Shown here: positions 1 through 64,000 of the stretch, one piece after another
Position numbering within the stretch: position 1 is the first letter of the stretch
Layout: the number at the start of each line of letters is the position of its first letter
Source of the DNA: Desulfoluna sp.
GTDB lineage: Bacteria > Desulfobacterota > Desulfobacteria > Desulfobacterales > Desulfolunaceae
Assembly (NCBI RefSeq): GCF_030145185.1
Contig: NZ_JAQYWB010000009.1
Span: forward strand, 1-64,000
Length of the DNA: 64,000 bases
Direction: 5' to 3'
Notes under the pieces: generated by a model
The model's database searches: none
The model's input: the letters and a program-made list of their open reading frames with translations, nothing else
Told to the model about the DNA's origin: nothing
Position numbers and translations under genes: made by a program

Positions 1-337
1 GGCTGCGCGGTGAGTCGGGCTGGGTGCGCTCGATCCATTCGCCTTCCAATGCCGGATTGAGGTCGTTTTTTCGAAAGGTGGGGCGGTGGGATAGGGCCTG
101 CATTAATTCCATGCTGCCCGAAGAACCCGTTTCTATGACCCGGATAAACGAGGCTACTTGGTCGGTTACTTGGTCGGTTACTTGATCGGTTACTTGGTCG
201 GTTACTTGGTCGGTGTCCACTGCCTCGTGGAGGGCGATGAGAATGAATTCGATAAACGGAGACGCGAGGGGATCGCTTCCGCATGGCCTGCTGCCATTGA
301 AGCTTGCTGTCTTAAAGAGTGAAGTGCTATCTTGAGA
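1..337 (-). pseudogene. C-terminal remnant of a Fic-family protein
   Basis: On the minus strand this stretch is open from 337 to the window edge, with a TAG just upstream (338-340) and no ATG. It encodes PFIEFI, five TDQV units, then a winged-helix-like tail with RPTFRKNDLNPALEG and RTQPDSPRS. That order is typical of the C-terminal regulatory end of Fic AMP-transferases (about 350-400 residues) and of some AlbA-type ATP-binding proteins. The catalytic HPFxxGNGR motif should lie further right on this strand, but an unrelated gene starts there (387, opposite strand). I therefore read this as a truncated remnant; the true C-terminus lies outside the window. The family call rests on the tail alone. 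Confidence 0.6.
155..214 (-). repeat. 12-bp tandem repeat encoding TDQV
   Basis: Five head-to-tail copies of TACTTGGTCGGT, one with a single change. On the minus strand they encode a repeated Thr-Asp-Gln-Val tetrapeptide within the Fic remnant. Such tetrapeptide runs occur at this place in related proteins and often vary in copy number. Confidence 0.85.
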
Positions 338-386
338 CTATGTAGTCATTGAAACCTCGTGAGGCAATAGTTTAGAAAGGGGAAAT

Positions 387-557
387 ATGCTGAAAATTCA
401 AGACAGCACACTTTCGTTAAGCGCTGAGGAGTTGATTGAGCTGGAACGAATCATGATGGATAAAGACCGTGATGCCGCTTACCTTTTTCTTAAAAAAAAG
501 GTGTACCGCAAGCTGGAAGTCTCTGTGGAAGGGCGAATGAAGTCGCATATCAATTAG
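387..557 (+). CDS. small hypothetical protein, 56 aa
   Basis: A short open frame starting MLKIQDSTLSLSAEE and ending GRMKSHIN. It has a good Shine-Dalgarno sequence (GAAAGGGG) about 5 bases before the ATG. The product is charged, without membrane segments or cysteines, and looks helical (AEELIELERIMMDKDRD). It lies directly behind the Fic remnant on the opposite strand, which suggests it came in, or was exposed, by the event that truncated that gene. No family is recognised; an antitoxin-like role would be a guess from size and position only. Confidence 0.55.
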   Translation: MLKIQDSTLSLSAEELIELERIMMDKDRDAAYLFLKKKVYRKLEVSVEGRMKSHIN

Positions 558-617
558 ACACGGACGAACCGGTAGATTCTGCACTTGCGACGTATGGCAT
601 GCTCCCGTGCTCTTAAA

Positions 618-710
618 GCGAATGCGGACGTATTTCAGCCCCGAATGAAGACGGTCGGATGCGCATTCGCCAACGAGCTTTCAAGGTGGCTCCACCTTGC
701 CGCCGGAGGC
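618..710 (+). repeat. two-hairpin dispersed element, class A copy
   Basis: The copy reads GCGAATGCGGACG, a spacer, GCGCATTCGC, then GCTTTCAAGGTGG-CTC-CCACCTTG and GCCGCCGGAGGC. The GCGAATGC/GCATTCGC arms form one hairpin and the AAGGTGG/CCACCTT arms a second. Its GCCGCCGGAGGC end abuts the stop of the minus-strand flavoprotein gene ending at 718, so it may act in 3'-end formation of that transcript. Confidence 0.8.
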
Positions 711-717
711 CGCCTTT

Positions 718-2019
718 TCAGGCTTTTGGGTTTTTGCTTAATCCCCTGGCGAACTGCTTGGCCAGGGCGATGAGGGTGAGCACGGGCGGAATGCCGCCGG
801 AGAGGGGCATGATGCTGTTGTCGCAGATGTAAAGATTTTCGATGTCGGTCTGGAGATCGGTTCCCACCACCCGGCCGATGGCGGCGGTACCGCCGGGATG
901 ACCCCCAATGCCCTTGGCCACGGTGAGGGTCTCGGGGCGGACCCCGGCCTGGATCATGACAGCTTTGGCAGAGGCGATGCCCTGGCTCATGAGGGCTTCA
1001 TCTTTGGGCGTCAGGGCTTTGTGAAAGGAGCCGTCTTTTCGGATTTCTCCAGAGGGCTCGTCGCAGAGCTTGACGAACATGCCCGCCAGTTTTTTCATGT
1101 GGGCACCCCGGGGCAAGAAGGAAAAATTTTTGGCTGCCATCTGGGCTATAAAGGCATTTAAGGCGCCGACGTTTCCAAAGACGAACTCCCCTTTTCGGGA
1201 TTCATCGGCAAAGGTGTAGGTGATCTCCCGATAGGTACCCGGACCCTCTCGCATCTCACCCACGAGAACAGACATGGGGTCGGTGAAAAAGTGGGTCCCT
1301 GCGCCTTCCACCTCGGATCGGTGGAGAATTTCTGGGGTCCCCATGCCGCCGGCCGCCAGGACAACCCGGTTTGCATGGACGGTGAGCGGCCCGTGATCGG
1401 TTTCGGCCTGAACGCCCTGGACCTTCCCCCTGGCGTGAAGAATACGCCGGACATCGCATCCCGCCACAAGGAGGGCGCCTAAGGCCACCGCGTCGGCTAC
1501 ATAAGAGCGGGCAGTCCATTTGGCCTCTTTCTTACACCCGAAGAGGCATTTGTCGCAGTGGGGGTCGCAACGTGAGGCATCGATGAATCGCGCCTGGGGG
1601 GTCATGGCATACCCTAATTCCCCTGCCGCTGCAACGAGACGCCGGGTGCCGGGATGGTGCTGATAAAAGCTCTCGGGAACCGGCTTGATCCCCAACTCTT
1701 TTTTTGTCTCCCGAACCTCGGCGTCCAGATCGATCCCCCATTCCTCTTTTAAAAAAGCAGGCGGATCATACGCGTTGCCCGAGTAAATCATGGTGGACCC
1801 TCCCGGCGTGATGCCCCGCCTGACCAGAATCCCCTGCTTCGACCTCCGGATGTCATACATCGCGGCATAGGCCAGAGGGTTCCCCACCGACCAGTCCCGG
1901 GTTTTTCCCTTTTCCAGAAGCACCACCCCCTCCCCTTTTTTCGCCAACTCCCGTGCCACCGTCGCTCCCCCCGGTCCGGTCCCGATGACCACAGTGCCTG
2001 TTTCCATAATACGCATCAT
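718..2019 (-). CDS. GMC-type FAD-dependent oxidoreductase (paralogue 1)
   Basis: A flavoprotein of 433 residues of the glucose-methanol-choline superfamily. The N-terminus carries the FAD-binding GTGPGGATVARELA glycine motif and an LLEKG acidic beta-strand end. The C-terminus has GGHPGGTAAIG, with the likely catalytic His, and a second FAD motif, LYICDNSIMP. Residues near 150-165 hold a cysteine cluster (CDPHCDKCLFGC) that could bind an Fe-S cluster, as GMC relatives often do here. The substrate is unknown. A 437-residue paralogue lies directly upstream on the same strand. AAGGAG precedes two adjacent ATGs (2019, 2016); the second has the better spacing. An MFS transporter and a CCG-domain Fe-S protein lie further upstream, suggesting uptake and oxidation of an organic substrate. 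Confidence 0.85.
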   Translation of the reverse strand: MMRIMETGTVVIGTGPGGATVARELAKKGEGVVLLEKGKTRDWSVGNPLAYAAMYDIRRSKQGILVRRGITPGGSTMIYSGNAYDPPAFLKEEWGIDLDAEVRETKKELGIKPVPESFYQHHPGTRRLVAAAGELGYAMTPQARFIDASRCDPHCDKCLFGCKKEAKWTARSYVADAVALGALLVAGCDVRRILHARGKVQGVQAETDHGPLTVHANRVVLAAGGMGTPEILHRSEVEGAGTHFFTDPMSVLVGEMREGPGTYREITYTFADESRKGEFVFGNVGALNAFIAQMAAKNFSFLPRGAHMKKLAGMFVKLCDEPSGEIRKDGSFHKALTPKDEALMSQGIASAKAVMIQAGVRPETLTVAKGIGGHPGGTAAIGRVVGTDLQTDIENLYICDNSIMPLSGGIPPVLTLIALAKQFARGLSKNPKA

Positions 2020-2052
2020 TGTCTCCTTGATTGGGTAAGAGAAAAAAAGCGT

Positions 2053-2110
2053 GCCTCCGGCGGCCCTGCCGGGGACTAAACTTTTGAAAAGTTTAACAAA
2101 CAGGTCTTAA
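2053..2110 (+). repeat. dispersed element, class C copy
   Basis: GCCTCCGGCGGC is followed by CCTGCCGGGG, then the hairpin AAACTTTTGAAAAGTTT and AACAGGTCTT. A close relative lies at 27244-27297. It shares the GCCTCCGGCGGC module with classes A and B but carries a different hairpin. It sits just upstream of the flavoprotein gene starting at 2019. Confidence 0.65.
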
Positions 2111-2180
2111 ATATATCTGCTGAACCACCGGTCACGTTTTGGTTCAGCACGACCCCTGTCCATTGGAAACGGTTAGAACT

Positions 2181-2336
2181 CTGTAGGATGGGCAAAGGGT
2201 GTGCCGTGCCCATCGGCCGCGGATATAACCGTCCACGCCGGGGGCCGGTGTCGTGTTTCCGATATTTTTGTAATTTTCATCGTTGCGGGCTCTCCGATGA
2301 AAGATGGGCACGCTTCGCGCTTTGCCCATCCTACAG
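2181..2336. mobile_element. MITE-like element with 17-bp terminal inverted repeats
   Basis: A 156-bp segment bounded by CTGTAGGATGGGCAAAG and its exact inverse complement CTTTGCCCATCCTACAG, with no coding capacity. GTAGGATGGGCAAAG-type elements are common as short non-autonomous repeats in Proteobacteria. No target-site duplication is obvious. It lies between the two GMC flavoprotein genes. Confidence 0.7.
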
Positions 2337-2403
2337 GGCCGCCGGAGGCTTTTTTAGGAGCTGAATAGTTACCGTCAGATTTTGTCACGGGCGCAGCCCG
2401 TCA

Positions 2404-2488
2404 GCGAATGTGATCAGCCCGAGGTACGAGGGCTGGGAGCATTCGCGAACTTGGGGTGCAGGGGATTTATCCCCTGCCCGCCGGAGGC
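2404..2488 (+). repeat. two-hairpin dispersed element, class B copy
   Basis: GCGAATG and CATTCGC arms are followed by GGGGTGCAGGGGATTTATCCCCTG and CCGCCGGAGGC. The second hairpin is CAGGGGAT-TT-ATCCCCTG. The CCGCCGGAGGC end faces the 3' end of the minus-strand gene whose stop is at 2496, a few bases away. Confidence 0.75.
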
Positions 2489-2495
2489 ATGCTTT

Positions 2496-3809
2496 TTATG
2501 CTTTTTCCCCGTTTATCAGATGTTGCACCAGTCGTTTTCCGAAGGAGATCAGGGTGATGACGGTGGGGCGGTCGAGGGCTTCGGGGAAGACGCTGGCGTC
2601 GCAGACAAAGAGGTTTTTGATCTCGGTTTCAAGGGTGGTGTCCACCACGGTCCCGATGCCGCAGGTGCCGCTGGGGTGGGCGCCCCGCACCGGGCTTGCC
2701 ACAATGGATGAGGGGGGACAGCCCGAGGCGGTGAGGATCTCCTCAGCAATGGTTTTTCCCATGGCCAGTTTTTCAAAATCGGCTTCTGTCAGCGCTTTGG
2801 AGACCTTGCCGTCGATGTCTACCCACCCACCGGGGTTGTCTTTGATTTTAATGAGGATGCCCACCATGCGGTCGTAATGAAAGCCCTTCGGCAGGTGCCG
2901 GAGGCCTGTTTTTCCGAGGCTGATCAGCGTCATGAGTCTGGGGTCGATGAGGGTGCCCATGCGGACCCCGTGGCTGTCGCAGAACTCCCAGGTGTCCACG
3001 CTGACCAGGGGGTCTGTGCAGGAGCCTTTGACGGGGGAGATGCCGTAGAGGAGGACCGTGGGGTCGATGACGCAGCTTTTTCCGGCGTTTTCAACGCCGG
3101 CCTTGAGCAGAAGACCTGGTGAGGGAATGCCCCCTGCGGCCAGGATGATTTTTTCCGCGCGCAGCTCCTGAATTTCCTGACCCGCGATTTTTGCCCGGAT
3201 GCCGGTGGCGCGATTGTTTTCTACCAGCACCTCCGTGCACTCGGCTTGGGTGATGAGATGGGTACCATGGGTCACCGCCTCTTTGATGTACTCCCTGGCC
3301 GTCCACTTGGCCCCGCAGGTACATCCCAGGGAGGTTGTCGCCCCACAGCTGCCTCCGGTTTTGACTTTATCCAGGTCAAAGAGCTTGGGGGTGGGCGTCC
3401 AGTCATATCCGAGGTGGTTGGCGGTCTCCATGATGTGCCGGGAGGCGTCTCCCAGAAGAGCGTCGGGAAGGGGGGCGGCTTTAAGCTCCTTCCATGTCTC
3501 TTCGGCATAGGGCGTCAGGTCGATCCCGTAGCGCTGTTTCAGCCAGGTCGGCGGCATGGCCGCCGACCCGGAGTAGACCGTGGTGGCCCCGCCGGTGGAG
3601 GAGGCCATGAGCATGGCGACCCCCTCCTGGCTCTTGAAGAATCCTGCTTTCTCCACAATGCTCAAGGCTCCTGCGTAGGTCCCCAGGTTCTGGTGATCCC
3701 TCCCTTTTTCAAGAAGAAGCACCGTCTTTCCGGCTCGAGAAAGCCCCCGGGCCACCGTGGCCCCGCCCGGTCCGGATCCGACCACAATGGCATCATAGAC
3801 AGTCTGCAT
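2496..3809 (-). CDS. GMC-type FAD-dependent oxidoreductase (paralogue 2)
   Basis: A flavoprotein of 437 residues, clearly paralogous to the product of 718-2019. It has VVGSGPGGATVARGLS and LLLEKG at the N-terminus, a mid-protein cysteine set (CGATTSLGCTCGAKW), and a C-terminal GAHPSGTCGIG plus LFVCDASVFPEALDRP. The start chosen is the ATG at 3809, preceded by AGGAGG at 7 bases; upstream in-frame codons lack a ribosome site. The cysteine spacing differs from paralogue 1, so a shared Fe-S site is uncertain. The two genes are separated by about 475 bp of repeats, so they may not form one transcript. Substrate unknown. Confidence 0.85.
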   Translation of the reverse strand: MQTVYDAIVVGSGPGGATVARGLSRAGKTVLLLEKGRDHQNLGTYAGALSIVEKAGFFKSQEGVAMLMASSTGGATTVYSGSAAMPPTWLKQRYGIDLTPYAEETWKELKAAPLPDALLGDASRHIMETANHLGYDWTPTPKLFDLDKVKTGGSCGATTSLGCTCGAKWTAREYIKEAVTHGTHLITQAECTEVLVENNRATGIRAKIAGQEIQELRAEKIILAAGGIPSPGLLLKAGVENAGKSCVIDPTVLLYGISPVKGSCTDPLVSVDTWEFCDSHGVRMGTLIDPRLMTLISLGKTGLRHLPKGFHYDRMVGILIKIKDNPGGWVDIDGKVSKALTEADFEKLAMGKTIAEEILTASGCPPSSIVASPVRGAHPSGTCGIGTVVDTTLETEIKNLFVCDASVFPEALDRPTVITLISFGKRLVQHLINGEKA

Positions 3810-3862
3810 GAGAAAACCTCCTGAATAGATGATGAGAGGAAACCACGTTAAGGGAAAAAGCG

Positions 3863-3911
3863 GCCTCCGGCGGCAAGGTGGCGCCACCTTGAAAGCGGGT
3901 TTGCGAATGCT
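3863..3911 (-). repeat. two-hairpin dispersed element, class A copy (partial)
   Basis: GCCTCCGGCGGC, the perfect 16-bp palindrome AAGGTGGCGCCACCTT, then GAAAGCGGGTTTGCGAATGC. The following bases (GTGCTTCTTTGTCAATTCACGGGG) recur in part near 17370, so homology extends past the core. Here the GCCTCC end faces the 5' side of the flavoprotein gene starting at 3809, unlike most copies. Confidence 0.75.
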
Positions 3912-4579
3912 CTATGGCCATCGGTGCTTCTTTGTCAATTCACGGGGTGACAAAACGATGTGAGTTTTCCTTCGAGGCATGGCAGATGACATGGCGAAGG
4001 AGGTTTGGTCTTAGTTGTCGACGGGTAAAAATAGAAAAATGGATTTTCAGAGACAGGGTTTCACCGCTGAGAAGGGGCCAACCGAAAAAAAGGGGCAAGC
4101 AGGATGGTCGGTATATCGCAGAGAGGAGATGGGTTGGGAGTTGTTGATTTATTTATTATTCTACGGGAATGCCGGGGCGTGTTCAAACAGTTTTGTAAAA
4201 TTTTTCGGCCAAGCTCATAAAAACTGTGAGTACGCCCCCCGGCCGTTAGGAATAGGATACAGAGGGAAATGTAAAGCACGCATGGATCCCCAGCCACTTG
4301 GCGATACAAAAGAAGGCGGGTGTTGGACTGTAAAACGGCACAACCGGATCCATTTTTCCGGGCAGCCGGGGAAGAGGTGGAGGGGATCAAGCTTTGTATC
4401 GTTTTTTGGCTATGTTCAATAATGAATATTTTAGGGTAACACTGGCTGGGACCAGGCTTCCGGCAATCAAGCGATACCGCTGGGAGAGAGCCGCTTGTTG
4501 GGGTGTGATAACGGATGCGAGGCAGGTTTTGGCTGTTAAGGTGGATCGGGCTGGGGCCAAGCCCCCGGCAAAAAAAGCC
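3912..4579. other. gene-free stretch
   Basis: Open frames on both strands reach 176 codons but have low-complexity, unlikely compositions, no good ribosome sites and no recognisable motifs. I see no gene here; it may be decayed sequence. Confidence 0.5.
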
Positions 4580-4623
4580 GCGGCGGAGCACGGCGCGCCC
4601 AGTGGGGCTCCGTGCTCCGCCGC
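4580..4623. repeat. 14-bp perfect inverted repeat (stem-loop)
   Basis: GCGGCGGAGCACGG and CCGTGCTCCGCCGC flank a 16-base loop. It abuts the class A element at 4624-4662, so the two hairpins form a compound structure downstream of the MFS gene ending at 4676. Confidence 0.7.
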
Positions 4624-4662
4624 CAACCCGCTTTCAAGGTGGCGCCACCTTGCCGCCGGAGG
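4624..4662 (+). repeat. two-hairpin dispersed element, class A core
   Basis: AACCCGCTTTCAAGGTGGCG-CCACCTTG-CCGCCGGAGG without the usual GCATTCGC arm, which is replaced by the 14-bp inverted repeat at 4580-4623. It lies about 13 bases beyond the stop of the minus-strand MFS gene. Confidence 0.75.
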
Positions 4663-4675
4663 TCGTTTTTATTTT

Positions 4676-5884
4676 TTACCCACCCAGATTTTTTTTCTTA
4701 TTTTCCGTGATCGCCAGAGTGCCTGTGATGCCAGCTGCGATCGCAATCGAGAGGGAGCAAGCCAGGGTGACGCCGGGCCAGCCCCAGGCTGTCCAGACCG
4801 GGCCGAGGACCATGGAGGAGAGGCTGCCGCCACCGATACAGACAAGGATATAAAGGGAGGAGGCGGTGCCGAGGGATTCTTTGGGGACGCACTCCCCGAT
4901 AAGGAGAAAGAGCAGGGGCTGGCAGCAGTAAGCGCCTGCAAAGAGCAGGAGCAGGCCGAGGGTGACGAGGGGGATGGACTGGAACCATCCCATCAGCTGG
5001 AGGGCAACGAGGCAGAGACCAAGCCCTGGGAGAATGACTCTGAAGGGGCCCGTCTTCTGGGACAGGTGGCCGGCAAAGGGAGCGATGAGGGCGGTGATGC
5101 CCGCAAGGCTGATCCAGCCAACCTCTCCGGAGGTGAAGTCAAAGGGCGGAGCGGTGAGGCGGTAGGTGAGAAAGGTCACCATGCCGAGGAATCCGAAGAA
5201 GAGAAAAAAACCCGTGGCGAGAAGGGCTTGGGGCCTGGGGCGGAGCAGGAGTCTGAGGGACCCCTTGTACAGGTCCGAGAGGTTTGCCTTCGGCTGGGTT
5301 CTCCGCGGGCCTTTTTCTACCAGAAAAACCCATCCTGCCACCGCCAGGACCAGGAGGAGGCCGGAGACCATGCGGAACGCTGATGGCCAGCCCCGGTGTG
5401 CGGTGAGAACCCCCATGATGACTCGTCCGAAGACGATGCCCAGGGTCCCGGAGGCCACGATGGCGCCGACATGGAGCCCGATTTTTTCACGGGGGGCCAT
5501 AAGGGTCATGTGGGGGAACAGTGAGGCTGGGATCAGGGCGGCGCTGACGCCGATGAGTCCCATGGCTGTGACAAAGAGTGAAAACCGGGTGATGGAGGCG
5601 GCACCGAAGATCACCACGGAAAGGGCCATGAGGCCGGTGAGGGCCATTTTGGGCAGGTCAAAGCGGTCGGCCAGAGGGCCGATGAAGAAAAAAGCCGCGG
5701 AGTAGCTCAGGGAGGCCACGCTGAAGGCGAACCGGGCCCGGGCAATCTCCAGATGAAAGGAGGTCGCGATCTCCAGAAAAATAGACTGGGTCATGAACAC
5801 CGTGGCCACGGCGGTCATGACCATGAGGCAGGCAAGGCCTGCCTTGAGGTTGACCGCCGGGCTGGGAGAGGCCTCTCTCATCAC
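4676..5884 (-). CDS. MFS transporter
   Basis: An integral membrane protein of 402 residues with about 12 hydrophobic segments. After TM2 comes the MFS loop GPLADRFDLPK, the counterpart of the G-x-L-a-D-r-x-G-R motif A. A second related loop (AGHLSQKTGPFRV) follows in the C-terminal half, giving two six-helix bundles. The start is GTG at 5884 or ATG at 5881, both behind GGAGAG. It begins about 14 bases after the stop of the CCG-domain Fe-S gene, so the two are very likely co-transcribed. The substrate cannot be read from sequence; the neighbours suggest an organic acid or alcohol. Confidence 0.85.
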   Translation of the reverse strand: MMREASPSPAVNLKAGLACLMVMTAVATVFMTQSIFLEIATSFHLEIARARFAFSVASLSYSAAFFFIGPLADRFDLPKMALTGLMALSVVIFGAASITRFSLFVTAMGLIGVSAALIPASLFPHMTLMAPREKIGLHVGAIVASGTLGIVFGRVIMGVLTAHRGWPSAFRMVSGLLLVLAVAGWVFLVEKGPRRTQPKANLSDLYKGSLRLLLRPRPQALLATGFFLFFGFLGMVTFLTYRLTAPPFDFTSGEVGWISLAGITALIAPFAGHLSQKTGPFRVILPGLGLCLVALQLMGWFQSIPLVTLGLLLLFAGAYCCQPLLFLLIGECVPKESLGTASSLYILVCIGGGSLSSMVLGPVWTAWGWPGVTLACSLSIAIAAGITGTLAITENKKKNLGG

Positions 5885-5897
5885 GTGACGTCTCTCC

Positions 5898-7037
5898 TTA
5901 TTCCATCGCCGAGCGCACGATTGTTGCGATATGCACGGCTTTTTTCCCGGCCTCGGTTTTCCGGGAGGTATAGTTCATATTGAAGATGCAGAAAGGACAG
6001 GTGGAGACGAGGGTTTCTGTCTCCGCCGTGTTCAGGACTTTGCCTGCGATCTTCATGGAGAGGGGGGCGTCCAGGGAGCGGACCCCGGCACCGGACCCAC
6101 AGCAGAGGGCTTCATCCCGGTTCTCAGGGAGCTCGGTGAGGGTAGCGCCGCAGGCGGCCAGGATCTCACGCGGGATGTCGTAGAGACCAAATTTGCGACC
6201 CATTTTGCAGGCGTCGTGGATGGTGATGGACTGCTCTGAGGGTGAAAGGGTCAGGCGGCCTGCGTCCAGCAGCTCTTTGATCACTTCGGCGATATGAAGC
6301 ACCTTGATGTCGAAGTCTTTCAGAAGCCTGGGGTAATATGTAGAGAAGGCACGGTGACAGCCTGCGCAGGGGACGATGATCCGTTTGATGCCGGCTTTTT
6401 TAAAGGTCTCCGCCATCTCGGTGAAGATGGTTTTTGCCTCCTCCCATTTTCCGGCGTTGTAGGGGTAGATCCCGCAGCAGTATTCATCCCTCAGGAGTTT
6501 GACCTCTTCACCTGCGGCCATGAGAATTTCGAGGGACGCGGCGGCCGTGGCTTTGTCCATATAGGACGAGAGGCAGCCCACGTAGAGGAGGGTATCCCCC
6601 TCGGCTTCTTCGAACTGGATTTTTCCCTTAAGGTGATCGGGGATCCAGTCCAGGCGCGCTTCGGCCGGTTTTCCCACGGCGTTGCGCTTTTCAAAAATGC
6701 TTTTTATCATTTTTTCGTGTTTCGGAAGGGGGCCGAACCCTTTTTTCACCATCATCACTTTGCCGTCGGCGATGGTCTGGGAGATGGGGATCTCCTGGGG
6801 GCAGACCGTGTCGCATTTTCCGCATTCGGTGCAGTAGTAAAGGGCTTTTACCTCATCGGGGAGGGGTGGATAGCCCTTGAGGAGCCGGTTGATAATGGAG
6901 AGCCGATCCATGGGGTTCATGAAGAGTCCGTCGGCGGAGTTTGCCGTGCAGCATACCTCCAGGCAGGCTTCACATTGAATGCATTGGTTTGTGGACTCAA
7001 GCAGGGCAGGGGGATCGATGAGATCGAAAACGGACAT
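5898..7037 (-). CDS. (Fe-S)-binding protein with two CCG domains (GlpC/HdrD type)
   Basis: A cytoplasmic or membrane-associated electron-transfer protein of 379 residues. Two ferredoxin-type [4Fe-4S] motifs open it (CIQCEACLEVCC near residue 20 and CTECGKCDTVCP near 70). They are followed by two CCG domains: CCGIYPYNAGKW with VPCAGC, then HDACKMGR, ALCCGSGAGV and TCPFC. This is the layout of GlpC, LutA/LldE-linked and HdrD-like subunits, which pass electrons from a partner flavoprotein to quinone or a disulfide. The start is the ATG at 7037 behind GGAGG. The MFS gene follows closely and two GMC flavoproteins lie downstream, so it is a plausible electron acceptor for those dehydrogenases. That pairing is inference. 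Confidence 0.85.
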   Translation of the reverse strand: MSVFDLIDPPALLESTNQCIQCEACLEVCCTANSADGLFMNPMDRLSIINRLLKGYPPLPDEVKALYYCTECGKCDTVCPQEIPISQTIADGKVMMVKKGFGPLPKHEKMIKSIFEKRNAVGKPAEARLDWIPDHLKGKIQFEEAEGDTLLYVGCLSSYMDKATAAASLEILMAAGEEVKLLRDEYCCGIYPYNAGKWEEAKTIFTEMAETFKKAGIKRIIVPCAGCHRAFSTYYPRLLKDFDIKVLHIAEVIKELLDAGRLTLSPSEQSITIHDACKMGRKFGLYDIPREILAACGATLTELPENRDEALCCGSGAGVRSLDAPLSMKIAGKVLNTAETETLVSTCPFCIFNMNYTSRKTEAGKKAVHIATIVRSAME

Positions 7038-7174
7038 GGAAGAAACCTCCGTGGCAAAGCAGTGGTGTCGCGTGATGTGGAAAGACAAAAACTATCATCA
7101 AGAAAACATCTTTGCTTTCTATGCCCGGAAGGAGGAGAAATGCAAACAAAATATAAATGGAAGGGGTCGAGAAC

Positions 7175-7582
7175 TCAGCTGGCTTTTAGAACATTGAGGA
7201 TGGACGCGGGATCTTTTCCGAGCCAGGTCAGCGCAGACTCCCAATCTCTGAAAACGCCTGTTGTGACGGGGGTAAACCCGTTGGTGAGCAGCTCGAACAT
7301 GCGGCTGTTGCCGAAGGCTCGATTCGAGGGGGCAATAATGGCATTTTTTCTGGTTTTCTTGCCTTTTGGAAGACTCTCAGCGAAGTGCGCCATCTGCAGA
7401 ATCTCCTGGCGGGTAAAGTCGATCTCTATACTTGAAACATCATAGACGGAATCAAATTCACAAGAAAACAGAGGGTCTCTGTGGAGGTGATGGATCTGGT
7501 TAATGATTTCAGCCGGAGAGGTGATGCCCCGATTCCAGATTAGAATTAATTCGAGCTCAGGACGTATGATGTAGTCGATCAT
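7175..7582 (-). CDS. SpoIIAA/STAS-like uncharacterised protein
   Basis: A soluble protein of 135 residues starting MIDYIIRPELELILIW. It has an alternating strand-helix pattern and a C-terminal block (APSNRAFGNSRMFELL, then VFRDWESALTWLG). This matches a widespread but uncharacterised group of SpoIIAA-like proteins in which a central 'vyDvs' strand precedes helix-rich turns. The ATG at 7582 is preceded by GGAGA at 7 bases. It stands alone between the CCG-domain gene and the ferredoxin gene. No function can be assigned beyond the fold. Confidence 0.6.
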   Translation of the reverse strand: MIDYIIRPELELILIWNRGITSPAEIINQIHHLHRDPLFSCEFDSVYDVSSIEIDFTRQEILQMAHFAESLPKGKKTRKNAIIAPSNRAFGNSRMFELLTNGFTPVTTGVFRDWESALTWLGKDPASILNVLKAS

Positions 7583-7767
7583 GGAAAGATCTCCATTGTA
7601 CTTTTGCAACGGGCATGAGGCCTCAATCGAGACACTGTTTACCCTATTGCATTTATACCAAATGAAGTAGATGTTCCACTTTTTTTACTGAAAATCAATC
7701 CGTAGATAGTTTTTGTGAGTACCTCACGGTAAAGATCGACAGCGTAAAGAGCCTTGGAGACCCTTTC

Positions 7768-7965
7768 TCAGAGTTCTTCTTGCCAGTTGATACAGTCGGC
7801 CGGACAGTTTTTGATGACCTCATCCACCTCCTCTTCAGGGTAGGCTTCCAGCTCCATCACCGCCACATAATCGCTTGCGTTGATGATAAAGACGTCGGGG
7901 CAGAGGTCGGTGCACAATTCGCAGAGGACACAGTCAGACAGTTCGACATTGGGGACACGTTTCAT
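7768..7965 (-). CDS. ferredoxin, single [4Fe-4S]
   Basis: A ferredoxin of 65 residues. The cluster ligands are visible as CVLCELCTDLCP near residues 12-23 and a distal Cys in NCPADCINW near the C-terminus. The acidic middle (ELEAYPEEEVDEV) is typical of low-potential monocluster ferredoxins. Three ligands come from the first motif and one from the distal CP. Reverse rubrerythrin lies 240 bp upstream with a hairpin terminator between, so the two are probably separate transcripts. Confidence 0.9.
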   Translation of the reverse strand: MKRVPNVELSDCVLCELCTDLCPDVFIINASDYVAVMELEAYPEEEVDEVIKNCPADCINWQEEL

Positions 7966-8049
7966 GGACTCATCTCCATAGGGTTGAACGGTATTTCTTC
8001 AAAACTTTCGGGACTATATCATACAATTCTAAAATGATCAAAATAAGGA

Positions 8050-8078
8050 GGGGCCTGCGGAGGGGAACCGCAGGCCCC
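8050..8078 (-). terminator. hairpin terminator after reverse rubrerythrin
   Basis: GGGGCCTGCGG and CCGCAGGCCCC form an 11-bp perfect stem with a 7-base loop. On the minus strand it is followed by a modest T-rich tail (TCCTTATTTT). Confidence 0.6.
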
Positions 8079-8115
8079 CTGTTCCGGGAGGGGAAAGGAA
8101 CAGCTCTGTTATTCT

Positions 8116-8229
8116 GCCGAAGCAGCGCTTATTCGCCGAAGCAGCGCCTATTTGCCGAAGTAGCGCCTATTTGCCGAAGTAGCGCCTATTCGCCGAAGTA
8201 GCGCCTATTCGCCGAAGTAGCGCTTCAAG
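8116..8229 (-). repeat. 19-bp tandem repeat derived from a gene 3' end
   Basis: Six head-to-tail units of GCCGAAGTAGCGCCTATTY lie at 19-base steps from 8116 to 8211. The unit overlapping 8205-8223 is the last codons of the reverse rubrerythrin gene, including its TAG. The other units are copies of that coding end spread into the 3' untranslated region, with small substitutions. Confidence 0.85.
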
Positions 8230-8753
8230 AGACCTGCGAAGGCCATTCCGTGGCGTGCTTCGTCTTTGCACATTTCGTGGACGGTGTCGTGGATGGCGTC
8301 CAGGTTGAGCTGCTTGGCACGGGTGGCCAGGTCTTTTTTGCCCTGGCAGGCGCCGTGCTCAGCTTCAACGCGCACTTTGAGGTTGGTTTTGGTGTCACCG
8401 GTGACCACCTCTCCAAGGAGCTCGGCAAACTTGGCGGCATGCTCGGCCTCTTCAAAGGCGATGCGCTTGTAAGCTTCGGCCACTTCGGGGAAGCCTTCGC
8501 GGTCGGCCTGGCGGCTCATGGCCAGGTACATGCCGATCTCGGTGCATTCGCCGGTGAAGTTGGCGCGAAGACCTTCGACGATCTCGGCATCAACCCCTTC
8601 GGCCACACCGATGACGTGCTCATCAGCCCAGGCGAGGGGACCTTCCGCCTGTACGTTGAATTTTTTGGCCGGAGCGGCGCACTGGGGACATTTTTCAGGG
8701 GCATTTTCACCTTCATGGACATAACCGCAAACAGAACAGACATACTTGGACAT
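8205..8753 (-). CDS. reverse rubrerythrin (NADH peroxidase type)
   Basis: A protein of 182 residues with an N-terminal rubredoxin-like iron site ([10 protein letters not shown] and CPQCAAP, residues about 5-30). A ferritin-like four-helix domain follows, carrying Glu/His di-iron ligands in [24 protein letters not shown] and DEARHG. Rubredoxin first, di-iron second is the reverse order of classical rubrerythrin. Such proteins reduce hydrogen peroxide and oxygen with electrons from NADH via a flavoprotein in anaerobes. The start is the ATG at 8753 with AAGGAG upstream; an upstream TTG overlaps the ribosome site. Its last 19 bases are duplicated five more times downstream. Confidence 0.9.
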
Positions 8754-9289
8754 GATTAAATTTCTCCTTGGCAAATCGAGATCTAAGGTTCGTGTGTTGA
8801 ATTCAGATCGTATGGTTTATTTCGCTTCATTCAGGCGACCGGTGCAGCGTCGCGTTGTGTCTGGGGTATAATGCGAAGGGTGTGCCAAAGTGAATAGAAA
8901 AAATGAGCGGCGGGGCGCTTCTGCCTGGTGTTTGCAGCTTAAAGGGCTGAATTTATATTTTAATATCTGCGGGTGATTTTTTGGGGATGTGGGGGCCGTT
9001 GGCCGGTGTCCCGTGGTTGGTTTGGGTCGCAGAGGCGTGACACCGTGATACGGAATCATGGGCGGGACGGGGGAACATTCTGGAAATATGGGTAAAGCGG
9101 ATGTCTCATGTAAACATGAGACAGGTTCGGTACAGCAGAGGCATCAAGGACAAGTGATGGGGTCGCGTGCCGGGTGACAGGGGGGCGTCCCTTTCGTCTT
9201 TTTCTGGCCTTCCTGACTCGTCATGTGTCATGGTGTTTGGACGTTTGTTCTTGCTGCTGTCACATTGATCCGCGCCTGGAGGAATCCCC
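8754..9289. other. gene-free stretch
   Basis: No credible gene: the open frames here have unlikely compositions. A perfect palindrome (9102-9123) is listed separately. TATAAT occurs near 8867 but I could not pair it with a convincing -35 box. Confidence 0.5.
9102..9123. promoter_or_regulatory. perfect 10+10 palindrome, candidate operator
   Basis: TGTCTCATGT-aa-ACATGAGACA. A related site (TGTCTCA, 14 bases, TGAGACA) is at 25785-25812. It could be an activator or repressor site or an RNA hairpin; it lies about 170 bases before the membrane-protein gene at 9290. Confidence 0.45.
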
Positions 9290-10150
9290 ATGTCTTTTAT
9301 TCGACCCGTGCTGACATTGTATGATATTCTGGAAAGATGTTGGGAGGGGCCTCTGGGGCATCGCCTGGCCGGAAGCCTGCTTGTGGGCACTTTCCTTGCG
9401 TGCCTGATGCTTGTGGAGTTAAATCGTTTCGTGGCGCTTCCAGAAGCCCTCGATCACCTGGTGCCCGCCAATCACCTGGCCTCCATCGGGGTCGCCCTGA
9501 CCCTTCTTCTGGTGATTGAGGTCATGGGCCTTGTCTTCAGTATGGTTCATTCCGTCAGTACCTCCGTGGGGCGCCAGCTGGAGATCCTCTCCCTTATTCT
9601 GCTGCGAAATGTGTTTAAAGAGATCTCTCATCACACTCCTCTCTCCTGGGACACCCTCGAAGCCGGGATGCCCGGTATTGCAGCGGCTGTTACCGGAGCG
9701 TTGATTGTCTTTGGTCTTCTTGCCCTCTACTATCGGATAAAAAAGGAGGCGACCCTTGCCAGAGATGAAGAGGACCGGCAGAGCTTTATCGCCGCTAAAA
9801 AATGCATCGCCCTGTGCCTGCTGGCCGCCTTTCATTTCATCGCTTTTCAGAGTCTTCTGGGGTATGCCACCGGTGTGCATACCCGACCTGCCTTTCAGGC
9901 CATCTATACCCTTCTGGTCCTGAGCAATATTCTCATCGTCCTGCTCTCCCTGCGGTACGGCCACAACTACCGCGTCGCCTTTCGGAACTCCGGCTTTGCC
10001 GTGGTCACCGTTCTTATCCTCATTGCCCTTGTGGCCCCACCCGTCTGGAGTGCCGCCATCGGCACTTTTGCCGCCCTTTTTGCCCTCGCCACCCTCTGGC
10101 TTTTCGGGATGTTCCGCCCGAAGGACGGCGAGGGTGGCAAAGCCACTTAG
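9290..10150 (+). CDS. multi-pass membrane protein of unknown function
   Basis: A protein of 286 residues with about seven hydrophobic segments, for example near residues 27-43, 64-85, 127-147, 170-190 and 205-265. A charged loop (YYRIKKEATLARDEEDRQ) separates the halves. GGAGG lies a few bases before the ATG. No domain is recognised. Its end is unusual: the tail GEGGKAT is encoded by a GGTGGCAAAGCCAC hairpin, and the TAG stop is the first three bases of the MITE-like element at 10148, so the native C-terminus may have been replaced by that insertion. Confidence 0.7.
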   Translation: MSFIRPVLTLYDILERCWEGPLGHRLAGSLLVGTFLACLMLVELNRFVALPEALDHLVPANHLASIGVALTLLLVIEVMGLVFSMVHSVSTSVGRQLEILSLILLRNVFKEISHHTPLSWDTLEAGMPGIAAAVTGALIVFGLLALYYRIKKEATLARDEEDRQSFIAAKKCIALCLLAAFHFIAFQSLLGYATGVHTRPAFQAIYTLLVLSNILIVLLSLRYGHNYRVAFRNSGFAVVTVLILIALVAPPVWSAAIGTFAALFALATLWLFGMFRPKDGEGGKAT

Positions 10151-10398
10151 CCCGGATATTTCATGAGAAAACAATCAGGACTAAGGAATAACCCGTAATT
10201 ACAGTTTTTTGCAGTGATATTTTCAGTCGTTTCAAAAATGCAAAATGTAATCCACAGTATTCTGTCTGATTTTCGCACCCTTCGGGCAAGCCGGGTGCAC
10301 TCATCTGCCGCGTTATCAGAGCTTTGAGGTAAACCACTACATCTTCAGCTCTGATGCCTTGCATATGAGCGCACCCAACTCGTGAAATATCCGGGTTA
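10148..10398. mobile_element. MITE-like element with 20-bp imperfect terminal inverted repeats
   Basis: The left end TAGCCCGGATATTTCATGAG and the right end, read inverted as TAACCCGGATATTTCACGAG, match at 18 of 20 positions. The 251-bp body has no coding capacity. Solo right-end-like sequences lie near 26474-26493 and 26139-26158. I recall similar sequences from other sulfate reducers but cannot check this here. Confidence 0.75.
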
Positions 10399-10519
10399 GG
10401 CCAAAACACCTCGAAAGCAGATTTGTGAATGCGCATCGGGTCCCCGAAAATTTGGGTTGAGATGCTTCCCTCCTTCTCCGTTAAGACGAAAAATCATGCC
10501 TTGGGCCGAAACGATGATC

Positions 10520-10605
10520 GAAGCCGGTTCTTCTCTTATTGATGGAGCGCAGCGACTCCTCGAACGAAGCACCAAGAACCAAGCACCAAGAACGTTTTTC
10601 CGTTT
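10520..10605 (-). repeat. single inverted copy of the 70-bp repeat
   Basis: TTGATGGAGCGCAGCGACTCC and AAGCACCAAGAACCAAGC are the reverse complement of the units tandemly arrayed at 22627-22935. It lies directly beyond the stop of msrAB. Confidence 0.7.
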
Positions 10606-10615
10606 TTCCCTTTTT

Positions 10616-11680
10616 TCATTCAAAGAGTTTCAGATACCGCTCATAGCCCTCATTTCTCATCTCCTCTTTGGGGACGAAGCGCAGGGCGGCGGAGTTGAGG
10701 CAGTAGCGCAGGCCGGTGGGGGGCGGTCCGTCGGTGAAGAGGTGCCCCAGGTGCGAGTTGCTCTGGCTGCTTCGGACCTCCACCCGTTTCATGAAGAAGG
10801 AGGTGTCTTCCACCTCGTCGACATCTGCCTGCTCAAGGGGCCGGGTGAAGCTGGGCCAGCCCGTGCCGGATTTGAATTTGTCGGTGGAGCTGAACAGGGG
10901 GGCGCCGGTGATGATGTCGACGTAGATTCCCACCCTCTTGTTGTCCCAGTATGCGTTGTCAAAGGGGCGCTCGGTGCCGTTTTCTCGGGTCACCTTGTAC
11001 TGGATAGGGGTCAGCTTTTTTTTGAGCTCTTCCTCGGTCCAGATGATTTGCACGGTCTCTTTTTCGTCGTCAGGCCAGTGGCGGTCCAGGAAGGTGTCCC
11101 GCCCGGAGCGGCTGCGGTAGAATTTATATCGGACCGGGTTTTTTCGGTAGTAGTCCTGGTGATATTCCTCTGCAGGGTAAAAGGTCTCCGCTTTCGTGAT
11201 CTCTGTGACCACGGGCTTGCCGAAGATCATGCGTTTTTCAAGGGCCGTCTTGGAGAGCAGAGCCGCTTTTTTCTGGGCTTCGCTGTGGTAGAAGATGCCG
11301 GTGCGGTATTGGCTGCCCCGATCCACGAACTGACCGCCGCCGTCGGTGGGGTCCACCTGGCGCCAGAAGATCTCCAGGATCTGGTTATAGGAGATGATGT
11401 TTGGGTCATAGGTGATCTCCACGGCTTCGGCGTGGCCGGTGACGCCGGCAGAGACTTCTTTGTACGTCGGGTTCTCCTTCTGGCCACCGATATAGCCGGA
11501 GACCACGGAGAGGACGCCCTCGTGTTTTTCAAAGGGGTGTTCCATGCACCAGAAACAGCCCCCTGCCAGGGTCGCTTTTTCGGTTTCATTTGCCATGATG
11601 GGGGTTGCTCCTATGCCAAAGGTTCCAATGAGAGACAGGACAATAAAAATCATGTTGAGGAGGGGAATTCGGGGACTCAT
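10616..11680 (-). CDS. msrAB: peptide methionine sulfoxide reductase MsrA/MsrB fusion
   Basis: A protein of 354 residues that repairs oxidised methionine, reducing both S- and R-sulfoxides. A signal-type hydrophobic N-terminus (residues 8-30, ending ATPIMA) suggests export to the periplasm. The MsrA domain (about 35-190) has the catalytic [11 protein letters not shown] and [10 protein letters not shown]. The MsrB domain (about 215-350) has [17 protein letters not shown] and the catalytic [11 protein letters not shown]. The zinc-binding CxxC pairs of many MsrBs are absent. It is the last gene of a three-gene operon, starting 10 bases after the DUF547 gene. It fits the repair of periplasmic proteins after oxygen exposure. 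Confidence 0.95.
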
Positions 11681-11690
11681 GCCTTACTCC

Positions 11691-12521
11691 TTATCTATAA
11701 TCGTTAAGGGACCAGTCGTAATCCATAAAGACAACCTCTGAGGGACGGGACATATTCTTTAGCGCCGCCTGCAGGGAGCCGGCGGCGTATCGGGCGATGT
11801 AGGCGGGGATATCGTCATGAAAATCTTCTTTATACCATTTGAAGATGCGGCTGACGACGAGTCGGTTGCCGTCGATTCGGGTGTGGACCGCCTGGTTGAT
11901 GAAGGCGCGTGTGGCGCGGTCGAGTTGAGCGTCAAGGGTGGCTCCCCGGTAGGCTTCCGGCAGCAGGGGCGGGCAGCTTCGGGAGGCACAGTTGATGGCA
12001 AAGTGGATGCGGGGGTCTTTAAATTGTTCTCGCAGGATCTTGTGTTCGATCTCACTCAAGGTGAGGGTCTTGCCACCGATTTTTACGAATCGTTTTTTCC
12101 AGGGTGAGGAGAAAAGGCTTCCCAAGTCCTTGATGGAGTCCACCTCGGGGTATTTTGTAAGGATGAGTTTCAGGGTCCAGGCGTTGTACATGTTGATCCA
12201 GAAGGCCATGGCCTCGTTTCGGGCCAGGCCGTCCGCGTGAAAGGTTTCGGCCGGGGTGAGGTAGGCGTTAAGTCTGGCTTCATCTTTGGCAAGGCCCGCA
12301 TAGTCGACGCCGCCTCCCCGGACGTGGGTCGAAAGGAGATCACCCAGGGGCGCGTGGTTGTAGTTTTCAGCCCGCACGGTGGTGGACAGGGCGAGGATCA
12401 GGCTGAGCATGAGGGCTGCCCATAGGGCTCGGGACGGGGCGGGCAGGCTTTCTGCCTTGGCTCTCATCCATGAGTGGCTGTGGGGTGGCCGTCTGTTTGA
12501 GTCAGGGTAAAGGTGTCTCAT
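11691..12521 (-). CDS. DUF547 domain protein, exported
   Basis: A protein of 276 residues with an N-terminal signal-like helix (ALWAALMLSLILALS, then TVRA). The DUF547 signature includes AFWINMYNAWTLKLI, HFAINCASRSCPPL and a terminal MDYDWSLNDY. DUF547 has a papain-like fold in some reports, but its biochemical role is unsettled. Its ATG overlaps the stop of the upstream flavoprotein fusion by four bases (ATGA), a sign of translational coupling. An internal ATG at 12467 would give a shorter signal peptide but has no clear ribosome site. Conserved linkage with TVP38-flavoprotein and MsrAB would hint at a periplasmic redox role. Confidence 0.85.
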   Translation of the reverse strand: MRHLYPDSNRRPPHSHSWMRAKAESLPAPSRALWAALMLSLILALSTTVRAENYNHAPLGDLLSTHVRGGGVDYAGLAKDEARLNAYLTPAETFHADGLARNEAMAFWINMYNAWTLKLILTKYPEVDSIKDLGSLFSSPWKKRFVKIGGKTLTLSEIEHKILREQFKDPRIHFAINCASRSCPPLLPEAYRGATLDAQLDRATRAFINQAVHTRIDGNRLVVSRIFKWYKEDFHDDIPAYIARYAAGSLQAALKNMSRPSEVVFMDYDWSLNDYR

Positions 12522-14659
12522 GATGAACGTCTCCAGGCATGAAATTTTTGAAGAAATTGGAGGGCTTTTTCCGGTTTGTGGGCGTTTTTCCAGGTTCCGG
12601 CCGTGCCCTTCACCATTTCGGACAGGGTGGGATAAATGTGGATGGTCCCTAAAATTTTGTTCAGGCCGAGTTTGTGACGCATGGCCAGGACAAATTCAGC
12701 GATGATATCTCCTGCGTGATGGCCCACGATGGTGGCCCCCAGGATGCGATCGCTTCCTTTGGCGGTGATGACCTTGACGAAACCGTGGTCTTCGGAGTCG
12801 GTAATGGCGCGGTCGACCTCGCCGATCTCATAGGTGGTGACTTCATATGCGATCTTTTTATCTCGGGCCTCGGTCTCGGAGAGGCCCACGCGGGCCACTT
12901 CGGGGTCGGTGTAGGTGCACCAGGGGATGACGCTGTAGTCTGCTTTAAAGCGTTTTAAAAAACCGAAGAGCGCATTCACCGAGGCAAACCAAGCCTGGTG
13001 GGAGGCCGTGTGGGTAAACTGATAAGGCCCGGCCACGTCCCCTGCACAGAAGATGTTGGGAACGGTGGTGGCAAGGAAAGGGTCGGTTTCGATGGTGCCC
13101 CGGGGGACCAGGCCGATACCGAGTTTCTCCAGTCCGAATCCCTCGGTGTTGGGTTTTCTCCCCACAGCCACCAGGATCTCGTCAAAGGGGACGGGCACCT
13201 CCCGGCCTCCGGCGTTGCAGAGGAGGACCTTTTCCCCGTTGTCCACACGGATCTCGGTGGCCGCGTGGCCGGTGAGAACCCGGATTCCTTCTTGCTCGAA
13301 TTTTTTGGTGATCCGATCAGCCACCTCCGGGTCTTCCCGGATCATTAATTTGGGGGACATCTCCACCTGGGCGACCTCTGAGCCGAAGCGGGCAAAGCAT
13401 TGGGCCAGCTCGCAGCCGATGGGGCCGCCGCCCAGCACCACCAGTCGTTTCGGAAGGTCTGTGAGGTTCCACACGGTGTCGCTGGTCAAGGGGGTGATCT
13501 GTTCCATGCCTTTGATGGGAGGCACAAAGGGGCGGGCGCCCGTGGCGATGATGATGCTTCGGGTGGTGAGCACCTGGTCACCCACTTTCACCTCAAAGGG
13601 GGAGAGAATCTCTGCCTCGCCCTTGAGACACTCCACACCGAGCTTGGTGTAGCGCTCCACCGAATCGTGGGGCTCCACCTTGGAGATGACGGTGTGGACC
13701 CGTTTCATGACGTCGGCAAAATGAAAATCGAAGGATCCGCTTTTAAACCCGAATTCTTCAGCACGCCTGGCGTAGGCGAGCATCTTGGAGGATCTGATCA
13801 GGGCCTTGCTGGGCACGCAGCCGGTGTTGAGGCAGTCTCCGCCCATTTTGTCCTTTTCAATCAGGGCCACTTTGGCTTTGACCGCTGCCGCGATGTAGGC
13901 GGAGACCAGGCCGGCTGAGCCTGCGCCGATGACCACGAGGTTGTAGTCGAATCGCCTGGGTTTTTCGTAGGCCTTGAAGACCCGCTTGACCTTGACGGCG
14001 TCAATCATCCGCCTCGCAATCAGGGGAAAGATTCCCAGCAGGGCAAAGGAGAAGAGCAGCGCCGGGGAAAGAATCCCTGAAAGGGTTTCGATGCGCGCGA
14101 GCTGGGTCCCGGCGTTCACGTAGACCATGGTGCCGGCCAGCATGCCAAGCTGGCTCACCCAGGAGAAGGTGAGGGTGCGAATGGGAGTCAGTCCCATGAC
14201 GAGGTTGATGACGAAGAAGGGGAAGATCGGCACGAGACGCAAGGTGAAAAGATAAAAGGCACCGTCTTTTTCAATCCCTTCGTTAATGGCCGAGAGCCGT
14301 TCTCCAAGCTTGTTCTGGACCCAATCCTTCAGGAGGAATCGGGAGACGAGAAAAGCCAGGGTGGCCCCCAGGGTGCTGGCAAAGGAGACGACCACCAGGC
14401 CGGTGAGAAAGCCGAACAGTGCCCCTCCGGCCAGGGTCATCACCGCCGCGCCCGGAAGGGAAAGGGCGGCCACCACCACATACGTCAGGAAGTAGAGGGC
14501 GAGGGTTGAAAAGGCATGATCGGCATAGAAAGCCCCGAACTCCGCCTGCTTCTCTTTCAGGGCCGACAGGGTAAGCAGCTCCTGGAGGTCGAAAACAAAA
14601 AAGAGCACGACCAGCAGGGCCAGAATCAAAAGGACGGCTACTTTCATGGTACGGTTCAT
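12518..14659 (-). CDS. TVP38/VTT membrane domain fused to mercuric reductase-like flavoprotein
   Basis: A fusion of 713 residues. Residues 1-230 form a multi-spanning TVP38/SNARE-associated (VTT, DedA superfamily) domain, with FLVSRFLLKDWVQNK and LRLVPIFPFFVINLVMGL. Residues 240-713 are a pyridine nucleotide-disulfide oxidoreductase: FAD motif VIGAGSAGLVSAY, redox-active disulfide GGDCLNTGCVPSK, NAD(P) motif LGGGPIGCELAQ, second FAD motif IFCAGDVAG, and the dimer-interface active site HIYPTLSEM. MerA's extra mercury-binding cysteine tail is missing, so mercury reduction is unlikely. The start is the ATG at 14659 behind AAGGAGA. It is first in an operon with the DUF547 and msrAB genes. A role in moving reducing power at the membrane is inference. 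Confidence 0.9.
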   Translation of the reverse strand: MNRTMKVAVLLILALLVVLFFVFDLQELLTLSALKEKQAEFGAFYADHAFSTLALYFLTYVVVAALSLPGAAVMTLAGGALFGFLTGLVVVSFASTLGATLAFLVSRFLLKDWVQNKLGERLSAINEGIEKDGAFYLFTLRLVPIFPFFVINLVMGLTPIRTLTFSWVSQLGMLAGTMVYVNAGTQLARIETLSGILSPALLFSFALLGIFPLIARRMIDAVKVKRVFKAYEKPRRFDYNLVVIGAGSAGLVSAYIAAAVKAKVALIEKDKMGGDCLNTGCVPSKALIRSSKMLAYARRAEEFGFKSGSFDFHFADVMKRVHTVISKVEPHDSVERYTKLGVECLKGEAEILSPFEVKVGDQVLTTRSIIIATGARPFVPPIKGMEQITPLTSDTVWNLTDLPKRLVVLGGGPIGCELAQCFARFGSEVAQVEMSPKLMIREDPEVADRITKKFEQEGIRVLTGHAATEIRVDNGEKVLLCNAGGREVPVPFDEILVAVGRKPNTEGFGLEKLGIGLVPRGTIETDPFLATTVPNIFCAGDVAGPYQFTHTASHQAWFASVNALFGFLKRFKADYSVIPWCTYTDPEVARVGLSETEARDKKIAYEVTTYEIGEVDRAITDSEDHGFVKVITAKGSDRILGATIVGHHAGDIIAEFVLAMRHKLGLNKILGTIHIYPTLSEMVKGTAGTWKNAHKPEKALQFLQKFHAWRRSS

Positions 14660-15129
14660 GCGATGGGTCTCCTTTGGCAATGATCTCCGGGAGGACGCTC
14701 CAGAAGAGATAGCATGGTAAGAGAAAAGCAAAGGCAATGCCAGAATGGGTGGACGGGTTGTTTTTTTTGTTGAACAGCCCGTGAGGTGTCGTTTATTTTC
14801 TTGAAATGGCTGAATGTTTGGGCTTTGGTACGGCTCGCCCGGGGAGTCAGAGTGACGATGGCCGTGGTCGGGTGACGAGACCTGTGCTCGGGTATGTTTG
14901 AGACAGTGCCGTGAGACGTTGTTGTGATGACTCTTTACGTCGGGAGCAATTTAAACCCTATTAAAGGGTACAGTATCACAACCACTCAAAAAATGGGAAT
15001 GGAGGGGCCATGAAGCGATACCGACATCTGTCTTTTTTCCCATGGGCCTTGTGGCCCGTCTCTGGTACGACCTGATTTTTCTTTTCTTTGAGTGCGTCGC
15101 CGTCTGGTTTATTGTGGAAGGATAAAGGG
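14660..15129. other. gene-free stretch upstream of the microsatellite
   Basis: I see no gene. Direct GAGAC repeats occur at 14900-14918 (TTTGAGACAGTGCCGTGAGACG). A promoter for the minus-strand operon should lie near 14670-14760 but no clear -35/-10 pair was found. Confidence 0.45.
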
Positions 15130-15132
15130 GAT

Positions 15133-15350
15133 AGGCTAAAAGGCAGAAGGCAGAAGGCAAAAGGCAAAAGGCAGAAGGCAAAAGGCAAAAGGCAGAAGGC
15201 AAAAGGCAAAAGGCAGAAGGCAGAAGGCAAAAGGCAAAAGGCAGAAGGCAAAAGGCAAAAGGCAGAAGGCAAAAGGCAAAAGGCAGAAGGCAAAAGGCAA
15301 AAGGCAGAAGGCAGAAGGCAAAAGGCAGAAGGCAAAAGGCAAAAGGCAAA
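15133..15350. repeat. heptamer microsatellite (AAGGCAG/AAGGCAA)n
   Basis: About 30 heptamers, AAGGCAG and AAGGCAA interspersed, decaying into AAAGGGG at the right. It lies upstream of ycaO and encodes only low-complexity frames. Two other 7-8 bp arrays in the window (40020-40131, 62511-62630) are built on related GGCTAA words. Confidence 0.95.
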
Positions 15351-15445
15351 AGGGGAAAGGGGAAAGGGAAGAAGGGGAAAAGGGGAAAAGGGCGGAATGA
15401 TGAATAATCGACAGTCCGTGGTGAATAGTGAATAGTGAACAGTGG

Positions 15446-15489
15446 GTGGCGAAGCCACGTGGGTAAAAAAAAACTGCCCGCCAGAGGCA
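15446..15489. repeat. short hairpin repeat GTGGCGAAGCCAC
   Basis: GTGGCGAAGCCAC followed by GTGGGTAAAAAAAAA and an AACTGCC...GGCAGTT hairpin. A close relative (GTGGCCAAGCCAC, GGGAGTAAAAA) lies at 35286-35310, and GTGGCAAAGCCAC at 10134-10146 ends the membrane-protein gene. Confidence 0.5.
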
Positions 15490-15516
15490 GTTTTCAAATA
15501 GGGAAGAAATGAAGAG

Positions 15517-17259
15517 ATGACAAACACAACGATAAAATTGCCTTTGGGAAAGGACGCCTGGTTTGGGACGTCCATTGACGCGATGCGTGCGAAGCTTCTG
15601 GATCTGGGCATTGGGGTCGAGGAGCGGGCCTGGCTGCATCCCGTGGCCGGGGCGTGGTCGGTGAATCTTCGTCTCTCAGACTGCCCGAACCTGTACACCA
15701 ACGGCAAGGGGAGCTCGGAGGGGGCGGCGTTGGCCAGTGCCTATGGGGAGCTTTTTGAGCGGCTGAGTACCGGGTACCTGCTCTCGGATCTTTATTTGCC
15801 GGAGATCCCGCCGGACGGGGGTTTTTTCCATGGACCCGGAGAGGTGTGGCTGGCGTCCGAGATGGAAACCCTTCGTCAAGAGGCGCTTTCCCCCTCGCTT
15901 TGGGATTATTTTGATCCGGAGGAAGAGCTTGAGGCGCGTCATTTTATAGATTTTAACACCGGCGGGGCAGGCGGGGTGTGCTGTCTGCCTTTTTCTGAGG
16001 AAGGTGGGGCCTCGATTCTCTTTCCCGTCGCGATCCTTGAAAATCTGTATGTCTCCAACGGGATGGCGGCGGGGAACACTTTTTTGGAAGCGAAGGTGCA
16101 GGCGCTCTCCGAGGTGGTAGAGCGGTACGTTAAGGGTAAAATTATTGCAGAGGGCATGGCGTTGCCCGATATTCCGGGGGAGGTCCTTGATCGGTACCCG
16201 GGGGTGAAGGCGGCCCTGACGGAGCTTGAGGCACGAGGCCTTGTGATCTACGCCAAGGATGCTTCCTTAGGGGGGCGCTGGCCCGTGATCTGCATCGTGG
16301 CGGCCAATCCAGAGGATGGCGGTGTCTTTGCGGCCTTTGGCGCGCACCCGATGTTCGGGGTCGCCCTGGAACGCACCTTCACCGAGATGCTGCAGGGGCG
16401 AAAAGAGCTCAAAGGGTTTCCGGCTCCCAGTTTTGACGAGGAGCTGGTGGCCTCTCCCACCAATATTGAAGAACATTTCGTGGATTCGGCTGGCGTGCTC
16501 CACTGGGATTTTTTTAAGGAAATCCCGGATTATCCGTTTACCCCCTGGGGGATAGGGGAAGCCGCGGATACCGGCCGAGGCCGGGAGTACGATACCCTGG
16601 CGGCTCAGATCCACGAAGCGGGATTTCAGATTTACAGCTGGGTCACGGATCATCTGGGCATGCCCTGCTGCCGGATGGTGGTGCCGGGGATGTCCGAGAT
16701 CTACCCCGTGGAAGATCTTCTCTGGGAAAACCGAAGCAGGCAGGCGGAGGTGAGACATTCCCTGCTTAAGCTGGAGCATCTGACGCCGGAAGAGGCGGAG
16801 CACCTCGCCGATCTTCTGGAGGAGGGGGGCTGGGGGCCGGAGGCCTCTTTGTGTGAGCTGGTGGGGGTGGAGGTGGCTGACGGCTGCGCCTGGTCCGATG
16901 CCAGGGTGGCCGAGATGATTGCCCTGGTCCGGCTTCGCGGTGGCGATGAAGAGGGGGCCGCACGCTGGAGTGCCATGGCCGCCCAGATGGAGATTCCTTC
17001 CAGACGAAGGCTCTTCTACCGGTGTCTGGAGGCCCGCCTTGACGCCTCGATACGGAACACCTCCCTGCCCGAGCTGGGCCGTGTCTTTGGCCCGGAGGCC
17101 GAACGCCTGACCGCCCTGGCCCTTTCCGGAACCTCACCCTTTCCATTTTTTGAGGCCCCCTTGAGCTCCTTTTTGGAGCAAGGCCCCCATGGTCAAATCA
17201 CCCGTTGTGTTCGGGCTTTGAGAAAAAGTGCCTCCGGCGGCAAGGTGGCGCCACCTTGA
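15517..17259 (+). CDS. ycaO: YcaO-domain protein (E. coli YcaO type)
   Basis: A protein of 580 residues, close to the 586 of E. coli YcaO, which assists RimO in methylthiolating ribosomal protein S12. The ATP-binding YcaO core spans about 40-390, with [20 protein letters not shown] and [14 protein letters not shown] supplying Mg/ATP-binding glutamates. The C-terminal 200 residues look like the helical repeat (TPR-like) half of that subgroup. It is preceded by GAAGAGATG-type purine-rich sequence. No peptide precursor or dehydrogenase gene lies near, so natural-product formation is less likely. Oddly, the last ten residues ([10 protein letters not shown]) and the TGA stop are encoded by a class A dispersed repeat. 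Confidence 0.9.
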
Positions 17260-17277
17260 AAGCGGGTTTGCGAATGC
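17230..17277 (-). repeat. two-hairpin dispersed element, class A copy overlapping ycaO end
   Basis: GCCTCCGGCGGC, AAGGTGGCGCCACCTT and GAAAGCGGGTTTGCGAATGC. The ycaO frame runs through the first 27 bases and stops at TGA in the right arm of the palindrome. Confidence 0.85.
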
Positions 17278-17410
17278 TCTACGGCTGGCGGTACCCTGGG
17301 CACCTCGCGTCCGCATTCGCGCGACGGGTGAGGGATGACAACGGATCTCGCAAGTGCATGAGCTGTCGGTGCTTCCGTGTCAATTCACGGGTTGACTTTA
17401 ACCGGAATAA

Positions 17411-17457
17411 CTCCGGCGGCGAGGTGTGCCACCTCGAAAGCGGGTTTGCGAATGCGC
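17411..17457 (-). repeat. two-hairpin dispersed element, class A copy
   Basis: CTCCGGCGGC, GAGGTGTGCCACCTC and GAAAGCGGGTTTGCGAATGCGCATC. The palindrome arms differ from other copies (GAGGTG for AAGGTG) but with compensating changes on both sides (CACCTC). It follows a copy in the same orientation at 17230, about 130 bp away, with shared flanking sequence. Confidence 0.8.
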
Positions 17458-17652
17458 ATCGGGGGTCGTAATTCCGGGATGAAATGCGTCCGCATTCGTG
17501 TGGCATGTACCGGTGCGGGATACAAAGGGGTGTATCGTGGGGGGGGGTCGCGTTGAATCATAATGTACGTAAGCCGAAGGGGCTTCGTCAGAGTCTCGTG
17601 GTTCCATCCACCCCCCTTGTTCATTTCGCCAGCGAAGCCTGTCTGTCTGCGG

Positions 17653-17676
17653 TGTGTATCACCTATTTGATACACA
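17653..17676. promoter_or_regulatory. dyad TGTGTATCA-N6-TGATACACA, candidate activator site
   Basis: Two perfect 9-base inverted arms separated by six bases, about 100 bases upstream of a sigma-54-like promoter. Spacing and symmetry fit an upstream activator site for an NtrC-type enhancer-binding protein; an ordinary repressor operator is also possible. Confidence 0.55.
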
Positions 17677-17772
17677 GGTGTGTCATTAAATGCCGTGGGC
17701 CGGTCGTCTCTGACTGTGATGTTTCTGGGTAACACCCTGTAACTAAGTGTGATTGCTTTTTTGCTTTGGCGT

Positions 17773-17788
17773 TGGCACAGCTTTTGTA
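17773..17788 (+). promoter_or_regulatory. sigma-54-like promoter (-24/-12)
   Basis: TGGCACAGCTTTTGTA matches the consensus TGGCAC-N5-TTGCW with GG and GT ten bases apart; only the -12 C is changed to T. It lies about 160 bases before the gene at 17947 and downstream of the 17653-17676 dyad. Confidence 0.5.
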
Positions 17789-17946
17789 GTGTTCTATGGC
17801 ACAGGGCCAAGGATGGCGGGTGCCACTCCTTCTAAAAAAAGCCTGAAGAGACATAAGGGACTTCAAGACCCCTTGCATGCAGAAGGTGAGAACTGAGCTT
17901 CATGCGGATGGGCATGACATAAACGCCACGACACAGGAGGCGCCGA

Positions 17947-18306
17947 ATGAAAAGACTGGACGAGCTTAAAAATGATATCTCTCTGATCAACAGCGTAGAT
18001 TGGAACATGAACCCCGCGACAGCGGTGGGCCGTCATCTTGAGTGGGGCGCCGGATGGTATTACGATGACCAGCGGGGCCGGGGAAGTGACGATGAATCCA
18101 CGTACTTTGCCATCAACACCTGGGGCGAGTATCCGGTGATCACGCTGGTATACCGCAAAGGATTTGATATGGAGGAGTTGGCCACCTTTCGTATGCCTTC
18201 GGACATGGAGAAGGCGTTTATGACGTCCATCAGCAACCATCGGGGGATTTACGAACTGGACCCGAACATCAAAAGCTGGCTCAAGGGGCAGCTGGACGCC
18301 CTTTGA
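17947..18306 (+). CDS. small conserved protein, DVU0772-like
   Basis: A soluble protein of 119 residues starting MKRLDELKNDISLINSVDW. It has AVGRHLEWGAGWYYDD, YFAINTWGEYPVITLVYRK and a C-terminal NHRGIYELDPNIKSWL. From memory it resembles a small uncharacterised family in sulfate reducers named after Desulfovibrio DVU0772; I cannot verify this here. AGGAGG lies about 6 bases before the ATG. A sigma-54-like promoter and an upstream dyad suggest conditional expression through an enhancer-binding protein. No catalytic motif is visible. Confidence 0.7.
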   Translation: MKRLDELKNDISLINSVDWNMNPATAVGRHLEWGAGWYYDDQRGRGSDDESTYFAINTWGEYPVITLVYRKGFDMEELATFRMPSDMEKAFMTSISNHRGIYELDPNIKSWLKGQLDAL

Positions 18307-18337
18307 GTAAGACGGGTGACAGACGGGGATTATTCTG

Positions 18338-18426
18338 TTGACATATTATTGAGTAGGTAAGAAATACCTTGATCTGATAGAGTGGGGCATCAAGGCGTCT
18401 AAGACGCTTTGGGTGCCCCTCTTTTG
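18338..18426 (+). promoter_or_regulatory. possible promoter and leader hairpin of the NDH-2 gene
   Basis: TTGACA at 18338 is followed after 17 bases by a weak GAAATA. A leader stem follows: GGGGCA (18384-18389) pairs with TGCCCC (18414-18419), enclosing CAAGGCGTC-taa-GACGCTTTG, then TCTTTTGT. This could be an attenuator or a 5' stabilising hairpin about 80 bases before the start codon. Confidence 0.4.
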
Positions 18427-18507
18427 TATCAGAGGGACCACATTCTGCTTTGGGGCGGGGCTCCGGGGGTTATTTTTTTTCATTTTCAGCGGCGGGAACC
18501 AGGGATT

Positions 18508-19833
18508 ATGACGAAAGAGGTGGTCATTGATGGTGGAGGGTTTGCCGGTCTTAGGGCAGCCAAGGTTTTGGGACATACAGAAGGGGTTCATGTCACACTG
18601 ATTGACAAGGCCAACCATCATCTGTTTCAACCCCTTTTGTATCAGGTTGCCACAGCCGGGCTCAGCCAGTCCGATATTGCCATGCCCATTCGAAGCATCC
18701 TGTCTGAGTTTCAAAATATCAAGGTCCTTCAGGGAGAGGTGACGGGGGTCGATTTTAAGGCCCGCACGGTGACCACCGACTTTGGGGTGCTTTCTTACGA
18801 CGACCTGATTCTTGCTTGTGGCGTCCGGCACTCCTACAACGGCCATGAAGCGTGGGAACCCTATGCTCCGGGTTTAAAAACCCTGGAGCAGGCCGTGGAG
18901 ATTCGACGGCGAATTTTAAGCGCCTTTGAGGTCGCAGAGCGGGCCGAAGACGCGGCGGTGCGGCGTCGAGCGCTCACCTTTGTGGTGGTGGGCGGAGGCC
19001 CCACCGGCGTGGAACTGGCCGGTTCCATCGGAGAGATGACCCGCTACACCCTGTCTCGGGATTTTCGCAACATCGACCCCAAGTTGACCCGTATTATTCT
19101 TGTGGAATCCGGGGCAAGAATTCTGGGCTCCTTTCCCCCAAAGCAGAGCAGCCGAGCCACGCGGGACCTCGAAAAACTCGGGGTGCAGGTGTGGATCCAG
19201 AGTCCGGTCAGCCAGATTAACGAAACGAGCATCGAGGTGGGGGCCGAGAAGATCGAAACCATGACGGTGCTCTGGGCCGCCGGAATTACCGGTACGGAGA
19301 TCAACCAGGGCCTTGGGGTAGAGACGGGAGCCAAGGGGCGTCTCGTGGTGGATGCATATCTCAATATTCCCGGGCAGCCCGATGTCTTTGTGGCTGGCGA
19401 TCAGGCCGCTTTTACCGATCCTTCAGGCCAGCTTCTTCCCTGCCTCTCTCCGGTGGCCATTCAGCAGGGGCAAGCCATTGCCGAAAATATTCTTCGGGAT
19501 ATTAAGGGGGAGCCTCGGGTGAGTTTTGACTATGCGAATAAGGGGCAGATGGCGACCATCGGTCGCAGTCGGGCCATCGTGGACTTGGGCTTCGTCCGTC
19601 TCCAGGGGGTTATCGCCTGGATGACCTGGCTCCTGGTGCATATTTATTTTATCGCCGGATTTAACAATCGCCTCTCCATTTTTCTGAAGTGGTGTTTTTC
19701 CTACCTGACCAATAAAAAAGGGGCGCGGATTATTTCTGGCGCAAGTTGGCGATTTTTTGATACATTGCCAGAGACAAAGCTGGATAAAGACATTTCCGAT
19801 TCCCTCGATGTTGCGGAGGGCCAGGAGGTCTGA
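18508..19833 (+). CDS. type II NADH dehydrogenase-like flavoprotein
   Basis: A protein of 441 residues of the NDH-2 family, which oxidises NADH and usually reduces quinone at the inner membrane face. It shows FAD motif VIDGGGFAGLRAAKVLG, the NDH-2 motif QPLLYQVATAGLS, the NAD(H) motif VVVGGGPTGVELAG, the second FAD motif VFVAGDQAAF, and LSPVAIQQGQ. The C-terminus has hydrophobic amphipathic segments (WMTWLLVHIYFIAGFNN), as in membrane-anchored NDH-2s. The ATG at 18508 replaces an upstream in-frame ATG that lies inside the leader hairpin region. Next downstream are rhodanese-rubrerythrin and ferritin genes, which fits NADH reoxidation or oxygen-defence electron supply. Confidence 0.9.
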   Translation: MTKEVVIDGGGFAGLRAAKVLGHTEGVHVTLIDKANHHLFQPLLYQVATAGLSQSDIAMPIRSILSEFQNIKVLQGEVTGVDFKARTVTTDFGVLSYDDLILACGVRHSYNGHEAWEPYAPGLKTLEQAVEIRRRILSAFEVAERAEDAAVRRRALTFVVVGGGPTGVELAGSIGEMTRYTLSRDFRNIDPKLTRIILVESGARILGSFPPKQSSRATRDLEKLGVQVWIQSPVSQINETSIEVGAEKIETMTVLWAAGITGTEINQGLGVETGAKGRLVVDAYLNIPGQPDVFVAGDQAAFTDPSGQLLPCLSPVAIQQGQAIAENILRDIKGEPRVSFDYANKGQMATIGRSRAIVDLGFVRLQGVIAWMTWLLVHIYFIAGFNNRLSIFLKWCFSYLTNKKGARIISGASWRFFDTLPETKLDKDISDSLDVAEGQEV

Positions 19834-19911
19834 AAGACCCTGATACGTGTCTGCGGTCTTAAAGGTTTTGCCCGTGACCGCTTTTTCTCATTGTGCCGAG
19901 CTGGAGGTTTT

Positions 19912-20736
19912 ATGAGTGAGAATCCTGTTGTTGATGTGACCCCTGATTCGTTTCGAAGGTATATGAGCGAGCATTCCGATGGCGAGTACCTGCTCGTTGA
20001 TGTCCGGGAACCCCCGGAGTATGAACAGGCTCATATCCCTGGGGCTCAGCTGCTTCCCCTCGGGCAGCTGGAATCCCGCCTCGGTGATCTTCCCCCGCAT
20101 CGTGATCTTATTTTTGCCTGCCGCAGTGGCGTCAGATCCCGGGTGGCGGCTCAGATGGCTGCCGAAAAGATGGGGCAGCACGGCACCCTTTATAACCTGG
20201 AAGGCGGTATTCTCGCCTGGCAGGGCTACACGGTCACGGACTTTCCCCGCGTGAAAATCCTGGTCCTTGAAGAGGGGATGCAGCAGACCCTTATGGCGGC
20301 CATGGACCTTGAAAAAGGTGCCTGGAATATTTACCGTTATATTCAGGAACAATTTCCGGGAACTCGCCTGTCCCAGACCATTGAGTATCTTTCCATGGCG
20401 GAGATGAATCACGCCGAAGCGCTTTATGATGTGTGGCGAACGGCTGAGGCTGATCCTCCGCAGTTCGAAGACCTGTTTGCCGGGCTCAAAGGGGAACTCC
20501 TCGAAGGGGGCATGTCTCTGACCGAGGCGATGCTTCGCCTGGAGAGCACGATGGTTCCCATGGATTTGGCCATCTATGAGCTGGCTCTGGATATCGAATT
20601 CACGGCTTATGATCTTTACCGTTACGCTGGGGAACATTCCGACGATCCCACCCTTAAAAAGCTTTTCCTCGATATCGGCGAGGGCGAGAAAAAGCACATG
20701 GCCTCCATTGTGGGGGTGTTAAACAGCGCTTTTTGA
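19912..20736 (+). CDS. rhodanese domain fused to rubrerythrin-like domain
   Basis: A fusion of 274 residues. Residues 8-110 are a rhodanese domain with LLVDVREPPEYEQAHIPGA and the active-site loop FACRSGVRSR, whose Cys would carry a persulfide. Residues 120-274 are a ferritin-like helical bundle with Glu/His ligands (MDLEKGAWNIYR, AEMNHAEALYD, LDIEFTAYDLYR, GEGEKKHMASI). The start is the ATG at 19912 behind GGAGG, not the ATG upstream. Combining sulfane-sulfur transfer with a di-iron site suggests sulfide/oxygen or persulfide-peroxide chemistry, but no activity can be claimed from sequence. It lies between NDH-2 and ferritin genes in the same orientation. Confidence 0.88.
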   Translation: MSENPVVDVTPDSFRRYMSEHSDGEYLLVDVREPPEYEQAHIPGAQLLPLGQLESRLGDLPPHRDLIFACRSGVRSRVAAQMAAEKMGQHGTLYNLEGGILAWQGYTVTDFPRVKILVLEEGMQQTLMAAMDLEKGAWNIYRYIQEQFPGTRLSQTIEYLSMAEMNHAEALYDVWRTAEADPPQFEDLFAGLKGELLEGGMSLTEAMLRLESTMVPMDLAIYELALDIEFTAYDLYRYAGEHSDDPTLKKLFLDIGEGEKKHMASIVGVLNSAF

Positions 20737-21063
20737 TGCGTCCTGTCCCGGAAAGGGAGTCGTGAGACATTTTGGCGAGACACTTTTTTTGCATTTTTTA
20801 TCCCAAGCCCTCCTCCTTTGCATTACATCCATTCGTTCGGAAACAGAATCGTACATTTAATATCCTGTTATTTTAAAGGCCTGTATCCTTTTTTGTCTGC
20901 GGCTGTGGCGGCTGGCATGCTTATTGAAAAGCTTACTCAGCAATGATTCGAGTGCTGCCGGATGATGAGAGGTTTGTCATCCTTATTAAAATAAGATCAG
21001 GTAAGACAAGATATTGCTCGGACTGACTGCAACCTTTATGGCCATTGGAAGAGGGAGTAACCC
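20737..21063. other. intergenic region before ferritin
   Basis: No gene. A direct repeat GAGACA occurs at 20763-20781 (TGAGACATTTTGGCGAGACA). A TGGCAT-N5-TTGAA at 20913-20928 is a weak -24/-12 look-alike that lacks the -12 C. Confidence 0.4.
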
Positions 21064-21582
21064 ATGTTGAAAAAAGATGTGGAAGACGCGTTGAACCTTC
21101 AGTTAAACAGAGAGACTTTTTCCGCCTACCTCTATTTCTCCATGGCGGCATGGCTGAACAGTCAGGATTTGCCTGGGTTCAGCCAATGGATGGTCGCTCA
21201 GGGGATGGAAGAGTTGACCCACGCCCAGAAGTTTTACGCTTACATTCAGCAGCGGGGCGGCACGGTGCGTCTTGAGGCCGTGGCCGGACCCAAAGTGGGA
21301 TGGGAATCGACCCTGGAACTTTTTGAAGAGACCCTGGCCCATGAGGTTTTTGTCACCGGATCGATCAACAGCCTCGTGGATATTGCACGCGATGCTTCGG
21401 ATCACGCCGCCGGTATTTTTCTCCAGTGGTTTGTCACCGAGCAGGTGGAGGAAGAGGAGAGCGTCGGTCAGGTTCTTCAGCGCCTTCGCCGGGTCGGAGA
21501 CAATCCTTCCGCTCTGATTATGATGGATGGCGAATTAGGAAAGCGGATGGCGACGGCTTCTTCTGCGACACCTGCCGAATAG
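21064..21582 (+). CDS. ftnA: ferritin
   Basis: A non-heme ferritin of 172 residues, the usual length for bacterial FtnA, storing iron in a 24-subunit shell. The ferroxidase ligands are visible: Glu in LNRETFSAYLYFSMA, the pair in GMEELTHAQKFYAYI, and later Glu residues in FEETLAHEVFVT and FVTEQVEEEESV. GAGGGAG precedes the ATG. It follows the rhodanese-rubrerythrin gene by 327 bp, so it probably has its own promoter. It would limit Fenton chemistry alongside the neighbouring oxygen-defence genes. Confidence 0.95.
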   Translation: MLKKDVEDALNLQLNRETFSAYLYFSMAAWLNSQDLPGFSQWMVAQGMEELTHAQKFYAYIQQRGGTVRLEAVAGPKVGWESTLELFEETLAHEVFVTGSINSLVDIARDASDHAAGIFLQWFVTEQVEEEESVGQVLQRLRRVGDNPSALIMMDGELGKRMATASSATPAE

Positions 21583-21675
21583 CCAGGCGGTATAGATCGA
21601 TGAAACAACCAGCCACAGCGCTTGTTCCCTGGGTTTCCGGGAGCAAAGGCTGTGGTTTTTTTATGGGGAGATGAC

Positions 21676-22623
21676 ATGCAGAGGAGTGACGGGGTGCGAG
21701 CCCTTGGGGCCTGGGGCGTTCGGTGCGCTGCGTTCCGGGAAGACCTTTATTTGGCAGGAAGCCCCGAGCGGTGCCTGGAGCGAACCGTGGTGGAAGGGGG
21801 GGACGGGGCGCTTTTTCTCCTGGAGCGGATTGACGGCACGGTGGCTCCGAGGAAACGGGAGATGGGCCGCTTAATGCGGGCCCTGGCCAGGGACGGGTTG
21901 CCCGTGGCTGCGCCACTGATGACCTCTGCCGGAGAAGCTCTGGTGGCCCGGGAAACCGGCCTTTGGCAGCTGACACCCTTTGTGCAGGGGATCAGCCTGG
22001 ATCGGCCCGGATACACCCGGGAAGCATGGAGGGGACACTCCCTGGCCATTTTTTTAGAAAATCTGCGTGCCGTCTCTCACGGACTCGATGCGTCCTTCCT
22101 ACGAGACTCTTTCAATTTACCCGCTTACATTGAGACCCTCACCCATACCCTTGAAGACCGGCATCCCCGGGTGGCCGAAGCCCTCGCCGAAGCCACCGCT
22201 TACTTGAGGGGGCGTCTCTTTCCCTGCTGGCAGGATCTGCCTACGGCCCTGGCCCATGGCGATGTCCATGGGATGAATATTCTCTGGGGCGAAAATGGGA
22301 TCGCCTCGGTGATTGACTGGGAGTTTTTCGGCCGCAAACCCCTTCTCTACGACGTGGCCAATATGGTGGGATGCTGCGGTATGGAAACCCCCGACGCTCT
22401 TCTTCATGGCCTGGCCCCCACCCAGACCCGGGCTCTTCATTCCACTGATTTTGCGGATACCACCAGCTGGAATCTTCTCCCTGAATGCATTATGGCCCTG
22501 CGGTACGCCTGGCTCTCCGAATGGCTTCGTAAAGCCGACGCCGAGATGATTAACTTAGAACTCTCCTATATCTATCTTCTGATGGACAACCGGGAAAAGC
22601 TGGTTGAGGCGTGGGGGTTTTAA
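21676..22623 (+). CDS. APH/choline kinase-fold phosphotransferase
   Basis: A protein of 315 residues with the aminoglycoside phosphotransferase fold. The catalytic loop is ALAHGDVHGMNILW (Brenner motif with Asp and Asn) and the metal-binding strand is VIDWEFFGRKPLLYDVANM. N-terminal residues FLLERID and QLTPFVQG are as in homoserine kinase ThrB-like and SrkA-type members. The ATG at 21676 follows GGGGAGATG at a short spacing; an earlier in-frame ATG lacks a site. It could phosphorylate a small alcohol or sugar, or a protein. No resistance role is implied, and the substrate is unknown. Its stop is directly followed by the 70-bp tandem repeat. Confidence 0.8.
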   Translation: MQRSDGVRALGAWGVRCAAFREDLYLAGSPERCLERTVVEGGDGALFLLERIDGTVAPRKREMGRLMRALARDGLPVAAPLMTSAGEALVARETGLWQLTPFVQGISLDRPGYTREAWRGHSLAIFLENLRAVSHGLDASFLRDSFNLPAYIETLTHTLEDRHPRVAEALAEATAYLRGRLFPCWQDLPTALAHGDVHGMNILWGENGIASVIDWEFFGRKPLLYDVANMVGCCGMETPDALLHGLAPTQTRALHSTDFADTTSWNLLPECIMALRYAWLSEWLRKADAEMINLELSYIYLLMDNREKLVEAWGF

Positions 22624-22626
22624 AAA

Positions 22627-22935
22627 GCGTTCTTCGTGCTTGGTTCTTCGTTCTTGGTTGAGGAGTCGCTCCGCTCCATCGATGGGAAGGGAAAAAGCGT
22701 TCTTCGTGCTTGGTTCCACGTTCTTGGTTGAGGAGTCGCTCCGCTCCATCGATGGGAAGGGAAAGAGCGTTCTTCGTGCTTGGTTCTTCGTTCTTGGTTG
22801 AGGAGTCGCTGCACTCCATCGATGGGAAGGGAAAAAGCGTTCTTCGTGCTTGGTTCCTCGTTCTTGGTTGAGGAGTCGCTCCGCTCCATCGATGGGAAGG
22901 GAAAGAGCGTTCTTCGTGTTTGGTTCTTTGTTTTT
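22627..22935 (+). repeat. 70-bp tandem repeat, four full copies plus a partial fifth
   Basis: Copies start at 22627, 22697, 22767, 22837 and 22907 with GCGTTCTTCGTGYTTGGTTC and contain GAGGAGTCGCTCCGCTCCATC. Differences are a few point changes. A single inverted copy lies near 10520-10605. It begins just after the APH-fold gene's stop. Confidence 0.9.
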
Positions 22936-22945
22936 ATGAAAACCT

Positions 22946-23030
22946 TCGCAAATGCCCTCACCCTGAGGAACGAAGGGAGAGGGTATTTGCTGCCTGGGGT
23001 CCAGGGGATTATCCCCTGGCCGCCGGAGGC
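22946..23030 (+). repeat. two-hairpin dispersed element, class B copy overlapping a gene end
   Basis: TCGCAAATGCCC and GGGTATTTGC form the first hairpin; GGGGTCCAGGGGATTATCCCCTGG forms the second, then CCGCCGGAGGC. The minus-strand DUF255 gene reads into it and stops at TAA in the loop of the second hairpin. Confidence 0.8.
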
Positions 23031-25204
23031 AGGTTTCTTTTATCCAAAATCACCCTTCTAAATTCCGATAGGTCAGAAACGGGGAGGTTGCAGGTGCCGT
23101 TTCGGCAGGGGTAGAGGGTGGGGGACTCTTTTGCGATGGTTTTTCCATCGATGAGGGGGAGGAGCGATTTCAGGTTTTTGAGGGGCGCGCCTTCCCGGAC
23201 GGGGATGATGGCGGCATAGGGCGTGTAGATCGAGGCGAGGGTGGAGAGGGCCACCGGGTCTTTCGGCGAGGGGTTTTCCGGCAGGAGGAGGACGAGGGCC
23301 AGGGGCTCGGACAGATGGAAATCCAGGGCGGTGATCATGCCGGAATAGGGGGCCGGGTCCTGGTTGGGGGGGATGAAGGTCGAGACGGTGGCGAGTCCTT
23401 TTTTGAGCCAGGTGGTATCGGTGGTGAGGGCATAGAGCCGGAAGAGGTTCATGGCGGCCACGCTGTTGCCGGAGGGGATGGCGCCATCGGTGGCGGGTTT
23501 GTCCGGGGTGATCAGGATTTCGCCGTCGATGCCGGTCATGAGGTAGCCGCCGTCTTTGGCAGAGAAGAGCCGGTCGGTCTCTGCTTGAAGGTGAAGGGCA
23601 GCTTCCACCCAGTTTTTTTCTCCGGTGGCTTCAAAGAGGTCGATGAGGCCTGCGATGACAAAGGCGTAATCCTCCAGGAATCCCAAGGGGCCGAGCCCTT
23701 CGAGCCGACTGCGGTGGAGCCGGCCCTTGTTTGTCAGCTCAGAGAGGATGAATCGGGCGGTGCGATCGGCGGCGTTCAGGTAGGTTGCGTTGTTAAAGGC
23801 GCGGCCTGCCCGGGCAAAGGCGGAGAGGGTCAATCCATTCCACGCGGCGATGATTTTTGTGTCGGTGAGGGGGGCTTTTCGATCGGTTCGGGCGCCGCGA
23901 AGAAGCTGACAGGCATTGTCCACGAGATGTGACAGCTCCTCTTCGGTGAGGCCGTGTTTTTTGGCCGTCTCTGAAAGCGGCGTCTGGATGTGGGGGATAT
24001 AGCGTCCCTCGAAATGAGGCGGACCCGTGAGGGTGAAGTGATCCCGGACAGGTGCCCAGGGATCTTCGGGAAGGGCGGCGTCGATTTCGCTGCGGCTCCA
24101 GGTAAAGAAATAGCCCTCTTCCTTTTCGCCTGAAGGGGTCAGGGAATCGGCATCGGTGGCGGAGTAAAAGCCGCCCTTGGGGGACTCCATCTCCCGAAGC
24201 AGATAATCCAGGGTGGTTTCGGCCACTTTTTTGAATCGGGGGGTGCCCGTGGCCTGAAAGCCTTCCACATAGGTGGCGGCCAGAAGGGCGTTGTCGTAGA
24301 GCATTTTTTCAAAGTGGGGGGCCAGCCATTTTTCATCGGTGCTGTAACGATGAAATCCGCCGCCGACCTGGTCATGGATGCCCCCATTGGCCATGGCAGA
24401 AAGGGTGTGCTCGGCCCTATGGAGATACCGTGAGATACCTGTTCTCTGGTGGGCACGTAAAAGCAGGGAGACCGGCAGGGTCGAAGGAAATTTGGGCGCG
24501 CCCCTGGATCCACCGAAGCGTGGGTCGTAGCGGTCTGCAAAGGTGGCGATGGCCGTCTCCACCCAGGGCCTGTCGGGGAGCGCACCGCCGTTGTCGCCTT
24601 CACCCAGGCGGTGAAGGGCCTGGGTGATTTTGAGGGCGGAATCGGAAATTCTCTCTTCTTCGGTGGCGTAGAGATCGCTGATGCGATGCAACAGGGTCAG
24701 AAAGCCGGTGTGTGGGGGGCGGTCACCGTCCCGTGCCGGGAAGTAGGTGCCGCAGTAAAAGGGTTTTCCCTCGGGGGTCAAAAAGACGTTCAGGGGCCAG
24801 CCTCCGGCCCCGGTCAGCAGCTGTACGGCGTTCATGTAAATGGCGTCGATATCGGGGCGCTCTTCGCGGTCCACCTTGACCGGGATGAAATGGGTGTTTA
24901 GCACCTCGGCGATCTCTTCATCTTCAAAGGACTCCTCTTCCATGACGTGGCACCAGTGGCAGGTGGCGTAGCCGATGCTGACAAAAAGAGGGCGGTTTGT
25001 TGCCCTGGCACGGGAAAAGGCCTCTTCTCCCCAGGGAGACCAGTCCACGGGGTTGTGGGCGTGTTGGAGCAGGTAGGGGCTCTCTTCCAGGAAGAGCCGA
25101 TTGGTATATGTCGCGGTGCCGTCGGGGTTCAGGTGCCGTGTGCGGGGCACGTAATTCCGGCCTCGTGTTTTTTCTTTTTCTTTTATTCGGGTGTCAAGGC
25201 TCAT
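23009..25204 (-). CDS. DUF255 thioredoxin-fold protein (YyaL/SPATA20 family)
   Basis: A protein of 731 residues. Residues 40-200 form the DUF255 thioredoxin-like domain with [19 protein letters not shown] and the CxxC-type redox motif [12 protein letters not shown], then [15 protein letters not shown]. The remaining 500 residues look like an (alpha/alpha)6 barrel, similar to N-acylglucosamine epimerases and cellobiose epimerases ([23 protein letters not shown]). Family members, including human SPATA20, have no settled activity. The ATG at 25204 is favoured over one 9 bases upstream that abuts the AAGGA site. Its last residues (NLPPAARG) and the stop come from the class B repeat. It stands alone. 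Confidence 0.9.
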
Positions 25205-25628
25205 GGAGGGCATTTCCTTCTTTAGAAATGAGGCGGCCGTCCCCTTGCTTTTTCATGCGCGAGACAGTCAGGGTGAGTTGCCCGTGAGATTTCGGGCAAA
25301 GCTATCACGCCATGTCGAAGCAAGGGGTGCCAAGGTGGAAAAGATATGGACACCTTCACGTGTGGGCCTGAAGGGTGCTCTATTCGTGAAAAGCTTTATA
25401 GCTTGTCTGGAATACAACAGTTTTCATCCTTCCAGGTCCGCTTAATCCTGCCACCTTTGCAGGGTTGGGGCCGCCTGACAGGGTAAGTTGCAAATTAGAG
25501 ACCATGTCGGAATAAAAATACCGATCCCTGGAATGACGCGGACCGCTTTTTAGCTCCGGCTGAAAATAAAGGCGTGCAATAAAGATAACGCGTGCAAAAC
25601 CCCGTGCCGCTGGCCAGGGGTGGCAAAA

Positions 25629-25672
25629 CCATCGCTGTAAAACGCTGTTGACGATGGGATGCTGCGTTTTAC
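25629..25672. other. interleaved inverted repeats, possible H-type pseudoknot
   Basis: CCATCG (25629-25634) pairs with CGATGG (25652-25657), and GTAAAACGC (25637-25645) with GCGTTTTAC (25664-25672). The order A-B-A'-B' allows a pseudoknot or two alternative stems. A third GTAACGC...GTTTTAC-like pair follows at 25683-25697. Confidence 0.4.
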
Positions 25673-25784
25673 TGTTTGATTGTAACGCCGTTTTACGGAA
25701 ACATGTTATTTTATTTTCAAGGCCTTATTTTTTTGAGATGAAATGATACGGTGGCCTTCAGTCAGGGGGCGGGGTGGCTTGAAT

Positions 25785-25812
25785 TGTCTCATGTGTCGCG
25801 AAAGGTGAGACA
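25785..25812. promoter_or_regulatory. inverted repeat TGTCTCA-N14-TGAGACA
   Basis: The half-sites equal those of the palindrome at 9102-9123, though the spacing is wider. It may be a binding site of the same regulator; no promoter could be assigned to it. Confidence 0.35.
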
Positions 25813-26245
25813 GAACCATCCCGCGGCATGGCCGGGCGCTGATTTTTTGAGCCCTTGGTGGACGGGATGTCAAAGGGTGGGGAAGGATAACCCCCATTAT
25901 TCTTGGCTGAAAAAAGCGGCAAACCGTCAAAGGACACGGATGCAGCTTTATGGCACGGTTTTTGATATAATAAGATTTAAGGTGAGATAAAAAGAGGCAT
26001 TGGCAATGCGACCCATGCGCCCGAAGGGTGAGAAAATCGAGCAGAAAGCGTGAATTACATTTTGTATTTTACAAATATCTAAATTTATCACAGTAACAGA
26101 CTGCAATGACGTCTTATCGCTACGTATAGATCGTTTTTACATGAAATGTCCGGGCTAAGGACGTTTGTGCCTGACCCTGAATTTGTTCTGATCCAAATGA
26201 GTGATTCTTTTGCCTGTATCGGTGAATACTATGAAAGGAGTGATG

Positions 26246-26428
26246 ATGACCTGTCAACCTGAAGAGATGTACCAGTGCCAGATCGCCAATTGTGGATGCA
26301 TTTATAACCCTGATAAAGGGGATCGTCGGGGAAAGATTCCCAAAGGCACCGCGTTTAAGGATTTGCCGGAAGAGTGGAAATGCCCGGTATGCGGGGCCAG
26401 CAAAAAGGCCTTTAAGTCGCTTGGATAG
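26246..26428 (+). CDS. rubredoxin with CX4C first motif (type II)
   Basis: A rubredoxin of 60 residues binding one iron by four cysteines. The second motif, WKCPVCGASKKAF, is canonical. The first is YQCQIANCGCIYNPDKGD, where the ligands would be spaced CX4C instead of CX2C. Such type II rubredoxins are described from Desulfovibrio (Rd-2/Rdl) and have altered iron-site properties. The start is the second of two adjacent ATGs, five bases from AAAGGAG. It likely accepts electrons for reductases such as rubrerythrins, and stands as a single gene. Confidence 0.9.
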   Translation: MTCQPEEMYQCQIANCGCIYNPDKGDRRGKIPKGTAFKDLPEEWKCPVCGASKKAFKSLG

Positions 26429-26465
26429 GACTCCGGCCCTCTCCCGGATGCCTTAAATATGAGTG

Positions 26466-26493
26466 CACTCGACCCGTGAAATATCCGGGACAG
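26466..26493. repeat. solo MITE right end
   Basis: GAGTGCACTCGACCCGTGAAATATCCGGG matches the right terminus of the element at 10148-10398 (CACCCAACTCGTGAAATATCCGGG). No left end is present nearby, so it is a fragment. Confidence 0.6.
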
Positions 26494-26556
26494 GCGAATG
26501 TGGACTCCCGGTAAGGCCGACGCCGATTTCAAGGTGGCGTCCCTTGCCGCAGGAGC
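26494..26556 (+). repeat. degenerate class A dispersed element
   Basis: GCGAATGTGGACTCCCGG, then GATTTCAAGGTGGCGTCCCTTGCCGCAGGAGCC. The palindrome arms have decayed (AAGGTGG/TCCCTT). It lies upstream of the nitroreductase gene. Confidence 0.6.
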
Positions 26557-26588
26557 CTCTCTTTTTATTCTGACATGAAGGAGACCCC

Positions 26589-27218
26589 ATGGATTTTTCT
26601 GACGTGATTGCCACCCGACGTGCCGTGAATTACTTTGATCCCGACCGGGATGTGCCGGACGCGCTCCTGCGAGAGGTCGTGGAGATGGCCGCCACGACAC
26701 CCTCCTCATTTAATCTCCAGCCTTGGAGCCTCATGGTCCTGCGGGACAAAGAGGAGAAGTTGAGACTTCAGAAACAGGCCATGGGCCAGGGGAAGGTCAG
26801 TGAGGCCCCGGTGACCCTGATTGTGCTCGCCGATCGTCGAGGGTGGGCCGATGAGTGCCCCTTTACCGAGAAGAATTTCCAGGAGATGATCCAAGCCGGT
26901 GCCATGACCGAAGAGCGGCGCGCCTGGTTCTCCAAGGCACGCACCAATCTTTACGGCACCTCTGAAGCGTCCCAGCTCGCCTTTGCCACCAAAAACACCG
27001 GTTTTTTTGCCATGGCATTGATGCTCGCCGCCCGGAGTAAGGGCCTTCATACCCATCCCATGGACGGCTTCTCCATGGACGGCGTCATGAAAGAGTTTCA
27101 TATTCCGGAGACCTACTGGGTGCCCCTCCTTATCTCCGTGGGTTATTTTAACGATGCCCAGGAACTCGCCCCGCCCAAATGGCGGAAAACATACGATGAG
27201 ATTGTGGTGAACTTTTAG
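26589..27218 (+). CDS. nitroreductase-family FMN protein
   Basis: A protein of 209 residues of the nitroreductase/FMN reductase superfamily, using FMN and NAD(P)H. It opens with MDFSDVIATRRAVNYFDP, the Arg-rich FMN phosphate-binding start. It continues with ATTPSSFNLQPWSLMVL, FAMALMLAARSKGLHTHPMDGF and the conserved C-terminal PLLISVGYFND. AAGGAGA precedes the ATG. Substrates in this family range from quinones to nitroaromatics and none can be chosen. It follows rubredoxin, with repeat elements between, so it is probably a separate transcript. Confidence 0.9.
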   Translation: MDFSDVIATRRAVNYFDPDRDVPDALLREVVEMAATTPSSFNLQPWSLMVLRDKEEKLRLQKQAMGQGKVSEAPVTLIVLADRRGWADECPFTEKNFQEMIQAGAMTEERRAWFSKARTNLYGTSEASQLAFATKNTGFFAMALMLAARSKGLHTHPMDGFSMDGVMKEFHIPETYWVPLLISVGYFNDAQELAPPKWRKTYDEIVVNF

Positions 27219-27243
27219 AACGCCAGTCTTCTATGTCCAAGGG

Positions 27244-27297
27244 TGGCGGCCCTGCCGGGGGCCAACCTTTTGAAAAGGTTGCCAAACAGGTCTTTAA
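27244..27297 (+). repeat. dispersed element, class C copy
   Basis: TGGCGGCCCTGCCGGGGGCC, the hairpin AACCTTTTGAAAAGGTT and AAACAGGTCTTT. Compared with 2053-2110 the stem arms changed together (AAACTTTT to AACCTTTT and AAAAGTTT to AAAAGGTT), so pairing is conserved. Confidence 0.7.
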
Positions 27298-27327
27298 AAA
27301 AATCTCGGGTCAATCTAAAACCTAAGG

Positions 27328-27409
27328 CAAATGTGATTTGGCCTGAGGAACGAAGGACAAAGCGCATTTGCAACTTGCTTTCAAGGTGGCACACCTTGCC
27401 GCCGGAGGC
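27328..27409 (+). repeat. two-hairpin dispersed element, class A copy
   Basis: GCAAATGTG, CCTGAGGAACGAAGG and GCGCATTTGC form the first hairpin; TTTCAAGGTGGCACACCTTG forms the second; CCGCCGGAGGC ends it. The two arms of the first stem changed together (GCGAATG to GCAAATG). Confidence 0.75.
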
Positions 27410-27484
27410 ATTTTTTGGGTCACTTTAACCATAGAAGGCTGTTATCTCCGGGCTGAATCGTGACCTTCCGTAAAGGATGAGTGT

Positions 27485-28273
27485 GTGAATCAAAAAGAAA
27501 AAGGCATGAAAATTCGCCTGGACGCTCTGCACGATGCGTGGAACCGGCGGGAGTATGTGAGCCCGGATCCCTTGGAGACCCTTTACGATTATGAGGATCC
27601 CCGGGACCGGGAGGTGGTGGGGATGGTGGCTTCAAGCCTGGCATATGGGCGTGTGGCCCAGATTCTCATCAGCGTCCGGCGGGTTCTCGGTTTTATGGGG
27701 CCGTCTCCCTGCGGCTGGCTGGTCTCCCGGGAATCTGTAGAAATTGAGGCGGCCTGCGCCGGCTTCGTCCACCGCTTCACCAAAGACGTGCACATGGCAG
27801 CACTCCTTACAGGCATTCGCGAGGCGATCCTCACCCACGGCTCCTTGAAATCGTGTTTCCTTGCCGGATACAGCCCGGAGGATGAGACCCTGCTTCCCGC
27901 GCTCTCCCATTACGTGAAAGCCGTGAAGGGTGATCGCCTTATTCCCGGTCACCTTCTCTCCGATCCCGACGGCAAGAGCGCCTGCAAGAAGGCGAACCTT
28001 TTTCTCCGATGGATGGTTCGCTGCGATGAGGTCGACCCCGGCGGATGGCATGAGGCCCTCCCCGCCTCCAAACTGATCATCCCCATCGACACCCATATGC
28101 ATAAAATATCCCTGGCCCTGGGGTTCACCACCCGCAAAGCCGCCGATCTTAAAACCGCCGTAGAGGTCACCCGACACCTTGCCCGCCTCAATTCCGAGGA
28201 TCCCACCCGTTACGACTTTTGCCTCACGCGTTTCGGCATCCGTGGAGAGCTGAATATTGAGGACCTTTTGTAA
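27485..28273 (+). CDS. TIGR02757 family protein (DUF2400)
   Basis: A protein of 262 residues of a conserved but uncharacterised family. It is recognised by YVSPDPLETLYDYEDPRDREVVGMVAS near the start (given here in part), then AYGRVAQILISVRRVL, LFLRWMVRCDEVDPGGW, and the C-terminal PIDTHMHKISLALGFTTRKAADLKTA. The His-x-His and the helical pattern resemble helix-hairpin-helix DNA glycosylases, with which the family may share its fold. The GTG at 27485 has AAAGGA at about 8 bases; an ATG seven codons later is the alternative. It ends four bases from the convergent flavodoxin gene. Confidence 0.85.
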   Translation: MNQKEKGMKIRLDALHDAWNRREYVSPDPLETLYDYEDPRDREVVGMVASSLAYGRVAQILISVRRVLGFMGPSPCGWLVSRESVEIEAACAGFVHRFTKDVHMAALLTGIREAILTHGSLKSCFLAGYSPEDETLLPALSHYVKAVKGDRLIPGHLLSDPDGKSACKKANLFLRWMVRCDEVDPGGWHEALPASKLIIPIDTHMHKISLALGFTTRKAADLKTAVEVTRHLARLNSEDPTRYDFCLTRFGIRGELNIEDLL

Positions 28274-28277
28274 CGGT

Positions 28278-29099
28278 TCACAGGTAAAGCGTCCCCTGCT
28301 GGGCGTTCAAGGCGTCTTCGGTTGTTTTTCCGAGGTTAAGCTTTGGGGTCCATGAGGCAGACATGTCGTTGATCGTCAGGGCCTGCTCCGGGCAGCTGGC
28401 CAGGCACCGCAGGCAGGCGATGCATTTTTCAGGGTCTGCCGTGCCGGAGGTGGCGTCCATGGCCTGGGTGGGGCAGATCTCTTCGCAAAGGCCGCAGAGG
28501 CTGCAGGGGGCGCCGGCTCGCGTGGGGATCTGGGTGACCATGCGAAAACGGAACCCTTCGAACCGATCCAACTCCTCGGCGCTGTAGATTCCGGGATCGA
28601 GCTCTCCCAGGATGGCGGGGTCCTCGCCGGTAAAGCGTTTGAGGACTCGGTCCGCGAACTCCTCGGCCAGAGCGTCGTCTGCGGCATTGGGTCGATCGGC
28701 AAGCGCTCTCCATCCGCCATGGTTAAAGGTGTGGGCACCGGGGAACTCGGCCGAGGCCACCACGGAGAAGTGCTGTTCCCTCAGAATCTCTCGTGTGGTC
28801 TGATGGGCAGGGTGCACCGTAAAGCCTCCGAAGGTGAAAAACAGGGCGCATTTCTTTCCGCCGCCGTTTAAGGTGCGGAGCCACTCCCTCGTCACCCGGG
28901 GGGCGCGCAGCGAGTGCACCGGAAATCCGAAGACAAGGGTATGATACGGGGCGAGATCCAATTGTTTTTGCCGGTCCGACCAGGCGGTGATGTCGAACTC
29001 ATCCACGTCAACCCCGGAACGTTCAAGCCGGTGTCTGATGACCCGCGCCATGCGGGCGGTGTTTTCTGTGGCAGAGAAGAAGATCAGCGCAGTTTTCAT
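28278..29099 (-). CDS. EFR1-type flavodoxin fused to a 2[4Fe-4S] ferredoxin
   Basis: A protein of 273 residues. Residues 1-165 are a flavodoxin-like domain (ALIFFSATENTARMARVI supplies the FMN phosphate loop). The C-terminus carries two ferredoxin motifs (CSLCGLCEEICP and CIACLRCLASCP). EFR1-family proteins are presumed low-potential electron carriers in anaerobes. The ATG at 29099 follows AGGAGG at 5 bases. A MarR-type gene lies about 60 bp upstream on the same strand, so the pair is probably an autoregulated operon responding to a redox or small-molecule signal. Confidence 0.88.
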   Translation of the reverse strand: MKTALIFFSATENTARMARVIRHRLERSGVDVDEFDITAWSDRQKQLDLAPYHTLVFGFPVHSLRAPRVTREWLRTLNGGGKKCALFFTFGGFTVHPAHQTTREILREQHFSVVASAEFPGAHTFNHGGWRALADRPNAADDALAEEFADRVLKRFTGEDPAILGELDPGIYSAEELDRFEGFRFRMVTQIPTRAGAPCSLCGLCEEICPTQAMDATSGTADPEKCIACLRCLASCPEQALTINDMSASWTPKLNLGKTTEDALNAQQGTLYL

Positions 29100-29160
29100 G
29101 GGAACCTCCTGTGGGGGGACGCGTGGTGAATAAGAGTTCACTGGCGACGGCTTTCACTCC

Positions 29161-29631
29161 TTATGTACGGTGGGAGTCGAAGGATTTGGCCAGTGTGAGA
29201 AGCTGGGTGAAGGTGTCGGTGAATTGCTTGATTTTTTCGGGGGCTTCTTCGGCAAAATGGGCCTCAAATCGGTCATACATCTCTTCGTGCAGGGCTTTAT
29301 GGCCCTGGCAGGCGATGTGACCGGCGTCGGTCAAGCGAAGCAGGACAGACTTGGCGTCTGTGGGGCCTTTCTCCCGGGTGATCAGTCCGTGTGTTGTCAG
29401 CTTGCGGATGCGCTCCGAGACGGTGGGTTTGGAGACGGTAAGCGCATGTGCAAGCTGGGTCATGGTGAGCCCTTCGTCACGTTCAATGGCGGTCAAGGTG
29501 TGAATCTCTGCCGGAAAGAGGCGGTGCCCCGTCCCGAAATCAACCCCTTTGGCGTGTCGACTGTTGACGGTGTCGATGAGCTCCATCAGGTTTTTTTGCA
29601 TTGTCTCGAATGCTTGGTGTGTTGGGGTCAT
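29161..29631 (-). CDS. MarR-family transcriptional regulator
   Basis: A protein of 156 residues with a winged helix-turn-helix: LTMTQLAHALTVSKPTVSERIRKL is the recognition region (HTH about residues 55-78), and LITREKGPTDAKSVLLRLTDAG is the wing. The N- and C-terminal helices form the dimer interface. It precedes the flavodoxin-ferredoxin gene. Its upstream region, read on its own strand, has TTAGTTAGGGTACCTTAC, and CAGTTAGTTGG recurs at the divergent promoter (29741-29751), so both promoters may share its operator. The ligand is unknown. Confidence 0.9.
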   Translation of the reverse strand: MTPTHQAFETMQKNLMELIDTVNSRHAKGVDFGTGHRLFPAEIHTLTAIERDEGLTMTQLAHALTVSKPTVSERIRKLTTHGLITREKGPTDAKSVLLRLTDAGHIACQGHKALHEEMYDRFEAHFAEEAPEKIKQFTDTFTQLLTLAKSFDSHRT

Positions 29632-29644
29632 GGCTTTTTTTGTA

Positions 29645-29665
29645 AGGTACCCTAACTAAAAAATC
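29645..29665. promoter_or_regulatory. candidate MarR operator
   Basis: AAGGTACCCTAACTAAAAAA lies just upstream of the MarR gene start, with a central GGTACC palindrome and a CTAACTAA half-site. The half-site recurs inverted as TTAGTT overlapping the divergent promoter at 29712-29741. Confidence 0.35.
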
Positions 29666-29711
29666 AAGAAGAAAAAAGGCCCAGGAGGCGAATGTGGCGG
29701 GGGATGACCCA

Positions 29712-29741
29712 TTGACAATGGGGCGCGGCTCTGTTTAAAAT
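29712..29741 (+). promoter_or_regulatory. sigma-70-type promoter
   Basis: TTGACA, 18 bases, TAAAAT, immediately followed by CAGTTAGTTGG. It reads toward the gene at 29787. Confidence 0.6.
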
Positions 29742-29786
29742 CAGTTAGTTGGACACTCTCTCATAAACGGACATGGAGGACGCGAC

Positions 29787-30674
29787 ATGAAAAAGGTGCT
29801 GGGGAACATGAACGCTTTCGATGTGGCTGATTTGCTCGACGGCCTTGGGGATAGACATGCCCTTGACGTCCGGGAAGTCGCCTTGATGAGTGATCAGGAT
29901 GTTGAATTAAATTTTCTCAATTGGCCCTGGGATAAAGACGATCCGATCTGGAAGTTCACCTCCCATGCCTATGGGTTTATTCCGCCTGCAGACTCTCGTT
30001 CGGACGCCCAGGTCTCCATCGTCAACGCGGGGAATATCATCGCGGATACCGCCCTGAAGGATCAGGCGATCAAGATTACCCTGGATCGGCTGGTCGTGCG
30101 TGATTATCCGGGGAAAGGGGTGCATCATATTCTCTTTGATTTTTATGCTCAGCATCAGACGACGGGGCAGGCTCAGGATCTTCATTTTACCCAGACCTAT
30201 CGTGTGCAGGAGGGGCAGAGTGCCCCCATTTCCGGGTACCCGATATTTGTCGGATTGAACGTCGGATCTGAAGGCGTCGCCTTCAAATGCCAGACCATTA
30301 ATGTAAAAAACGAAGCAGATGAAAAGCTGTTGGGGATCATGGAGGGCGACGCGTTCAAGAAGGGACTTCAACTCGTCAACACGGTCAATCCGGCCATTCC
30401 CGTTGTGACAGGCTTCGCCACGGGAATCACGAAGGCCGTGCTCAACGGGAAAAAGAACGTGCCGGTTCAAGCCTTTGATCTGGGGCTGGATTTCAGCACC
30501 ATTCAGACCCGGGCGAAGCTGAAGGAGGGGTCCTATGTGGTCGTTCAAGCGCCGCTGCCCTTTGACTGGGCCCAATGGGTCTACAGCCCGACCAGCGGGC
30601 AAATTATCTCAACAGCTGACCCGGCGACGTCCATTCCTTACAATTATATTGTCTTCAGTATCAGCAAAATGTAG
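29787..30674 (+). CDS. protein of unknown function, 295 aa
   Basis: A soluble protein without signal peptide, membrane segment or cysteine pattern (one Cys, in FKCQTINV). It is beta-rich with a central stretch KITLDRLVVRDYPGKGVHHI, an FDFYAQHQ strand, and a C-terminal block (ALNGKK-like loop, then LGLDFSTIQTRAKLKEGSYVVV; IPYNYIVFSISKM at the very end). AGGA precedes the ATG. It is divergent from the MarR gene with a strong promoter and a half-site like the MarR operator, so it may be a MarR target. I recognise no family. Confidence 0.75.
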   Translation: MKKVLGNMNAFDVADLLDGLGDRHALDVREVALMSDQDVELNFLNWPWDKDDPIWKFTSHAYGFIPPADSRSDAQVSIVNAGNIIADTALKDQAIKITLDRLVVRDYPGKGVHHILFDFYAQHQTTGQAQDLHFTQTYRVQEGQSAPISGYPIFVGLNVGSEGVAFKCQTINVKNEADEKLLGIMEGDAFKKGLQLVNTVNPAIPVVTGFATGITKAVLNGKKNVPVQAFDLGLDFSTIQTRAKLKEGSYVVVQAPLPFDWAQWVYSPTSGQIISTADPATSIPYNYIVFSISKM

Positions 30675-30915
30675 CCGTGACGTGCCAAGGGGTTTTTTTA
30701 ATACGGGCTCTGTCTACGGCCTCCTCCGATGGAAGGGGCGAATGCGTTGTGGATGTTATGCCTTTCAAGGTGGGAACCGGTCTTGGCGAGGGGCGATGAC
30801 CGGCGATTAAAAGATGGAAAAAGAATCCCTTTTGCTAAATCCAGAGAGTCTGTTAGAACTGTCCCGAAATGCAGAGCATGACCGCATGATTCGAAATAAT
30901 TTTTTGAGGATGATT

Positions 30916-31221
30916 ATGAAAAAAACCTTTAAATTGACCCATCCTAAAATCAAGCCGGACCGTCTTTTGGAAGCGGTACGATGCGATGTCAGGAAGTATC
31001 TGAAGAGAGAACGCAATAAGCAGTTGCCGCAAGGTGTCGATTTCTGGGATTTCGACTGCCGCTTCGGCAATATCGAGGACGAGGCCCGGGAGATTCATGT
31101 CACTGAAATTCCCAAGTGCCTTGATGGCGTGAAAGAAGAACAGCTGGAATCGTTTTATTTGGAAATCCTGGCCAAGCCGGGACATAGAATGAAAAAGCCA
31201 CTGGCTTCCGAATCAGATTAG
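30916..31221 (+). CDS. DUF6172 family small protein
   Basis: A basic protein of 101 residues starting MKKTFKLTHPKIKPDRL, with YLKRERNKQLPQGVDFWDFD in the middle and LESFYLEILAKPGHRMKK at the end. These blocks match a small family of uncharacterised bacterial proteins (DUF6172, from memory). An upstream in-frame ATG at 30814 would add 34 residues of unlikely composition; the ATG at 30916 has GAGG at 7 bases. A hairpin terminator follows at 31233. Function unknown. Confidence 0.75.
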   Translation: MKKTFKLTHPKIKPDRLLEAVRCDVRKYLKRERNKQLPQGVDFWDFDCRFGNIEDEAREIHVTEIPKCLDGVKEEQLESFYLEILAKPGHRMKKPLASESD

Positions 31222-31232
31222 TCGGGTTTCAG

Positions 31233-31282
31233 CGATGCAGAGGAGGTGATCAGTGTTTCCGACATCTACTGCATCGTTTTTT
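31233..31282 (+). terminator. rho-independent terminator
   Basis: CGATGCAG (31233-31240) pairs with CTGCATCG (31269-31276), followed by six T. The loop is long (28 bases). Confidence 0.65.
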
Positions 31283-31490
31283 GACCGTAAAGGGAGGGCG
31301 TAGGTTTCGCGCCTGGTCCTTCCTGAGACAGCCTCCCTGTACACCTGAATTACCTGTATAAAACGAAATTTCTATCCCGCCTCTGTGGTAAAAATAGTGT
31401 AGAAAAATGGCGCTTTTTTTAGTATACCCCAAAAGTAATTCATGTTTTTATTCGGGTAGTCATTTAATCTTTTCGCCAAGGGGCAACGCA

Positions 31491-32399
31491 TTGGATAATA
31501 GCCGGGGATGGGTGGTCTGGGGCATTTCTCTCATTTTGTTTTTCTTTGTTTCTATCGGTTATTGTGGCGTCTATACGTGGCGGGACAGCGACGGTGTGAC
31601 CCACTATTCCGATGCACCGCCCCAGGAAAAATCGATGATGCAGGACGATAACGACTACCAAGTGATTCAGGAAGATAAGTATTTTTCAGCTGAAATATAT
31701 ATTGTTGAAAATGCAAAGGAGTCTTTTTTAAACGGAACGTACATTCCCGCGAAAGGGTCTCGGAATGTGATGCTTTTTAAGCTGGATTCCAAGGCCACCC
31801 CGCATAAAATTTATTTAAGTGGCAGCGGGGGGGAGGGGCGCTGGACGTGGAAGATCGCCGGTGGGGGCAAGACCTATTACCGTACCCGTCAATTGCCCAT
31901 GGATTCCTCGCCGGTTGCGTCGACCCCCTGGTATCACGAGATTGGTGAAAAGGTCCTGTACCCCATCCGTGTGACCAAAAAATGGGTCCCGGTGACGGCC
32001 GATTCCTATGATCATACCTATTTCAGGGAGATCTCCGATGTGCCGTTGGATCGATATCCCTGGGTCAAATATGATTTCATCGTAGATGAGGCCCCCAACG
32101 TCGCAATGAAAGGTCGGTACACGCCGCAGATTTCGTACAAAAAGAATGTGGCGCATCCCTTCTATGCCAATGAAAACGGCTATACTCTTTTCGCCACGGT
32201 CCATCATTATAAAAAATGGACGTGGAATCTGGCCGGCTCAAGTCGCGTGTATATCAACCCGGGGCCCGAGGTGGTGTATGCGGAGACGGAAGGCGTGTCG
32301 CCGGAAACCTATCCCCAGGATATCGAAGCGTGGAAGGACCGGGTCTCGAGAAAAAGGTGTCACGTAAAAATCACGCGGATTGAGGTGTACGATCGGTGA
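31491..32399 (+). CDS. exported DUF4124 protein with two W-Y repeat modules
   Basis: A protein of about 302 residues. A hydrophobic N-terminus (VVWGISLILFFFVSIGYC) is followed by the DUF4124 motif VYTWRDSDGVTHYSDAPP. Two modules of about 80 residues follow. The first has FLNGTYIPAKG, KIYLSG and RWTWKIAGGGKTYY; the second has MKGRYTP, WTWNLAGSSRVYI and ETYPQDIEAW. The same module pattern recurs in the next gene. The start proposed is TTG at 31491 (AAGGGG at 7 bases), because an upstream ATG would bury the signal sequence; this is uncertain. Likely a periplasmic or outer-membrane protein; function unknown. Confidence 0.7.
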   Translation: MDNSRGWVVWGISLILFFFVSIGYCGVYTWRDSDGVTHYSDAPPQEKSMMQDDNDYQVIQEDKYFSAEIYIVENAKESFLNGTYIPAKGSRNVMLFKLDSKATPHKIYLSGSGGEGRWTWKIAGGGKTYYRTRQLPMDSSPVASTPWYHEIGEKVLYPIRVTKKWVPVTADSYDHTYFREISDVPLDRYPWVKYDFIVDEAPNVAMKGRYTPQISYKKNVAHPFYANENGYTLFATVHHYKKWTWNLAGSSRVYINPGPEVVYAETEGVSPETYPQDIEAWKDRVSRKRCHVKITRIEVYDR

Positions 32400-32502
32400 G
32401 GGAAGGGACTTTAAGTTAAGGTTCTGGCTGGCATGGGGGTGTCCTGAGTGCCGAGGGATGATTGGGTGCCGGGGAGGCGTCGCAGCAGGAAGGGGAGAGC
32501 AG

Positions 32503-33420
32503 GTGACAAAAGTACTGAGTTTTCTGGTGGGGTTGATGTTGATTTGTGTGGGCGGGGCGTTTGCGGATGTCATCCATCTGGTCAATGGACGAAGTATTAC
32601 AGCCGATTCCTATTACCGGGAAAACGGCTTTGTTTATTGTGTGGTCGGCGAGCAGACGATCGGGATACCGGAATCCAAGGTGGCCTCCGTGGATGATGCC
32701 TCAAGCTCTTCTCAGGATGAAAAAGAGATCTTTATCCGAATGCCGAACTACTATCGCGTCTTCTCCCTTGGGGGCTATGTGGAAAATGGCATCTACGAGG
32801 AGGTTTATTCTCTGGAGAAGAGATGTCCGGAGTACCGAAGGGTGTTCAGCCCCTATTACCTGTCGGCCCGCAATTGCGAGAAGAATACCGGGAGATGGGA
32901 GATTGGGAAAATTTCGACCCGCCGCAATGGAACCTCCCGTCGCAGCACATACGTCCTGAAAAATGTGCCCCGGGGTCGTGGGGCCAACTATACCGGGGGC
33001 CGCTGGGAGCTTGCCGACGGGAGCGGGCCCTGCGATCTCCAGGTGGAATCCTGCCCTCCCCCCCAAACCGCCGAAGAGGAGAAGCTCTGCTTTCGAGCCA
33101 CCGGGTTTCCCAATGATTTTTTCAACGGCCTTTACAAGCCGTTTACTCTGATCAACGGCAGAATCGCTTACCGATTGAAAAGCGGGATCAACGAAGCCAG
33201 GGTTTACCTCAAACCGAATACCAGTTTCAAGAACCATTATGAATGGATCATGACCTTTGACGGCGAGGTCCATTACCACAGTTATCCCTTTGAAAACCCG
33301 CATTACCTTTATCCCCATGAAGTCCAGTCCTGGAATGCAAAAGGCCTTTATTCTTCCATCTATGGCGCCGTTTTTAAGAAAGATCCTTCAAAAAAATACG
33401 TTTTCACGATCGGACGATAA
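32503..33420 (+). CDS. exported protein with W-Y repeat modules
   Basis: A protein of 305 residues with a signal peptide (VLSFLVGLMLICVGGAFA). A short strand domain follows (VIHLVNGRSITADSYY, GEQTIGIPESKVASVDD), of a type common near the N-terminus of exported proteobacterial proteins. Two modules resemble those of the upstream gene: VENGIYEEVYS with GRWEIGKIS, and FFNGLYKPFTLINGRIAYRL with ARVYLKP, YEWIM and YLYPHEVQSW. The GTG at 32503 lies behind GGGGAGAGCA. The six cysteines of the first half may form disulfides. The tandem arrangement suggests duplication and a shared envelope role. Confidence 0.7.
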   Translation: MTKVLSFLVGLMLICVGGAFADVIHLVNGRSITADSYYRENGFVYCVVGEQTIGIPESKVASVDDASSSSQDEKEIFIRMPNYYRVFSLGGYVENGIYEEVYSLEKRCPEYRRVFSPYYLSARNCEKNTGRWEIGKISTRRNGTSRRSTYVLKNVPRGRGANYTGGRWELADGSGPCDLQVESCPPPQTAEEEKLCFRATGFPNDFFNGLYKPFTLINGRIAYRLKSGINEARVYLKPNTSFKNHYEWIMTFDGEVHYHSYPFENPHYLYPHEVQSWNAKGLYSSIYGAVFKKDPSKKYVFTIGR

Positions 33421-33460
33421 CCCTGAACCGGGTGGCGGCAGCCACCGCAAAGGATTTCTG

Positions 33461-34282
33461 ATGCGATTTCTGTTTGTCCTTCTCATTGCCACCCTTCTGT
33501 CATACACGGCCGCTTTTTTTGCAAAACGGCACTTCGGCATGGGCCGCGCCATTGGTTGGTTGGTTTTTGTCGGTGTTATCTTTACCTCGGAGGCGGTTAT
33601 TTTTAAAGACTCCGGGATGTTCGGTGGCAGGGCAGCGGCCGGCAATGACGCCTCATCGTTTCTCAGTGAGCCGCTGTGGGATCTTTTGAGAACCGGGGAC
33701 GCGGAAATGTATCATGAACTGCGTCTTTATCAGCGTGAGTATCTGCAGGGGAAGATGCCAAAGGAATTTCTGGTGGAGATCTCCAGCCGGGATGTCAGCG
33801 CCTATTTTTTAACCTGTGCGCGCAGGGCCCCTGCCGAGGCGCTTCGATCCTATTTTGTGACCCTTCAGGCTGAGATTGCCGACTGCCAGGGGAGCGCCGA
33901 GTGTGACTGTGAAGAGATCATTGCGTCCCGGCGAGAGGTCCATGGGGAATTCCTGGTCTATCCGAATGGCGAATTGCGTCAGGCGTATGAGGCGGCGATT
34001 GCCGACGTGATCCGGGCCTCAAGGGACAACCCGTCACCGCCCCAGGCCGCCGATGATTATGCGGTGATTCTCGATTCGTTTTTGGCGGATCCGCGTTACG
34101 ATTTTGGTGAAAATAGGATTAAGTTCGAGCAGTTTGTCTTGGGACACCGGTATTACGCGGCGCCTCAGGTGATCTGTGATACCTTTTTCCAGTTTCAGGA
34201 GGCCGCCCTGGACGAGATGGAAGGCTTTGGAAACAAGATCATCAAGGGCTTTTTTACGATGAAACGCATTCCAGGGATGTAA
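33461..34282 (+). CDS. membrane-anchored protein of unknown function
   Basis: A protein of 273 residues with two N-terminal hydrophobic segments (MRFLFVLLIATLLSYTAAFF and IGWLVFVGVIFTSEAVIF), then a large soluble domain rich in acidic helices. That domain includes LWDLLRTGDAEMYHELRLYQ, CDCEEIIASRREVHG and a C-terminal FFQFQEAALDEMEGFG. The ATG at 33461 is preceded by AAAGGA. It follows the two repeat-module proteins in the same direction with a 40-base gap, so the three are likely co-transcribed. No family is recognised. Confidence 0.7.
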   Translation: MRFLFVLLIATLLSYTAAFFAKRHFGMGRAIGWLVFVGVIFTSEAVIFKDSGMFGGRAAAGNDASSFLSEPLWDLLRTGDAEMYHELRLYQREYLQGKMPKEFLVEISSRDVSAYFLTCARRAPAEALRSYFVTLQAEIADCQGSAECDCEEIIASRREVHGEFLVYPNGELRQAYEAAIADVIRASRDNPSPPQAADDYAVILDSFLADPRYDFGENRIKFEQFVLGHRYYAAPQVICDTFFQFQEAALDEMEGFGNKIIKGFFTMKRIPGM

Positions 34283-34310
34283 GGCCCCTTTCCCGATGAA
34301 GGAGGATATG

Positions 34311-35282
34311 ATGAAAATTGTTGTATTGGACGGATACGCTCTCTCTCCGGGAGACATCGCCTGGAGTGGGATTGAAGCCTTGGGTGAGACCCAGATTTTT
34401 GATCGAAGCCAACCCCATGAGGTCCTCTCCCGGGCCAAAGGGGCCGGGATCGTGCTCACCAACAAGACGGCCCTGGGCAAAGCCGAGATCGATGCCCTGC
34501 TCCCGGAACTCTCCTACATTGGGGTGCTGGCCACGGGGTACAACGTGGTGGACATTGCCTACGCCCATAAAAAGGGGGTGGTGGTGACCCATGTGCCGGG
34601 GTACGGGTACGATGCCGTGGCTCAGATGGTGTTTGCGCTGATGCTGGAGTTGACCAACCGGGTGGCCCATCATGATGCCACCGTCAAAGCGGGACAATGG
34701 GCGGCGTGCCAGGATTTCTGTTATTGGGATTACCCCCAGGTGGGGCTCTCGGGCCAGACCTTGGGTATTTTCGGGTTTGGGGGCATCGGGCGGCGGGTTG
34801 CGGCTCTGGGGCGCGCCTTTGGAATGCACGTGCTGGTTCATACCCGCACCGTCCCGGAGGGGGGCGAGGAGGGCGTGATTTTTTGTGATCGGGACCGGCT
34901 CATTGCCGAGAGCGATGTACTTTCTCTGCACTGCCCCCTGACCGAGGCGACCCACCAGATGGTCAATGGACGGTGGCTGGCCGGGATGAAGGCAGGCAGC
35001 TTTTTGATTAATACCTGCCGGGGCGCCGTTATTGATGAGGCGGCTCTGGCCGCGGCGTTAAATGCCGGAACAATCGCCGGTGCCGGCCTGGACGTTCTGG
35101 ACGTCGAACCTCCGGGACCGGAGAACCCCCTTCTGACGGCCCGGAACTGCTACATCACCCCCCACATCGCCTGGGCCACCCAAAAAGCAAGAATCCGTCT
35201 GCTGGAAATTGCCGCGGAAAACATTCGGATGTATTTGGCTGGAACGCCCCAGCATTGCGTGCCCTCCATCGTCGATGCCTGA
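34311..35282 (+). CDS. D-2-hydroxyacid dehydrogenase (hydroxypyruvate/glycerate type)
   Basis: An NAD(P)-dependent enzyme of 323 residues. The N-terminal substrate domain has YIGVLATGYNVVDIAYA. The Rossmann motif is LGIFGFGGIGRRVAALG. Catalytic Arg lies in INTCRGAVIDEAALAAAL, Glu in LDVLDVEPPGPENPLL and His in ITPHIAWATQKARIRL. The HIAWA form is typical of glycerate dehydrogenase/hydroxypyruvate reductase. The start is the second of two adjacent ATGs, five bases after AAGGAGG. With the glycerate kinase and GarR-like genes at 38.6-41.2 kb it could form a glycerate module, although they are on the other strand. Confidence 0.9.
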   Translation: MKIVVLDGYALSPGDIAWSGIEALGETQIFDRSQPHEVLSRAKGAGIVLTNKTALGKAEIDALLPELSYIGVLATGYNVVDIAYAHKKGVVVTHVPGYGYDAVAQMVFALMLELTNRVAHHDATVKAGQWAACQDFCYWDYPQVGLSGQTLGIFGFGGIGRRVAALGRAFGMHVLVHTRTVPEGGEEGVIFCDRDRLIAESDVLSLHCPLTEATHQMVNGRWLAGMKAGSFLINTCRGAVIDEAALAAALNAGTIAGAGLDVLDVEPPGPENPLLTARNCYITPHIAWATQKARIRLLEIAAENIRMYLAGTPQHCVPSIVDA

Positions 35283-35285
35283 AAG

Positions 35286-35310
35286 GTGGCCAAGCCACGG
35301 GAGTAAAAAC
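35286..35310. repeat. short hairpin repeat GTGGCCAAGCCAC
   Basis: GGTGGCCAAGCCACGGGAGTAAAAA resembles 15446-15470. It follows the dehydrogenase stop directly. Confidence 0.5.
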
Positions 35311-35333
35311 CACCTTGATGTGGTGATCAACGG

Positions 35334-35364
35334 TCCGGCCCTTTGGGGTCGGATTTTTATTTTT
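35334..35364 (+). terminator. rho-independent terminator
   Basis: TCCGGCCC-ttt-GGGGTCGGA with one bulge, followed by TTTTTATTTTTT. Confidence 0.65.
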
Positions 35365-35379
35365 TGAGCGGTATCCGGG

Positions 35380-35402
35380 GGCTTTGTTTTGACAAAGCCC
35401 CC
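35380..35402. repeat. 10-bp perfect inverted repeat
   Basis: GGGGGCTTTG and CAAAGCCCCC with a short loop, between convergent genes; it may be a second hairpin of the termination region. Confidence 0.5.
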
Positions 35403-35485
35403 GGGGTGTTTCAGGGAAGGTGTCGGAGGCATGGCCTGTTGTTATGGCTTGTTTGGGTGGCTGGCAGCCTCGCGACGGCTCCGGT

Positions 35486-36586
35486 TCAGGTGGTCAGGTC
35501 GTGCCAGAGGGCCAGGGGGTTCACGGGATGGTTTTTCCAGAACTCACGCCATGTGCCTTGGATTGTGATTCTGACCGCAAACCACACCGTGCGCCGGAGG
35601 CCGTCGGGAAGAATACCGACCTCCATGAAGGCCCGGGCCACAGAATTCAGGGGCATCCGGCCGTGGGTGATGCAGTAGGTGTCCCGCACCTCAATTTGGT
35701 TCGGGTGTTGGGTCGGGGCTTTCGGCCAGTAGTTTTTTTTGGATTGAAGGATTCCTTTGCAGTTGTAGATCTCATTCCCATGGGCAAAACTCAGGGCGGT
35801 GATCTTTGCCACGATCCGGTTGGCGAACCCATGGGTGTTGTGCGCACAGGCCATGGGGGCCAGGCCCAGGGAGAGCGTCTGAAAACCGGGTTCTTTTTTG
35901 AAGCAGTTCAGGGCAACATCGATGATGGCATCGAAGACGGCCACGTTGCGGCTGTCATCTCGTCGGTTGATGTTTGCATACCAGCCGATTTTTTGGTGAT
36001 TGTCGTACATCGCCTCAAAGGTGACATAGCCCACCAGCTGTTGATCCAGCCAGGCAAAGAAGGTTCGCTCATTGGGCTCATCCCGGAAGGTGGGGTCCCG
36101 AAGCAGGATGTTCAACGGGGTTTGGGTTGATCGGGTGCATCGCCATTTCGTTGAAACGGCGATGGCCTCTTCGGTCAGGGTTGCCTCGGAGTCCCATCGG
36201 GCTTCAGAGACGGACAACTTGCTTTTGCGGGCTTTGCGGATCCGCCGTCCGACATTTTTCCCCTTGAGGGTCCAGCCCGGCAGGATCAGGGTCTCAACGC
36301 CCATGTGGGTGGCATTAAATCCGAATACGTTAAACTGTCGTGCCGTCTCGAGGCTGCATTGCAGGCCGACCAGGGGGAGGTGGCATTCATGGCTGGCCTT
36401 GATGAAGGCCTTCACCACGGCTTCGGCATCGGTTTTTCTGCAGAAGGGGTCGCCCACAAAGATCCGGACGCCCTGTGCATCCTGATAGGCGATGGAGCCT
36501 TTTTCGTGGTTGAACTGTGAGAAATTTGGGTCTGCTTTCACGGAGTAGGCCATGGTAAATGAACCGAATTTTTTGTAGCTCTGCAT
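35486..36586 (-). CDS. DUF2156 protein (phosphatidylglycerol lysyltransferase C-terminal type)
   Basis: A protein of 366 residues with the tandem GNAT-like fold of the MprF catalytic domain. Conserved parts are ETLILPGWTLKGKNVGRRIRK, WLDQQLVGYVTFEAMY, NVAVFDAIIDVALN and LSLGLAPMA. MprF itself has a long membrane flippase domain, which is absent, so this is a stand-alone soluble member. Such proteins may transfer aminoacyl groups, but to an unknown acceptor. The ATG at 36586 has AAAAGGA about 11 bases upstream. A GNAT acetyltransferase gene lies just upstream on the same strand. Confidence 0.8.
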   Translation of the reverse strand: MQSYKKFGSFTMAYSVKADPNFSQFNHEKGSIAYQDAQGVRIFVGDPFCRKTDAEAVVKAFIKASHECHLPLVGLQCSLETARQFNVFGFNATHMGVETLILPGWTLKGKNVGRRIRKARKSKLSVSEARWDSEATLTEEAIAVSTKWRCTRSTQTPLNILLRDPTFRDEPNERTFFAWLDQQLVGYVTFEAMYDNHQKIGWYANINRRDDSRNVAVFDAIIDVALNCFKKEPGFQTLSLGLAPMACAHNTHGFANRIVAKITALSFAHGNEIYNCKGILQSKKNYWPKAPTQHPNQIEVRDTYCITHGRMPLNSVARAFMEVGILPDGLRRTVWFAVRITIQGTWREFWKNHPVNPLALWHDLTT

Positions 36587-36700
36587 AACGTTGGGGTTCC
36601 TTTTGCGAATTTCTGGCGGTTTGTGTCCGCGCTGTGTGTGATTTTTCTCTGTGGGTCCGCGTCGTGCGGTTTTTTAGGAGGGGCGGGTTCGGTCCCGGGT

Positions 36701-37315
36701 TCACAGCTCTTTTTTCATCAGGAATTGTGATGAAAAGCCGGCTTTAGAGGCGATGGGGCCGTAGGGAAGCCATCCGCATCGGGTGAACCCCAACTCGTGG
36801 TAGAGTTTTTTTGCCTGGGGGTTGGTGTTAACGACTTCCAGGCGCACGCAGGTCAGGTGGCGGGCCTTGCCCCAGGCGAACAGTGCCTCCAGAAGGCGGT
36901 GTCCCACCCCCGTGCCACGAAAGGACCCGGCCACCGAGATGACCTGCACCCGGAGTTCATCGTCCTTGAGGGGGTGAAGGTCCTTGAATACAGACCCGCT
37001 TAGTTTGCGGGTCACCCCGCCCCAAAAGCCGAACTCCTGGTGGAGGGTTGTCAGGTTGAGGTGAATGAATTTCTGTCGTTGAAACTGGAGTCCTATAAGG
37101 CCCACAAGCTTTCCTTCGCAGAGAGCATAGATTCCAGACGTAAAGTCAGCCCCGTCTCGGTAGACCCGTTTTGCCTGATTGCTGTCATGGGGATTGAGCA
37201 TGAGGTGGTCAATCTTTTGTCCGAATCCGTCAATAAATACCTTGATGGACGATTCCTTTAATGGCTCTGGCAAATGCCCTGTGAGAATACTTAGATTCTG
37301 GTCTTTCCTCTGCAT
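36701..37315 (-). CDS. GNAT-family N-acetyltransferase
   Basis: A protein of 204 residues. The acetyl-CoA-binding motif is visible in VISVAGSFRGTGVGHRLLEALFAWG (pyrophosphate loop RGTGVGHRLLE), followed by LEVVNTNPQAKKLYHELGF, the conserved motif B with its tyrosine. The N-terminal 100 residues form the variable acceptor side. The substrate is not predictable. It lies about 115 bp upstream of the DUF2156 gene, same strand, so the two may be co-expressed. Confidence 0.85.
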   Translation of the reverse strand: MQRKDQNLSILTGHLPEPLKESSIKVFIDGFGQKIDHLMLNPHDSNQAKRVYRDGADFTSGIYALCEGKLVGLIGLQFQRQKFIHLNLTTLHQEFGFWGGVTRKLSGSVFKDLHPLKDDELRVQVISVAGSFRGTGVGHRLLEALFAWGKARHLTCVRLEVVNTNPQAKKLYHELGFTRCGWLPYGPIASKAGFSSQFLMKKEL

Positions 37316-37549
37316 GATACAATACTCCTTAAAAGTGTAAGGTAATGGAGCCGGAAAGGTCGGATGTATAGTGGCGTCAGATGTTTGAAAACGCAGATTT
37401 GTTTGCTTGCAGGTGACGCATCCGTGACGTCCGGCTGGCTTTCTGGAAATTGTAAGGAAAGCAGAGGTGCAGGTACAGGAATGTCGAGGGGTGTGCTTCT
37501 TTTACTGTGGTTTTTATCGGGGGAAGAGAAAAAAAGATGGGGGGGGACA

Positions 37550-38395
37550 TCAGTCCGTGGGGGGCGATTCGGTGAGGGGGGCCATCACCTGGTCCATAAT
37601 GCGCGGAATCTCATCTCTTTCGTGCATGGTTTTTATGATGGCGTTGAATTGCCTGATGAAATCTTCTTTGAAGTGAAACCGACCGGAGTCCATGCGCGTA
37701 AATCCCAGATGACCCCATTCCGAGGAGATGACAAGGGCCTCTTGGAGCGCGGCGTGCTTGCCTCCTTCGTCATAGAGGCCCTTTTGTTTGAGTTGGTTCA
37801 GCTCCCAGAGAATGGCGCGTCGATCGTTGATGTAGCAGTCTATTCGTTTGATGCCGAGTTTGAGGATGTTGATTCGATTGCTTTTGGCCTCTTCAATGGT
37901 TAGATGGCCTTTTTGGGCGGCTTGGAAGAAGGCGTCTCCTCCGAGGACGAAGCCGTCATTGCTGCCGATGGCCAGGCCGTAAAAATCTTCGGGCCACCGG
38001 TGTCTGGGGGCGCTTTCCATGATTTCATCGCGGCAGAGAACCACCACCTCTTCCTTTAATATGGGTGTTGAGTAGGGCCAGATGTAGGGACGTGCCAGGG
38101 GTCTGATGTAGGGTGGGAAGATGGCAAAGGCTCTGCCATTTTTGATGTCATGCAGCCCTCGCTTCCATGGGATAGGAAGGACGGTGATGCGATAGCCCTT
38201 CATCCGTGAAAAGGCTTTTTCCAGGATAGCGGGGTAGATGCCGCGGGCCTGGCCGTCGATGCTGTAGCTGTAAGGCGGGTAGTTGTCGTCGCAGTAAATG
38301 GTGACGTCGATTTCAGCGGCCCCTGTTCGGCACACCAGGAGGGGGAGACAGGCGATGAACGCGATGATTCCGAGCCGGCGGGTCGTTTTTATCAT
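37550..38395 (-). CDS. periplasmic substrate-binding protein, family 3 type
   Basis: A protein of 281 residues with a signal peptide (LGIIAFIACLPLLVCRTGAA). The mature start, IYCDDNYPPYSYSIDGQARG, is the typical opening of amino-acid-type (SBP_bac_3) binding proteins, with GIYPAILEKAFSRM and PWKRGLHDIKNG. No ABC permease or ATPase gene is adjacent, so it may be an orphan solute receptor, a group found widely in Proteobacteria as a sensor or scavenger. The ATG at 38395 lies beyond a weak AGGGATG site; the upstream extension has no signal sequence. Confidence 0.8.
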   Translation of the reverse strand: MIKTTRRLGIIAFIACLPLLVCRTGAAEIDVTIYCDDNYPPYSYSIDGQARGIYPAILEKAFSRMKGYRITVLPIPWKRGLHDIKNGRAFAIFPPYIRPLARPYIWPYSTPILKEEVVVLCRDEIMESAPRHRWPEDFYGLAIGSNDGFVLGGDAFFQAAQKGHLTIEEAKSNRINILKLGIKRIDCYINDRRAILWELNQLKQKGLYDEGGKHAALQEALVISSEWGHLGFTRMDSGRFHFKEDFIRQFNAIIKTMHERDEIPRIMDQVMAPLTESPPTD

Positions 38396-38518
38396 GCAGG
38401 CATCCCTGGGGTTTGGTGTTGGTAGAACCAGAGGGGTTGTTGTTGAATCAATGAATAAGAAAAATATATCAGAGTGACGGGAAAAGGAACAGAAGGAAGG
38501 CGACCCCTCGCCCCTCAC

Positions 38519-38609
38519 GCGAATGCGGACACGAGGTGGTGAGGGTCCCGGTTACCGTCGCGCATTCGCAAACCCGCTTTCAAGGTGGCGCCACCTTGCC
38601 GCCGTAGCC
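38519..38609 (+). repeat. two-hairpin dispersed element, class A copy
   Basis: GCGAATGCGGACACGAGG, a spacer, GCGCATTCGCAAACCCGCTTTC, the perfect palindrome AAGGTGGCGCCACCTT, then GCCGCCGTAGCC. It is the best-preserved complete copy and ends about nine bases beyond the glycerate kinase stop. Confidence 0.85.
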
Positions 38610-38618
38610 TGCTTTTTA

Positions 38619-39995
38619 TCAGGCAATGAGCACAATCTGGAGGTCGCAGACGTTGGTATTGGTGGGGCCGGTTTTGTGGAGGGCACCCAGGGTGTCGAAG
38701 AAGGTGTAGGCGTCGTTGGCGGCAAGGCAGGCGGTGGTTGAGAGGCCTGATGTGAGGGCTTTTTCAAGGAGGGTTGCGTCGGCAAAGGCGCCGGCGGCGT
38801 CTGTGGGGCCGTCGTTGCCGTCCGTGGAGGCGGCGAGAAAGGCCACGCGGTGTTTTTCGGTGCCCCATGTTTTCATGTCATGCAAAAAGGCCAGGGCCAT
38901 CTCCTGGTTTCTGCCGCCTTTGCCGTTGCCGGTGAGGGTGACCACGGTCTCGCCCCCGAAGATCAGGCAGGCCGGTTTGGGGGTGAAGGTCTCCGAGTCT
39001 GCGGCATCTCGAGCGATATCCGCGATGGCTTTGGCTGCGTGCCGGGCCTCGCCGGTGAGCCGTGCGGTGATGGGGGAGACGGTGTACCCCAGATTTTTTG
39101 CTTTATCGGCGGCAGCCAGGAGGGCCTGGCGGTTGGTGCCGATGAGCAGGTTGGTTGTCCGGGACAGCAGCGGATCGCCGGGCTTGACGGTCTCCGGAAT
39201 GTCCCCGTTGGCCCCTTGCTCCAGCAGGGTGCGAATCGTTAAGGGGACGGTCTCCAGCACCTGGTATCTGCGAAGAATGGCCAGGGCATCGGCAAAGGTG
39301 GTGGTGTCATAATGGGTCATGCCCGAGGCGATGCTTCCAAGGTCGTCGCCGATGACATCCGAGAGGATAAAGGTCAGACTTCGGGCCGGGTGAAGCCGGG
39401 AGAGAAAATGTCCGCCTTTGAGGCTTGAGATGTGTTTGCGTACGCAGTTGAGCTCTTCAATGGCTGCGCCGGAGGCGAGGAGAAGCCGGGTGGTCTCCTG
39501 TTTGTCGGCGAGGGTGAGGCGGGCGGATCCGGTGGGTGTCTCCACGCAAAGGGGGGCCGGGGTCAGGGCCGAGCCACCTCCAGAGATGCAGGTGATGACC
39601 AGGGTTTTTTCATCGGCTTCATCGGCCAGGGCGGCGAGGCGCAGGGCCGCCTCCACGCCGTTTTTATCGGGGACCGGATGACTCGATTCCACCACCTCGG
39701 CATGGACGAGGGCTTCGGTGTGCCCGTATTTGACGCAGATCAGCCCCTTTGAAATCCTGTCGCCCAAGAGGGCTTCGAAGGCCAGGGCCATGCGGGCAGA
39801 GGCTTTGCCAGCCCCCAGCAGAAAGATCCGATCATAGTGCGTGAGGTCTTCTGTCAGGATGACGCCGCCCATGTTCACCTTGAGTAACTCCCCCTCGAGG
39901 TGGACATTTTCGGTGATCATGGTGAAGGGGTTGACCCGGTCGAGGCCGGCTTGGAAGATCTCTTTCAGGTGGGTTCGGAGGGTGTCAATGGGCAT
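38619..39995 (-). CDS. glycerate 2-kinase (MOFRL family)
   Basis: A protein of 458 residues of the GckA/TtuD type, phosphorylating D-glycerate to 2-phosphoglycerate. The N-terminal Rossmann-like domain has FLLGAGKASARMALAFE and CISGGGSALTPAP. The hinge and nucleotide region has NCVRKHISSLKGG and FILSDVIGDDLGSIASG. The C-terminal MOFRL motif is ACLIFGGETVVTLTGNGKGGRNQE (partly) with LAASTDGNDGPTDAAGAF. A GarR-like reductase gene lies upstream on the same strand, separated by a 7-8 bp microsatellite and a class B element. Together they would convert tartronate semialdehyde to 2-phosphoglycerate. Confidence 0.93.
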   Translation of the reverse strand: MPIDTLRTHLKEIFQAGLDRVNPFTMITENVHLEGELLKVNMGGVILTEDLTHYDRIFLLGAGKASARMALAFEALLGDRISKGLICVKYGHTEALVHAEVVESSHPVPDKNGVEAALRLAALADEADEKTLVITCISGGGSALTPAPLCVETPTGSARLTLADKQETTRLLLASGAAIEELNCVRKHISSLKGGHFLSRLHPARSLTFILSDVIGDDLGSIASGMTHYDTTTFADALAILRRYQVLETVPLTIRTLLEQGANGDIPETVKPGDPLLSRTTNLLIGTNRQALLAAADKAKNLGYTVSPITARLTGEARHAAKAIADIARDAADSETFTPKPACLIFGGETVVTLTGNGKGGRNQEMALAFLHDMKTWGTEKHRVAFLAASTDGNDGPTDAAGAFADATLLEKALTSGLSTTACLAANDAYTFFDTLGALHKTGPTNTNVCDLQIVLIA

Positions 39996-40019
39996 GAGGG
40001 AAATCCAGTTAATAGGTGA

Positions 40020-40131
40020 TAGGCTAAGGGCTAAGGGCTAAAGGGCTAAGGGCTAAAGGGCTAAGGGCTAAAGGGCTAAGGGCTAAAGGGCTAAAGGCTA
40101 AAGGCTAAGGGCTAAGGGCTAAGGGCTAAAA
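40020..40131. repeat. microsatellite (GGGCTAA/GGGCTAAA)n
   Basis: About 15 units alternating 7 and 8 bases (GGGCTAA, GGGCTAAA, GGCTAAA). It occupies the gap between the kinase start (39995) and the upstream reductase, where any kinase promoter would be expected. Confidence 0.95.
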
Positions 40132-40173
40132 ATGCTTCGGTGGTTCATCCGGTGGCTCACGTGATGACACGTA

Positions 40174-40258
40174 TGCGAGTGCCCACTCCCCGAGGCACGA
40201 GGGGAGGGGGCATTCGCAACCTGGGGTCCAGGGGATCATCCCCTGGCCGCCGGAGGCA
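40174..40258 (+). repeat. two-hairpin dispersed element, class B copy
   Basis: TGCGAGTGCCCACTCCCC, GGGGAGGGGGCATTCGCA, then GGGGTCCAGGGGATCATCCCCTGG and CCGCCGGAGGC. It ends about six bases beyond the reductase stop. Confidence 0.8.
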
Positions 40259-40264
40259 CGTTTT

Positions 40265-41164
40265 TTACCCCACGTTGTTGAGCTGTTTCAGGGCGCGCAT
40301 GAGGGCCTGGGTGCCCATGCGAGCGCCGCCGTGGGCCATGACGGCCTGATAGAGTTGGTTGACGAGGGCGAGGCCTGGCAGGGCCAGGTCCATCAGCCTT
40401 GCCTCCTCCAGGGCGATGCCCATGTCTTTGACAAAGTGTTCGACAAAAAAACCGGTGTCGAATTCATCCTTGAGGATTCGGGGTGCCAGGTTGGTCAGGG
40501 ACCAGCAGGCCGCAGCTCCGCCTGTGATGCTTGAGAGCATGACCTCAAGATCGAGCCCGGCCTTCTGCCCGTAGAGAAGCGATTCACACATGCCGATCAT
40601 GGTGCCGGCGATGACGATCTGGTTGCACATTTTGGTGTGCTGTCCGGATCCGGCCGGGCCCTGATAGACGATCTGGCTTCCCAGGATCTCAAAAAGGGGG
40701 GTGAGGGCGGTGACGGTCTCTTTGTCACCCCCGACCATAATGGAGAGGGTGGCGTTTCGGGCACCCACGTCCCCACCGGAGACGGGGGCGTCTACGGCAA
40801 AGACCCCTTTTTGCTTTGCGGCCCTGTCAATCGTCTGGGCCAGGGTGGGCTGGGTGGTGGTCATGTCCACCACCACGGAGCCGGGTTTTGCCCCTTTAAG
40901 GATGCCCGTCTCCCCTGAGTAGACCTCTTCAACATCTTTGGGAAAGCCCACGATGGTAAAGATGACGTCCGAGTTTTGTGCCACCTCTTCGGGGGTCTCC
41001 TTCCAGGTTGCGCCCAGGTCGATGAGGGGTTGGGCCTTGGCTTTGGTTCGGTTGGTGACGTGGGTCTGGAAGCCCTGCTCTATCAGGTGGCGGCACATGG
41101 ATTGTCCCATCACTCCGGTTCCGATCCATCCGATGCGTGTGCGGGTTTTGTCGATTGTGATCAT
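40265..41164 (-). CDS. beta-hydroxyacid dehydrogenase, tartronate semialdehyde reductase-like
   Basis: An NAD(P)-dependent enzyme of 299 residues of the 3-hydroxyisobutyrate dehydrogenase family. The cofactor motif is [18 protein letters not shown]; substrate binding is in [22 protein letters not shown]; the catalytic Lys lies in [15 protein letters not shown]. GarR/GlxR and hydroxyisobutyrate dehydrogenases share these motifs, so the substrate is inferred from the adjacent glycerate kinase gene. The ATG at 41164 follows GAGGGAAGAA. It begins 30 bp after the next gene upstream (stop at 41194) and may be co-transcribed with it. Confidence 0.85.
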
Positions 41165-41193
41165 GGTTTCTTCCCTCTATGTTTCTAAAGTTA

Positions 41194-41937
41194 TCAGGAT
41201 ACGATGGCTGATGCCTCGGGATCAAATGGATTGATGCGCAGGGCAAAGGAGAAGAGGTAGGGAAATTCCCTGTGGAGGTGTTTCATGTAGTCGGTCCAGG
41301 CGAGGGCCAGGTGACCGTAAACCCTTTCGATGTCGCGTGCGAGGTGGATGCGGTCGCTTTCGGGGAGGGCGTCCAGGTTCTGTCTGGCCTTCAGCTCTTC
41401 GGTGAGGTGGAAGGCGGAACGCAGGACATCGGTAAAGGCTTCGTGTTCAAGAACATGGGCGTTTTCAAGCAGGCGGAGCATGAAGTCGGTGTGTGGCAAA
41501 AGAAAATCCCGCAGGGCGGAAAGGTGCATTTTTTCTTCGTCAATCTTAAATGTCCGGTCCTCAAGGGTCTCCTTGATTTTGTAAAAATGGCGGCGGTCAG
41601 TCCAGGCCTCTTTTTTTGTCATGGCGGTGCAGATCTCTTCTTGATTCAGGTCCCAGGCGGCAAAGAACCGAAGCATGGGGGTTCCGGCAACACTGAAGAA
41701 GGTACCGATCAGCATGTTGAGCTTGTCGAGCTTCTGCAGTTTGTTGCGCTTTTCCATCAGAGAGTCGAGGATGAGGCTGACAAAAAGCACAGAGACGGGG
41801 AGAAAGGCGAGGTTGGTGAGGCCCCAGAGCATGATGTGATTTAAATCGTGGTACATGGCGTAGAGCAGCCCATTGAGGACAATGGCCAGGGCCACCAGGA
41901 TCAGTCCGATTTTTGTTTCCCAGGATAAAGTTTTCAT
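41194..41937 (-). CDS. membrane protein of unknown function
   Basis: A protein of 247 residues with two N-terminal hydrophobic helices (IGLILVALAIVLNGLLYAMY and LWGLTNLAFLPVSVLFVSLIL), then a cytoplasmic helical domain. That domain starts MEKRNKLQKLDKLNMLIGTFFS, a probable coiled coil, and contains FTDVLRSAFHLTEELKARQN. The ATG at 41937 follows a close GGAG; another ATG lies three codons upstream. It ends 30 bp before the GarR-like gene. No family is recognised; it could be a small sensor or scaffold. Confidence 0.65.
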   Translation of the reverse strand: MKTLSWETKIGLILVALAIVLNGLLYAMYHDLNHIMLWGLTNLAFLPVSVLFVSLILDSLMEKRNKLQKLDKLNMLIGTFFSVAGTPMLRFFAAWDLNQEEICTAMTKKEAWTDRRHFYKIKETLEDRTFKIDEEKMHLSALRDFLLPHTDFMLRLLENAHVLEHEAFTDVLRSAFHLTEELKARQNLDALPESDRIHLARDIERVYGHLALAWTDYMKHLHREFPYLFSFALRINPFDPEASAIVS

Positions 41938-42032
41938 GTGCTCCATTTGGGTGTTGGCTTAAGAGCCGTGTAAAAGAGAAAGGTCACCCCCTCCCCCCCC
42001 CACGGTTTTTGAATTCTGGAAGAAGAGCTCGC

Positions 42033-42413
42033 TTAGTCCATCATTTTTTCCGGAACCACTTCGATCCAGTAGCCGTCGGGGTCTGCCACGAAGTAGATGC
42101 CCATGGCCTCATTTTCCCAGAGGTTCAGGCCCATCTTCTTGTGGCGGTTGTGCCAGCCGGCATAGTCATCGGTGGTGACGGCCAGGTGGATTTCGTTGTC
42201 TCCCAGGTTGTAGGGCTCTTTGCGGTCTTTAAGCCAGGTGAGCTCCAGCTGATGGCCACCGGTGCCGTCCCCCAGATAAACAAGGACAAAGCTGCCGTCT
42301 GGTGCTTCATGGCGGCGGACGATTTGAAAGCCGAGGGCCTCGGTATAAAAGGTCAGGCTTTTTTCGAGGTCGAAAACGGTGAAGTTGGTGTGTGCGATTG
42401 TTAAGGCGCTCAT
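42033..42413 (-). CDS. gloA: lactoylglutathione lyase-like VOC protein
   Basis: A protein of 126 residues of the vicinal-oxygen-chelate superfamily. The two beta-alpha-beta-beta-beta modules start with IAHTNFTVFDLEKSLTFYTEALGF and NEIHLAVTTDDYAGW. Metal ligands fit His in AHTNF, Glu in HQLELTW, His in EIHLAV and Glu in WIEVVPE, as in glyoxalase I. The ATG at 42413 follows AAGGAGA at 5 bases. It would detoxify methylglyoxal as a thiol hemithioacetal; other VOC substrates remain possible. Confidence 0.85.
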   Translation of the reverse strand: MSALTIAHTNFTVFDLEKSLTFYTEALGFQIVRRHEAPDGSFVLVYLGDGTGGHQLELTWLKDRKEPYNLGDNEIHLAVTTDDYAGWHNRHKKMGLNLWENEAMGIYFVADPDGYWIEVVPEKMMD

Positions 42414-42553
42414 GGGGGTCTCCTTGGGCGGTTTTATCATCGGGGATGGTCGCGCATCCGGGGCGTGTCGTTTTTTTGGTGGGGACCAGTATACCGTTGC
42501 CTTTGAATCCGGGTCAACCAGTCAGGGGGGGTGGAGGGCAGACGGGGGCAGAA

Positions 42554-42590
42554 AATAAAAAAAGCCTGCTGAAAGAATCAACAGGCTTTA
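42554..42590 (-). terminator. rho-independent terminator of tRNA-Ala
   Basis: AAAGCCTG (42561-42568) and CAGGCTTT (42582-42589), with an A-run on one side and a T-run on the other (minus strand TTTTTTTATTTTC). It lies 13 bases beyond the tRNA end and could work in both directions. Confidence 0.8.
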
Positions 42591-42602
42591 TTATTTTTTT
42601 TG

Positions 42603-42678
42603 TGGTGGAGCTGAGGGGGATCGAACCCCTGACCTCATGACTGCCAGTCATGCGCTCTCCCAGCTGAGCTACAGCCCC
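42603..42678 (-). tRNA. tRNA-Ala, anticodon GGC
   Basis: On the minus strand it begins GGGGCTGTAGCTCAGCTGGG. The D arm, the anticodon arm CATGA-CTGGCAG-TCATG (anticodon GGC) and the T arm AGGGG-TTCGATC-CCCCT all pair. The acceptor stem GGGGCTG/CAGCTCC closes with a G-U pair, and the CCA end is encoded. It reads GCC codons. Confidence 0.97.
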
Positions 42679-42721
42679 ACGTTTTTCGATGCCAAAAGAA
42701 AGTCAGCAACGAACGAGAGAG

Positions 42722-42750
42722 TATTTAGACCATTGCCGCGGGGGTGTCAA
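42722..42750 (-). promoter_or_regulatory. promoter of tRNA-Ala
   Basis: On the minus strand TTGACA, 17 bases, TAAATA. It is about 44 bases upstream of the tRNA 5' end, with a perfect -35 and optimal spacing. Confidence 0.8.
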
Positions 42751-42965
42751 TGAAAAAAAGAGGGCGTTTTTGAAAACATGGATTTCTCAAGGAAGATAGG
42801 GTCCCGGACCCATTTGAAATCCATCGATATCCGTTCTGCCGGGTAAATAAAATCTGTACTCTCAAAACAAGGGATGGTAAAGGTATTCGAGTTTTTTATG
42901 TGCGGTATGAACCTGGAAGCGGATAAAATTTCAAACGACGACAATAAGATTACAGAGGTATATTG

Positions 42966-44864
42966 ATGCTACAAATGATGCGTAACAATGCGGGCTCCTG
43001 GATAATCAAGATACTGCTGGGTGTTATTGTCCTGGTGTTTGTTTTTCTCGGGCTTGGGCCGGATCGCAACAACGGAAGTAATATTGTTGCCGAGGTGAAT
43101 AAGACCGTTATCAGTTGGGACGATTACAGACTGGCTTACAACGAACTGGTGGATGGGTACCGGCGCCAGCTCGGGGGCAACCTGAGCGAGGAGATGATCA
43201 AAATGTTCCGCTTGCGTGATCAGGCCCTCGAGAGTCTTATCACCAGTGAACTGATGATTCAGGAGGCGTCGCGATTAAAGCTTCAGGTGACCGACGAGGA
43301 GCTGGAGAAGGCGATCGTGGATTTGCCCTATTTTCAGCGGGACGGCATCTTTAATATGGAGCTTTACGAAGCCCTGCTTCGGCAGAACGGGCTCACGGTT
43401 CCTCAGTTTGAAGCTCAGCAGCGTAAATCTCTGCTTATCTCTAAACTTCGAAATATGGTGGAGAGTGGGGTTCAGGCCACAGACGGCGAGACCCAGGAGC
43501 TGTATAAGTATAAAAACACCCAGGCGTCGGTACGCTATGCGCTGATGGATCCGGCATCGTATAAAAGTATCACCGTGGATGAGGCCTATGTGACGGCTTT
43601 TTATTCCGAGAACGGCGAGCGGTACAAGACCGACCCCGAAGTAAAAATCTCTTTTATGCGGTTTGCCCGCGAGGACTTCCGAGACGGAGTCACCGTCACT
43701 GACGAAGAGGTCGCTGGTTTTTATCAGGCCAATCTGGGCCGATACCAGACCCCGGAAACCGTTGAGGCGCGTCATATTTTGATCAAGGTGGCTGAGGGCG
43801 CGACCGACGATGAAACGGCGGAAGCCCTCAAACGTGCCGAAGAGGTCTATGCCAAAGCCACGGCCGAGGGCAGTGATTTCTCTGCGCTGGCCAGGGATTT
43901 ATCAGAAGGCCCCTCCGCATCAAAGGGCGGGGAGCTGGGAGCTTTTGATCGGTCCTCAATGGTCAAACCCTTTGCAGACGCAGCCTTTGCCATGAAGGCC
44001 GGTGAGGTCAGCGAGCCTGTGCGGACCCAGTTCGGATGGCATGTCATCAAGGTGGAGAAGAAGAACCCCGCCACGGAGACGAGTCTGGCGAAGGTCACCG
44101 ATGAGATTCGGGCGGCCCTTGTGGACGAGCAGGCGGAGACCGACGCTTATTCGGCATCAGAGGATGCCTTTGATATGGTCCTGGGCAGCGAAAGTATCAA
44201 AGAAGCTGGCGTAACGGCTCAGCTTCCGGTGACCGAAAGTGATTTTTTCGCCAGCTGGAAAGGGCCGGAGGCTGTGGCCTCAGTAGACCGCATGCGTATC
44301 GCCAAAGATGCCTTTGGGCTTGAGGTTGGCGGGATCAGTGATATTTTGGAGTACAACGGCACGTATTACATCATCCAGTCTATGGAAAAGACAGAGGCTG
44401 TGATTCCTGAGTTAGCCACCGTCAAAGAGCGTGTGGCCGCCGATGCTCTGACGCAGGCGAAGATGCAGAAGGCTGAAGGGGATGCCCGTGCGCTTCTGGC
44501 GCTTCTTAAAGATGGGAAAGATTTTCCTGAAGGGTCCCAGGTTACCGAGTCTCCCTTATTTACACGGGATGGCAAAGATGCCGGGGATCTCGATCGAAAA
44601 GTGGTTGAGGTGGCCTTTGGGCTGAACGCCACAACGCCTGTCTCCGATACCGTGGTGAAGGGCAATGGCGGCTATTATGTGGTGGCCTTGAAAGAGAAGA
44701 AGATCCCCAGCCTGGATGGCTACGCCGACGCCTCGGAGGCCTTGAAGGCTGAACTCCTGGCCAGCAAGCGCCGCGATGTGATGACCAAGTGGATTGAGGA
44801 GCTGCGGGACGGTGCAGAGATCAAACGAGACCCCCGTTTCGATTCCACCGAAGAGGAGCAGTAA
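42966..44864 (+). CDS. ppiD: PpiD/SurA-type peptidyl-prolyl isomerase foldase
   Basis: A protein of 632 residues anchored by one N-terminal helix (SWIIKILLGVIVLVFVFLGLG), with the rest in the periplasm. A SurA_N-like chaperone domain (about 35-185) is followed by a parvulin rotamase domain (about 240-340: ARHILIKVAEG, DLSEGPSASKGGELGAF, QFGWHVIKVE) and a further rotamase-like, non-canonical part up to 600. It resembles PpiD (623 residues in E. coli), which helps newly exported proteins fold. The ATG at 42966 follows AGAGG at 7 bases. A strong hairpin terminator follows, so it is monocistronic. Confidence 0.93.
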   Translation: MLQMMRNNAGSWIIKILLGVIVLVFVFLGLGPDRNNGSNIVAEVNKTVISWDDYRLAYNELVDGYRRQLGGNLSEEMIKMFRLRDQALESLITSELMIQEASRLKLQVTDEELEKAIVDLPYFQRDGIFNMELYEALLRQNGLTVPQFEAQQRKSLLISKLRNMVESGVQATDGETQELYKYKNTQASVRYALMDPASYKSITVDEAYVTAFYSENGERYKTDPEVKISFMRFAREDFRDGVTVTDEEVAGFYQANLGRYQTPETVEARHILIKVAEGATDDETAEALKRAEEVYAKATAEGSDFSALARDLSEGPSASKGGELGAFDRSSMVKPFADAAFAMKAGEVSEPVRTQFGWHVIKVEKKNPATETSLAKVTDEIRAALVDEQAETDAYSASEDAFDMVLGSESIKEAGVTAQLPVTESDFFASWKGPEAVASVDRMRIAKDAFGLEVGGISDILEYNGTYYIIQSMEKTEAVIPELATVKERVAADALTQAKMQKAEGDARALLALLKDGKDFPEGSQVTESPLFTRDGKDAGDLDRKVVEVAFGLNATTPVSDTVVKGNGGYYVVALKEKKIPSLDGYADASEALKAELLASKRRDVMTKWIEELRDGAEIKRDPRFDSTEEEQ

Positions 44865-44934
44865 GGGCCTTTGACTGTTCAACATCATGGCGTCCATGGG
44901 CGGTGGGGTGTTGAACGTGCACCGGAGAGATCAC

Positions 44935-44980
44935 AAACCTGTCAGGAAAGCTTCATAGGCTTGCTTGACAGGTTTTTTTT
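44935..44980 (+). terminator. rho-independent terminator after ppiD
   Basis: AAACCTGTCA (44935-44944) pairs with TGACAGGTTT (44966-44975), with eight T in the run and an inner AAGC/GCTT extension. Confidence 0.85.
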
Positions 44981-45242
44981 ATGGTAGCATACCCAATGAA
45001 GTGGTTGAAGTGGTGGACAAACCCACACGGTCTCATGGGCCGGAGTGGCGGTTAATCAGTGGCTGCCGAGGTTCTGGCGTGAGGACGTCTCCTTCCGGCG
45101 GGCGGCAGTTTACCCGTATCTCCGGCGCGCTGATGCAACCCCGGTCAACGTCTCCCTGGCTTTTGAACGTTTCGCCCCCACAATAAAGGAACGGCGGTCA
45201 ACGCAACCGATTTCACGGTAACGTCACAGCAGGAGAGGGTGT

Positions 45243-45467
45243 ATGGGGAAAGCAAAAGCCAAGCGGGTCTTTACATTTAAGCGATGTCCTTATTGTTTTA
45301 CCAACCTCAGTCTTACCGCAGAGACCTGCCTGGGATGTCATAAACGTGTGGGGAAGGTGGACAGGTTTGGACTGGCGAAAAAGCCGATCAACTATCTGGG
45401 GTACCTTGCCGCCTTTATGTGGGTGGGGATCTTCATTGGATATATCTGGTTTGCCTTTATCAGGTAA
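45243..45467 (+). CDS. small zinc-ribbon membrane protein
   Basis: A protein of 74 residues. Two CxxC pairs (CPYCFTNL and CLGCHKRVG, 14 residues apart) form a rubredoxin-type zinc ribbon, followed by one membrane helix (YLGYLAAFMWVGIFIGYIWF). GAGAGGGTGT precedes the ATG. It is too short for enzymatic function and probably serves as a membrane adaptor. It lies between ppiD and the M16 peptidase gene, 82 bp upstream of the latter, so it may be co-transcribed with it. Confidence 0.75.
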   Translation: MGKAKAKRVFTFKRCPYCFTNLSLTAETCLGCHKRVGKVDRFGLAKKPINYLGYLAAFMWVGIFIGYIWFAFIR

Positions 45468-45549
45468 ACAGAGAGAATAAACGATTGATGGAGGCCGGTG
45501 CGAACGTTACGACGTTTGGCCGGCCTTTGTTATTATTTCAGGAGAAACC

Positions 45550-48384
45550 ATGACAGGAAAACGATATTCACGACGAGCGGTGTATGGCGTGCTGGCCATG
45601 TTGATTGCTTTGATGATCGGCTGTGTCCGTCATGATGCCCGGGTTGCCGGTGGGGACCCGGCGAGACTTCCCCAGGACCCGGCGGTGATCGAAGGGACCC
45701 TTGAGAACGGGTTGACCTATTTGATCATGAAAAACAGCGAGCCCAAGGGGCGCGTGAGCATGCATCTGGCCGTCAAGTCGGGCTCCATGGTTGAGACAGA
45801 AGCCCAGCGGGGGCTGGCGCATTTTAATGAACACATGCTGTTCAACGGGTCGGAAAATTTTCCTCCCGGAGAGCTGATCAAATATTTCCAGCGGATCGGG
45901 ATGATGTTCGGAGGGGACGCCAACGCCCATACCGGATTTTATGAAACCGTTTATGACGTGGTGTTGCCCACCGGGGACGAGAAGAGTCTGGCCGAAGGGC
46001 TCCTGGTGATGCGCGATTATGCCGGGGGTGCGCTTCTGCTGGAGTCGGAGGTGGACCATGAGCGCGGGGTCATCCTGGCTGAAAAACGGGACCGGGACTC
46101 CGAGTCCTACCGAAATTTTGTCAAAAGCCTGGCCTTTGAGTTGCCCGGGATGCGCATCAATGAGCGGCACCCCATCGGGCTTGAGACGGTCATTCGGGGC
46201 GCCGATTCCGCCTTGCTGCGGAGCTATTACGATACCTGGTATCGTCCGGACAACATGGCGCTTGTGGTGGTGGGGGATATGGACCCAAAGGGCCTTGCGG
46301 TGATGATTCAGGACCGATTTGCCTCCCTTGAGGCGCGGGCTCCGCAAGGGAAGATTCCAGACGATGGGACCTTTGCTCATGTGGGCACCAAAGCGTTTTA
46401 CAGTTACAACCCGGAGGCGGGAAGCACCACCGTGACCCTGGAGGTGCTGCGGTACGTGGAGCGCACACCCGATACCTATGTGGCAAGGCGCCGTCAGCTT
46501 CTCTTCGATATGGTGAGTCAACTCCTTGAAACCCGGCTGGCAGAGCAGGTCGGAAAGCCGGGGACTCCCTTTACCGATGCGGGGGCTGGCATGGGGACCT
46601 ATATGCGGCATGTGCGCTACGGGATCGTCTCGGCGGAGTGCCCTCCGGAGGCGTGGGAAGAGAGCCTTTCTGCTGTGGATCATACCCTGCGGGGCGCCCT
46701 GGCCTTTGGGTTTACCTCCGGGGAGCTGGCGCGGGTGAAAAAGGAGATGAAAAACAGTTTGCTTCAGGCTGAGCGCAAGGCTTCCACCCGCAACAGTCGG
46801 CAACTGGCGTCTCTGTTGATTCGAGGCTTTACCACAGAGAAGACGGTGGTCTCGCCTTCAGACGCGCGGCGTCTTTTTGAGCCGGTGGTGGATGCGGTGA
46901 CAAAGGACGAATTGCATCAGGTCTTAAAAGAGGCCTGGAGCCCTTCTCATCGTCTCGTGATGGTGGAGGGGAATGTCCAGCTCGAGGGTGGAAAAATCGG
47001 CCCGGAAGCCTCTCTACTCGCCGCATATGAAAGGAGTCGGAAGGTTGCGGCCACACCCTATGTGGCGAAGTCGGAGGCGGTTTTTCCTTATCTTTCCGCC
47101 CCTGACGCTGCGGGGCGTATCGCCTCCCGGGTTGTCCATGAGGCCTTGGGGCTTACCGTGGTTACCTTTGAAAATGGCATGGTTCTGAACCTGAAGCCCA
47201 CCGACTTCAAGGCAAAGGAAGTGCTCTACTCCCTTCGGTACGGCCAGGGGCTTCTGGGTTCGAAGGATCTGGTCCCCGGCCTTTCGACGGTTTCCGAGAT
47301 GGTGGTCAATGAGAGCGGGCTGGGGAAACTGGATCGAGAAGAGACGGCTCGTGCCCTGGTCGGTACCAACACCTCCTTTTCTTACGGAATCGGCCAGGAT
47401 GGGTTTTCTCTCTCCGGCCGGACGACGCCTGAGGAGCTGGAGCTGATGTTCCAGGTGCTCCATACCCGGCTTGTGGATACCCAGCTGAAAGAGGACGCTT
47501 ATCAATTGTCCGTTCAGCGGTATACTCAAGGGTTGGAGGAGCTGGGGCGAACCGTGGATGGGGTGCTTCGGCAACACAGCGAGACGTTTTTGACCGGGGA
47601 CCGGGCGCGCTTCGGGTACCCGGACGTTTCTCTTGCCGGAATCAGTTTTGACGCGGTGAAGGGGCTTGTGATGCCCCCGTTGTCCCAGGCACCCCTCGAA
47701 CTTTCCGTGGCCGGTGACATGGATGTGGAGATGGCGATTTCCCTGTGCGGCCGATGGCTCGGGAGTCTTCCCGGGCGTTCGGCCTTGCCGACACCGGACC
47801 ATGCCTTAACCTTTCCTGCCGGCAAACGCTTAGAGCTTGCCGTTGAAAGCGCCATCGACAAAGCTGTGGTGACCGTGGCCTGGCCCACGACGGGGATGAC
47901 CGAGATTCATACGGTCAGGCGCCTGGGCATTCTGGGGTCTCTGTTTTCTGAGCGCCTGCGGGAGACCGTTCGAGAGAAGCTGGGGGCGGCGTATTCTCCC
48001 AGCGCCTGGAACCGTTCCAGCAGGGCCTATTCTGACTATGGGGTCCTGCGGGCGGTGATTACCGTGAGCCCAGAGCAGATAGAGGGCGTGGTGGCGGCCG
48101 TTAAGGAGATCGCTGCAGGGTTGCGTTCGGCTCCCCCTTCTGAAGATGAAATACGGCGTGTGGTGGATCCGTTGGTGAATCGTATCGCTGATTTTCGACG
48201 TACCAACGGGTACTGGCTCTCCAGCGTGATGCAGGACTCCTCACGGTATCCGGAGAAGCTGGTCTGGCCCCTGGATATCCTGTCGGATTATGGGGCGATC
48301 ACCGCCGGTGAGGTACAGGCTCTTGCCCGGACCTATTTAACGGAGCCCCAAGCCGCCACCCTGACGGTACGCCCTCAGCCTTGA
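45550..48384 (+). CDS. M16-family zinc peptidase lipoprotein (PqqL-like)
   Basis: A protein of 944 residues. The N-terminus is a lipoprotein signal (VLAMLIALMIGC, lipidated Cys at about residue 25). The active N-terminal half has the inverted zinc motif HFNEHMLFNGSENFPPG (HxxEH) and the third ligand Glu about 75 residues on (DHERGVILAEKRDRD). The second half has the catalytically inactive C-lobe (RLRETVREKLGAAYSPSAW, the R/Y pair typical of M16). Two tandem clam-shell halves fit E. coli PqqL. It is expected to cleave peptides in the periplasm. AGGAG precedes the ATG; a terminator follows at 48412. Confidence 0.92.
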   Translation: MTGKRYSRRAVYGVLAMLIALMIGCVRHDARVAGGDPARLPQDPAVIEGTLENGLTYLIMKNSEPKGRVSMHLAVKSGSMVETEAQRGLAHFNEHMLFNGSENFPPGELIKYFQRIGMMFGGDANAHTGFYETVYDVVLPTGDEKSLAEGLLVMRDYAGGALLLESEVDHERGVILAEKRDRDSESYRNFVKSLAFELPGMRINERHPIGLETVIRGADSALLRSYYDTWYRPDNMALVVVGDMDPKGLAVMIQDRFASLEARAPQGKIPDDGTFAHVGTKAFYSYNPEAGSTTVTLEVLRYVERTPDTYVARRRQLLFDMVSQLLETRLAEQVGKPGTPFTDAGAGMGTYMRHVRYGIVSAECPPEAWEESLSAVDHTLRGALAFGFTSGELARVKKEMKNSLLQAERKASTRNSRQLASLLIRGFTTEKTVVSPSDARRLFEPVVDAVTKDELHQVLKEAWSPSHRLVMVEGNVQLEGGKIGPEASLLAAYERSRKVAATPYVAKSEAVFPYLSAPDAAGRIASRVVHEALGLTVVTFENGMVLNLKPTDFKAKEVLYSLRYGQGLLGSKDLVPGLSTVSEMVVNESGLGKLDREETARALVGTNTSFSYGIGQDGFSLSGRTTPEELELMFQVLHTRLVDTQLKEDAYQLSVQRYTQGLEELGRTVDGVLRQHSETFLTGDRARFGYPDVSLAGISFDAVKGLVMPPLSQAPLELSVAGDMDVEMAISLCGRWLGSLPGRSALPTPDHALTFPAGKRLELAVESAIDKAVVTVAWPTTGMTEIHTVRRLGILGSLFSERLRETVREKLGAAYSPSAWNRSSRAYSDYGVLRAVITVSPEQIEGVVAAVKEIAAGLRSAPPSEDEIRRVVDPLVNRIADFRRTNGYWLSSVMQDSSRYPEKLVWPLDILSDYGAITAGEVQALARTYLTEPQAATLTVRPQP

Positions 48385-48411
48385 TGGGGACCCGTTGCCT
48401 GGATCGATATC

Positions 48412-48446
48412 AAGCCGCCTCGTTTTTTCGAGGCGGCTTTTTTTTA
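48412..48446 (+). terminator. rho-independent terminator after M16 peptidase
   Basis: AAGCCGCCTCG-tttttt-CGAGGCGGCTT followed by seven T. Perfect 11-bp stem. Confidence 0.9.
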
Positions 48447-48616
48447 TTGCGAAAAAAATCGGGGTGCGAGGCGATGGGGTTTCGCCAACCGAGGCCGAGG
48501 GGCTGGCGTTTCTTCGGAGAGAACATTCGTGTTTGTAGCTGTTTCGGTTGGAAAGACCTATGTATCCAGTAAGATAACATCTTTATGTCGGGCCGGGGGA
48601 TGAGGCCTTTCGGGTG

Positions 48617-48645
48617 TTGACACCTGTGAAGTGATCATTTATATA
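48617..48645 (+). promoter_or_regulatory. sigma-70-type promoter of the Na/Pi cotransporter
   Basis: TTGACA, 17 bases, TATATA, about 95 bases upstream of the GTG start. No Pho box was recognised. Confidence 0.75.
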
Positions 48646-48739
48646 GTCTCCACAAACATTTACGACTCACGTGAGGTGCGCCTGCCGTAAAAATCGGCTT
48701 GGGTGTTGATACAATGTATTGTTATTACAGGAGATTTAA

Positions 48740-50392
48740 GTGGAATCAGTGAACTGGTTGGCGCTTGTCTACGGTCTGGTCGGCGGGCTTGGGCTCTTTC
48801 TTTACGGCATGAAAATGATGTCGGAGGGCCTTCAGAAATCAGCGGGCAGCAGCCTGCGAAACATCCTTGAAAAACTGACCACCAATCGGGTTATCGGCGC
48901 CTTTGTCGGGGTGGTGGTAACCACGATAATCCAGAGTAGCTCCGCCACAACCGTTATGGTGGTGGGGTTTGTCAACGCCGGGCTCATGAATCTTGTTCAG
49001 GCCTTGAGTGTTGTCCTGGGTGCCAACGTCGGAACCACGGTCACGGCTCAGCTCATTGCTTTTAAAATCGGTAAACTTGCTCTCCCCGCCATCGGTATCG
49101 GCGTGTTTATGCGCATGTTTACGAGCAATAAAAAGTATCACTATTGGGGTGAGGTGATTATCGGCTTCGGCCTGCTTTTCCTGGGGCTCAAGATCATGAA
49201 AGATGGTTTTATCCCCTTGAGGCACAGCGACCTTTTTCGTGAGGCCTTTATTACCTTTTCTCACAACCCCCTGCTGGCGGTTGCCGCAGGTGCCATCCTG
49301 ACCATGGTGGTTCAGAGTTCTTCGGCGACTATCGGGATTACCGTGGCCATGGCCGCGACGGGGCTTATTGACTATTACGCTGCCTGTGCTCTAGTCCTAG
49401 GCGAAAACATTGGAACCACGATTACCGCAAACATAGCTGCCATCGGTACCAACCCCACGGCCAGACGGGCCGCCTTCGGTCATTTTTTGATCAATGCCCT
49501 TGGGGTCTGTTACATGCTCTTCTTCCTGAAGTATTTTATGCAGGTGGTGGATGTGATGACACCGGGGGACCCCAATTTTGTCGACGCCAACGGCACCCAA
49601 CCCTTTATCGCGCGGCATATCGCCAACCTTCATACCGGGTTTAACATCATTAACCTCTTGATCTTTGTTCCTGTGCTTCATCTCCTCGCGCGTCTGTGTG
49701 AGCGGATTATTCCTGACAAGGGGAACGGACGGACCGACGGGTTGGTGTTTTTGGACGACTGTTTGATCGAAACGCCTGATTTTGCTGTCTCACAGGCCAG
49801 GAAAGAGGTGAGCCGCATGTCGGCCCTTGCCTTGGAGATGCTCAAACTGAGCCGGGACGCCTTTTTCACGCGGGACCCCAAAGTGATCCTCAAGGTCTAT
49901 GACCTGGAGAACACCGTGGATCTTCTTGAAAAGGATATTTCTTCCTTTCTCGTTCGGCTCAACCAGGAGCAGATCAGTGCCAAGACCTCCCGTGAATTGA
50001 ACAACATTCTCCATGTGCTGCATGACCTCGAAAAAATAGGGGATTACTCGGAGAATATTGTCAATTACACCGACAAACTCATCGAAACCGGTATCCGCTT
50101 TTCAGATGAGGCGATGCAGGAGATGGAGGAGATCTTTGACGTGGCGATTCGATTTACGGAAAATGTCATGAAGGCCTACAATGCCGGCGGACTTCCCCGT
50201 AAGATTGACACCGAGGATGAGAACACCATCGATAAGATGCGCAAGGAGTTCAAGAAACATCACCTTTCCCGTCTTCAGAAAGGGTCCTGTTCTGTTGAGA
50301 CCGGTATTCTTTTTGTCGATATTCTGAATAACCTGGAGAAGACAGGTGACCAGGCCTTTAACATTGCTCAGGTTGTGATGGGCGATATGTAA
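48740..50392 (+). CDS. Na/Pi cotransporter with PhoU-like domain
   Basis: A membrane protein of 550 residues of the NptA/SLC34-related family. Two inverted repeats each hold the QSSSAT signature: TTIIQSSSATTVMVVGFVNAG near residue 65 (in part) and MVVQSSSATIGITVAMAATG near 195, with GANVGTTVTAQL and GENIGTTITANIA. The C-terminal 200 residues are a cytoplasmic PhoU-like helical domain (LNNILHVLHDLEKIGDYSENI; NNLEKTGDQAFNIAQ). The start is GTG at 48740 behind AGGAGA. Phosphate uptake driven by sodium is expected. A terminator follows at 50453, so it is a single-gene transcript. Confidence 0.9.
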   Translation: MESVNWLALVYGLVGGLGLFLYGMKMMSEGLQKSAGSSLRNILEKLTTNRVIGAFVGVVVTTIIQSSSATTVMVVGFVNAGLMNLVQALSVVLGANVGTTVTAQLIAFKIGKLALPAIGIGVFMRMFTSNKKYHYWGEVIIGFGLLFLGLKIMKDGFIPLRHSDLFREAFITFSHNPLLAVAAGAILTMVVQSSSATIGITVAMAATGLIDYYAACALVLGENIGTTITANIAAIGTNPTARRAAFGHFLINALGVCYMLFFLKYFMQVVDVMTPGDPNFVDANGTQPFIARHIANLHTGFNIINLLIFVPVLHLLARLCERIIPDKGNGRTDGLVFLDDCLIETPDFAVSQARKEVSRMSALALEMLKLSRDAFFTRDPKVILKVYDLENTVDLLEKDISSFLVRLNQEQISAKTSRELNNILHVLHDLEKIGDYSENIVNYTDKLIETGIRFSDEAMQEMEEIFDVAIRFTENVMKAYNAGGLPRKIDTEDENTIDKMRKEFKKHHLSRLQKGSCSVETGILFVDILNNLEKTGDQAFNIAQVVMGDM

Positions 50393-50452
50393 CCAACGGC
50401 TTGAATTTATCGCAAAATGAATTTAAGTGGTTCCGTGGAATGATTTAAAAAG

Positions 50453-50483
50453 GCCGGGCAGGTTGATTGCCCGGCTTTTTTTT
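50453..50483 (+). terminator. rho-independent terminator
   Basis: GCCGGGCA-ggttgat-TGCCCGGC followed by eight T. Confidence 0.9.
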
Positions 50484-50719
50484 GTGGGGCAGGAATAGGG
50501 TACATATTTGTCTGACGCCTTTCATGCGATGGCCGTTGTGACCGTGCCGCCCTCTGTGGTATTATGCGCTGCCGGTTTGTGACAACGGTAAGAGTGCCTT
50601 GTCTTTTTATCGGTTGGTGCCTCTGTGGAACGTCTGATGAAGGTGCCGGGAAGGCACGTTCTCCCCGGGGTGTTTTCAGGTCGTATCATTATCCATTCAT
50701 GACGCGTCGAAAGGGATCT

Positions 50720-52114
50720 ATGAACAAGAAACAAGTGGAAAAGGGGCTGGTCGATACCCTGTGGGGTGTCTTTTCATCGGTTCGGCTCTCCGTTATCGTG
50801 CTGACACTTCTGGCGGTTACCTCCATCTTCGGGACGGTGATTCCCCAGAATGCAGCGGCGAATCTTTATCTGGAACGGTATGGGGAGGCGGCCTATCGCG
50901 TGCTTCACTTCCTTGATATATTCGATATGTATCACTCCTGGTGGTTTCAGTTTCTGATCTTGCTTCTGGGGATTAACCTGGTGATCTGTTCCATGGATCG
51001 GCTTCCCAGTGCCTTGAAGATTGTCGGACGAACGCAGCGCCTCAATCCCGAGAATTACCGGCGTGCCTTGAAAGGTGAGACCCTGAAGATGGAGGGCTCC
51101 CCGGCCGAGGTTGCCGAGGGCCTTTCCCTGCGGTTGAAAGCCCCCATGGCGACCTTTACCCTTGTTGAAGAGGGGGAGGGGCAGCTTCTTTTTGCCGAGA
51201 AAGGTCGGTGGACGCGGCTGGGGGTTTATGTGGTGCATGGTGCGGTGCTTCTGCTGCTTGCCGGGGGGCTGATCGGTTCCCTGTTTGGGTATGAAGGCTA
51301 CATGAACATCACGGAAGGTCAGAGTGATCAGACCGTGATCCTTAACAACTCCAATGCCACCGTTCCCCTTGGTTTTCAGATTCGTTGCGATGATTTTGCC
51401 GTCTCGTTTTACGACACAGGGGCTCCGAAAGAATATCGGTCTGACCTGGTGGTGGTGGACGAGGGGGGGGAGGTTCTCTCCAAGCGGATCGTGGTAAACG
51501 ATCCCCTTCGTTATAAGGGGATCAGCTTCTATCAGTCGAATTACGGCACGGTGCCGCCGGAGTCGGCGTCCTTTGTCTTTACCAGTAAGGCAAGCGGGAT
51601 GTCTTATCCGGTTGACGGGAATTTCGGCAAGCCCATCCCTATCCCCGAGGGGCTCGGGACCTTTACGCCGCTGCACTTTATTAACAACTATAAGTTTCGT
51701 GGTCATGCTGTGGGGGCCACGGTGTTGGGTGTGTTAAAGAAAAAGGGGGGGGAGGAGGTTCGCCTGGCCCTGCCCATCAAGTCCCCCAAGTTTGATCGCA
51801 TGCGCCGAGGGGAGGTCACCGTCACCGTTGGGGAGTTTGAAAACCGCTATTACACCGGCCTGCAGGTGACCAAAGATCCGGGAGTGTGGTTTGTTTATAC
51901 CGGGTTCATCTTTCTCATCGTCGGGTGTTACATTACCTTTTTCATGAGCCATCAGGGCTTTATGGTGGAGGTGACGCCCGATACCTCGGGATCCGCCGTC
52001 ACCCTTTACGGCAGCGTCAACAAAAACAGGCTGGGGATGGAGATGGTGATTCGCCGTCTGACCGAAAAACTTGAAAGAGAGACACGAATCCCAGAAAGGC
52101 AGGTGGTGAAATGA
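50720..52114 (+). CDS. resB: cytochrome c biogenesis protein ResB (system II)
   Basis: A protein of 464 residues with four membrane helices: VRLSVIVLTLLAVTSIFGTVIP, WWFQFLILLLGINLVICSMDRL, VYVVHGAVLLLLAGGLIGSLFG and VWFVYTGFIFLIVGCYITFF (parts). A periplasmic beta domain includes RYKGISFYQSNYG. ResB/Ccs1 with CcsA/CcsB delivers and ligates heme to CxxCH motifs outside the membrane. The ATG at 50720 follows AAAGGG. It overlaps ccsB by four bases (ATGA), so the pair is translationally coupled. It fits the multiheme cytochrome gene qrcA downstream. Confidence 0.95.
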   Translation: MNKKQVEKGLVDTLWGVFSSVRLSVIVLTLLAVTSIFGTVIPQNAAANLYLERYGEAAYRVLHFLDIFDMYHSWWFQFLILLLGINLVICSMDRLPSALKIVGRTQRLNPENYRRALKGETLKMEGSPAEVAEGLSLRLKAPMATFTLVEEGEGQLLFAEKGRWTRLGVYVVHGAVLLLLAGGLIGSLFGYEGYMNITEGQSDQTVILNNSNATVPLGFQIRCDDFAVSFYDTGAPKEYRSDLVVVDEGGEVLSKRIVVNDPLRYKGISFYQSNYGTVPPESASFVFTSKASGMSYPVDGNFGKPIPIPEGLGTFTPLHFINNYKFRGHAVGATVLGVLKKKGGEEVRLALPIKSPKFDRMRRGEVTVTVGEFENRYYTGLQVTKDPGVWFVYTGFIFLIVGCYITFFMSHQGFMVEVTPDTSGSAVTLYGSVNKNRLGMEMVIRRLTEKLERETRIPERQVVK

Positions 52115-52953
52115 TCAACAGTTCCCTGGTACTTTCCATCGTTACCTTTGTCTACGGTTTTTCCGCCGTTCTATACATCTCCGCGTGGATTTTTGCCCGG
52201 AAGACGCCGGCGCAGGTCGCTCGATACTCCGCCATCGCCGGGGTGATTGGCAACCTGTTCGGATTTGTGTTGCGATGGGTGGAGTCCTATGGTCATGGCT
52301 ACGGTCATATCCCTCTCTCCAACCTTTACGAGTCCCTGGTTTTCTTTGCCCTGACCATTGCCTTGATTTCCATCGCCATCGGCCTGCGTTACCGCAACGA
52401 CATGATCAGCACCTTTGCCATGCCTCTGGCCTTTATCGCCCTGGCCTACGCCTCCCTCTCGCCGTCGGTAAGTGACAAGATTCAGCCCCTGATTCCGGCC
52501 TTGAAAAGCAACTGGCTCACCACCCATGTGGTCACCTGTTTTCTCGGGTACGCCGGGTTTGCCACAGCCTTTGGCATTGGGGTTATGTATCTGGTCCGGG
52601 AGTGTCTGCCGGGCAGGAAGGGCGGGTTGATTTCCAGGCTTCCCGAGGGGTACGTCCTGGATGAGTTGATCCAGAAGACCGTGATGTTCGGCTTTCTTTT
52701 TCTGACCGTGGGGATTATTACCGGAGCGGTCTGGGCCAACTCGGCCTGGGGGACCTATTGGAGTTGGGATCCCAAGGAGACCTGGTCCCTGATCACCTGG
52801 TTTGTTTACGCCATCATGCTTCATCTGCGTTACATGCGGGGCTGGGGTGGTGCCAAAATTGCCGTGATTTCGATCATCGGCTTTATGGCGGTGATGTTTA
52901 CCTACTTTGGTGTGAACTACCTGCCTGGCCTGCACAGCTATGGCAGTATGTAG
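52111..52953 (+). CDS. ccsB: cytochrome c biogenesis protein CcsB/CcsA (system II)
   Basis: A protein of 280 residues with about eight membrane helices. The WWD heme-handling motif WGTYWSWDPKETWSLITW is present, flanked by conserved histidines (SNWLTTHVVTCFLGYAGF; YAIMLHLRYMRGW). Together with ResB it forms the system II cytochrome c synthetase. The start overlaps the resB stop. A terminator at 52980 ends the operon before the non-coding region preceding qrcA. Confidence 0.95.
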   Translation: MINSSLVLSIVTFVYGFSAVLYISAWIFARKTPAQVARYSAIAGVIGNLFGFVLRWVESYGHGYGHIPLSNLYESLVFFALTIALISIAIGLRYRNDMISTFAMPLAFIALAYASLSPSVSDKIQPLIPALKSNWLTTHVVTCFLGYAGFATAFGIGVMYLVRECLPGRKGGLISRLPEGYVLDELIQKTVMFGFLFLTVGIITGAVWANSAWGTYWSWDPKETWSLITWFVYAIMLHLRYMRGWGGAKIAVISIIGFMAVMFTYFGVNYLPGLHSYGSM

Positions 52954-52979
52954 CCGCTGATTAAGCTGCATGGATTTCA

Positions 52980-53016
52980 AGTCGCTTTTCCCGCACAGGG
53001 GGGAGCGGCTTTTTTT
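52980..53016 (+). terminator. rho-independent terminator after ccsB
   Basis: AGTCGCTTTTCCC pairs with GGGGGGAGCGGCT (one G-U pair in the outer stem), followed by six T. Confidence 0.75.
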
Positions 53017-53105
53017 GTGGGAATTCGCACCATTTCTTTGGTTTTAAAGGCGAACACAGATCCGGACGCATGGGGTTGTTTTGTGAGAGTATAAGGATCT
53101 TTTTA

Positions 53106-53133
53106 TTGACACAGGTGGCGGCGTTACTATAGA
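53106..53133 (+). promoter_or_regulatory. sigma-70-type promoter of the 53.1-53.6 kb transcript
   Basis: TTGACA, 16 bases, TATAGA. It reads toward qrcA but a terminator lies at 53603 before that gene. Confidence 0.6.
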
Positions 53134-53139
53134 AATAGT

Positions 53140-53639
53140 GCTAGCAATATTTTGTGCTTGAAAATCTTATATGTGCTCAATGCAAGTAAATAAGGGGGGA
53201 GCTCTCAGGCCGTGGCGGGAAAAAACAGGGCACCACACAAACCGGAGACCTGATCTCAAATCTTCATGGCAACCCAAGAGTTGGGTGTGTCGCTGGAATA
53301 TTTTTCGGCGCCTCAAAGGTTACCTTTTGGGGTGACGGTCCTGCTTGAATCTGTGCCTGTTGCAGATACTTAAATGGTTTATTCATCGTTTCGGGACAGG
53401 AATATGGGGCGTCAGGTACCATTGTCATGCCTTGAAAAAATGTGCGCGAGCACGTATAGGATACGTGTCAAAATGCTCGAAGACCGGCGAATGGGGTTTG
53501 TCGGTTTGACGATATATGTGGTGAATTCGTTTGATACCGTTGAGAGGCAGAGTGCCTCGACAGGCGTGCGGAGTCATCACCCACAGGTTCGGAAAAGCCG
53601 TTAGCTCCTGGTATGTAATCAGGGGGCCAGGGGCTTTTT
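53140..53639 (+). ncRNA. candidate structured non-coding RNA upstream of qrcA
   Basis: About 500 bases between a promoter (53106) and a rho-independent terminator (53603-53639) without a credible gene. Visible stems: ACCCAA-gag-TTGGGT (53272-53286) inside ACAC/GTGT; AAAGGT-t-ACCTTT (53315-53327); ATCTG/CAGAT (53349-53367); CGAGCA/TGCTCG enclosing CGTAT/ATACG (53447-53479); ACCG/CGGT (53483-53505); GAGGC/GCCTC (53544-53558). I could not match it to tmRNA, RNase P, SRP, 6S or common riboswitch consensus by eye. The 5' end is set from the promoter. Confidence 0.45.
53603..53639 (+). terminator. rho-independent terminator before qrcA
   Basis: AGCTCCTGG (53603-53611) pairs with CCAGGGGCT (53627-53635) over nine positions (one G-U), followed by TTTTT. 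Confidence 0.7.
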
Positions 53640-53744
53640 GTATGTCCGTGCTTCTGTTTTTGTATCATTAGATTGGCGCGGTGTATGCCCGAATCACCCG
53701 GTGGTCGGGTATCTGGTGTTCAACAATTAACACGTGGAGTTTTC

Positions 53745-54401
53745 ATGAGCTTACCTGGTGAAAAACAGACTGGTCGTGAGCAAACGGGGTCATCCGGTGA
53801 TCCGACAAACAAAGGGGAGTCGGGACTGGTGGCTCTCTTTTTTATCGTGGGTCTGGCCGCAAGTCTTGCCATAGGATGGATTGTCTTCCCCAAGCTTCTC
53901 TACTCCAAGAGCGAGCAGCCCTTTGATTTCAGCCATGTCACCCACGCCGATGCGGTGGGCGACTGCGAAAGCTGTCATTTTTTCCGTGAGGATGGCACCT
54001 ATGCCGGTGTCCCTACCCTTGCACAGTGCACCGAGTGTCATGAAGAGGTGCAGGGCGAGAGTGAAGCCGAGGAGACCTTCGTCAATGAGTATGTGGCCGA
54101 AGAAAAAGAGGTGCCCTGGAAAATCTATTCCCGGCAGCCTGACTGTGTCTTCTTTTCCCATGCGGCCCATGTGACCGGAGCTGGGATGGACTGTGCCGAG
54201 TGTCATGGCGACATCGGTGAATCCGAGAGCCTGAAGCCCTACGAAGAGAACAGACTGACCGGCTACAGCCGGGATATCTGGGGCAAGAACATCGCAGGCA
54301 TGAAGAAGAACAGCTGGGATCGTATGAAGATGGAGGATTGTGGCGCTTGCCATAAGGAGACCATGGGCAGCAAAGGTGCCTGTTTCCAGTGCCATAAGTA
54401 G
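53745..54401 (+). CDS. qrcA: QrcA, multiheme cytochrome c subunit of Qrc
   Basis: A protein of 218 residues. One N-terminal membrane helix (LVALFFIVGLAASLAIGWIVF) anchors a periplasmic domain with five CxxCH heme motifs (CESCH, CTECH, CAECH, CGACH, CFQCH). Distal-ligand-like histidines lie in FDFSHVTH and FFSHAAHVT. It would receive electrons from type I cytochrome c3. The ATG at 53745 follows TGGAG; earlier in-frame codons are within the intergenic region. Desulfovibrio vulgaris QrcA is described as a hexaheme protein, so one motif may be missing or unusual here. It is first of four qrc genes. Confidence 0.92.
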   Translation: MSLPGEKQTGREQTGSSGDPTNKGESGLVALFFIVGLAASLAIGWIVFPKLLYSKSEQPFDFSHVTHADAVGDCESCHFFREDGTYAGVPTLAQCTECHEEVQGESEAEETFVNEYVAEEKEVPWKIYSRQPDCVFFSHAAHVTGAGMDCAECHGDIGESESLKPYEENRLTGYSRDIWGKNIAGMKKNSWDRMKMEDCGACHKETMGSKGACFQCHK

Positions 54402-54458
54402 ATTGGACATCCGTCTGATCTCAACGCGAACGATCAAGCCTCAAGGGGTGATTCACAT

Positions 54459-56561
54459 ATGAAGATCAACAGGAGACATTTTCTCGCTTTGGGAATGGGA
54501 GCCACAGCCGGTACCCTGCTCTCTCCTCTTCCCTGGAAGTTGACGGACGATGCGTCTATCTGGACCCAGAACTGGGCCTGGACGCCGGTCCCTGAAACCG
54601 GAGAGTATCTGTACACCGGGGGTGCCTGTACCCTCTGTCCCGGCGGCTGCAATCTTGCGGTCCGCAAAGTGGGCGAGCGCGTGGTGAAAATTGAAGGGCA
54701 GGCAGACAGCCCCGTCAACACCGGCGATCTCTGCGGGGTGGGCCTCTCGGCCGCTCAGCTCCTCTATGGACCTTCCCGTATAGAAGGCCCCATGGCCCGC
54801 GAGGGCAAACGGGGAGAGGGCAAGTGGAAACGCCTCACCTGGGAGGAGGCGGAAGCCCAGCTGGCAAAGAAACTCAACAGCCTCTCAGATGGCAAGGGCG
54901 TTGCCGCCCTGTCGGCCTTCCGGAGCGGGAGTGTTTCGGCTCTGATTCAGCGCCTTCTGGACACCCTCGGGTCCGATCGTTTTTTGACCCTGCCCTCCCT
55001 CCATGACAGCCTGGAACAGGCCATGGCCCTGACCATGGGCCGCGCGCCCGGTGAGGGCGTCGGGTTTGACACGGAAAATACCGATCTGATTTTAAGCCTC
55101 GGCAGCTCCGTCGCCGAAGGGTGGGGATCTCCCGTGCGCATGGTGAAAGCCGCCGGTGCGAAAAAAATGATTCAGGTGGAACCCTATCTCTCCACCACCG
55201 CCTCCATGGCCGATATGTGGGTGCCCGCCAAACCCGGTACCGAAGGGGTTTTTGCCTTGTCCGTCGCCGCGGCCATGGTCCAGGAAAAACTCTACGATCA
55301 TATTTTCGTTTCCACCGCCACGGAAGGTTTTCCTGCCTTCAGCGCCTGGCTTCTGGAAAATTATACCCCGAAAAAAGCCGAAGCCGTGACCGGGGTTCCC
55401 CCAGCCATGGTGAAAAAAGTGGCCGTGGCCTTTGCCGGCGCACGTCGCCCCGTGGCTCTGTGTGGCCGAGGGAAAGGGGAAACTCCCGTGAGCCTTGCCG
55501 AAGCCCTGGCGGTGTTTGCCTTAAACGCCCTTAAAGGCTCCGTCCAGCGCGACGGCGGCCTGGTTAAGGTGGGCGCGCTGCCCTATGCGGTGGCGGTTGC
55601 CGAATCCGAGGCCATGGGGGAAAAGCTGGCCACCCTCACCGAAAAGGGGAAAACCGAGCTGCTTCTGGATTGGGGCACCAACCCCTTCTACACGCTGGCT
55701 ACCTCGAAAAAGGCGGCAGAAGCCCTGGCCTCCATCGGGACCATCGTGAGCTTCTCCCCTTATATGGACGAGACGGCCGCCATGGCCGACCTGATCCTGC
55801 CCGATCACACCCATCTGGAAAAAATGCAGGATGTGCCTGTACGCGCCGGTCTTGAGCGGTCTACGGTGACTCTGACCCAGGCGGCCATTGCGCCGGTGAT
55901 GGACACGAAGCATACCGGTGAGGTGCTGATCAGCGTGGGGGCTCAGCTGGACGGAGGTCGTGACGCCTTTTCCTGGGACGACTACGAAAGCTACCTCGAA
56001 GAGAGCTGTGGCGAGATGTGGGAGTCTCTATCGGAAAATGGCCTCTGGCAGGGTGATATCGCCTGGAAGAAGGGGCTTGAACGCATCCTGGGAACCTCCC
56101 AGCGTTTTACCTTTGTCATTCCTGAAGGGCCGGTGGCCCTGCCCGCCGAAGGGTCGGCATCCAGCCATCCCTTGACGCTGGTTCCGAGCTGGTCCCTTCG
56201 TATCTCCAGTGGTGCGGTTGCCGATGCGCCGTTTACCATGAAGACCATCGAAGATCGGGTGTTGACAGAAGGGGTCTCCCACGTGGAGTTGCATCCGTCC
56301 ACCGCTCGAAAGGCAGGCCTTGCGCAGGGCGACACCGCCACCCTGGCCACGCCCTTCGGGAGCGCCAAGGTCCGGGTGACCCTTTTTGAAGGGGTGATGC
56401 CCGGTGTGGTGGCTCTGGCCGCAGGCTTGGGACATACCGCCTTTGACGGATTTATCGGCGGCAAGGGGACAAGCTACACGGCCCTTTCCGGCACCATGGT
56501 CGATTCGGCCACGGGTTTTAATTGCACCTGGGGTGCCCGAGCTTCCCTGGCGAAGGGATAG
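54459..56561 (+). CDS. qrcB: QrcB, molybdopterin-oxidoreductase-like subunit of Qrc
   Basis: A protein of 700 residues of the DMSO reductase/CISM family. A twin-arginine signal (MKINRRHFLALGMGA) directs folded export. The N-terminal Fe-S motif is CTLCPGGCNLAV with a fourth Cys in GDLCGVG. The middle and C-terminal domains carry the fold (WEEAEAQLAKKLNSL, SFSPYMDETAAMADLILPDHTHLE). In D. vulgaris Qrc this subunit lacks molybdenum and serves a structural and electron-path role, so the cofactor pocket may be empty. It starts 58 bp after qrcA. It probably faces the periplasm. Confidence 0.95.
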   Translation: MKINRRHFLALGMGATAGTLLSPLPWKLTDDASIWTQNWAWTPVPETGEYLYTGGACTLCPGGCNLAVRKVGERVVKIEGQADSPVNTGDLCGVGLSAAQLLYGPSRIEGPMAREGKRGEGKWKRLTWEEAEAQLAKKLNSLSDGKGVAALSAFRSGSVSALIQRLLDTLGSDRFLTLPSLHDSLEQAMALTMGRAPGEGVGFDTENTDLILSLGSSVAEGWGSPVRMVKAAGAKKMIQVEPYLSTTASMADMWVPAKPGTEGVFALSVAAAMVQEKLYDHIFVSTATEGFPAFSAWLLENYTPKKAEAVTGVPPAMVKKVAVAFAGARRPVALCGRGKGETPVSLAEALAVFALNALKGSVQRDGGLVKVGALPYAVAVAESEAMGEKLATLTEKGKTELLLDWGTNPFYTLATSKKAAEALASIGTIVSFSPYMDETAAMADLILPDHTHLEKMQDVPVRAGLERSTVTLTQAAIAPVMDTKHTGEVLISVGAQLDGGRDAFSWDDYESYLEESCGEMWESLSENGLWQGDIAWKKGLERILGTSQRFTFVIPEGPVALPAEGSASSHPLTLVPSWSLRISSGAVADAPFTMKTIEDRVLTEGVSHVELHPSTARKAGLAQGDTATLATPFGSAKVRVTLFEGVMPGVVALAAGLGHTAFDGFIGGKGTSYTALSGTMVDSATGFNCTWGARASLAKG

Positions 56562-56621
56562 CGCCTTTAAGACAACGGCGCTTGATTATCTGACGAAAAT
56601 CCATCTCACACGAGGTTTTTC

Positions 56622-57443
56622 ATGAATACGGAATCAAATGAAACGAGGGCGAAGAAATTCGGCATGGTCATCGACCTCGACAAGTGCACCGGATGCGGGT
56701 CCTGCATGGTGGCTTGTTCGGCCGAGAACAACATCCCCGTCCGGAAAGATGAAAGCGATAAGCTTTTAAGCATCACCTGGATACGGGTCTATCGCATCAC
56801 CAACGGCAAAGATTTTCCCGACACCGAGATCTGTTATTTCCCCCGCCCTTGCCAGCATTGCGGGGGCAAGCACGACGACGGTCATTCTCCCTGCGTGTCG
56901 GTCTGCCCGGCCACGGCCACGGATTACGACCACTCCACCGGCATCGTGAGCCAGATCTATACCCGCTGCTTCGGCTGTCGATACTGCATGGCGGCCTGCC
57001 CGTATCACGCACGTTATTTCAACTGGTGGGATCCTGTCTGGCCTGCCAAGCTGGAAGAATCTCTCTCTCCGGATGTCTCTCCGCGTATGCGCGGTGTGGT
57101 GGAAAAGTGCAGCTTCTGCTTCCACCGTTACCAGCTGGCACGCGATAAGGCTTACCAGGAAGAGCGGGACGTGGAGGAGATGGAGTACCAGACCGCCTGC
57201 ACCCAGGCGTGTCCCTCGGGTGCCATCACCTTCGGGGATTTGAACAACCCCGATCACGCCGTCTACACCCTGAAGAAGGACAAGCGTGCTTTTCGCTTAC
57301 TGGAACGCCTGCACACCAACCCGAAGGTGTACTATCTCTCTGAGCGAGAGTGGGTGAGGCGGGCCGGTGACAACTACCTGAGCAACGAAGAACCCACCGG
57401 AGCACCGGGGGCTTATGAACTCAAGGGCAAGGGCGGGCATTAA
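56622..57443 (+). CDS. qrcC: QrcC, iron-sulfur subunit of Qrc
   Basis: A periplasmic protein of 273 residues of the PsrB/DmsB type, with four cysteine motifs: CTGCGSCMVACS (about 22-33), CQHCGG with CVSVCP (about 77-100), CFGCRYCMAACP (about 120), and CSFC with CTQACP (about 163-195). These bind up to four Fe-S clusters, relaying electrons from QrcA/B to the membrane subunit. It has no signal peptide and is presumably co-exported with QrcB through Tat. It starts about 60 bp after qrcB. Confidence 0.95.
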   Translation: MNTESNETRAKKFGMVIDLDKCTGCGSCMVACSAENNIPVRKDESDKLLSITWIRVYRITNGKDFPDTEICYFPRPCQHCGGKHDDGHSPCVSVCPATATDYDHSTGIVSQIYTRCFGCRYCMAACPYHARYFNWWDPVWPAKLEESLSPDVSPRMRGVVEKCSFCFHRYQLARDKAYQEERDVEEMEYQTACTQACPSGAITFGDLNNPDHAVYTLKKDKRAFRLLERLHTNPKVYYLSEREWVRRAGDNYLSNEEPTGAPGAYELKGKGGH

Positions 57444-57550
57444 AAGGCGCGTCTTTTTCAGTCATGACAGACGCCCAAAAGCCACGGGCGTTTAAAAAAA
57501 TCTCTAAATGGCCGCCTCCATCTTCATGGGGCGGCGAGGGGTAAGGATTT

Positions 57551-58798
57551 ATGGACTCTGCTTTGATACCCGAAGGTGTTGAGCGTTGCTCTCTCAAGCG
57601 GTTTACCCTTGGTCTGGTCATTCCGGCGGCGTTGGTGATCTGGGGGCTTTATGCCGCCTATCTCTGCTGGTTCAAGGGCCTCAACCAAACCAATATGAAC
57701 GATTCGTACGGCTTTGCCCTCTGGATCTGGGCTGACCTTGCGGTCATCGCCGTGGGCGGCGGGGCTTTCTTTACCGGCTTTCTTCGCTATGTGGTGGGGA
57801 AAGACGAACTGAAGAATATCATTAACTTTGCCGTCATTGTGGGTTTTTGCTGCTACTGCTCCGCCATGCTGATCCTGGCCATCGACATCGGTCAGCCCCT
57901 GCGCGGGTGGTTTATCTTCTGGCACGCCAACGTTCACTCCATGTTGACGGAGGTGGCCTTTTGTCTCTCTCTCTATCTGTCGGTGCTGGCCATTGAGTAC
58001 TTGCCGCTGCTGCTGGAGAACCGAAAGATCGACCAGAACCCCTTCTGGCACAATATGGGCCACCGCATGCATGAGATCATGGCGGTCTTTGCGGCCACGG
58101 GCGCCTTTCTCTCCTGCTTTCATCAGGGCTCTCTGGGCGGCGTCACCGGCGTGCTTTACGGGCGTCCCTTTGGCCTGAGGGAAGGGATCTTTATCTGGCC
58201 CTGGACCTTTTTTCTCTACACCTGGTCTGCGGCGGCCTGCGGTCCCTGCTTCACCATGTTCTGCTGCAAGATCACCGAAAAGCTCACCGGCAAAAGGCTG
58301 GTGAAGGACAATGTCTACGATCTTCTGGCCAAAATCTCCGGATGGATGCTGGGAACCTATATCGTGGCCAAGATTGCCGACACTCTCTGGTGGGCGGTGG
58401 TCACCGTTCCCAAGACCGGCTTTTCCTTTATGCAGTTCTACAACAACTCCAATAACTACCACGGTCTCTGGATTTTGATCCTTGAGCTTGTTGTTTGCGG
58501 CATCGTGCCCGCAGCCATTCTCCTTAAGAAGGAGTGGCGTCAGAACAGCCGGCTCTTCATGGTTGCTGTGACCTTGGCTGTGTTTGGGGTCTGCCTGAAC
58601 CGCTGGGTGATGGTGATGCAGCCCATGGCCATGCCGGTGATGACCTTCGACCAGTGGGTGCTCTACTTTCCCTCCTGGCAGGAGTGGGCCACGACCATTC
58701 TGCCCGTGGCCGGTGGCATTCTTGTGATTGCCCTCTCTTATCGTTACCTGCCGGTGTTTCCGCAGGAGAGAGAACTCAACCCCGTTGAGAAGTCCTAA
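57551..58798 (+). CDS. qrcD: QrcD, NrfD/PsrC-type membrane subunit of Qrc
   Basis: A protein of 415 residues with about ten membrane helices, for example FTLGLVIPAALVIWGLYAAY, IINFAVIVGFCCYCSAMLIL and FLYTWSAAACGPCFTMFCC. It is the quinone-binding integral subunit where menaquinone is reduced. WFIFWHANVHSMLTEVAF, with its conserved His, and LNRWVMVMQPMAMPV fit the NrfD family. It starts about 108 bp after qrcC. A 54-residue reading frame with an own ribosome site follows within 60 bases, before the terminator. Confidence 0.95.
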   Translation: MDSALIPEGVERCSLKRFTLGLVIPAALVIWGLYAAYLCWFKGLNQTNMNDSYGFALWIWADLAVIAVGGGAFFTGFLRYVVGKDELKNIINFAVIVGFCCYCSAMLILAIDIGQPLRGWFIFWHANVHSMLTEVAFCLSLYLSVLAIEYLPLLLENRKIDQNPFWHNMGHRMHEIMAVFAATGAFLSCFHQGSLGGVTGVLYGRPFGLREGIFIWPWTFFLYTWSAAACGPCFTMFCCKITEKLTGKRLVKDNVYDLLAKISGWMLGTYIVAKIADTLWWAVVTVPKTGFSFMQFYNNSNNYHGLWILILELVVCGIVPAAILLKKEWRQNSRLFMVAVTLAVFGVCLNRWVMVMQPMAMPVMTFDQWVLYFPSWQEWATTILPVAGGILVIALSYRYLPVFPQERELNPVEKS

Positions 58799-58855
58799 AT
58801 CACCAATCGCTCGGCCCCTTGTGTTTGAGGGGCCAGGCATGCAAAGGAGAGCGCG

Positions 58856-59020
58856 ATGTTTCCATTTATCTGGGAATGGGTCTGGGACGCGGGCCACTAC
58901 ATCTTTTTCGGTGGCATGTGGTATGTGCTGATCATCCTGACCGTGGGGTTGAACTGGTGTATCTACAAAGCTCTTAAGGACACGAAAGAAGGCAAGGGCA
59001 GCGGCCAAGGCCACCATTAA
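58856..59020 (+). CDS. small membrane peptide following qrcD, 54 aa
   Basis: A short frame with an excellent Shine-Dalgarno (AAAGGAGA, 5 bases before ATG), starting MFPFIWEWVWDAGHYIFFGG. It has one membrane helix (MWYVLIILTVGLNWCIYKAL) and a polar tail (KDTKEGKGSGQGHH). It lies 57 bases after qrcD and before the operon terminator at 59052. Its aromatic-rich amphipathic start and single helix are typical of small accessory subunits of respiratory membrane complexes. No family is recognised; a Qrc-associated role is inferred from position. Confidence 0.7.
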   Translation: MFPFIWEWVWDAGHYIFFGGMWYVLIILTVGLNWCIYKALKDTKEGKGSGQGHH

Positions 59021-59051
59021 TTTGCCTCTTTAAAATTCGCTAAATATCTAA

Positions 59052-59086
59052 AGGGTCGATTTCCTGTGGAAATCGGCCCTTTTTTT
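59052..59086 (+). terminator. rho-independent terminator of the qrc operon
   Basis: AGGGTCGATTTCC-tgt-GGAAATCGGCCCT, followed by TTTTTTT, one G-T mismatch-type pair in the stem. Confidence 0.9.
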
Positions 59087-59249
59087 GTGCCTGATTTTTT
59101 GCCGGGAACCGTCGATTATTGTCGAACGATTTCTTTTTATTGGGGTGTGCCCTGGATCATACCTGATGCACCTTCCCTGTGGTAGGTTCGGTCCGTCGAT
59201 AGGAATCAAACCGGCCCCTTGAGGCCTGAAGTAACTTTTTAGGAGTAGA

Positions 59250-59855
59250 ATGACGATGAAGAAAGCAGCTCGAGTTTTTGCAGGGATGGCCGTGGCAGTT
59301 TGCATGATGATGACCGCAGGAAGCGCCGTGGCGGCAGAAAATGGATCGAAGTTTAAGCTGGGGGTGGGGACGTATGGGCTGATTATTGAGGGCGACAGCG
59401 CCACCCAGGGTACAGATGACGACACCTTTTACGGCGGTGCCCTTGTGGGAACAGCCTGTTTTACACAGCATGTGGCCATAAGGGGTGCTTTTTACGCCAC
59501 GGAACATGAAGATTATTCTGACCTGGAGATGAGCGGGATGGACCTTCAGCTTCTTCTGGGTACCAATTTTTATGAGGGATTTAATGTCTTTGGCGGGATT
59601 GGCGTCTATTCCGAGACCCTGGAGATGAGTGGCGGCTCTTTCAATGGCGTGAGCATCAATGCGGAGAAGGATTTTTCCGGGGCCCAGGCCTCTTTCGGGG
59701 TGGGGTACTCCTGGTCAAAGGTGAGCCTGGATTATGTGATTAATATCCGAGACAAGAGCGACTACGAGGATTTTATCCGTGAATACAGTGGCACCAACAG
59801 CGTGGACAATATTGTTGCCGTCTCCGGTGGCATTACGCTCTCCTATATCTTCTAA
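59250..59855 (+). CDS. outer-membrane beta-barrel-like protein
   Basis: A protein of 201 residues with a cleavable signal (MKKAARVFAGMAVAVCMMM, cleavage near AVAAEN). The rest has strands of alternating polar and hydrophobic residues (FKLGVGTYGLIIEGD, HVAIRGAFYAT, FNVFGGIGVYS, AQASFGVGYSWSKVSLDY) and ends in SGGITLSYIF. The C-terminal Phe is the classic recognition end for barrel insertion. It resembles small OmpA-like/OmpX-size barrels of eight strands. AGGAG precedes ATG at 59250; a second ATG two codons later is possible. Function unknown. Confidence 0.75.
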   Translation: MTMKKAARVFAGMAVAVCMMMTAGSAVAAENGSKFKLGVGTYGLIIEGDSATQGTDDDTFYGGALVGTACFTQHVAIRGAFYATEHEDYSDLEMSGMDLQLLLGTNFYEGFNVFGGIGVYSETLEMSGGSFNGVSINAEKDFSGAQASFGVGYSWSKVSLDYVINIRDKSDYEDFIREYSGTNSVDNIVAVSGGITLSYIF

Positions 59856-60151
59856 ATTCCAAGTACCGGGGGCTAAACTTTTGCCAACTTGTATGAGCTG
59901 GGGTAACCATTCCGCTTCATCTTGTCTCTGGCGAGTCTCTTTTTGAAAAAAGTTTCGCAAAAACGTTTCAGCCCGTAGGGTGCGGCTCCCGCACCGTTCA
60001 ACGTCACGCAAACCGCCGGCCCCGTCTCAACACGTATCACAAAATGCGGCGTTGCAGGTTTATCGAACGTTAAGCGGTGCGCTTGCGCACCGCCAAATCG
60101 CATTCGCAAACCCGCTTTCAAGGTGGCCCCACCTTGCCGCCGGAGGCTTTT
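59856..60151. other. repeat-rich convergent intergenic region
   Basis: GGGGGCTAAACTTTTG near 59868 resembles the class C element. GTAGGGTGCGGCTCCCGCACCG at 59976-59997 and GCGGTGCGCTTGCGCACCGC at 60073-60092 are hairpins that could bound a further small element. A class A copy follows at 60099. No gene. Confidence 0.5.
60099..60147 (+). repeat. two-hairpin dispersed element, class A copy
   Basis: CGCATTCGCAAACCCGCTTTC, AAGGTGG-CCC-CACCTT, GCCGCCGGAGGC. It ends a few bases beyond the RNase HI stop at 60152. Confidence 0.8.
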
Positions 60152-60877
60152 TTAGTTTTTAATCGCTGAGGTGGCCAGCTGATCGGCTTTTTCATTTTCG
60201 GCGAAGCCGGCGTGGCCTTTGACCTTGACGAACACGAGGTTGGAAAAACGGCGTGTGAGGGCGCGGATCTCTTCCACCAACTCCTGGTTGGCCTGGGCTT
60301 TCCAGCCCTTGGCGATGAGGCCCAGGGCGTAGCTGGAGTCGGTGTAGACGCGAACGGGCAGTTCCGGCTTTTTAACTTCGGAAAGGCCGGTGCGGATGGC
60401 TTCGAGTTCGGCGATGTTGTTGGTGCCCTGGCCGATGTTCCGTGAGATCTCGCGCTCGTGGGGGCCGTAGCGGAAGAAGACTCCGATGCCGGAAGGACCG
60501 GGGTTTCCTGAGCTGGCGCCGTCGGTGAAGATATGAATGACTCCGGGTTCGGTGGTGGAGAGGCCGTCTAAGGGCACCTCACGGACGAGGCCGGGTTGTG
60601 GGGGCGGGGGAACGCTCACCGCTCCTTTTTCAGGTGGTGCGGGGGTCTCTTCGGCCTTTTTTTTCTTGGCGGCTTTTGGGACCAGGTTTTCCGGGGCATC
60701 TGATTTGAGGGTGTCGGGGTAGACCTGGTACTCATGGGTCTGCTTGAGGTTGTACTTGATACGGACCCGCCCCCCTTCAAGGAGAAGGGATTTCTCCTTA
60801 TCCACCTCTGCCCACACCTTGTTGCCTTTAAAGCTCATGCGCTTCCAGAGGGCGCCCTCCTCGTCTTGTGTTGGCAT
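60152..60877 (-). CDS. rnhA: ribonuclease HI with N-terminal extension
   Basis: A protein of 241 residues, longer than the usual 155. The RNase H domain (about 108-241) has the four acidic catalytic residues: Asp in HIFTDGASSGNPG, Glu in NNIAELEAIRTGL, Asp in VYTDSSYALGLI and Asp in NEKADQLATSA. It removes RNA from RNA-DNA hybrids. The N-terminal part is a small beta domain (MSFKGNKVWAEVDKEKSLLL, GGRVRIKYNLKQTHEYQVYP) linked by a Pro/Lys-rich segment; it may bind nucleic acid but is not the usual hybrid-binding domain. It lies 25 bp after the NamZ gene. Confidence 0.92.
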   Translation of the reverse strand: MPTQDEEGALWKRMSFKGNKVWAEVDKEKSLLLEGGRVRIKYNLKQTHEYQVYPDTLKSDAPENLVPKAAKKKKAEETPAPPEKGAVSVPPPPQPGLVREVPLDGLSTTEPGVIHIFTDGASSGNPGPSGIGVFFRYGPHEREISRNIGQGTNNIAELEAIRTGLSEVKKPELPVRVYTDSSYALGLIAKGWKAQANQELVEEIRALTRRFSNLVFVKVKGHAGFAENEKADQLATSAIKN

Positions 60878-60902
60878 CGTCTCCGCTCCGTTCTTTTCCC
60901 TG

Positions 60903-62081
60903 TTACGGGGTGTAAATTAATAAAGGCTCCCGAACCTTCCTGAACTCCATCAGTTCATCCTGCCAGCCCGCCTCGAGCGCGTCAATGGGGGTCCCCGCCT
61001 CAAGCTCTTTCCGAAGCTTTTTTGACCCCAGGATCATGTCCATGGGGTTTTTTTCGTATTCGTATTCGTAAGGGGGCTGTTTCCATGAAAAAGCATGGGG
61101 ATGGTTGAGGAGAACCGCGCGGATGAGGTCCAGACTGAGGCGATAGGGGGCGAAAACCTCCCGATCGGTGACGTGGATCTGAAAGCCCCGGCAGAGCTCT
61201 CCCTGCCATTTCCCGAAGGTGGGCTCGAAGCCGGTCTCTCGCAAGGTGCATCCGGCAAGGCTGAGAGGGGAAAGGGTGGCCAGGAGTTTTTTTGTGTCGA
61301 GGTATGGGGCCCCGAAGAGCTCAAAGGGGCGGGTGGTGCCTCGCCCTTCCGAGAGGTTGCAGCCTTCGAGGATGACCTGACCAGGATAGACCAGAGCCGC
61401 CTCTTCGCAGGGCATGTTGGGGGAGGGCAGTACCCAGGGGAGGCCGGTGTCGGAAAAATGCATGGATCGCTGCCAGCCCTGCATGGGGACCACCGAAAGG
61501 TCGCATCCGATGCCGCAGGCCTCGTTGAAAAAAAGGGCCAGCTCGCCGATGGTCATGCCGTGGCGCATGGGGATGGGGTAACGCCCCACAAAGGAGGTGC
61601 AGTCGGGGTGGGTGAGGTTGCCCTCCACCTGAACGCCGCCGATGGGATTGGGCCGGTCCAGGACCGCCACATGAAAGCCCTTTTCTGCCGCCGCTTCCAT
61701 GATGTAGGTGAGGGTCCAGATAAAGGTGTAGACCCGGGTCCCCACATCCTGGATGTCCACCACCACCGTGTCGATCCCCTTTAGCATCTCATCGGTGGGC
61801 CACCTTGTTTTCCCGTAAAGGCTCCAGACAGGCACCCCGGTGACCGGATCGAGCCCGTGGCCCGATTCGATCATGTTGTCCTGCTTGTCGGCAAAAAATC
61901 CGTGCTGAGGAGAATAAAGAGCGGCCAGCCGCCCAGGCAGCGCCTCGGCAATAAGATCTCGGGCGTGGCGGTAATTCGGCCCCACCGAGGCCGGGTTGGC
62001 CATGAGCGCCAGTTTCCCTTTTCGTGCCCAGGCAGGCGGATTTTCCAGAAGATGTTCGAGACCGGTACGAACGCGTGGCAA
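60903..62081 (-). CDS. namZ: NamZ-type exo-beta-N-acetylmuramidase (DUF1343)
   Basis: A protein of 392 residues of the DUF1343/NamZ family, which removes terminal MurNAc from peptidoglycan fragments. Conserved parts are LALMANPASVGPNYRHARDL, ALYSPQHGFFADKQDN, IDTVVVDIQDVGTRVYTF, AVLDRPNPIGGVQVEGN and PSPNMPCEEAALVYPGQVILE. No signal peptide is seen, so the substrate would be recycled in the cytoplasm or the start is elsewhere. The start proposed is TTG at 62081, six bases after AAGGAG; earlier in-frame codons run through a class A repeat and give an implausible N-terminus. Confidence 0.9.
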   Translation of the reverse strand: MPRVRTGLEHLLENPPAWARKGKLALMANPASVGPNYRHARDLIAEALPGRLAALYSPQHGFFADKQDNMIESGHGLDPVTGVPVWSLYGKTRWPTDEMLKGIDTVVVDIQDVGTRVYTFIWTLTYIMEAAAEKGFHVAVLDRPNPIGGVQVEGNLTHPDCTSFVGRYPIPMRHGMTIGELALFFNEACGIGCDLSVVPMQGWQRSMHFSDTGLPWVLPSPNMPCEEAALVYPGQVILEGCNLSEGRGTTRPFELFGAPYLDTKKLLATLSPLSLAGCTLRETGFEPTFGKWQGELCRGFQIHVTDREVFAPYRLSLDLIRAVLLNHPHAFSWKQPPYEYEYEKNPMDMILGSKKLRKELEAGTPIDALEAGWQDELMEFRKVREPLLIYTP

Positions 62082-62112
62082 AACAAACTCCTTGGTTGGA
62101 ATAACGAAAATG

Positions 62113-62161
62113 GCCTCCGGCGGCAAGGTGTGCCACCTTGAAAGCTGGTTTGCGAATGCGC
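62113..62161 (-). repeat. two-hairpin dispersed element, class A copy upstream of namZ
   Basis: GCCTCCGGCGGC, AAGGTG-TGC-CACCTT, GAAAGCTGGTTTGCGAATGCGCATC; GCGTCCGCATTCG follows at 62189-62201, completing the first hairpin pair in reverse. The GCCTCC end faces the 5' end of namZ. Confidence 0.8.
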
Positions 62162-62510
62162 ATCGGGAGGCGTATTTTGAGGCTGAACTGCGTCCGCATT
62201 CGCCCGGAGAGTGAGGGTTGGCAACGTACGTCACACGTGCGTGAGCTGACGGCTTTTTATGGGTGACTCATGGGTTGAGGGCCTTAGTCATCGCGTCGGC
62301 CACATCTATGGAAACAGGCTCCACAGAGGCTCTGCCTCCAGGCTTGAAACCCCGCAACCTGTGAGTTTTACCCCTTCACCACGGATTTTCATACCGGCAA
62401 GGTGGAGCCTTGTTCCTGAGACTCCCAAACAGAGCCGGGGAGTGAAAAAGAAGTTTATCCTTAATGACGCATTGACAAATTCCTGCCCCGGGTTATTTTC
62501 CTTTAGCCTT

Positions 62511-62630
62511 TAGCCTTTAGCCTTTAGCCTTTAGCCTTTAGCCTTTAGCCTTTAGCCTTTAGCCTTTAGCCTTTAGCCTTTAGCCTTTAGCCTTTAGCCT
62601 TTAGCCTTTAGCCTTTAGCCTTTAGCCTTT
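62511..62630. repeat. heptamer microsatellite (CTTTAGC)n
   Basis: About 17 perfect copies of TTTAGCC. The minus-strand hslO frame runs into the right end and stops at the TAA inside the first unit (GGCTAAAGG). Confidence 0.97.
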
Positions 62631-63557
62631 TTTCCCCTTCCAGATCTCCGTAATCTGTTCCTTGGAAAAGTGGTAGGTGCTGTTGCAGTTATGGCAGCAG
62701 AGCTCCACGGGAAAGGGCCCTTCATTGGCGATGGCCGCCAGGTCCTTTTTGGGCAGCATGGAGAGATGCTGTGAAAAGGCTTTTTCGGAGCAGCGGCAGA
62801 AGAACTCCACCCGGTGGCTTCCCAGAAGCTTGGGGGTGAGTTCAGAAAAGACTGCCTGAATGACCTCCTCGGGGTTTTCGGCTCGCTCGGCGATGTCGCC
62901 GGGGGAGGGGAAAGAGGCCAGGAGGGCTTCAATCTTTTTATCGGTCTCTTCCGGGGCTCCGGGCATCACCTGGAGGAAGAGGCCGCCTGCGCCTACCACT
63001 TCGCCTTCTTTGTTGAAGTTGATGCTGAGGTTGAAGACCGTGGGGGTCTGCTCCGAGGTGAAATAGTAGCTGGCCAGGTCTTCAGCAATATTGCCGTATT
63101 CCAGGGCCACCTGGCCGGTGTAGGGCTGCTTCATCCCTTCGAGTATCTTGGTGACGCTGAGCATGCCTGCACCCAGAAAAGGCGACATGTTGAGGCTCTC
63201 CAGGGGGGCCTTCACGGGGATGGGATTCTTTTTCAGAAATCCGCGTACCTCGCCGTAGGCATTGGCTTCCACGGAGAGCCCCTTGGCTGGGCCGGTGCCG
63301 TCAATCGAAAGGGAGATTCGGTCTTTGCCCTTGAGGTTGGCACTCATGAGGGTGCAGCCGAGGTAAGCGTGGCCGAGAATGTAGGTCTCCAGTATGCCCA
63401 GGTCGAAGTTACTGCGCATTTCATTGATCATGCGGGTTCCATGGATAAACACACCGCGGACGGTGTCATCGGCCAGGAGAAAACGGTACATTTTGTCCCG
63501 TGCGTTGGCCTTGAGCTGCTCTTTGGCGTTGGCGCCGTATGGTTTTTTTTTAATCAT
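62622..63557 (-). CDS. hslO: Hsp33 redox-regulated chaperone
   Basis: A protein of 311 residues of the Hsp33 family, activated by oxidation and unfolding. The N-terminal dimer domain has VRGVFIHGTRMINEM, HAYLGCTLMSANLKG and GLSVEANAYGEVRGF. The C-terminal zinc switch has CxC in VEFFCRCSEKAF and CxxC in ELCCHNCNSTYHF. The start is the ATG at 63557 behind AAAGAG; an upstream ATG would add an unlikely 116-residue extension. The stop codon lies inside the heptamer array. It adds to the oxidative-stress functions of the window. Confidence 0.93.
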   Translation of the reverse strand: MIKKKPYGANAKEQLKANARDKMYRFLLADDTVRGVFIHGTRMINEMRSNFDLGILETYILGHAYLGCTLMSANLKGKDRISLSIDGTGPAKGLSVEANAYGEVRGFLKKNPIPVKAPLESLNMSPFLGAGMLSVTKILEGMKQPYTGQVALEYGNIAEDLASYYFTSEQTPTVFNLSINFNKEGEVVGAGGLFLQVMPGAPEETDKKIEALLASFPSPGDIAERAENPEEVIQAVFSELTPKLLGSHRVEFFCRCSEKAFSQHLSMLPKKDLAAIANEGPFPVELCCHNCNSTYHFSKEQITEIWKGKKG

Positions 63558-64000
63558 CTCTTTTTTTCTATGGCATTTCGCATCGCCTTTTCTTGACCGA
63601 AGGGCGAGCGATGATTTATCTTTGTGGCTGAATTTCCACCTGAATTGCAACCCGTTATATAATACAGCTGGGCCGGGAATACCACTGAAAAAGGGTGGGG
63701 ATGGGCCGGACCTTTTTTTCGGGGATGAAAGGCTCCATGGCTCTTCGACAGGGGGGGGATGATAAAATCGATTAAACCTCTTTTCCGAAGTGGCCGATAG
63801 GATCTTTACTGGGACTTTTTTACATGGCATCCGTGCCGGGTGAAAGACTCCGTGATACCTGTTTGAAATGGTCCTGAACCCATCGAATGGAAGCGTGTTC
63901 CTCACTCCGCAGGCTCCTTTCAGATTTAAGATTTCAGGGTCCCGTTAACGTTCAAGGATGGAACAAAACGGCAACAGTCCGGCTGCAACGACGAACGATG
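63558..64000. other. gene-free stretch at the right edge
   Basis: No credible gene on either strand. It should contain the hslO promoter, but I could not identify a clear one. Confidence 0.5.

Follow-up and report, generated by a model that had tools for sequence, protein, structure and literature searches.

Between ccsB (52111-52953) and qrcA (53745-54401), on the + strand of the window analysed here (the whole 64,000-nt stretch of Desulfoluna DNA), lies a structured region best read, with a probability of about 0.55, as a genus-specific small RNA module within the qrcABCD operon leader; the module's terminator would also attenuate qrc transcription from an upstream promoter. Qrc is an energy-conserving enzyme of the sulfate-breathing genus Desulfoluna (background, for alaskensis G20, in PMC6303296). 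The anatomy of the module, an internal promoter (P2) followed by three hairpins (H1, H2 and H3), is well supported by comparison of related genomes; transcription from P2 and from the upstream promoter (P1), termination at H3 and a regulatory role are what we infer from sequence. The features of the locus are:

52111-52953, + strand: ccsB, the upstream neighbour (NCBIfam CcsB, 266 bits)
52979-53011, + strand: ccsB terminator (terminator call)
53106-53133, + strand: P1, putative sigma-70-type promoter, predicted start near 53140 (conservation in six Desulfoluna, similar promoters in relatives)
53140-53431, + strand: P1-P2 spacer, non-coding (46% mean identity, MFE z near 0, column-shuffle z -0.5)
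53432-53460, + strand: P2, putative internal promoter TTGAAA-17-TATAGG, predicted start near 53466 (conservation)
53466-53639, + strand: predicted RNA of about 175 nt (MFE z, alifold against shuffles, covariance model R1)
53481-53507, + strand: H1, hairpin AGACCGGC / GTCGGTTT with a G-rich apical loop (compensation in G001)
53518-53580, + strand: H2, a single long hairpin predicted in each of five species, absent in G003
53581-53591, + strand: unpaired linker, consensus CACAGGTTCGG, nearly invariant in five of six species
53592-53639, + strand: H3, intrinsic-terminator hairpin with fixed mismatches, then T5GTATG (conservation, folding)
53640-53744, + strand: remaining qrcA leader, with hairpin-prone CCCGGTGGTCGGG and GTGTTCAACAATTAACAC before the ribosome-binding site
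53745-54401, + strand: qrcA, first gene of qrcABCD, ATG at 53745 (NCBIfam QrcA equivalog, above cut-off)
54459-56561, + strand: qrcB (NCBIfam QrcB equivalog, above cut-off)
56622-57443, + strand: qrcC (NCBIfam QrcC equivalog, above cut-off)
57551-58798, + strand: putative qrcD, an ORF in the expected place, its identity taken from position

The window genome (G000) was compared with five congeners (G001-G005), making six Desulfoluna genomes, and with sister genera represented by G006 and G007. QrcA identity is 89-93%. When the interval upstream of qrcA is aligned across the six it falls into three zones: the first is P1, GGATCTTTTTATTGACA-N-CGTTACTATA, with an invariant core; the second is the spacer; and the third opens with P2, CTTGAAAAA...CGTATAAG, and runs for about 175 bases to end in a terminator. 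In G003 (MAG.254, locus L016) a gene other than ccsB precedes the qrc leader, in contrast to the four other congeners. The module remains before qrcA there although its upstream neighbour differs.

The CTTGAAAAA of P2 is invariant in all six genomes and the 17-base spacer between its boxes is constant. Its -10 box is TATAGG in G000, TATAAG in four congeners and TATGAA in the most divergent, G003, so that TTGAAA-17-TATARG is kept in five of six. A simple promoter scan reported neither P1 nor P2, since it demands T at the last -10 position, and the evidence for both is conservation. From the predicted P2 start to the end of H3 the RNA would be 166-177 nt in five species and 97 nt in G003, which has P1, P2, H1 and H3 and lacks H2.

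Zone 3 folds better than expected in most of the species (MFE z of -2.95, -0.85 in G005, -3.05, -3.67, -3.55 and -3.85). In the five-species alignment its consensus fold reaches -46.0 kcal/mol (alifold), where column shuffles give -24.0 +/- 3.4 (z -6.4; none of 200 as good). With column shuffles the positive control, the region of the ccsB terminator, reached z -10.4, and the spacer served as internal negative control. Shuffles scored by pair count are suggestive, not decisive (17-177 of 500 reach the observed values, from five sequences only), and covariation is modest because just six closely related sequences are available. H1, H2 and H3 each fold independently. In H1 a G-C pair has become A-U in G001 by compensatory change; G003 carries CATCGGTG/CGCCGATG where the others have H1, and as MAFFT misaligned this part of G003 its H1 was judged by single-sequence folding. 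H2 keeps its pairing, with compensatory changes, in five species despite large sequence turnover.

The first-pass annotation had proposed a new structured RNA of about 500 bases, starting at a promoter at 53106 and containing at least six strong stem-loops. That the RNA is structured is borne out; its extent shrinks to about 53466-53639, from the internal P2, a module that the annotation had not picked out. The alignment of homologous regions that had been suggested as a check does reveal compensatory changes, in H1 and H2, with structure kept in this part only. The interval 53135-53640 as a whole folds somewhat better than shuffles on the + strand (z -2.15) and at chance level on the - strand (z -1.03), and the first 290 or so bases are not part of one structured RNA: the spacer has no fold beyond chance in the six species (MFE z -1.1 to +0.8), nor does its consensus fold in the five-species alignment differ from column shuffles. 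Of the hairpins in the interval, H1, H2 and H3 alone are conserved. The nested element singled out earlier, with outer arms CGAGCA (from 53447) and TGCTCG (53479) around an inner CGTAT-AGG-ATACG, is not conserved, and its inner stem lies on the P2 -10 box and start. It extends past the predicted P2 start, so a P2 transcript cannot contain the whole of it, and the congeners have CGTATAAGAAACG at that site without its arms.

A hairpin and T5 do stand where the terminator was proposed earlier: this terminator-like element ends at 53639, with the qrcA ATG 105 bases further on, and H3 with its T5 is found in all six species (-19.5 to -22.2 kcal/mol). Its conservation is unusual. Ordinary terminators drift in sequence, and the region of the ccsB terminator has only 37% identity, whereas H3 is near-invariant, with 25 of 46 columns unchanged in six species, mismatched positions included. 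This near-invariance, mismatches included, suggests that H3 is recognised by a sequence-specific partner, protein or RNA, and is not a terminator only. After H3 the qrcA leader (53688-53735) keeps CCCGGTGGTCGGG and the hairpin GTGTTCAACAATTAACAC ahead of the ribosome-binding site.

P1 (TTGACA at 53106-53111, 16 bases, TATAGA at 53128-53133) is present as the earlier annotation had it, with TTGACA and CGTTACTATA invariant in all six Desulfoluna genomes. It would belong to qrcA, however, and not to the start of a 500-base RNA. TTGACA-N17-TA promoters (pattern calls, not mapped starts) stand 60-405 bp before qrcA in G006, G007 and other families of the order. Since the same promoter type precedes qrcA in sister genera and in other families, P1 is most simply taken as the older promoter, that of the qrcA operon, with the RNA module inserted or evolved downstream of it. 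Between the P1-like promoter and qrcA in these relatives there is mostly no strong terminator comparable to H3. In Desulfoluna the order P1, H3, qrcA, with a terminator between operon promoter and first gene, holds in six of six genomes; in five measured species P1 stands 595-643 bases from qrcA, and H3 intervenes in all. A qrcA promoter of the form GATTTTTCCTTGACA-N17-TA(C/T)A (53106-53133 in the window; loci L023-L047 elsewhere) is recognisable in many families of the order, which suggests that these families share a qrc promoter in which ATTTTTC is conserved as an extension upstream of the -35 box.

The spacer holds short conserved stretches that may be regulatory DNA. GCTAGCA at 53141-53147, just after the P1 start, is kept in five Desulfoluna species and is GTTAGCA in the sixth; it is possibly a regulator site. 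About 90 bases upstream of P2 (53342-53431) are also conserved, with TTGAATCTGTTCCTTCTGCAGATACTTA and GGGACAGG..GAGGCATTG, and the DNA match to G001 starts at 53342. This stretch may be an operator, or else another weak promoter (TTGAAT-16/17-TACTTA).

The module appears confined to one genus. A covariance model of zone 3 (R1) matches the six Desulfoluna genomes with E values of 1e-43 to 1e-52 (6e-8 for G003), and nothing else convincing was found in the order sample (292 genomes in all) or the phylum sample (395, overlapping). Other genomes gave matches of 17-24 bits, which is what a search of so many genomes would be expected to yield. The best of these weak matches (L083) is in an unrelated context. 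A weak match in the window's own genome (L067) seems, by eye, to lie inside a coding sequence. The sister genera G006 and G007, searched more sensitively with R1, gave no match. A pattern scan for H3 across 84,980 species representatives returned five records, all Desulfoluna-type; a scan of viral contigs returned none. No known RNA class had been matched by eye from the sequence alone, and Rfam 15 likewise has no family at gathering score in 53106-53640, and none at E<=5 in the region except weak matches over the ccsB terminator and in ccsB. One such match, to BcKCsr2 (25.4 bits against a gathering score of 40), spans the end of ccsB and its terminator (52912-53016) and is probably a chance terminator match. 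This is probably a new but narrowly distributed, genus-specific regulatory RNA.

How the module might work can be outlined. The arrangement of P2, H1, H2 and H3 between P1 and qrcA is found in Desulfoluna, and the sister genera examined are without it. P2 would give a discrete RNA of about 175 nt ending at H3, while RNA polymerase from P1 (and P2) would read through H3 to express Qrc. Transcription of qrc should pass H3, because no third or conserved promoter is recognised between H3 and qrcA in the six-genome alignment; most of the first half of that stretch is deleted in G002. If qrc transcription does pass it, H3 would in effect be a partial or conditional attenuator as well, with the small RNA accumulating and the fraction of read-through setting the level of Qrc. 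Points against this reading include a short U-tract and folds in which no antiterminator alternative turned up. The earlier suggestion that the RNA may stand alone or control qrc as a leader agrees with this reading, in which it may do both.

Other explanations have to be weighed. The conserved promoter and terminator, and the conserved unpaired linker between H2 and H3, would fit a stand-alone RNA that works purely in trans, whether it pairs with other RNAs or binds protein; its proximity to qrcA would be incidental, and a qrc promoter after H3 would have gone unrecognised. Yet P1 is still conserved, with nothing to transcribe except this RNA and qrc, and no conserved promoter is seen after H3, where G002 has lost part of the sequence. 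Hfq (PF17209) was absent from all eight family genomes scanned, which makes a classical Hfq-dependent RNA unlikely, and with a short U-tract as well (five U, then G) this RNA is not of the Hfq-dependent type. Antisense counterparts of the linker (CCACAGGTTCGGAAAAGCC, up to 3 mismatches, four genomes) are no commoner than those of a reversed-pattern control. A purely trans-acting RNA is unlikely, though not negligible. The genome does encode CsrA; an RNA sequestering it (of the CsrB/RsmY type) was considered and rejected, as the sole G-rich loop, that of H1, is GAATGGGG in G000, with no GGA, and GGA is not conserved. A leader that senses a ligand or protein through H1 and H2 and switches H3 to tune qrc (riboswitch-like, or a protein-dependent attenuator) would suit the position between promoter and operon, the terminator right after conserved hairpins and the unusual conservation of H3. 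However, the three hairpins form independently, and the species share no alternative partner, whether the RNA is folded with the H3 3′ arm or without it. Pairing of the H2 5′ arm with the H3 arms (CCTGG/CCAGG; GGCTGTTT/AAAAAGCC) is, by eye, possible in some species and broken in others. Unlike a typical aptamer, H2 varies in sequence and is missing from G003, and P2 directly before H1 leaves very little leader ahead of H1. Such a sensor is doubtful, somewhat more so than the trans-acting RNA.

Part of the sequence conservation would be explained by promoter and terminator elements alone, that is, by ordinary regulatory DNA in which two promoters and a leaky terminator act without yielding any functional RNA. 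But neither promoters nor a terminator need H1 and H2, which are kept structurally with compensatory change (z -6.4), and this explanation is quite improbable. Still less credible is a small protein or leader peptide, its translation coupled to attenuation, encoded by the only long frame, which ends at a TAG in the H3 5′ arm (53602-53604). Four genomes (G000, G005, G001 and G003) share the frame ending ..SR* at that TAG, but the frame breaks in three of five congeners: though open in G000 and G005, it is interrupted by a stop in G001 and is not in frame with that TAG in G002, while the stop itself is missing from G004. No start is conserved among congeners, and most codon differences change the amino acid and fall at positions 1 and 2. 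The earlier verdict that the interval has no believable gene agrees with this.

With no Hfq, no conserved GGA loops, no conserved antiterminator and no antisense target found, the reading chosen is the small RNA with built-in attenuation of qrc. A bolder version of it has a redox- or energy-responsive protein recognise the sequence-constrained H3 and decide between release of the RNA and read-through into qrcABCD, a new control device for sulfate respiration in one genus; that is a decidedly speculative extension. If transcribed, the module would provide a well-defined RNA, open to experiment, at an operon central to energy metabolism in cultured marine sulfate reducers that respire organohalides, though its restriction to one genus makes it less important in general. 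The sole survey of sulfate-reducer small RNAs found in the literature, on Oleidesulfovibrio alaskensis G20, used known RNA families, and a lineage-specific RNA of this sort would for that reason escape it (PMC11124144).

Among known systems, tmRNA and tRNA were ruled out by ARAGORN. 6S RNA (RF00013) is of similar length; its closing stem is absent here, and the genome's own 6S RNA is elsewhere (C21:111320-111504, 109.7 bits). Intergenic small RNAs with a sigma-70 promoter share with the module their size, promoter, hairpins, terminator with U run and a conserved fold whose stems vary in sequence, whereas the module is nested in an operon leader, is without an Rfam family or Hfq, and has a short U5 tail. 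Leader attenuators, and small RNAs formed from 5′ UTRs by premature termination, are a known general class. The Desulfoluna module differs from leader attenuators in having an extra promoter directly before its structured part and no recognisable antiterminator, aptamer or leader peptide. What it has in common with them is that a terminator separates the operon promoter from the first gene, so that a leader RNA would be released.
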